Positions 1 through 21,196 of a DNA stretch of 21,196 nucleotides are shown here, one piece after another (the stretch's first letter is position 1; each line of letters opens with the position of its first letter). A program made the translations under genes and the position numbers. Origin of the DNA: Gammaproteobacteria bacterium (GTDB lineage: Bacteria > Pseudomonadota > Gammaproteobacteria > UBA6429); contig QIKU01000254.1 in the NCBI GenBank assembly GCA_003232015.1, positions 1 to 21,196 on the forward strand. Reading direction: 5' to 3'. The notes under the pieces are model-generated. The model was not told the origin of the DNA and did not search any database. It saw only the letters and a list, made by a program, of their open reading frames with translations.

Positions 1-1
1 C

Positions 2-610
2 GCGCCTGATTTATACAATTTAAAAGATTTAAGAGAGCGTATTATTAAACGCCAGGTGTTAACCACCGTTGAAGTCCTGATTGGCCCAGTACGCGCAAAA
101 AAGCATACCCATTTACTAACCGGTTACGTACATAAGGCCTACCCACCTGTTTATGCTGAGCTCGCTCGCTTTGTCGGCTTTGACTCCGGCATGATTGTAC
201 GTGGCGTTGAAGGCGGTGTAATACCATCTCTTCAGCAATCGCATAAGGTCTTTGGTTACACCGATAATGGCGAAGAAAGCCCGCAAACGTTCGACCCGAC
301 CAGTATCGGAATTGAACAAAATACACGTGCAGTTCCCATTCCAGAGTCAATACCTGAGGGGAAAGATGATAAATGCAAAGAATTTGATGTGGATGCTGCA
401 GCTGCAGCAACAGCAGAAGCAGGCGTTGCCGCACTGCAAGGAAAAAAAGGCGCTTCCTATGACAGTCTGGTATACTCCTGCGCCATTGTTTTAGCTCATA
501 CCAGTAAAACCAAAACTGGTGGAGCCGAAACCTTATCTGCCTCGGCAGATAAGGTACGAAAAATCTTGGATTCGGGTGAAGCCTATACACGCTTCGCTGG
601 AATCAAGTAA
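2..610 (+). CDS. TrpD2/YbiB-like glycosyltransferase family 3 protein, 5'-truncated by the window edge
   Basis: The frame is open from base 2, so this is the C-terminal ~203 residues of a longer protein; the GTG at 56 is internal, not a start. The family (anthranilate phosphoribosyltransferase fold, TrpD2/YbiB type, normally about 320-345 aa) is recognised from the GPVRAKKHTHLLTGYVHKAY stretch and the following RGVEGGVIPSL motif, typical of this subgroup rather than of true TrpD. Known members bind nucleic acid or a phosphoribosyl donor, and their reaction is poorly defined. The C-terminus carries an Ala-rich helix (around bases 390-430) and ends FAGIK. No trp genes are visible next to it, which argues against a tryptophan role here. 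The next gene begins 51 bp downstream on the same strand and may be co-transcribed. The family call is fairly firm; the substrate is unknown. Confidence 0.75.
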   Translation, partial: APDLYNLKDLRERIIKRQVLTTVEVLIGPVRAKKHTHLLTGYVHKAYPPVYAELARFVGFDSGMIVRGVEGGVIPSLQQSHKVFGYTDNGEESPQTFDPTSIGIEQNTRAVPIPESIPEGKDDKCKEFDVDAAAAATAEAGVAALQGKKGASYDSLVYSCAIVLAHTSKTKTGGAETLSASADKVRKILDSGEAYTRFAGIK

Positions 611-661
611 GACTATAGTTTAACTTTTTTTGATAATCAGCTGATTTAACAGGAGAAATTC

Positions 662-856
662 ATGAATCAAGAGTATTATGATGCCGTTACTAAAATGGAA
701 GAAATGGGCGTAAACCCAGAATATGTTCAAGGATGGCAAGGTGGATATCTATTAAACCCGGAACGCGAAGAGCAACGTGTCAACGAAGCTTATAGCGCGG
801 GCTATGAAGATGGTAAAGCAAAAACCCAGGATAACTTTGGTAACTGGACTAAATAA
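662..856 (+). CDS. Small acidic protein, 64 aa, unknown function
   Basis: A short but convincing gene: an AGGAGA ribosome-binding site sits 7 bases before the ATG, and a strong terminator follows about 120 bp after the stop. The protein is acidic and aromatic-rich, with no membrane segment or signal peptide. Visible blocks are an N-terminal helix (EYYDAVTKMEEMGV), a central GWQGGYLLNPEREEQR and a C-terminal AYSAGYEDGKAK. The last is loosely like the repeated AYxxGYxxG pattern of ribosome modulation factor, but that is too short to claim. It follows the glycosyltransferase-like gene on the same strand and probably ends that transcript. I do not recognise a named family. Confidence 0.7.
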   Translation: MNQEYYDAVTKMEEMGVNPEYVQGWQGGYLLNPEREEQRVNEAYSAGYEDGKAKTQDNFGNWTK

Positions 857-878
857 GTTCTTTTTGCTTTAGCATTAT

Positions 879-958
879 GTAGCCTGGATGTAGCACAGCG
901 AAATCCGGGAGCATTAATGCATTAGTTCCCGGATTACATTTCATTTCATCCGGGCTAC
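879..958. repeat. REP-like dispersed palindrome, copy 1
   Basis: An imperfect palindrome that opens GTAGCCTGGATG and closes CATCCGGGCTAC. Internal inverted arms (AATCCGGGA and TCCCGGATT) flank a short AT-rich centre. The same layout, with GTAGCCCGGATG at the start and AATCCGGGAA / TTCCCGGATT inside, occurs at 15183-15261. It lies between the 64-aa gene and the terminator, the usual setting of REP-type elements. Confidence 0.75.
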
Positions 959-974
959 TCACTTTAGCATTAAT

Positions 975-1012
975 AAAAAAGGCAGATAGAGGGTCCTCTA
1001 TCTGCCTTTTTT
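975..1012. terminator. Bidirectional rho-independent terminator
   Basis: A perfect 12-bp stem (GGCAGATAGAGG at 981-992 with CCTCTATCTGCC at 995-1006) is preceded by six A and followed by six T, so it can terminate in both directions. It sits between the plus-strand 64-aa gene and the convergent minus-strand PAS gene. The rest of the gap (1013-1163) shows no gene or clear signal. Confidence 0.9.
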
Positions 1013-1163
1013 AGTGCCAGTTTCCCCTTCTTTTTACTAGCACTTATTTAATACCCGTTTTTTTCCTTTACGGGTACTTATGATGTTGATTGATCTTTTT
1101 CTAGCAAGTTAGAACCACAAGCTCTTGCGAGGTAAAACCACAAATTCATACACAACAAAAGCA

Positions 1164-1640
1164 TCAGTGATCTAACTTTCGAAGTTCTTCCAGTTCCTTG
1201 TTCGCTTGTTCAAGCGCCAGTCGCCCCACCGCGGCATCCGTTACGTCATAAACAATAATACCAATATGGTCGACCGTGCCATCGGCTGAACTTAATGGTA
1301 AAAAGGTAATATTTTGATACATAAAATCGGCCGTGCCGGTAATCGGCCGGTAGTTTTTAAACTTAAACAAATACGGTCGCTGTTCCCATGTGGTAAACGC
1401 ACTGTTGTTCAACTGAAAAACCGAACGCGTTTTATTTCTTAGCCAGCTTTCGGGTAAATCATTAAAACGATCAAATAAATTCGTGCCAATCACATGCTCG
1501 CCACGGATACCACTGTGGTTGGTCATAAAATCATTCCAGACTTTTATCGTGAAGTCTTCATCCAGCACAATTAAACCCACATCAATAGCGCGCAACATGC
1601 CTAGTAAGCGCTGTATATCTTTTACATCAATTTCACTCAT
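1164..1640 (-). CDS. PAS-domain signalling protein, 158 aa
   Basis: A single PAS sensor domain fills about residues 10-135. It begins AIDVGLIVLDEDFTIKVWND, with the typical 'what it was meant for' strand and the NHSGIRGEHVIG loop, and ends in the GIIVYDVTDA beta strand that closes PAS/PAC folds. A short coiled-coil tail (LALEQANKELEELRKL) follows, of the kind that normally leads into an output domain, but the protein stops there. It therefore probably passes its signal by protein contact. The start lies 5 bp after the stop of the REC-CheC gene, so the two form an operon and likely work together. No cofactor ligand can be assigned from sequence alone. Confidence 0.85.
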   Translation of the reverse strand: MSEIDVKDIQRLLGMLRAIDVGLIVLDEDFTIKVWNDFMTNHSGIRGEHVIGTNLFDRFNDLPESWLRNKTRSVFQLNNSAFTTWEQRPYLFKFKNYRPITGTADFMYQNITFLPLSSADGTVDHIGIIVYDVTDAAVGRLALEQANKELEELRKLDH

Positions 1641-1645
1641 GCTAT

Positions 1646-2680
1646 TTATTCCACTAAATAAGAAACAAGTTCATCTAAAGGTTCAATTGAATCTTCGGTA
1701 AACAGTAGGAGCAAATCACAACTGATATTTTTATCTTCAATTTTATAACCCATTTCAATGGTCAATGTTTTTTTCCAGCGGCTCGCATTTTGGCCGAGTA
1801 ATTCATCCACTTTAACATGCCGTCCAATCACCAATGGGTGCCCCTGACTAAAGCTAATGTCGAGTTGTTCAGCAATTCCTTTTAAACAGGCACCAATTAA
1901 AATATTGGCAATATCCATTAACAGCTCCACCTGCACGGCTTCATCAATGTCACCAACATATTTCATTAAATCGGCAATATCTTCAAAGCTGGCCTCGTTA
2001 AAAATAAGCAGAGCTTCACCGGCAATACCGGCGCCAATAAACCCCTGACAAACACCGGAGACCATATCATTGTCATCCACCTGCTGAATGGCCATGCGTA
2101 ATTCAGACACCTCAATCATATTCACCAGTGGAATAGGCATTACAACAAACGAGTCCAAAAGCTTGGCCAGCAAATCCGCCGCACGCCCCATCGCTACATT
2201 GGCAATTTCCTGATAGCCTTCCTGAGTATCAGTTTTAACCGTCTCAGAAGCCAGCGTGGTTAATGCTTTCGTTGACTTAGCCGCAACCACTTTTGCATTA
2301 AGATCAAAAATAGCGTGGCTTCGAAGGACTTCACTCAACTCCTCTTTTTTTATGGGTTTTTTTACAAACACCAGCGCACCCATTTCTGTCACGCGCTCGA
2401 CAGCAAGGGGTTGAATGTCGCCAGACACCACAATAACGATCACCTCAATATCTTGTTTTATAATCGCTTCTAAAGTTTCGTAGCCGTCCATTACCGGCAT
2501 ATTCAAATCTAGAAACATCACTTTGGGTGCATCTTTGAGCAAAACATCAATGGCTTCTTTGCCATCGGCCGCATTTAGAACATCCACATCCCATTCAGGC
2601 GGTAAGGCACGCGTCAGCTGCTTACGCGCAAAGCTGGAGTCATCGGTTATCAGTATTTTAGTCGGCATTGGGGTTGCCAT
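1646..2680 (-). CDS. Response regulator with REC and CheC-type phosphatase domains, 344 aa
   Basis: The N-terminal receiver domain (residues ~7-125) has the acidic pair D13-D14, phosphoacceptor D58 in FLDLNMPVMDG, S86 and K108 in FVKKP. After a linker, residues ~155-330 match the duplicated CheC/CheX/FliY fold. The first phosphatase motif reads E-x3-E-x2-N in the EIANVAMG stretch; the second reads E-x3-D-x2-N in LLMDIANILIGA, with Asp replacing the usual Glu. CheC proteins dephosphorylate CheY-P, so this may be a CheY-P sink regulated by its own receiver. It is co-transcribed with the PAS gene. Start choice is uncertain: the ATG at 2680 has AAGGAA almost touching it, while the ATG at 2668 has the same site rather far away. 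No other chemotaxis gene is in the window. Confidence 0.87.
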   Translation of the reverse strand: MATPMPTKILITDDSSFARKQLTRALPPEWDVDVLNAADGKEAIDVLLKDAPKVMFLDLNMPVMDGYETLEAIIKQDIEVIVIVVSGDIQPLAVERVTEMGALVFVKKPIKKEELSEVLRSHAIFDLNAKVVAAKSTKALTTLASETVKTDTQEGYQEIANVAMGRAADLLAKLLDSFVVMPIPLVNMIEVSELRMAIQQVDDNDMVSGVCQGFIGAGIAGEALLIFNEASFEDIADLMKYVGDIDEAVQVELLMDIANILIGACLKGIAEQLDISFSQGHPLVIGRHVKVDELLGQNASRWKKTLTIEMGYKIEDKNISCDLLLLFTEDSIEPLDELVSYLVE

Positions 2681-2702
2681 TTCCTTATGTTCCAGGTTTT
2701 TG

Positions 2703-2717
2703 TACTTAGACTAAGTA
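2703..2717. promoter_or_regulatory. 15-bp dyad upstream of the REC-CheC gene, possible operator
   Basis: TACTTA-GAC-TAAGTA is a perfect 6-bp inverted repeat with a 3-base spacer, ending 23 bp before the REC-CheC start codon. The position suits a repressor site, but no regulator is indicated. Confidence 0.3.
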
Positions 2718-2819
2718 TCGGCATGCAGGCCATAAATGTTTAGATAAAGTTGCGTATTCCGTAATATTTGCAGTACGTGTTGGCATAATCAGCATCTAAA
2801 TTATTTTAGAGCGATTTTA

Positions 2820-2833
2820 TTGATGTACATCAT
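2820..2833. promoter_or_regulatory. FNR/CRP-family binding site upstream of the radical SAM gene
   Basis: TTGAT-GTAC-ATCAT matches 9 of 10 positions of the FNR consensus TTGAT-N4-ATCAA. A weak -10 (GATAGT, 2854-2859) would put transcription start near 2866, making the box centre close to -40, the classical class II activator position. This suggests induction by an FNR/Dnr-type regulator under low oxygen or nitrogen oxides. Confidence 0.5.
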
Positions 2834-2891
2834 CACCTTGCTTGAATGCCAATGATAGTTTCAGTTCGTTTTGCATAACAAGGAACCTCCG

Positions 2892-4067
2892 ATGCCCTCT
2901 TCCAACACTTATACTTTTAAAAACCTTTTTTTTGAAGCAACCCGGTTATGCAATTATGCCTGTCCCATGTGTATGGCAAGCAGTAACGATGTAAAACTCG
3001 TCAAAAAAAGCCGTAAACAGGAGCTTAGCCTAAAGGAAATCGAGCAACATATTTTCAAAACAGTCAATAAGATCGGGGTTGAAAAAATAACCTGGAGTGG
3101 TGGCGAATTTATACTGCGCAAAGATGCTATCGAACTCGTAAAACTTGCGACAGACTACGGTTACTCCTCGGTTATAACCACCAATGGTTCAAAAATGACG
3201 CGAGAAAAATTGCTGGAACTTAAAGAGGCCAGTAACGGCAGCGTGGTCATTGCGGTGGGCATTAATTCTATCGAGGATGAGAATTCCTGGACCCGTGATA
3301 CCGATTGTGAACAATCGCTTGCCGTATTGGAACTGTGTAACGAACTTGATATCCGACAAAATGTGGTGGTTGCCATCGGCCAGCATAATTTAAAAACCAT
3401 CGAGCACACTTTACAGTGGCTCGATGACCATCATATCCCTTACAACCGCTCCCCCTATACAGCACGAGGTTACGGCCGAGAATACTGGGATGAGCTTAAG
3501 TTCAGTAAAAAAAATATGCAGGACACCATCCACCCTGCCTTGCGTAAACATGCCAACGGTTATATCAGTTACACGCCTTTTTTCCTTTCTCCCGAAGTCC
3601 ATCATGAAGTATCTAGCGGCATCAGCAATGTAACCGTTCCACAAAACCCATCAATAGGTTGCTGGTGCGGCACCTGGCTGGCGGTGAATGCAGAAGGCGA
3701 TGTTTCGCCCTGCGGCATACTGCTGGATGATGTGAACTGCGGCAATGTGCGCGAGAAAACTTTTCAGCAAATCATTGATGACAGCGGAGTATTCCAAAAA
3801 ATTCTCGACAGAACCCATTTAAAGGGAAAATGTGGTCGCTGTCGCTATCAATTTACCTGCGGTGGCTGCCGTGCAATGGCTTTTTATGAAAGTGGCGATA
3901 TTATGGCCGAAGATCCCACCTGTTTTTTTGAACCAATTGATAAAACCACGGTAAGTGAGCATGAACAGCAAACCAATAAAATGTTCAAAAAATTTGTGGC
4001 GATTTCACGTTTTGCCGACAAAATTAACGCAATGAAAGTGGCTGATAAAAAGTCGAAACATCAGTAA
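2892..4067 (+). CDS. Radical SAM/SPASM-domain protein, 391 aa
   Basis: The radical SAM CX3CX2C motif is C20-N-Y-A-C24-P-M-C27, followed by the WSGGEF segment (the GGE motif) and ITTNGS. The C-terminal SPASM region holds auxiliary-cluster cysteines: GCWCGTW and SPCG, then CGRC, TCGGC and a final DPTC. The block CGGCRA...GD...AEDPTC is shared with siroheme-derived heme enzymes such as NirJ and AhbC/AhbD and with several peptide maturases, so either chemistry is possible. The ATG at 2892 is preferred because AAGGA lies about 8 bases upstream; the in-frame TTG at 2871 has no such site. It stands alone on this strand, behind an FNR-like box. No obvious precursor peptide or other heme d1 gene is adjacent, so the substrate is unknown. 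Confidence 0.87.
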   Translation: MPSSNTYTFKNLFFEATRLCNYACPMCMASSNDVKLVKKSRKQELSLKEIEQHIFKTVNKIGVEKITWSGGEFILRKDAIELVKLATDYGYSSVITTNGSKMTREKLLELKEASNGSVVIAVGINSIEDENSWTRDTDCEQSLAVLELCNELDIRQNVVVAIGQHNLKTIEHTLQWLDDHHIPYNRSPYTARGYGREYWDELKFSKKNMQDTIHPALRKHANGYISYTPFFLSPEVHHEVSSGISNVTVPQNPSIGCWCGTWLAVNAEGDVSPCGILLDDVNCGNVREKTFQQIIDDSGVFQKILDRTHLKGKCGRCRYQFTCGGCRAMAFYESGDIMAEDPTCFFEPIDKTTVSEHEQQTNKMFKKFVAISRFADKINAMKVADKKSKHQ

Positions 4068-4127
4068 AGCAGTCAGATAAGTCCCTTAAAAGAAAAAGAT
4101 ATAGCATTAAGTTTAAATCGTAGCCTA

Positions 4128-4141
4128 TTGATATTAATCAA
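4128..4141. promoter_or_regulatory. Perfect FNR-consensus sequence between convergent genes
   Basis: TTGAT-ATTA-ATCAA matches all 10 consensus positions, yet it overlaps the stop codon of the minus-strand 183-aa gene and lies after the stop of the radical SAM gene. No promoter position is evident, so the role is doubtful. Confidence 0.25.
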
Positions 4142-4685
4142 TAATATTCTTCATGATTCGCTTTAAGTGGCGATACATTGCCGGGACTTCAATATCGATC
4201 ATTTGGGATGTTACCCACTTATTATATTTCTCCCCCATAATCCCGGTAATATACTCACCATAGTAACGTTTCATTGCAAAACCCGGACCATTGTCATTAC
4301 TAAAGTCAAACTCGGCATATTCAGCAACACGGCTATTGAGTAAATCAATAAAGTCTTGCTTGTAATTGCCTGTTCCATAGAGCTCATGGTAATTATCCGC
4401 TAAATGTTTGCCACATTTATTGGAGAGTTCACCGATAAAACGCGCCCGCTCATCTTCGTCAAAATATTCTATGGTCATACGGTCAGCAAGATGGATCATA
4501 AAAATTAAATTATCTGCTACTAACTCTAAACGCTGTTTATTACTTTCTGTTTGGTAATCTGCATTTTCGAGGTTTAAAATAGCATCCATCGCTACCTTCC
4601 AAAGGTTATACGCAATTACACCCGCTTCTTCTTCAATAGAATGCGACTTGTCTTGCTTATGCCATTTCATTTTAAGTCTAACCAC
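4134..4685 (-). CDS. Unrecognised helical protein, 183 aa
   Basis: The frame starts at a GTG with GAGG seven bases upstream; the ATG at codon 6 (MKWHKQDKSH) has no good ribosome-binding site, so GTG is preferred. The protein looks soluble and largely alpha-helical, with many charged residues, no signal peptide and no convincing membrane segment. Noticeable stretches are IAYNLWKVAMDAIL near the N-terminus, LADRMTIEYFDEDERARF in the middle and KRYYGEYITGIMG plus VPAMYRHLKRIM towards the end. No catalytic motif stands out. It converges with the radical SAM gene and its start lies about 110 bp from the ATG of the divergent 349-aa gene, so the last two could share a control region. I do not recognise the family. 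Confidence 0.7.
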   Translation of the reverse strand: MVRLKMKWHKQDKSHSIEEEAGVIAYNLWKVAMDAILNLENADYQTESNKQRLELVADNLIFMIHLADRMTIEYFDEDERARFIGELSNKCGKHLADNYHELYGTGNYKQDFIDLLNSRVAEYAEFDFSNDNGPGFAMKRYYGEYITGIMGEKYNKWVTSQMIDIEVPAMYRHLKRIMKNIID

Positions 4686-4798
4686 GTGGATACCTCGATA
4701 ATATATTGCTGTTCTGGTTTTGGTTTAAAACGCATGCTACGCTTAGGGTGTATTTTACTTTGTTATGGCTCCCGTTACCAACCTTGTATGAGGCACTA

Positions 4799-5848
4799 AT
4801 GGACGCGATATGCTCTAAAACATTACATAAGCTGCGTGATATTGTTCAATATAACTGCCATATAGCAGATGCAAATCATGCCGGCAATTACACCCTCTGT
4901 ATTTACCTTCTAAAAATGCGTGAATACTACCGCTGGGAACAACAAATATCCCCCTCAGTAAAACTAGAAATGGACGACGTAGGCCAGTGGTTGCGTGAAC
5001 GTGAAAAATTATGGGATAAAGTTGGATCAAAGTCCTACCAGCCAATCCGTTTTAACAGTCAGGAGTTTGATCCCTTTGATGCAACATTAATTAATGCTGA
5101 ACTCAACAAACAGGGGTTCGTCTACAGTGCAGGCTTAGGCGCTAAATTAACCCCGCATTTCTTTTTAGCCAAACTCGAAGCAAAAGAAACACAAGGTAAT
5201 TACACGATTTATATTTCATCAACCGAATATGCCCGTGACCTCACTTCTCCGCCTGCCATGACCTTAGGCAACAACATTTTTATTCGAAAAGAATCCATCA
5301 AACGAATGATATGGGAACGCTACGACCAGTGGTTATGGAACAAGCCCGACAATGCCATGAAAAAAGCCATTGAATGTTACGACTTTAACCATATTGATAG
5401 CGCGCTTGAAGAAATGACCAATAACGAAATTGAAAATATTATCTTGCATGAAATAGGCGAAATACAGGCCGGGTTGATTTTAGGAGAACAATGGGAACAA
5501 CTGATTTTAAACGTACCCCAAACTCAGGCGGAGATTATGCTAAGAGCCATACGCGATCATTTAGCAGATACCATAACAACCCTGCCCACTTTATTGCACA
5601 ATAACAACAAGGCATCTATTCATTTTTACTTTTCAAACCTGACCCATATGCGCAAACATCTTAACCCAAAATTACTTGCCGCATATAATGAATGGCTATT
5701 ATCAGGTGATTTTAATCCACTGAAAAATCTGGTTATAACATGCCGCAACCACTGGCTGGCACTCACTGAAAAAATCCTGAAAATACACCACAATAATAAA
5801 CAACCACAAAAACAAATAGAAACATTGATTGAAGCCAGCCGTTTGTAA
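4799..5848 (+). CDS. Unrecognised cytoplasmic protein, 349 aa
   Basis: The frame is open from 4706, but the ATG at 4799 (MDAICSKTL) has GAGG five bases upstream, while the first 31 codons read like translated promoter DNA, so the shorter start is chosen. The protein has an N-terminal helical part, a mixed segment around residues 80-170 (YIPIR-like strands; IYISSTEYARDL; NNIFIRKESIKRM) and a helical C-terminal half. An NIILHEIGEIQAG motif near residue 210 looks superficially like a HExxH metalloprotease helix but lacks the second His, so I do not call it a protease. It lies upstream of the 2OG-oxygenase on the same strand with a 36-bp gap, probably in one transcript. The family is not recognised. 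Confidence 0.7.
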   Translation: MDAICSKTLHKLRDIVQYNCHIADANHAGNYTLCIYLLKMREYYRWEQQISPSVKLEMDDVGQWLREREKLWDKVGSKSYQPIRFNSQEFDPFDATLINAELNKQGFVYSAGLGAKLTPHFFLAKLEAKETQGNYTIYISSTEYARDLTSPPAMTLGNNIFIRKESIKRMIWERYDQWLWNKPDNAMKKAIECYDFNHIDSALEEMTNNEIENIILHEIGEIQAGLILGEQWEQLILNVPQTQAEIMLRAIRDHLADTITTLPTLLHNNNKASIHFYFSNLTHMRKHLNPKLLAAYNEWLLSGDFNPLKNLVITCRNHWLALTEKILKIHHNNKQPQKQIETLIEASRL

Positions 5849-5884
5849 GATAATACACTTTTACCATTACAAAGACGTAGCACA

Positions 5885-6487
5885 ATGCCATCACCCCATA
5901 AAAGCAAGCTCACAACCATTAATGAAGTTAAAGAAAATACTTTTATTTTTGAAAAAGAAAATGCCTTAACTGCGCAGCAATGCGAGCATATGATTAAGCA
6001 ATTTGAATCACACGAAGACGAACAATATCTGGGTCGCATAGGTCAACAGGCAACCGAAGACACCAGCATTAAAAAATCAACCGACATGGTTGTAAGCGGT
6101 AAAGAACATTTTAAAGATATCGACGCAGCACTGTTTAATTCAATTAAAACCGCCTTAATCGAATTTAGAGAAGCCTACCCTTATTTTAAAGGCCCATTTA
6201 AAGATATGGGCTATGCCATTCAACGTACTAACCCGGGCGAACATTACCACTGGCATATTGATGGCGGTAGTCATGATTTTAGCCAGCGCCAACTTGTAGC
6301 CGTCTGGTATTTAAACAACGTCGCCAGCCCCGGCGGTGAAACCGAATTTTTATTCCAAAATGTAAAAATAAAACCACAACAAGGAAAACTTATTTTATTT
6401 CCGCCTTTCTGGACACATGAGCATCGCGGTGTAACGTTGGAAAAAGGCGTTAAGTATATAGCCACAACCTGGATTGTTTTTAGATAA
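5885..6487 (+). CDS. 2-oxoglutarate/Fe(II)-dependent oxygenase, prolyl-4-hydroxylase-like, 200 aa
   Basis: The double-stranded beta-helix core is clear. The iron ligands are H124 and D126 in HWHIDGG and a distal His in FPPFWTHEHRG (H178 or, by spacing to the 2OG-binding K190, H180). The strands QLVAVWYLNN, GGETEFLF and GVKYIATTW are typical of P4H-type enzymes of this size. Such enzymes hydroxylate protein or small-molecule substrates with O2 and 2-oxoglutarate; the substrate cannot be read from the sequence. It follows the 349-aa gene by 36 bp and its start has only a weak ribosome-binding site, so it may depend on upstream translation. The next sequence downstream is gene debris. It is one of three unrelated 2OG-Fe(II) enzymes in this window. 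Confidence 0.87.
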   Translation: MPSPHKSKLTTINEVKENTFIFEKENALTAQQCEHMIKQFESHEDEQYLGRIGQQATEDTSIKKSTDMVVSGKEHFKDIDAALFNSIKTALIEFREAYPYFKGPFKDMGYAIQRTNPGEHYHWHIDGGSHDFSQRQLVAVWYLNNVASPGGETEFLFQNVKIKPQQGKLILFPPFWTHEHRGVTLEKGVKYIATTWIVFR

Positions 6488-6572
6488 TGAAAACATCAGG
6501 CAATCAAATATGGATGCAAGCATTTAGCAAAAATACCATCGCCGACCAACCCTCAAATACATCTTTTCAAGA

Positions 6573-6773
6573 TCAAACTACATCCAGTAAAGCTTCTTCT
6601 AATTTATCATATTGAAACTTATAGCCTGAATCCAGCGCTTTTACGGGTAAAATCTTCTTTCCAGCCAATAATAGTTCTTCTCCCATTTGCCCCATTAACA
6701 GTTTGACAATCATCGCAGGCAAGGGGAATAAAGTTGGACGTTTCAATACTTGCCCTAAAGCTGAGGCGATTCC
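6573..6773 (-). pseudogene. C-terminal remnant of a YfcH/TIGR01777-family epimerase
   Basis: Read on the minus strand, 66 codons and a TGA give the tail of a TIGR01777-type SDR epimerase (DUF1731 region). The stretch includes ALGQVLKRPTLFPLPAM, then a KLLMGQMGEELLLAGKKILP block and the closing YKFQYDKLEEAL. Full-length proteins are about 300 aa, so roughly the first 230 residues are gone. Homology ends abruptly near 6773, exactly where the LysR-type homology begins on the opposite strand, which marks a deletion junction. There is no start codon or ribosome-binding site, so this is dead sequence. The bases between it and the oxygenase stop (6488-6572) show nothing. Confidence 0.8.
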
Positions 6774-7346
6774 ACACTATATTAAACAGTACCCCGAGAT
6801 GCAGATATCACTAAAACTTGCGGATCGTTTTGTTGATGTTGTCACAGAAGGTTTTGATCTGGTTATCAGAATTGCCGAGCTTGAAGACACCAGCCTTATC
6901 GCACGCAAAATTGCATCCTGTAAGCGGGTATTTTGCGCTGCCCCCGAATATCTAAACAAAAGGGTACCCCCAGCGTTCCACAGGATCTGGCTAATCACGA
7001 CTGCCTGATTTATTCGAATGAGTTGAAGCCGGATAACTGGGAGCTGCATGGATCGGACGATGCTGAATTCATCAAGGTCAATGGCCCAGTGTGTGCGGAT
7101 AATGGGGATATTCTAAAAGCAGCCGCTGTGTCCGGGGTAGGTATTACATTATTGCCTACATTTATTGTGGGCCCTGATATTTGTACAGGACGATTGCAAC
7201 AGGTACTTCCGGATTATTGTCCCCCTGAAATATCCATTTATGCTATTTTTCCTTCGCGGCGTTATCTGTCAGCAAAAGTAAGAACCTTTGTCGATTTTCT
7301 TTCAGATTATTTTGGTGATAACCCAAGCTGGGATCAGTTTAACTGA
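6772..7346 (+). pseudogene. LysR-family regulator, headless and frameshifted
   Basis: Only the effector-binding domain of a LysR-type regulator remains. The first part reads IPHYIKQYPEMQ...LADRFVDVVTEGFDLVIRI...LIARKIASCKRVFCAAPEYL. The frame then changes (near 6950-6963, in the run AAACAAAAGGG) and continues as KGTPSVPQDLANHDCLIYSNEL, ending with ISIYAIFPSRRYLSAKVRTFVDFL. A single lost base explains the switch. The N-terminal ~110 residues with the winged helix-turn-helix are missing, replaced by the epimerase remnant on the opposite strand. No functional DNA-binding protein can be made. It probably once controlled the porin, amidohydrolase and hydrolase genes to the right. Confidence 0.85.
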
Positions 7347-7379
7347 CTGAATAGATAATGTGAATCCTGTGTCATGTGT

Positions 7380-8796
7380 CTAGAATTTGTACTGCATCGT
7401 AAGCTCAACAAAATCAATCGGCTCACTGGCGCCGGTATCTTTTAGGAAAGTCCCTGGAAACCAGTGCGCATAGATAGCGATTAAGGATAAGTGCTTGTTA
7501 ACAGACCACTCTGAATTCAGAGAAACTGCTGAGCCTACAAATCGTTCATTACTGCCATTTGATGCGCGAACAAGATTACCACTGGGGCCGTAGGCACCAT
7601 CGCTGGTTTCTTTGCGCCAGAAAAAATTAATATCAGCCGTCAATGACCAGTCATCATCTGGATGGACAGTTAAATAGGGATGCAGGTTAAAAAAGTTACG
7701 CGGCCCAATCACTGCAGCCTGTGAAAAATAATTGCCACGTGGAAACAACGCATTAAACGATCCAAGATTGGGATCATTCGGGTTTTTGTCGCCACTTGCG
7801 ATGTTTGCACTTAATGCAAGGCGTGGTTTCCAGGTGACAGACTGCCATTGATAACCTGTTTCAGTCGCAAGTGTCCATGCACGAATATTACCATTACCAA
7901 ACTTGCCAAATTGATAGACAAGTTCCCAGTTATAATCCCAGGGAAGGTTATCAGCAGACATTCGAATACCAAGGGAATGTCGTCTTTCCCTGTTCATTCC
8001 TTGTTCGTAACGACTCCTGGTATCACTAAACCCAAGATAATAGAAATCAAGTTTCTGGTTTATATTGTTGCTATGTGTGGAAACCATGTACAGACCCCAC
8101 AGTGCTTTGTTTTTGTCGGCTCGGTCATCAAATACACCGGAGTAAGTGGATCTAGGGCGAATTGCAAAAATACTGCTATTCCATTTTCCATGTTGCAATA
8201 TTATTCTGGCACCATCAAATGTGCGTCGTACATTTGGGCCTTCGCGTACATCAACCAGTCGGCCTGAGCCCAGACTCATTTCCTGTCTGCCAAGCCTTAA
8301 TGTTGACTGATGTGTAGTGTCTGTATGCATTGTGTAATCAAAAAATAAATTCTGGAATTCAAGCTTGTTTTCATCCACCGGGCTTGGTCCACTATTTCGA
8401 CCTGCCTCCAGAGCACTGTTAAGCTGAACAAACAGACGTGTGTTTTTAGAAAAATTTATATCACTATGCAGGGTATAGCGTTGTAAAAACACCTCTTTTA
8501 TCCTGTGGATAGGCACCAAACCCTGGACTATGCGTATATTCATAACGTAACCTTACTTCACCGCCGATACTTGCATAGGCATCAGCCCGACCTGGTAAAG
8601 ACATGTGCTTTAGTAAATAAATAAAATCATCTTGCCTGCCTGTATCCTGCAAATTTGAATAATCTTCATCAAAGCGGAGTTTTCTAAATTCTGGCAACTG
8701 ATTTTCTTTTTCGGCATTGGCTAAAACAGGTGTAACGTAGCTTGTCATAATTATAAAAATTAAAACGAACAGACTTCGTAATACCATAAGAGTCAC
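7380..8796 (-). pseudogene. Alginate-export-type outer membrane porin, frameshifted
   Basis: Two overlapping minus-strand frames make one protein of about 472 aa. The first (8796-8464) has a signal peptide (VLRSLFVLIFIIMTSYVTPVLA) and the conserved GGEVRLRYEYTHSPGFG start of the barrel. The second (from about 8490 to 7380) carries the rest of the barrel, including the RLGRQEMSLGSGRLVDVREGPN block typical of the alginate_exp family, and ends in Phe (TMQYKF), as outer membrane proteins do. The frames join at a run of five T (plus-strand A5 at 8485-8489); six T would restore GVFLQRYTLH. The break is a one-base homopolymer loss: a real mutation, phase variation or a sequencing error. Alginate specificity is not implied; the family includes general substrate porins. 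Confidence 0.85.
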
Positions 8797-8840
8797 TTTT
8801 CAGGAGTAAAAGTGGATGAGTTACCGGGTATGTTCCAACT

Positions 8841-10649
8841 TTATCGCTTCCAGTGACCCACAAATTTATTTACCGGCGACCAGGATGGAGAAGCTTTGGG
8901 TAATCTGGGTGACAGGGATTGATATGCATCTGCTCCATATACGATCTTGCCGTTGATAACAGTTAATACCGATTCAATGTATCTGATCTTTTTGGCAGGT
9001 ACTGTAAAGTAATCATCGGATAATAAAACAAAGTCCGCATATTGACCCGGTGCGATACGGCCTTTGACATTTTCCTCACCAGAAAACCAGGCGCTACCCA
9101 AAGTATATAAGCGTAACGCTTCTGCCCGCCCCAGTTTGTTTTGCTCGCTTGATAATTGTGTTCCGCCGACACTCTTGCCTGTTACCAACCAGTAAAGTGC
9201 TGTCCACGGATTGTAACTGGAGACACGCGTACCATCGGTACCTGCCCCAACAGGAATACCCTGCCGTAGCATTTCACGAACAGGGGGTGCAGTCTTTGCT
9301 GCCTGTTTGCCATAGCGCTCAATAAAGTATTCACCTGCAAATGCCATACGACTTTGAATGGCAATACCCCCACCGAGTGTTTTGATGCGGGCAATATTTT
9401 CTGCTGTGATGGTTTCTGCATGGTCTATGGCCCAACGTAAACCATCAAAGGGTGTATCTTGATTTATTTTTTCAAATACAGCGAGTATTCGCGCTATCGT
9501 TTCGTTATAGGTGGCATGTATTCTGAAAGGCCAGCGATTTTTAATCAGCAGCCTTGTTACACTTTCAAGTTCTGTTTCCATTGTTTCGGTTTGAATCGGG
9601 CGCGGCGCCATGAAATTTTCAAAGTCACCGGCAGACCAGACCAGAAATTCACCACCACCTTCCATTTCATAGCCGTGTTGATGGCCGATGTCTTCATTTG
9701 ATCCGGGCACGGTCATATTCATCCAGCGTTTGAAATCATTGAGTTCACGGCCTGGTTTTTGTGGGAACAAAAAATATGAAATCCGTAAGGGTAGCTCACC
9801 CAGTTTAGCCAGTGTTTTTGACCCTGCGTAGTTTTCCGGAAAATTATGCCCACCACCACCGGCATCGATAGCAGATGTCACACCGAGTCGGTTTAGCTCA
9901 CGATAGAACTGTCGGCTTGAATTAACCTGATCGCTGGCTGATAATTGTGGTAGCCGGCCAATGGTTTTGTAAAGAATGGTAGGGTTTGGTTCGGCAAGCA
10001 ACAGGCCGGTAGGCTGGCCATCTGCATCTGTTTCATAACGCCCACCTGCCGGTGCGGGTGTTTGTGACGTAATACCCAGTTCCTGCAAGCCTGCTTTGTT
10101 TAAAAATGCCTGGCTATATAAAAACAGAATAAAAACCGGCGTATTCGGTGCGGCAGTATTGATTTCTTTTAGTGTCGGCATGCGCCGCTCTGCAAACTGG
10201 TAAGGTGACCAGCCTCCTATGACTCTAACCCATTGACCTTTTGGTGTTCTTTTTGCCTGTTCACTTAGCATGGCTAACGCCTGTTTTAAGGTTGGCACAC
10301 CCTCCCAACGTAATTCCAGATTATAAAACCTGCCACCACGTACAACATGTAGATGAGAATCGTTAAGCCCAGGAATCATCCTGTGACCATGGGCGTCAAT
10401 GATTTTTGTTGCAGTGCTTTTTAGTGCAAGAATTTCCTTGTTGGAACCGACTTTGAAAAATACGCCATCACGAATGGCAACTGCTTCCGCATTCAGTTGA
10501 GCCTGATTCTGAGTTGTAATTTTTGCATTGAATACAATTAATTCAGGAGATTTATTGCTAGCATAAGTATTCGTTACCCAGGTTATGGAAGCGACAGCTG
10601 CTGCCACAAATAATAATTGCAGTGCAAAATAACGGTAGTGCCGAGTCAT
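8841..10649 (-). CDS. Exported YtcJ-like metal-dependent amidohydrolase, 602 aa
   Basis: This is a member of the amidohydrolase superfamily (YtcJ/AepA type; such enzymes act on amides or related bonds of small molecules). The ATG at 10649 is chosen because GAGG lies eight bases upstream; an in-frame start 11 codons earlier would spoil the signal peptide. Residues ~1-30 form a signal peptide (YFALQLLFVAAAVASITWV, cleavage near TYA-S), pointing to the periplasm. The metal site is visible as H99-x-H101 in DSHLH, followed by later RIHATYNE, DHAET and GTDGTRVSS motifs; the IAPGQYADFVLLSDD strand is the usual C-terminal beta-sandwich. It appears intact, unlike its neighbours, and its partner genes (porin downstream, YcaC-like hydrolase upstream) suggest uptake and hydrolysis of one substrate. 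Confidence 0.9.
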   Translation of the reverse strand: MTRHYRYFALQLLFVAAAVASITWVTNTYASNKSPELIVFNAKITTQNQAQLNAEAVAIRDGVFFKVGSNKEILALKSTATKIIDAHGHRMIPGLNDSHLHVVRGGRFYNLELRWEGVPTLKQALAMLSEQAKRTPKGQWVRVIGGWSPYQFAERRMPTLKEINTAAPNTPVFILFLYSQAFLNKAGLQELGITSQTPAPAGGRYETDADGQPTGLLLAEPNPTILYKTIGRLPQLSASDQVNSSRQFYRELNRLGVTSAIDAGGGGHNFPENYAGSKTLAKLGELPLRISYFLFPQKPGRELNDFKRWMNMTVPGSNEDIGHQHGYEMEGGGEFLVWSAGDFENFMAPRPIQTETMETELESVTRLLIKNRWPFRIHATYNETIARILAVFEKINQDTPFDGLRWAIDHAETITAENIARIKTLGGGIAIQSRMAFAGEYFIERYGKQAAKTAPPVREMLRQGIPVGAGTDGTRVSSYNPWTALYWLVTGKSVGGTQLSSEQNKLGRAEALRLYTLGSAWFSGEENVKGRIAPGQYADFVLLSDDYFTVPAKKIRYIESVLTVINGKIVYGADAYQSLSPRLPKASPSWSPVNKFVGHWKR

Positions 10650-10755
10650 GATGGCATCCTCAATTTGGTTTAAATAATTCAATACCCATTCTGTAGGAAA
10701 TTAGTACCTTGATTTAAAACGGGATATGTCAAATTGACATACCCCGTTCACAGTC

Positions 10756-11133
10756 CTAGTGTTTTGATGCTTTAAGCATGCCTTTGGCATAGATAATCCC
10801 CAGGCCATAACCCCCGCAGTGTTCTTTTTCAATATTGAGAACAGCATTGTAGGTTTTACTGCGTGCCCAATCGCGCTGTAATTCAAGCATATATTGCATC
10901 CATGTAATAGGCATCGCACCGGCTTGCACCATACGTTGTACCGCCATGTTGTGTGCATCCACACTTACACCACCCGACGCATCCGTTACAAAATAAACTT
11001 CATAACCTTGCTCCAAAGCAGATAGCACCGGCCCAATTCCACATACTTCTGTCCACAGTGCGGCGATAAAAAAAATTTTCTTGCCATACTGATTGACCTT
11101 GTTTGTAATTCGCTTGTCTTCCCAGGTATTCAT
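10756..11133 (-). pseudogene. YcaC-like isochorismatase-family hydrolase, N-terminally truncated
   Basis: The 125 residues match the C-terminal two thirds of YcaC-type cysteine hydrolases: NTWEDKRI, then the nucleophile loop AALWTEVCGIG (Cys31 here), GYEVYFVTDASGGVSVDAH, AVQRMVQAGAMPITWMQ and ELQRDWARS. Full-length proteins are about 200-210 aa. The catalytic Asp near the N-terminus and the active-site Lys should lie in the missing part. The frame stays open up to about 11178 and still shows family-like residues (TIIINRST) before homology ends, so the loss is a deletion next to the LuxR-type gene rather than a wrong start. The ATG at 11133 has no ribosome-binding site. It is probably non-functional. 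Confidence 0.78.
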
Positions 11134-11181
11134 GGTGGAACGATTAATGATAATGGTACTTTTAGAGAGAAATGGTAACTA

Positions 11182-11956
11182 TCAAAAATGATAGGTAGGA
11201 ACAGATGAGTTGGAATATTGAGGTGTGATCAGACCAAGAAGAACCGCCTTGGCAACGGCCTGACTACGATTAGCGACATTCAGTTTCTTGATAACATTTT
11301 TAAGGTGAAACACGACAGTTGCTTCGGAGATGATCAATATTGTGGCAATCTCACAGGCTGTTTTTCCTTCGGCCGTCCACAAAATGCACTCTTTTTCCCG
11401 TGTAGTAAGCTCTGTTTTTTTATCGTTGCGGTGGACTGAGTTCGTTAGGTTCCAGATACTTTCGTGAATATAAGGTTGCAATGCATTGAGGCACAATGTG
11501 GTGTAGCGGTAGGCAGTATTATCAGGTGTGAGCTCATGGTCAGTGGCGATGCTGTATCAGGCCACTTTCGCCGGTGAATCTGGGCATGCCGATGCCGACA
11601 CCGTTAGATATGCTAAATTCATACGCTTCTGAAAAAAAATTTTGCACTTCTTTATCGTGTTGTTTGTTGAAGTGACACCAACTATAGGGTTCCTGATAAT
11701 TGAAGCAGTGCTGCGCAACCGGGTCGATATTAATATATCCTTTCTCAGCGTAGCGCGCCACCCACTCTGTCGGGTAATCACTAACAAACAGGCTGGTGCT
11801 TCGCGTAAAGCCATTTGGAATTTTGATGACGTATGTCACATAGCCACAATCGAGCTGTTCCCGTATATCCATGAGAACCGATTTAATATTTGCCAAATCC
11901 GTACTGGACTGGATGTTCTCGACCGTGTCGATGAGCCATTGTTCCAAAATTGCCAC
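11182..11956 (-). pseudogene. LuxR-type (autoinducer-binding) regulator, frameshifted
   Basis: The first frame (11956-11540, GTG start) has an autoinducer-binding domain with the conserved W-x3-Y, D-P and W residues in EWVARYAEKGYINIDP and EPYSWCHF. It runs to FTGESGLI and then goes out of frame. Reading one base shifted, the protein continues SIATDHELTPDNTAYRYTT and on into the LuxR helix-turn-helix: ELTTREKECILWTAEGKT, IATILIISEATVVFHLKNVIKKL. A single extra base near 11551-11556 accounts for the break. Repaired, it would be about 257 aa, a normal length. No luxI-type synthase is in the window, so it was an orphan (solo) receptor. A small dyad (CTATCA-AAAA-TGATAG, 11179-11194) overlaps the stop but has no T run. 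Confidence 0.83.
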
Positions 11957-12281
11957 CCTATAAATAATTTAATGGTACTTGCCAGAAGAACCGTTATAGT
12001 TAGAGTATGCTCCACCAGTCCAGTTTACTCAAGGTGGAACAGCGAATTGCAGATAATACTCGATGTCCTCACAGTGGTCGATGCAGTTGACTATCTACTT
12101 AAACTAAGAAAGAAATGATTTCAAAAAAATAAATATTGTACTAATAGGCCAGGGTGATAAATCGGCATCATTCAAATTAATCACTAACATCTTAAACCGA
12201 GTGAGGAGTTAGTGCAGTGAGTCATTTGCAAACAGAGATTATTTCAATAACTGAAGTATAAGACATTATGCATGTTAGTAT
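11957..12281. other. Non-coding gap between the LuxR pseudogene and the GtrA-like gene
   Basis: No convincing gene is seen on either strand. A plus-strand frame crosses the LuxR pseudogene antisense and ends at 12118, but its sequence looks like a shadow. A weak inverted repeat (CACTAAC at 12182-12188, GTTAGTG at 12208-12214, 19-base loop) lies in the middle. The gap probably holds remains from the island edge. Confidence 0.5.
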
Positions 12282-12689
12282 TTATTTGGAGGCAAAAGTA
12301 AAATATTTATGGCCATAGTAACTGGTAACAACGGGCACACTAATCCCAATTAAATGTGCCACTGCCTCTGGATAAAAGACAAAATTAATTGCAGGGAAAC
12401 CATATTCAGCAAGGCCAACACTGATAAACCAGACCTGAGCCACGGCCACTATATTGACTAACGTAAAGCGCGTAAATTCATTCGATGTAGACTGACTGCT
12501 TTTCCCAAAGACAAATATTTTTGCTAAAACAAAAGCAGTGACCATGCCAATAATATACGCATAAAATACCGCAAAGCGATAAGTCACAAATTCACTAAAA
12601 CCAATTCGGCTTAAAAAATTCACGCCAGCGGCAAAACCACCGGTTAAAACAAAACGTGTAAACTCAGAATTTATTTTTATATTAATCAT
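12282..12689 (-). CDS. GtrA-like membrane protein, 135 aa
   Basis: Four hydrophobic helices are visible: FVLTGGFAAGVNFLSRIGF, FAVFYAYIIGMVTAFVLAKIFVF, TLVNIVAVAQVWFISVGLA and AVAHLIGISVPVVTSYYGHKYF. The start FTRFVLTGGFAAGVNF, the KIFVFGKS loop after helix 2 and the terminal SYYGHKYFTF are classical GtrA family landmarks. GtrA proteins are thought to flip lipid-linked sugars or help glycosyltransferases that modify surface polysaccharides. It lies 12 bp after the FAD oxidoreductase on the same strand. That pairing fits a role in modifying a polysaccharide or lipid-linked sugar, although no glycosyltransferase is present in the window. There is no clear ribosome-binding site, which suggests translational coupling. 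Confidence 0.85.
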   Translation of the reverse strand: MINIKINSEFTRFVLTGGFAAGVNFLSRIGFSEFVTYRFAVFYAYIIGMVTAFVLAKIFVFGKSSQSTSNEFTRFTLVNIVAVAQVWFISVGLAEYGFPAINFVFYPEAVAHLIGISVPVVTSYYGHKYFTFASK

Positions 12690-12701
12690 CTAGTTTATGC
12701 A

Positions 12702-13976
12702 TTAGAGCTGTGCAATTTTACGCCCAAGGCCAACACTTTCAGTAATTGAACGATCTTCTGGATAATAATAGGATGTATCGGCAATATATAAACCTTTAAT
12801 ATCCGATTTTATCGGCGGCAAACCATCCATAAAGTTCGGTGGGCATATCGGCTGTGCAAACCCATAGCGCGAAACATTCACATCGATAATATCATCGTCG
12901 GTTAATGAAGGGTTAATTTTAAATAAGTAGGCTTTGGATTCATCAATAAACGCCTGATCATCACGGTTAAACTTGGGGTGCGTTTGCGGCATATAAAATG
13001 GAACATACGCAATGTGATCGCGTTGCTGGTTTAAATTACTGTACTCAATAATACCGGGGATTTCCATTGCATCGTCATTTACATTTAACCAGAAGTTTTC
13101 TGTTACTGCTTTTTTTAGTTTAAAAATTAAACAGACACAACCAATGTTATTAATCGATGCGTATTTCTTTTGATGCTCATCAGGTAAATTATCAATTATT
13201 TTAGTTACAAACGGCAAGGGAACCGTGCTATAAACTTTATCGTAAGAATTAAATTCACCGTTTAACATCAACCCCTGCACTTTATTATTTTTATGCGCCA
13301 CTTTTTCGATTGCACTATTCAGGTGAATCGAAACACCCAGTTGTTCCAGCTTTTCTTTTAATGCATTCAGCAATGTTTCTGAACCACCTTCCAGACAACC
13401 CATTTGTTCTTCAAAAATACTTTTACGTGAACGACCTACCCGGCGAATACGCGCCCATATCCAGGGAGCCGATAAGTTTGGCGTAAAGTTATAAAACTTT
13501 TGTGCGAACAATTTTTTCCAGAGAATATTATAGGTTTTTTCGCCTTCGGCTTTTTTTAACCAGCTAACAGCATCTATTCCTTCAAGCGCTTGCCAGTTTT
13601 TTCGTTTGGTAGACAAAAACATATGTATGCCATAACGAATTTTGGAAATAAAAGACAACTTTGGAAATTTTAATAGCGCAAACGGATTGCCCCATTCATA
13701 CAACTTGCCGTCGTAAAAATAGCCCATTTTAGTTGCATGCCATTTTAATTTTGATTCAATGTTTAGTTCTTTTAATAACGCGAACAGTGCATAGTCTTCT
13801 TTACAAATAAAATGATAATAACGTTCAATACTTAAGCCATTAAAATCGAAATGTGCCGACATGCCACCCAGACGGTCATCGGCTTCATACAGGTCAACCT
13901 GTTCGCCATCCAGAGCAAGTTGATAAGCACAGGCCAGCCCCATTGGGCCACCACCAATTACGGCTGTCTTTGCCAT
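12702..13976 (-). CDS. FAD/NAD(P)-dependent amine-oxidase-type oxidoreductase, 424 aa
   Basis: The N-terminus is a textbook FAD-binding Rossmann fold: GGGPMG at residues 8-13, then the acidic end of strand 2 (LYEAD, E31) and DRLGGM. A mid-protein helical region with FAQKFYNFTPNLSAPWIWARI is followed by the second FAD-contact strand. The C-terminal GLYIADTSYYYPEDRSITESVGLGRKIA segment contacts the flavin. The layout is that of protoporphyrinogen-oxidase/phytoene-desaturase-like enzymes, and several relatives occur in polysaccharide gene clusters. The GtrA-like gene 12 bp downstream supports such a role here; heme or carotenoid synthesis has no local support. It follows the 110-aa gene by 36 bp and is probably transcribed with it. 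The substrate is unknown. Confidence 0.85.
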   Translation of the reverse strand: MAKTAVIGGGPMGLACAYQLALDGEQVDLYEADDRLGGMSAHFDFNGLSIERYYHFICKEDYALFALLKELNIESKLKWHATKMGYFYDGKLYEWGNPFALLKFPKLSFISKIRYGIHMFLSTKRKNWQALEGIDAVSWLKKAEGEKTYNILWKKLFAQKFYNFTPNLSAPWIWARIRRVGRSRKSIFEEQMGCLEGGSETLLNALKEKLEQLGVSIHLNSAIEKVAHKNNKVQGLMLNGEFNSYDKVYSTVPLPFVTKIIDNLPDEHQKKYASINNIGCVCLIFKLKKAVTENFWLNVNDDAMEIPGIIEYSNLNQQRDHIAYVPFYMPQTHPKFNRDDQAFIDESKAYLFKINPSLTDDDIIDVNVSRYGFAQPICPPNFMDGLPPIKSDIKGLYIADTSYYYPEDRSITESVGLGRKIAQL

Positions 13977-14012
13977 AGAATTTTTAAACCTCGAGGGAAG
14001 ATGTACCGATTC

Positions 14013-14345
14013 TTAGTTAAGTCCACCAATAATAATTTCCGTTTCATTGATGTCACCATCTTCAGAAATTCTTATTGCGGTTGACCCCGGCACTTTATAT
14101 AAAACATAGGCTGACATCATGACTATCATTTGCTTATTTTCAGTTTCAATCGCGGTTAATATTTTATCGCCAACGACCTGACAGCGCTGTTCTGCATTTA
14201 AATTATCAACCCAGGAACGGCTCATTTGCCAGCCCTTATCCATGTCTTTATCCATTTTCTTAAAAAATTCCTGTGCTTCGGTTAGCATCATATCGGGAAC
14301 ATCGACAGGAATAGTATTACCACTAATGAGAACATTTAAGAGCAT
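14013..14345 (-). CDS. Unrecognised small protein, 110 aa
   Basis: A complete gene with AAGG eight bases before the ATG and a consensus -10 box upstream. The protein begins MLLNVLISGNTIPVDVPDMM, has a charged helical middle (EAQEFFKKMDKDMDKGWQMSR), a strongly hydrophobic but short IVMMSAYVLYKVPG stretch, and an acidic tail ending IIIGGLN. No signal peptide or catalytic motif is evident. It is the first gene of the minus-strand set leading into the FAD oxidoreductase and GtrA-like genes, and it is divergent from the YbiX/PiuC hydroxylase, so it may share regulation with that gene. I do not recognise the family. Confidence 0.72.
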   Translation of the reverse strand: MLLNVLISGNTIPVDVPDMMLTEAQEFFKKMDKDMDKGWQMSRSWVDNLNAEQRCQVVGDKILTAIETENKQMIVMMSAYVLYKVPGSTAIRISEDGDINETEIIIGGLN

Positions 14346-14392
14346 TAAAACACCTTAGGATTTGATGGGTTAATTAATTGAAATGAAACACA

Positions 14393-14398
14393 ATTATA
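14393..14398 (-). promoter_or_regulatory. -10 box for the 110-aa / FAD oxidoreductase / GtrA operon
   Basis: A perfect TATAAT on the minus strand puts a start site near 14386, about 41 bp before the 110-aa start codon. The matching -35 is poor (3 of 6), so an activator may be needed. The region is shared with the divergent hydroxylase gene. Confidence 0.42.
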
Positions 14399-14441
14399 CC
14401 GCATACTACCCCCTGTTGCGATTACAGATTGGTTAATTACT

Positions 14442-15113
14442 ATGCTATTAAAAATTTTATCCTTATTACCCCATGAGCGTCTGCAAACCGTTACGTCTCT
14501 TTTGAAAGATGCTCCGTTTGTAAACGGTACTTTATCGGCTGGCAGCGCCGCCAAGCGGGTGAAAAATAACGAAGAAGTGGCGATGAATGCCGCGCAAATG
14601 AACCAGCTCAATAATATCGTTATGGGCAGCCTGGTTGCGAACCCACAATATAAAAGTGCCGCCCTGCCGCATCGCATTGCCGCTCCTTTTTATGCGCGTT
14701 ATAGCGAAGGGATGGAATACGGTGACCATGTGGATGATCCGGTGATGGGCGCAGCTGATCGTTATCGGTCAGATATATCTATCACTGTCTTTTTGTCCGG
14801 CCCTGACGACTACGAAGGCGGCGAGTTAGCGATTAACACCAGCTTTGGAGAACAGCTCGTCAAGCTCAATGCTGGAGATGCGGTTTTATACCCGTCCTCA
14901 AGCCTGCACCACGTTAATCCGGTGACACGCGGAGAGCGGCTGGTTGCGGTTACCTGGGTGCAAAGCATGGTGCGCAGTGCTGAGCAAAGGGAATTGCTCT
15001 ACCAGCTAAATATAGCGAGAGAAAGCCTGCTTCAAACGAAGCCAGAAGCCGAAGCAAGCAAAACAGTGGATATATGCTACGCAAATTTAGTTCGCATGTG
15101 GGCTGATTGTTGA
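14442..15113 (+). CDS. ybiX: YbiX/PiuC-type Fe(II)/2-oxoglutarate dioxygenase, 223 aa
   Basis: Length and sequence fit the PKHD-type hydroxylase YbiX/PiuC (about 225 aa). The iron site is H96-x-D98 in YGDHVDDP and H156 in the family signature YPSSSLHHVNPVTRG, with the 2-oxoglutarate-binding R166 ten residues on. The strands ISITVFLSGPDDYEGGEL and FGEQLVKLNAGDAVLYP are also typical, as is WVQSMVR after the core. In other gammaproteobacteria the gene is often iron-regulated and lies beside TonB siderophore receptors; here no receptor is adjacent. The ribosome-binding site is weak. Divergent from the 110-aa gene with a 96-bp gap; it converges on the palindrome-rich region to the right. Confidence 0.9.
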   Translation: MLLKILSLLPHERLQTVTSLLKDAPFVNGTLSAGSAAKRVKNNEEVAMNAAQMNQLNNIVMGSLVANPQYKSAALPHRIAAPFYARYSEGMEYGDHVDDPVMGAADRYRSDISITVFLSGPDDYEGGELAINTSFGEQLVKLNAGDAVLYPSSSLHHVNPVTRGERLVAVTWVQSMVRSAEQRELLYQLNIARESLLQTKPEAEASKTVDICYANLVRMWADC

Positions 15114-15145
15114 AGTTGGGTTTGTCGTTAATAGATATTTTATGT

Positions 15146-15179
15146 GCAACGCCAGCTTGCTAAGCTGGCGTTGCATAAG
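15146..15179. repeat. 34-bp palindromic repeat, copy 1
   Basis: A perfect 13-bp stem (GCAACGCCAGCTT with its complement) and a 3-base loop at 15146-15174, followed by ATAAG. The full 34 bases recur exactly at 15370-15403. There is no T run, so it is not an ordinary terminator. Confidence 0.85.
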
Positions 15180-15182
15180 CAA

Positions 15183-15261
15183 GTAGCCCGGATGGAATAA
15201 AATGCAATCCGGGAAGCAGCCCTCAACCTTCCCGGATTTCGCTTCGCTGCATCCAGACTAC
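15183..15261. repeat. REP-like dispersed palindrome, copy 2
   Basis: Same plan as the element at 879-958: opens GTAGCCCGGATGG, internal arms AATCCGGGAA and TTCCCGGATT, closes GCATCCAGACTAC. It contains the CGCTTCGCTGCATCC sequence often found in such gammaproteobacterial elements. It sits between the two identical palindromes. Confidence 0.78.
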
Positions 15262-15369
15262 GTACTTAAGTTCCCTAACTGCTTAGGGATTTGGAGCAGT
15301 TATTTAGCCCCCATTTTATTATCTTTACGGGCTCTTACACTAATAAAGAATTTGTACGCAACTCCAACA

Positions 15370-15403
15370 GCAACGCCAGCTTGCTAAGCTGGCGTTGCAT
15401 AAG
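15370..15403. repeat. 34-bp palindromic repeat, copy 2
   Basis: Identical to 15146-15179. Two exact copies 224 bp apart in one intergenic region suggest duplication or insertion of a small mobile palindrome. Confidence 0.85.
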
Positions 15404-15454
15404 TGCGCGTAATTTAATTTAACGCGTATATGCGTGTTAAATTAAAACGCGCAC
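15403..15454. repeat. Long AT-rich hairpin
   Basis: Outer arms GTGCGCGT (15403-15410) and ACGCGCAC (15447-15454) enclose TTTAATTTAAC and its complement GTTAAATTAAA, giving a stem of about 19 bp with a small bulge and a 12-base loop. It directly follows the second 34-bp palindrome and precedes the terminator. Its role is unknown. Confidence 0.7.
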
Positions 15455-15455
15455 T

Positions 15456-15485
15456 AAAAAAGGCCACCCTATTCCTAAGGTGGCC
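15456..15485 (-). terminator. Rho-independent terminator of the TauD-like / Cas6-like / RspA operon
   Basis: Read on the minus strand: a GGCCACC...GGTGGCC stem (7 bp, 10-base loop) followed by six T. It lies 25 bp after the stop of the 69-aa gene and ends the minus-strand operon. Confidence 0.85.
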
Positions 15486-15510
15486 ATTCTGGAATCAGTT
15501 CTACTACCGT

Positions 15511-15720
15511 TTAGAAGAAACGTGTTGAACCTTTTTCTTCGTGAGCCATAGTATTTAACTGCATAGCCAGCTCATCGTATTTTGCAACATAGTTGTATAA
15601 TAAGTGACCTTCCTTGCCTGCGTAGTAATCTTTCATATCAATGCCATTTTCCTGTTCAAAGGCAATGAATTTCTTTTGCATTTCCAGCATTTCAGCAATG
15701 ATTTTAGTTTTATCGCTCAT
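15511..15720 (-). CDS. Small helical protein, 69 aa, last gene of the RspA operon
   Basis: GAGG lies eight bases before the ATG and a terminator lies just after the stop, so this is a real short gene. The protein is predicted to be almost all helix: an N-terminal amphipathic stretch (KIIAEMLEMQKKFIAFEQEN), a central GIDMKDYYAGKEGHLL and a second helix (YNYVAKYDELAMQLNTMAHEE). It has no cysteine, signal peptide or membrane segment. It follows the DsrC-like gene by 151 bp and shares its terminator, so it probably acts with that protein or its partners. I do not recognise a named family. Confidence 0.75.
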   Translation of the reverse strand: MSDKTKIIAEMLEMQKKFIAFEQENGIDMKDYYAGKEGHLLYNYVAKYDELAMQLNTMAHEEKGSTRFF

Positions 15721-15871
15721 TGTACTAACCTCAATTTAAAGGCCGCAGCCCCTATGTTTGGTGAATTGAATTCGTTTAAAATTTGTTTTTTAATCTATGG
15801 GCGCAAATTTAGCAGCCCCACTGCCCCCCATCTATATCTCTGATGGGTTAAGTGAATTTTTAAATTACTTA

Positions 15872-16213
15872 TTAATAGCCACCTTTACGGATACTTTGTG
15901 GCAAACCGCCAATTTTACGGCCTTGTTTAGAAGGCATCCCCGGAAATAACTGGTACATATATTTAGAGGTTAGTTTTTTACCCCATTTTTTAGCCATATC
16001 TTTCATAATGCTACGTTCATTGGGCTCAGTACCCGGACTTTCAGTATATTCTGCACGTAAGTACTTAACCACATCCCAATGTTCATCCGTCATTTCCACA
16101 TCTTCATCAACAGCTATTTTGCTGCCAAGTGCTTCAGTCCACTCGTCAAAATTAACTAAGTAACCATTATCTGTTACTTCTACTGATGTACCATCTGCTT
16201 CCAGTGTTGGCAT
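15872..16213 (-). CDS. rspA: DsrC/TusE-like protein lacking both redox cysteines (RspA type), 113 aa
   Basis: The length and fold landmarks are those of the DsrC/TusE/RspA superfamily: GYLVNFDEWTEALG near the N-terminus, LTDEHW-like MTDEHWDVVKYLRAEY in the middle, and the C-terminal arm KYMYQLFPGMPSKQGRKIGGLP. In true DsrC this arm carries two cysteines that form the sulfur-carrying trisulfide; in TusE one remains. Here the positions corresponding to them read Arg (in QGRKIGG) and Lys or Gly (end RKGGY), and the protein contains no cysteine at all. The name RspA (regulatory sulfur-related protein) has been proposed for such cysteine-free members, some of which are thought to act in regulation. 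GGAG lies seven bases before the ATG. An FNR-like box lies 166-180 bp upstream. Confidence 0.87.
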   Translation of the reverse strand: MPTLEADGTSVEVTDNGYLVNFDEWTEALGSKIAVDEDVEMTDEHWDVVKYLRAEYTESPGTEPNERSIMKDMAKKWGKKLTSKYMYQLFPGMPSKQGRKIGGLPQSIRKGGY

Positions 16214-16258
16214 AAAATTTCTCCACTAAACCAATAATATAAATAATTAAATGCTTAT

Positions 16259-16304
16259 CCATGATGGGAATATCACTGAAATCCCAGCTAAAATCTCATC
16301 ATGG
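16259..16304. other. Hairpin between the Cas6-like gene and rspA
   Basis: CCATGATG (16259-16266) pairs with CATCATGG (16297-16304). On the transcribed minus strand an inner TGGGA/TCCCA stem can form as well, giving alternative foldings. It lies in the 175-bp leader of rspA and could be a processing or control site. Confidence 0.45.
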
Positions 16305-16378
16305 CCTAAAATTTGGCGCTATTTAAACAAATTTTGCTACTTGAGCCAAGTCTCTCTATGGGGATATCTGCAAAGCCC

Positions 16379-16392
16379 ATGATTTATATCAA
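16379..16392. promoter_or_regulatory. FNR-like box upstream of rspA
   Basis: ATGAT-TTAT-ATCAA matches 9 of 10 consensus bases. It overlaps the last codons and stop of the Cas6-like gene, about 167 bp before the rspA start, so a separate rspA promoter with a long leader is possible. Chance matches of this quality are expected in AT-rich DNA. Confidence 0.3.
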
Positions 16393-17075
16393 TCAGGATT
16401 GGCTGTATCAATCCCTTTTTGGGGGATAAATAGCCCACAGCCCAATTTACGTTCCATTCCAAGGCCATTTTCCTGTAATTTAATCGAATCCTCTTTTTCA
16501 AGATCTGCAAGCATTAAACCTCGAGTAATCAGCTGCCTGTCAGGTAACTGAATCGTTCGTTCAAGCCCACACATCATTTTTTTAACTTCAATGCCAAGTG
16601 CATTACACTGTGTAGCACAAGCTTGCATAAATTCATCCTCAGATTGCTCCTGGCCGTTAACCACCACATGGCGAGCAAAAATAATATTCATCTCACTTAG
16701 CTTACGCACAACGGATTGACCAATCGTTAACTCATACTCATCCACCATCAATGTTTGTCCGGTTAATTGTTGAGTTTCCGCTAATTGTTCCTTTGGGATT
16801 CGTAATATTAGTTTTTGCCGTCGGGATAAATACAATACTTCATTTTCTTTATTTTCAGGGCGCAACCAGCCATTACCTGACTCCGCACCGTATATCTGGT
16901 GAATGCCTATTTGTGGATTTTCAACAATCCACGGCAAAAGCTGCTCTAACGCACTCGATAATGCATGTGCATTATCTAAGGGCACCGCCTTACCTTGTAT
17001 ATTGAAAACAACATCGACAATATTATCAGGAACGATAAATTCGGCTTTCTTGTCTTTATTTTCTGACCAGTACAT
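16389..17075 (-). CDS. Cas6/Cmx6-like CRISPR-RNA endonuclease homologue, 228 aa, no CRISPR array nearby
   Basis: Overall plan fits the Cas6 of the MYXAN subtype (Cmx6-like): an N-terminal strand plus helix with VPLDNAHALSSALEQLLPWI, the IGIHQIYG segment, a strand pair LYLSRRQKLILRIP, the LAETQQLTGQTLMVDEYELTIG block, and the C-terminal GLGMERKLGCGLFIP glycine-rich loop (residues ~204-218) typical of RAMP-fold Cas6 proteins. Candidate catalytic His are H37 and H59. Cas6 cuts CRISPR precursor RNA at hairpins; no array, cas1, cas2 or effector gene is in the window. The start has AGG six bases upstream and the 61-aa gene ends 30 bp before it. The family call rests on motif memory and needs a profile search; an alternative is an unrelated RAMP-like RNA-binding protein adopted by sulfur metabolism. 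Confidence 0.68.
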   Translation of the reverse strand: MYWSENKDKKAEFIVPDNIVDVVFNIQGKAVPLDNAHALSSALEQLLPWIVENPQIGIHQIYGAESGNGWLRPENKENEVLYLSRRQKLILRIPKEQLAETQQLTGQTLMVDEYELTIGQSVVRKLSEMNIIFARHVVVNGQEQSEDEFMQACATQCNALGIEVKKMMCGLERTIQLPDRQLITRGLMLADLEKEDSIKLQENGLGMERKLGCGLFIPQKGIDTANPD

Positions 17076-17105
17076 GCATTACCTGCTTTAAAACATCACT
17101 CTAAA

Positions 17106-17291
17106 CTATCGCGCGGATGTGAATCGCGCTTCTAATTGTTGTTCCCAGTTTTCCGGCGTATCTGGAAACGGCGGTTTTACATCCATCTGGAAAAACATCT
17201 CACCTTGTCTGGCAACGGCTTCCACCGCTTTAACAAGATCCTCATACGTGTCCACGTCATTACCAATAAGTAAATCACTTAACATCAACAT
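17106..17291 (-). CDS. Small protein, 61 aa, between the TauD-like and Cas6-like genes
   Basis: AAGGG lies seven bases before the ATG, and the gene is packed between neighbours with gaps of 45 and 30 bp, so it is very likely real. The protein has an N-terminal helix (MLMLSDLLIGND), a second helix (TYEDLVKAVEAVARQGEMFF), then a proline-rich turn VKPPFPDTPENW and a short helical tail. It has no cysteine, signal peptide or transmembrane helix. Its place in the operon suggests it serves the Cas6-like or dioxygenase protein. No family is recognised. Confidence 0.7.
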   Translation of the reverse strand: MLMLSDLLIGNDVDTYEDLVKAVEAVARQGEMFFQMDVKPPFPDTPENWEQQLEARFTSAR

Positions 17292-17336
17292 ATCTAGCCC
17301 TTCTGTAATTCTAAAATTTATGCCGCCAATCAGGTA

Positions 17337-18248
17337 TCAGTTGCACTGATCATAATAGCGTGCGCGGTAAATCAGCCGTTTACTTTCGGGTGTATCCTGT
17401 TCTTCAAAGGCCGTTCTATTATGTAGCACATTATTACAAAGCACGCCTTGCCCAGGCTTTAGCTTGTGCGTAAATATAAACGCCGAATCACCCGCTAAAT
17501 ACTGCGTAATTTCAGCTAAAGCCTGTTTTAGCAGCGAATTATCATCCCACTCAATACTGCGTGTTCTGGCGGTATAACGTAGATGGAGGCAACCGCTACA
17601 ATTATCAAGGCTAAAGACAGGGCCCGTTTGTGCAGCACGTTCTGCTCCCACTTCCTCATTCGCTGGAATGGTTAATGCCTTTTTATCCATTAATGCTCGA
17701 ATAAAGTCTGGGTTCTTGTCCCGTAAGTGGATATAGAGAATCTCTGGATCTAAATACTGATTTTCGCCACCTAGCGGTGCATTATTCACGCAATGCAGCA
17801 ACATACCCCGAATGGTATTTTCCGGTTTATTATAGTAGCCGTCTGTGTGCCAGCTAATCTTCCGGTTGGAATAAGGGATATAACCGGCATGGCGTCCGGC
17901 ATTCTTTGTTTGTAAGGAGCTAATACTGTCTTTATCTGCACATATATTAGTATCCAGGTTTTTATAGCCAAATTGCGCAGCAAACTGCTTAATGGCTAAC
18001 TTATCCACTTGATCAGGGTCCTTAGCCTGATACACGCACATATTCGTTTTACAGAGCAGCGAATGGACAGCTGTATGCTCATCGGCCGTTAAAGCCATAA
18101 AGTCATTGATCGTAACGATCAGTTCCTCACTGGATTTTGGGTAATCCAGCCACTTTTGCTGTCGCCAGGCGCTGTAGGTCGCGTCATTATTCAAATCAAA
18201 ATGAGCTAATTCAATGGCTTGACTAACTATTGGTGATGACACTTGCAT
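17337..18248 (-). CDS. TauD/TfdA-like 2-oxoglutarate dioxygenase, 303 aa
   Basis: The metal site is H134-x-D136 in ISWHTDGYY, with the distal H276 in NNVLHNRTAF; R291 or R295 near the end (RLIYRARYYD) would bind 2-oxoglutarate. These motifs and the length of about 300 aa are those of TauD/TfdA/CAS-like dioxygenases. TauD itself releases sulfite from taurine, which would fit a sulfur oxidiser, but no taurine transporter is adjacent and specificity cannot be read. It contains several cysteines (for example NCSGC near residue 217) that are unusual for TauD. A good AGGA lies five bases before the ATG. It is the first gene of the minus-strand operon that ends with rspA and the 69-aa gene, and it is divergent from dsrA. 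Confidence 0.87.
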   Translation of the reverse strand: MQVSSPIVSQAIELAHFDLNNDATYSAWRQQKWLDYPKSSEELIVTINDFMALTADEHTAVHSLLCKTNMCVYQAKDPDQVDKLAIKQFAAQFGYKNLDTNICADKDSISSLQTKNAGRHAGYIPYSNRKISWHTDGYYNKPENTIRGMLLHCVNNAPLGGENQYLDPEILYIHLRDKNPDFIRALMDKKALTIPANEEVGAERAAQTGPVFSLDNCSGCLHLRYTARTRSIEWDDNSLLKQALAEITQYLAGDSAFIFTHKLKPGQGVLCNNVLHNRTAFEEQDTPESKRLIYRARYYDQCN

Positions 18249-18779
18249 TTACTTCCTAAATTCGTACAATACGCGCACATTTTATATGTGTATTAGCCCA
18301 ATTAAAGCATTAAAATTGGGGGAACTTCCTGAAAAATATTTCATTCGTTGGTTGATTGCGAACTGAATAAAGTTAGCTAAACTATATCTGGGCTTTAAAT
18401 AGCAAGTTAGAAGTAAGATTCAGCTCAGCCTACAAAAAATTTTATAGACATATTTAATCAACCCAATTAAATCACAGTGGCGGCTTCGGGTTATATACCC
18501 ACCCCGAAGTATATTGCAACATATTGATTTAATTAAATAACTAGTAGATTTTAGATTATATTGCAACGAATTAAACAGGAAAGAGTTTAGATAATATCGC
18601 GGCGCCTATCCCTAAAGGGATAAGCCTAAATGCTTAATTCACCCCATCAGGTGGGTTTTCGGCATGCGGCTCAGCCCCTAGACTTCGTCGCAAATTACAG
18701 AACCCGCTAAAGCAGGTTTTAGATATCAAGAATTTAATTTAGTAGTGTAGCTAACAGGTAACGCCTCAAGGAGAAAACC
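18249..18779. promoter_or_regulatory. Long divergent control region and structured leader of dsrAB
   Basis: 531 bp separate the TauD-like start from dsrA; no gene is seen. It contains an inverted repeat CCCAATT/AATTGGG (18297-18320), a CTTCGGG/CCCGAAG hairpin (18484-18509), two copies of TATATTGCAAC (18510-18520 and 18557-18567, 47 bp apart), and two hairpins with TAAA loops (18607-18622 and 18701-18718), the second ending in four T like a weak attenuator. A small CACC/GGTG hairpin lies at 18640-18653. An AAGGAG site stands at 18768-18773 before dsrA. No known riboswitch class was recognised. Confidence 0.55.
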
Positions 18780-20027
18780 ATGGCTAAAAGTCAATATCCA
18801 ACACCCATGCTCGACGAGCTAGAAAAAGGTCCCTGGCCTTCATTTATATCCGGCATCAAGAATTTACGTGATGATCACCCAAATGAAAAAATTAACAAAG
18901 TGGCAAACTCCTTATTAGGCCAGCTAGAGCATTCTTACGAAACACGTAAAGGCTACTGGAAAGGTGGTACGGTTTCTGTGTTTGGTTACGGTGGTGGTAT
19001 TATTCCTCGTTTCTCTGAAGTGGGTGAAGCCTTCCCTGAATCAAAAGAATTCCACACATTACGTGTACAGCCTACTCCTGGTAACTACTACACTTCTGAC
19101 ATGTTAAACCAACTGGCAGACAGCTGGGAAAAATACGGTTCAGGTCTTGTTACTTTCCACGGCCAAACAGGCAACATCATGTTCATCGGTGCTGACACAG
19201 ATAACATCCAGCACTTCTTTGATGAAATCAACGAATACGGTTGGGATTTAGGCGGTGCGGGCCCATGTGTACGTACGGCTATGTCATGTGTAGGTGCTGC
19301 ACGTTGTGAAATGTCCTGCACAAACGAACATGCTGTTCAACGTTACCTGGTTAACGAATTTGTTGATGACGTTCATCGTCCAGCACTTCCTTACAAATTT
19401 AAATTCAAAATCTCTGGTTGCCCTAACGATTGCCAAAATGCGATTGAGCGTGCTGACTTTGCTGTTATCGGTACATGGCGTGACGATATAAAAATTGATG
19501 CTGCTGAAGTTAAAAACTACCTCGGTACAAAAGGTGAGCAATACTTAATGGATAACGTGATTTCACGTTGCCCATCTGCTTGCATGACTCTGAAAGACAG
19601 TGCAATTGAAATTGACAACCGCAACTGTGTACGTTGTATGCATTGCATCAATGTATTACCAAAAGCACTTTCTCCAGGCGATGACAAAGGTATAACCCTT
19701 CTTATCGGTGGCAAACGTACTCTTAAAATCGGTGATTTAATGGGTACGGTTATTCTTCCATTCAAAAAACTTGAAACTGAAGAAGATTACGAAAGCCTTG
19801 TAGAAATCGCTGGTGACACAATCGATTTCTTTGCGGAAAATGCGCTTGAGCATGAACGTACTGGTGAAATGATTGAACGTATCGGTCTGGTTAACTTCCT
19901 TGAAGGTATCGGTATCGACGTTGATCCAAATATGGTTTCGAGCCCACGTCAATGTTCATATGTACGTATGGACGGCTGGGATGAAGAAGCTGCAGCATGG
20001 TTCGACCGTAAAGCAGAACAAGCATAA
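18780..20027 (+). CDS. dsrA: Dissimilatory sulfite reductase alpha subunit, 415 aa
   Basis: DsrA with DsrB forms the alpha2beta2 siroheme enzyme that, in sulfur oxidisers, releases sulfite from DsrC-bound sulfur in the cytoplasm. The siroheme/[4Fe-4S] motif C-x5-C...C-x3-C is complete: C170 and C176 in SCVGAARC, C214 and C218 in GCPNDC. The inserted ferredoxin domain shows CPSAC (264-268) and CVRCMHC (283-289). An AAGGAG site seven bases before the ATG fixes the start, and the length is normal. dsrB follows with a 58-bp gap, in the same transcript. Expression is likely controlled through the long structured region upstream. The call is firm; the reverse (oxidative) direction is inferred from dsrE-like coding next to dsrB. 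Confidence 0.98.
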   Translation: MAKSQYPTPMLDELEKGPWPSFISGIKNLRDDHPNEKINKVANSLLGQLEHSYETRKGYWKGGTVSVFGYGGGIIPRFSEVGEAFPESKEFHTLRVQPTPGNYYTSDMLNQLADSWEKYGSGLVTFHGQTGNIMFIGADTDNIQHFFDEINEYGWDLGGAGPCVRTAMSCVGAARCEMSCTNEHAVQRYLVNEFVDDVHRPALPYKFKFKISGCPNDCQNAIERADFAVIGTWRDDIKIDAAEVKNYLGTKGEQYLMDNVISRCPSACMTLKDSAIEIDNRNCVRCMHCINVLPKALSPGDDKGITLLIGGKRTLKIGDLMGTVILPFKKLETEEDYESLVEIAGDTIDFFAENALEHERTGEMIERIGLVNFLEGIGIDVDPNMVSSPRQCSYVRMDGWDEEAAAWFDRKAEQA

Positions 20028-20085
20028 TTGCTTGATCACTTTTAACGAATTCTAATTTAAATTTTAAAAATTTAGGAGAACTACC

Positions 20086-21162
20086 ATGGCAATGGCAGAT
20101 ATGCGCGAGCCGATTGAATCAGGCTGCCCAGACGGGTTCCAATACATGCATCCAGCAATGCGTAAAAACTTTGGCATGTGGAGCTATCATGAAGATCCAC
20201 AACCCGGTGTTTTAAAGCATGTTTCTAAAACAGGCGATACTATTTACACTGTAAAAGTTGGTACACAACGTATCCTTGATTTGTTTACACTGCGTAAATT
20301 AACTTCAATTGCAGATGAATTTGCAGACGGCTACGTTCGCTTCACTATTCGTTCAAACATTGAATACTATGTTACCGACGAAGCAAAAGTGCAGCCTTTA
20401 ATTGCAGCTATTGAAAAAGAAGGTTTTGTTGTAGGTGGTACGCGTAACTCTGTTGCGATGATTTCACACACACAAGGCTGGTTACACTGTGATATTCCAG
20501 GTACAGATGCATCCGGTGTTGTTAAATCAATGATGGATGAACTGATTGATGAATTCAAACAGTGGAACATGCCTAACCGTGTTCATATCACCACTTCTTG
20601 CTGCCAGATTAACTGTGGTGGCCAGGGTGATATTGCAATCAACATTCAACATACCAAGCCACCTAGAATCAGACATGATTTAGTTGCTAACGTATGTGAA
20701 CGTCCTACTGTTGTAGCACGTTGCCCGGTAGCAGCGATTCGTCCTGCAGTGGTTAACGGCAAACCTTCTTTAGAAGTGGACGAGAAAAAATGTATCTGTT
20801 GTGGCGCATGTTTCCCTCCTTGCCCGCCAATGCAAATCAATGATCCAGAGCATTCAAAACTTGCTATATGGGTTGGTGGTAATCACTCTAATGCACGTAG
20901 CAAACCTTCTTTCCAGAAACTGGTTGCTGCTGGCATACCCAACAATCCACCTCGTTGGCCTGAAGCCACGGGCATTGTTAAGCGTATTCTTAAAGAATAC
21001 AAAGAAGGCGCTAAAGATTGGGAACGTATTAACGACTGGATCGACCGTATCGGTTGGCCACGTTTCTTCGAAGTTACCGGTTTACCTTTCACCAAGTATC
21101 ATATTGATAACTGGCGTGGTGCACGTAACTCGTTAAATGCTTCTACTCATATCCGCTTCTAA
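20086..21162 (+). CDS. dsrB: Dissimilatory sulfite reductase beta subunit, 358 aa
   Basis: DsrB is the catalytic partner of DsrA. Its siroheme-region cysteines are seen at GWLHCD (C135), SCCQINCGG (C172, C173, C177). The ferredoxin domain has the full C-x2-C-x2-C-x3-CP motif (C236, C239, C242, C246) preceded by RCPVAAI. AGGAG lies eight bases before the ATG; a second ATG two codons later is possible. Length is in the usual range (about 355-380 aa). It is followed after 16 bp by an ATG with AAAGGA, the probable start of dsrE, which gives the dsrABE order of sulfur oxidisers. Confidence 0.98.
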   Translation: MAMADMREPIESGCPDGFQYMHPAMRKNFGMWSYHEDPQPGVLKHVSKTGDTIYTVKVGTQRILDLFTLRKLTSIADEFADGYVRFTIRSNIEYYVTDEAKVQPLIAAIEKEGFVVGGTRNSVAMISHTQGWLHCDIPGTDASGVVKSMMDELIDEFKQWNMPNRVHITTSCCQINCGGQGDIAINIQHTKPPRIRHDLVANVCERPTVVARCPVAAIRPAVVNGKPSLEVDEKKCICCGACFPPCPPMQINDPEHSKLAIWVGGNHSNARSKPSFQKLVAAGIPNNPPRWPEATGIVKRILKEYKEGAKDWERINDWIDRIGWPRFFEVTGLPFTKYHIDNWRGARNSLNASTHIRF

Positions 21163-21178
21163 GTAAAAGGAACTGAAT

Positions 21179-21196
21179 ATGAAATTTGGTATAAGC
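21179..21196 (+). CDS. dsrE: Probable dsrE start, cut by the window edge
   Basis: Only six codons are visible (MKFGIS), with AAAGGA just upstream and 16 bp after the dsrB stop. The MKF start and position match DsrE, part of the DsrEFH sulfur-transfer complex. The identity rests mostly on gene order. Confidence 0.55.

Follow-up and report, generated by a model that had tools for sequence, protein, structure and literature searches.

The window, by which is meant the whole 21,196-nucleotide stretch of gammaproteobacterial DNA that was analyzed, carries an orphan Cas6/Cmx6-like gene of 228 aa (16389..17075, minus strand) within a run of minus-strand genes that leads away from a divergent dsrA. 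The run comprises a gene for a TauD-like dioxygenase (17337..18248), which is divergent from dsrA and is the positional counterpart of dsrQ as treated in the main text of PMC7596348; a gene for a conserved 61-aa protein without a Pfam family, sm62 (17106..17291); the Cas6-like gene; a gene for a DsrC-like protein that lacks cysteine and ends in RKGGY (15872..16213); and, as its final member, a gene for a conserved 69-aa protein, sm69 (15511..15720), past which a consensus scan alone marks a terminator-like hairpin with a T run (15462..15485, minus strand). On the plus strand, dsrA (18780..20027) and dsrB (20086..21162) match TIGR02064 with 610.5 bits and TIGR02066 with 533.9 bits, respectively.

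Several other features of the window were recorded. GerE (LuxR-type) and autoinducer-binding domains occupy adjoining minus-strand ORFs (11182-11496 and 11540-11956), a pair that looks like a split LuxR regulator, and a DUF6866 protein, 110-aa and 183-aa proteins without a Pfam family, and two 2-oxoglutarate oxygenases also recur around the locus in relatives (window positions 4706-5848, 14013-14345, 4134-4685, 5885-6487, and 14442-15113). A 29-nt near-perfect palindrome is present in two identical copies 224 bases apart (15146-15174 and 15370-15398; chance expectation 0), with an imperfect inverted repeat (15176-15268) between them; the doubled hairpin was considered as a candidate and rejected, as it is not part of the gene run and none of 128 loci contains its 25-nt core.

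The usual task of Cas6 is to cut the guide RNAs that serve CRISPR immunity. The window protein scores 142 bits against TIGR02807 (Cas6/Cmx6), well over the curated cut-off of 98.85 bits, and possesses the double ferredoxin-like fold by which Cas6 is recognized, together with a glycine-rich C-terminal loop whose G204, G212, and G214 are present in 201/201 homologues and G206 in 199; family and fold are thereby established, and the Cas6 homologue reported in a first-pass annotation, like the underlying observation of an orphan Cas6/Cmx6-like gene in a sulfur locus, is confirmed. R92 is likewise kept in all 201 homologues. The candidate active-site histidines are H59 (193/201) and H35 (163/201), the window protein having N35 and H59; none of the 201 homologues lacks both, a result no better than chance because only about 1.5 such losses would be expected.

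No model for cas1, cas2, cas3, or an effector was matched among the 20 other window ORFs when searched with PADLOC, the matches that did arise there reflecting shared domains only: radical SAM ORFs with viperin models (best E 2.4e-16), 2-oxoglutarate oxygenases with models classed there as CRISPR-associated, an FAD desaturase model, the end of a CARF model with the GerE ORF (E 1.2e-6), and three further weak matches. An array scan, which gave a signal in three of the eight cyanobacterial plasmid loci taken along, found no CRISPR array in the window, and none was found in the orphan loci of relatives that were read; array-like repeats in four of the loci (L022, L023, L076, and L090) were rejected as CRISPR, being tandem or spaced copies whose intervening stretches are alike too. 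Beside the gene there is neither the cas3, cas5, cas7, and cas8 nor the cas1/cas2 and array that would mark a type I-MYXAN system, and in relatives, which carry the Cas6-like gene at the same place without a CRISPR locus, the neighbors are dsr genes. The earlier description of the gene as an orphan within 21 kb therefore stands.

Conserved linkage to dsr genes and co-occurrence with dsrA

A database search returned 906 homologues, at least 120 of them as individually listed records, and a scan with an alignment, over contigs in which each species is represented by a single genome, returned 162 relatives, from which the best 80 loci were retained; a single-sequence scan of the same genome contigs yielded no relatives, and no homologue was found among IMG/VR viral contigs. 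The record titles of these best 80 of 162 name sulfur oxidizers, among them Thiohalophilus, Thiohalobacter, Thioalkalivibrio, Thiogranum, Thioploca, Parabeggiatoa, and Thiomargarita, alongside metagenome-assembled genomes labeled just Gammaproteobacteria, Proteobacteria, and similar. The 80 loci were chosen by likeness to the query and are therefore not a random sample. Where at least 3.3 kb of upstream sequence was available (58 of the best 80), a divergent dsrA lies nearby in 51/58, a TauD gene in 50/58, and the 61-aa gene in 58/58, and where 1.2 kb of downstream sequence was available (73 of the best 80), a DsrC-like gene is found in 67. The 61-aa gene is thus the most constant neighbor, and in giant sulfur bacteria and their kin (L022, L023, L028, L041, L070, and L076, some with short flanks) it alone, of the genes sought, adjoins the Cas6-like gene. 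The Cas6-like copy of Thiomargarita nelsonii (L070, 8021-8683) has an in-frame TAG.

The arrangement extends beyond this sample. Among 20 further hand-chosen loci, dsrA is present in 16, TauD in 12, the 61-aa gene in 14, and the DsrC-like gene in 15, and in the far carriers G634, G661, and G685 (33-35% identity) the Cas6-like gene is again a divergent neighbor of dsrA and is followed by DsrC-like and TauD genes on its downstream side. In three genomes of 1.4-1.6 Mb (L086, L087, and L088), the Cas6-like gene is instead divergent from what appears by eye to be an RNase III-Era-RecO-PdxJ-AcpS run, the 61-aa gene being retained elsewhere in the genome. Distances of Cas6 correlate moderately with those of DsrA (Spearman 0.45, 60 loci); the corresponding values are 0.69 with TauD and 0.28 with the DsrC-like protein. 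The tie to sulfur oxidation is accordingly conserved across the loci and genomes surveyed and is not a chance feature of one locus.

Co-occurrence was surveyed at three levels. Every one of the 47 genomes searched, which represent 47 of the 80 loci, holds exactly one Cas6-like copy, and dsrA exceeds the cut-off in 45 of them, is partial in G015, and in G017 is a weak match resembling the paralogous reductases of most genomes. Of 40 genomes from the order to which Thiohalophilus belongs, 29 have both genes, two have the Cas6-like gene alone, two have dsrA alone (at E 1e-40), and seven have neither; among all Cas6-like matches in this order, two are pieces. In the class (369 genomes), 111 have both, seven the Cas6-like gene alone, seven dsrA alone, and 244 neither (Fisher P 5e-76, kinship ignored), such that dsrA is present in 111/118 carriers and the two genes travel together within the class. 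Six of the seven dsrA-only genomes have less than 2 kb of contig upstream of dsrA (G143, 195; G152, 6; G182, 658; G195, 1881; G276, 150; G420, 1781 bases), and since the Cas6-like gene starts 1.7 kb upstream of dsrA in the window, and farther off when a TPR gene lies in between, these contigs end before its expected place or only just extend to it; no TauD gene was seen in the 1781-base stretch of G420 either.

The association is not universal: in a phylum sample of 309 genomes, dsrA is present in 52, of which four have the Cas6-like gene and 48 do not, and five dsrA loci (L114 and L120-L123) have TauD and the 61-aa gene with no Cas6-like gene seen, L114 reaching the end of its contig and an apparent siroheme-synthase gene (by eye) following in L120, L122, and L123. 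For these reasons the Cas6-like gene does not belong to core Dsr function; it is a lineage-bound accessory of the Dsr sulfur-oxidation gene set.

These counts also bear on whether the protein processes, in trans, the CRISPR RNA of arrays located at other genomic sites, a role that we consider highly improbable. Such a role would accord with the curated Cas6/Cmx6 cut-off having been passed and with Cas1 in 14/47 carrier genomes, in one of which (G024) about 22 kb of a shared contig separates it from the Cas6-like gene; however, Cas1 was not found in the other 33 (the genomes may be incomplete), the dsr linkage is conserved, no array accompanies the gene in the orphan loci read, and in the class sample Cas1 is present in 51/118 carriers versus 85/251 non-carriers (P 0.08), showing no significant link between the two. 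The Cas6-like gene and dsrA are both retained in five small genomes (about 1 Mb), in none of which Cas1 was found.

Departures from CRISPR-associated Cas6

A total of 201 orphan homologues (74 of set A2, 103 more database proteins, and 24 further loci) were compared with eight cyanobacterial plasmid homologues. Type I-MYXAN cas operons contain six of the eight; the L108 homologue adjoins cas genes and has a TniQ gene nearby, and the run around the L101 homologue is devoid of cas genes. The last of these, on Gloeobacter morelensis plasmid pGMOR1 (3808-9844), is a Cas6/Cmx6 homologue without annotated cas neighbors, and its run also holds a PAPS-reductase-family protein and a cupin. Position 146 is E in 201/201 orphans versus P in 8/8 of these relatives, and position 166 is K in 197/201 versus V or I in the eight; an insert, SGNGWxR, is missing from the eight, and within it W70 is kept in 198/201 orphans and R72 in 191/201, the three far carriers named above (here L109-L111) being without the GNGW insert. 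R92 and the glycine loop are common to both groups. In a quick tree, one starred branch (SH-aLRT 98), at which long branches meet, parts eight CRISPR/plasmid rows from 98 others; the eight rows are the cyanobacterial plasmid homologues, and no gammaproteobacterial CRISPR Cmx6 is among the rows. The MYXAN-type layout ascribed to the protein at first pass thus holds at the level of the family, but the family-specific residues and insert differ from those of CRISPR-associated MYXAN Cas6.

The changes at E146, K166, and the insert could signal a new role that does not involve RNA. The fold alone may have been kept and RNA work lost, the protein having come to serve the Dsr proteins as scaffold or assembly factor, for example by holding the cysteine-free DsrC-like and 61-aa proteins; the strength of the family-specific shifts is consistent with this, as is the apparently metabolic character of the partner genes, which are not RNA genes. 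Retention of the glycine-rich loop and R92 as in CRISPR relatives, needless for a pure scaffold, argues against it, and we regard this alternative as possible but doubtful.

Candidate RNA targets, partners, and comparison with known systems

The conserved place beside sulfur-oxidation genes, coupled with the lack of visible CRISPR genes, suggests that Cas6 has been reused on the bacteria's own RNA. Upstream of dsrA, a conserved, promoter-like element (18607..18684, plus strand) contains the dyad TATCCCTAAAGGGATA, a second, imperfect dyad (18640-18656), and TAGACT (18679-18684); its pattern is matched in 56/66 loci, at the wrong place in at least four (L004, L015, L020, and L033). Because its letters rather than pairing alone are conserved, the element was dropped as an RNA hairpin and, from its sequence, is probably a promoter. 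Within the putative dsrA leader, a small hairpin (18699..18720, plus strand) is a candidate RNA target only, the window's own leader folding unexceptionally (whole-leader z about -0.1). An intergenic folding test gave mean z values of -0.94 for dsrA leaders (54), -0.35 for the gap from Cas6 to the DsrC-like gene (82), -1.2 for that from the DsrC-like gene to sm69 (57), -0.32 upstream of TauD (70), and -2.77 past sm69 (60), the last as terminators would give. When dsrA leaders were tested by position (48 of 76 leaders, once near-copies were removed), mean z was -1.15 at about +10 to +60 of the putative start, -0.55 farther downstream, and about 0 in three control stretches, with 23% of leaders at P under 0.05; since the start site is a predicted one and at least three leaders (those of the window, L012, and L020) are wrongly anchored, this signal is suggestive only. 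Most dsrA leaders of Cas6-free genomes are without the anchor used in this test, and Rfam models gave just three miRNA-model matches in the window, far under gathering scores. The 5'-proximal stem-loop of dsrA leaders is accordingly a weak lead as an RNA target. Of the earlier proposal that the protein was recruited for cellular RNA linked to sulfur oxidation, the link to sulfur oxidation is borne out, and the cellular-RNA part has gained this weak lead only.

The partner proteins offer further clues. The 61-aa protein has no Pfam family, with 12 stray matches, each in one member, among 53, and its model has no fold match (best E 3.7). The DsrC-like protein, a member of the TusE/DsrC family (TIGR03342), is cysteine-free in 78/86 cases, whereas DsrC of dsr operons has two cysteines within its last 15 residues in 55/56 matches. 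The literature searched gave no support for RspA as a name for cysteine-free DsrC proteins. It is conceivable, although improbable, that the Cas6-like and DsrC-like proteins form an RNA-docking unit that couples sulfur flux to modification of tRNA or other RNA, by analogy with TusE on MnmA in tRNA thiolation. Membership in the TusE/DsrC family, the position of the DsrC-like gene directly downstream in 67/73 loci, and the precedent of the TusE-MnmA relay, as described in the portion of PMC3397948 consulted, are in its favor; however, proteins without cysteine cannot carry sulfur, and giant sulfur bacteria retain the sm62-Cas6 pair without a DsrC-like neighbor.

The reading we favor, and hold to be moderately probable, is that a Cas6-family protein left CRISPR immunity, became a fixed part of the Dsr locus in many Gammaproteobacteria, and binds hairpin RNA of its own cell, tuning expression. 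The protein would contact RNA through its retained double ferredoxin-like fold and glycine-rich loop and would bind, and perhaps slowly cut, a hairpin, thereby adjusting how strongly the dsr genes, or a linked RNA, are expressed; its partners or signal inputs may be the 61-aa and DsrC-like proteins. A more specific version, in which the domesticated CRISPR endoribonuclease would act post-transcriptionally on reverse dissimilatory sulfite reductase through the 5'-proximal stem-loop of dsrAB mRNA, tuned by the cysteine-free DsrC-like protein as sensor and by the 61-aa partner, is rather unlikely; if true, it would represent a general use of Cas6 outside immunity and transposons.

To our knowledge, the settings in which Cas6 is known are CRISPR immunity and transposons guided by CRISPR. 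Here a clade of Cas6 proteins tracks dsrA across the sampled class, even into genomes of about 1 Mb in which Cas1 was not found; this points to a cellular role, one that is testable in cultured strains. Cultured carriers include Thioalkalivibrio sulfidiphilus (L080), Thioalkalivibrio denitrificans (L064), Thiohalobacter thiocyanaticus (L068), and Thiohalophilus thiocyanatoxydans (L006). When a gene of such a genome is labeled 'type I-MYXAN CRISPR-associated protein Cas6/Cmx6', this need not mean CRISPR, and a pathway central to the sulfur cycle gains genes that are unstudied. No description of a dsr-linked Cas6 was found in the literature as covered by titles and abstract openings, subscription papers (e.g., Lenk 2012) being outside this scope, and term look-up found no mention in PMC5728499, PMC10952691, PMC7540712, PMC8226683, PMC11406059, or PMC7596348; the main text of the last, which treats dsrQ, mentions neither Cas6 nor CRISPR.

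Among known systems, DsrQ, the TauD-like protein encoded divergently from dsr (Lenk 2012, as cited in the main text of PMC7596348), has its likeness in the gene of such kind upstream in the window run. The Cas6 of S. solfataricus, for which the portion of PMC3652601 consulted describes function without the canonical His and an emphasis by its authors on chaperone-like roles on RNA, shows that a Cas6 can do without a fixed catalytic His; unlike the orphan protein of dsr loci, it is a CRISPR enzyme. The Cas6 of the type I-B CAST Cascade (8fcj) belongs to an RNA-guided transposon and is without the insert of the orphan clade. A further known relation is type I-MYXAN Cas6/Cmx6 (TIGR02807, PF09559), with which the orphan clade shares the curated cut-off, the double ferredoxin-like fold, the glycine-rich loop, and R92, and from which it is set apart by the absence of cas neighbors and by its typical SGNGWxR insert, W3, W49, E146, K166, and K220.
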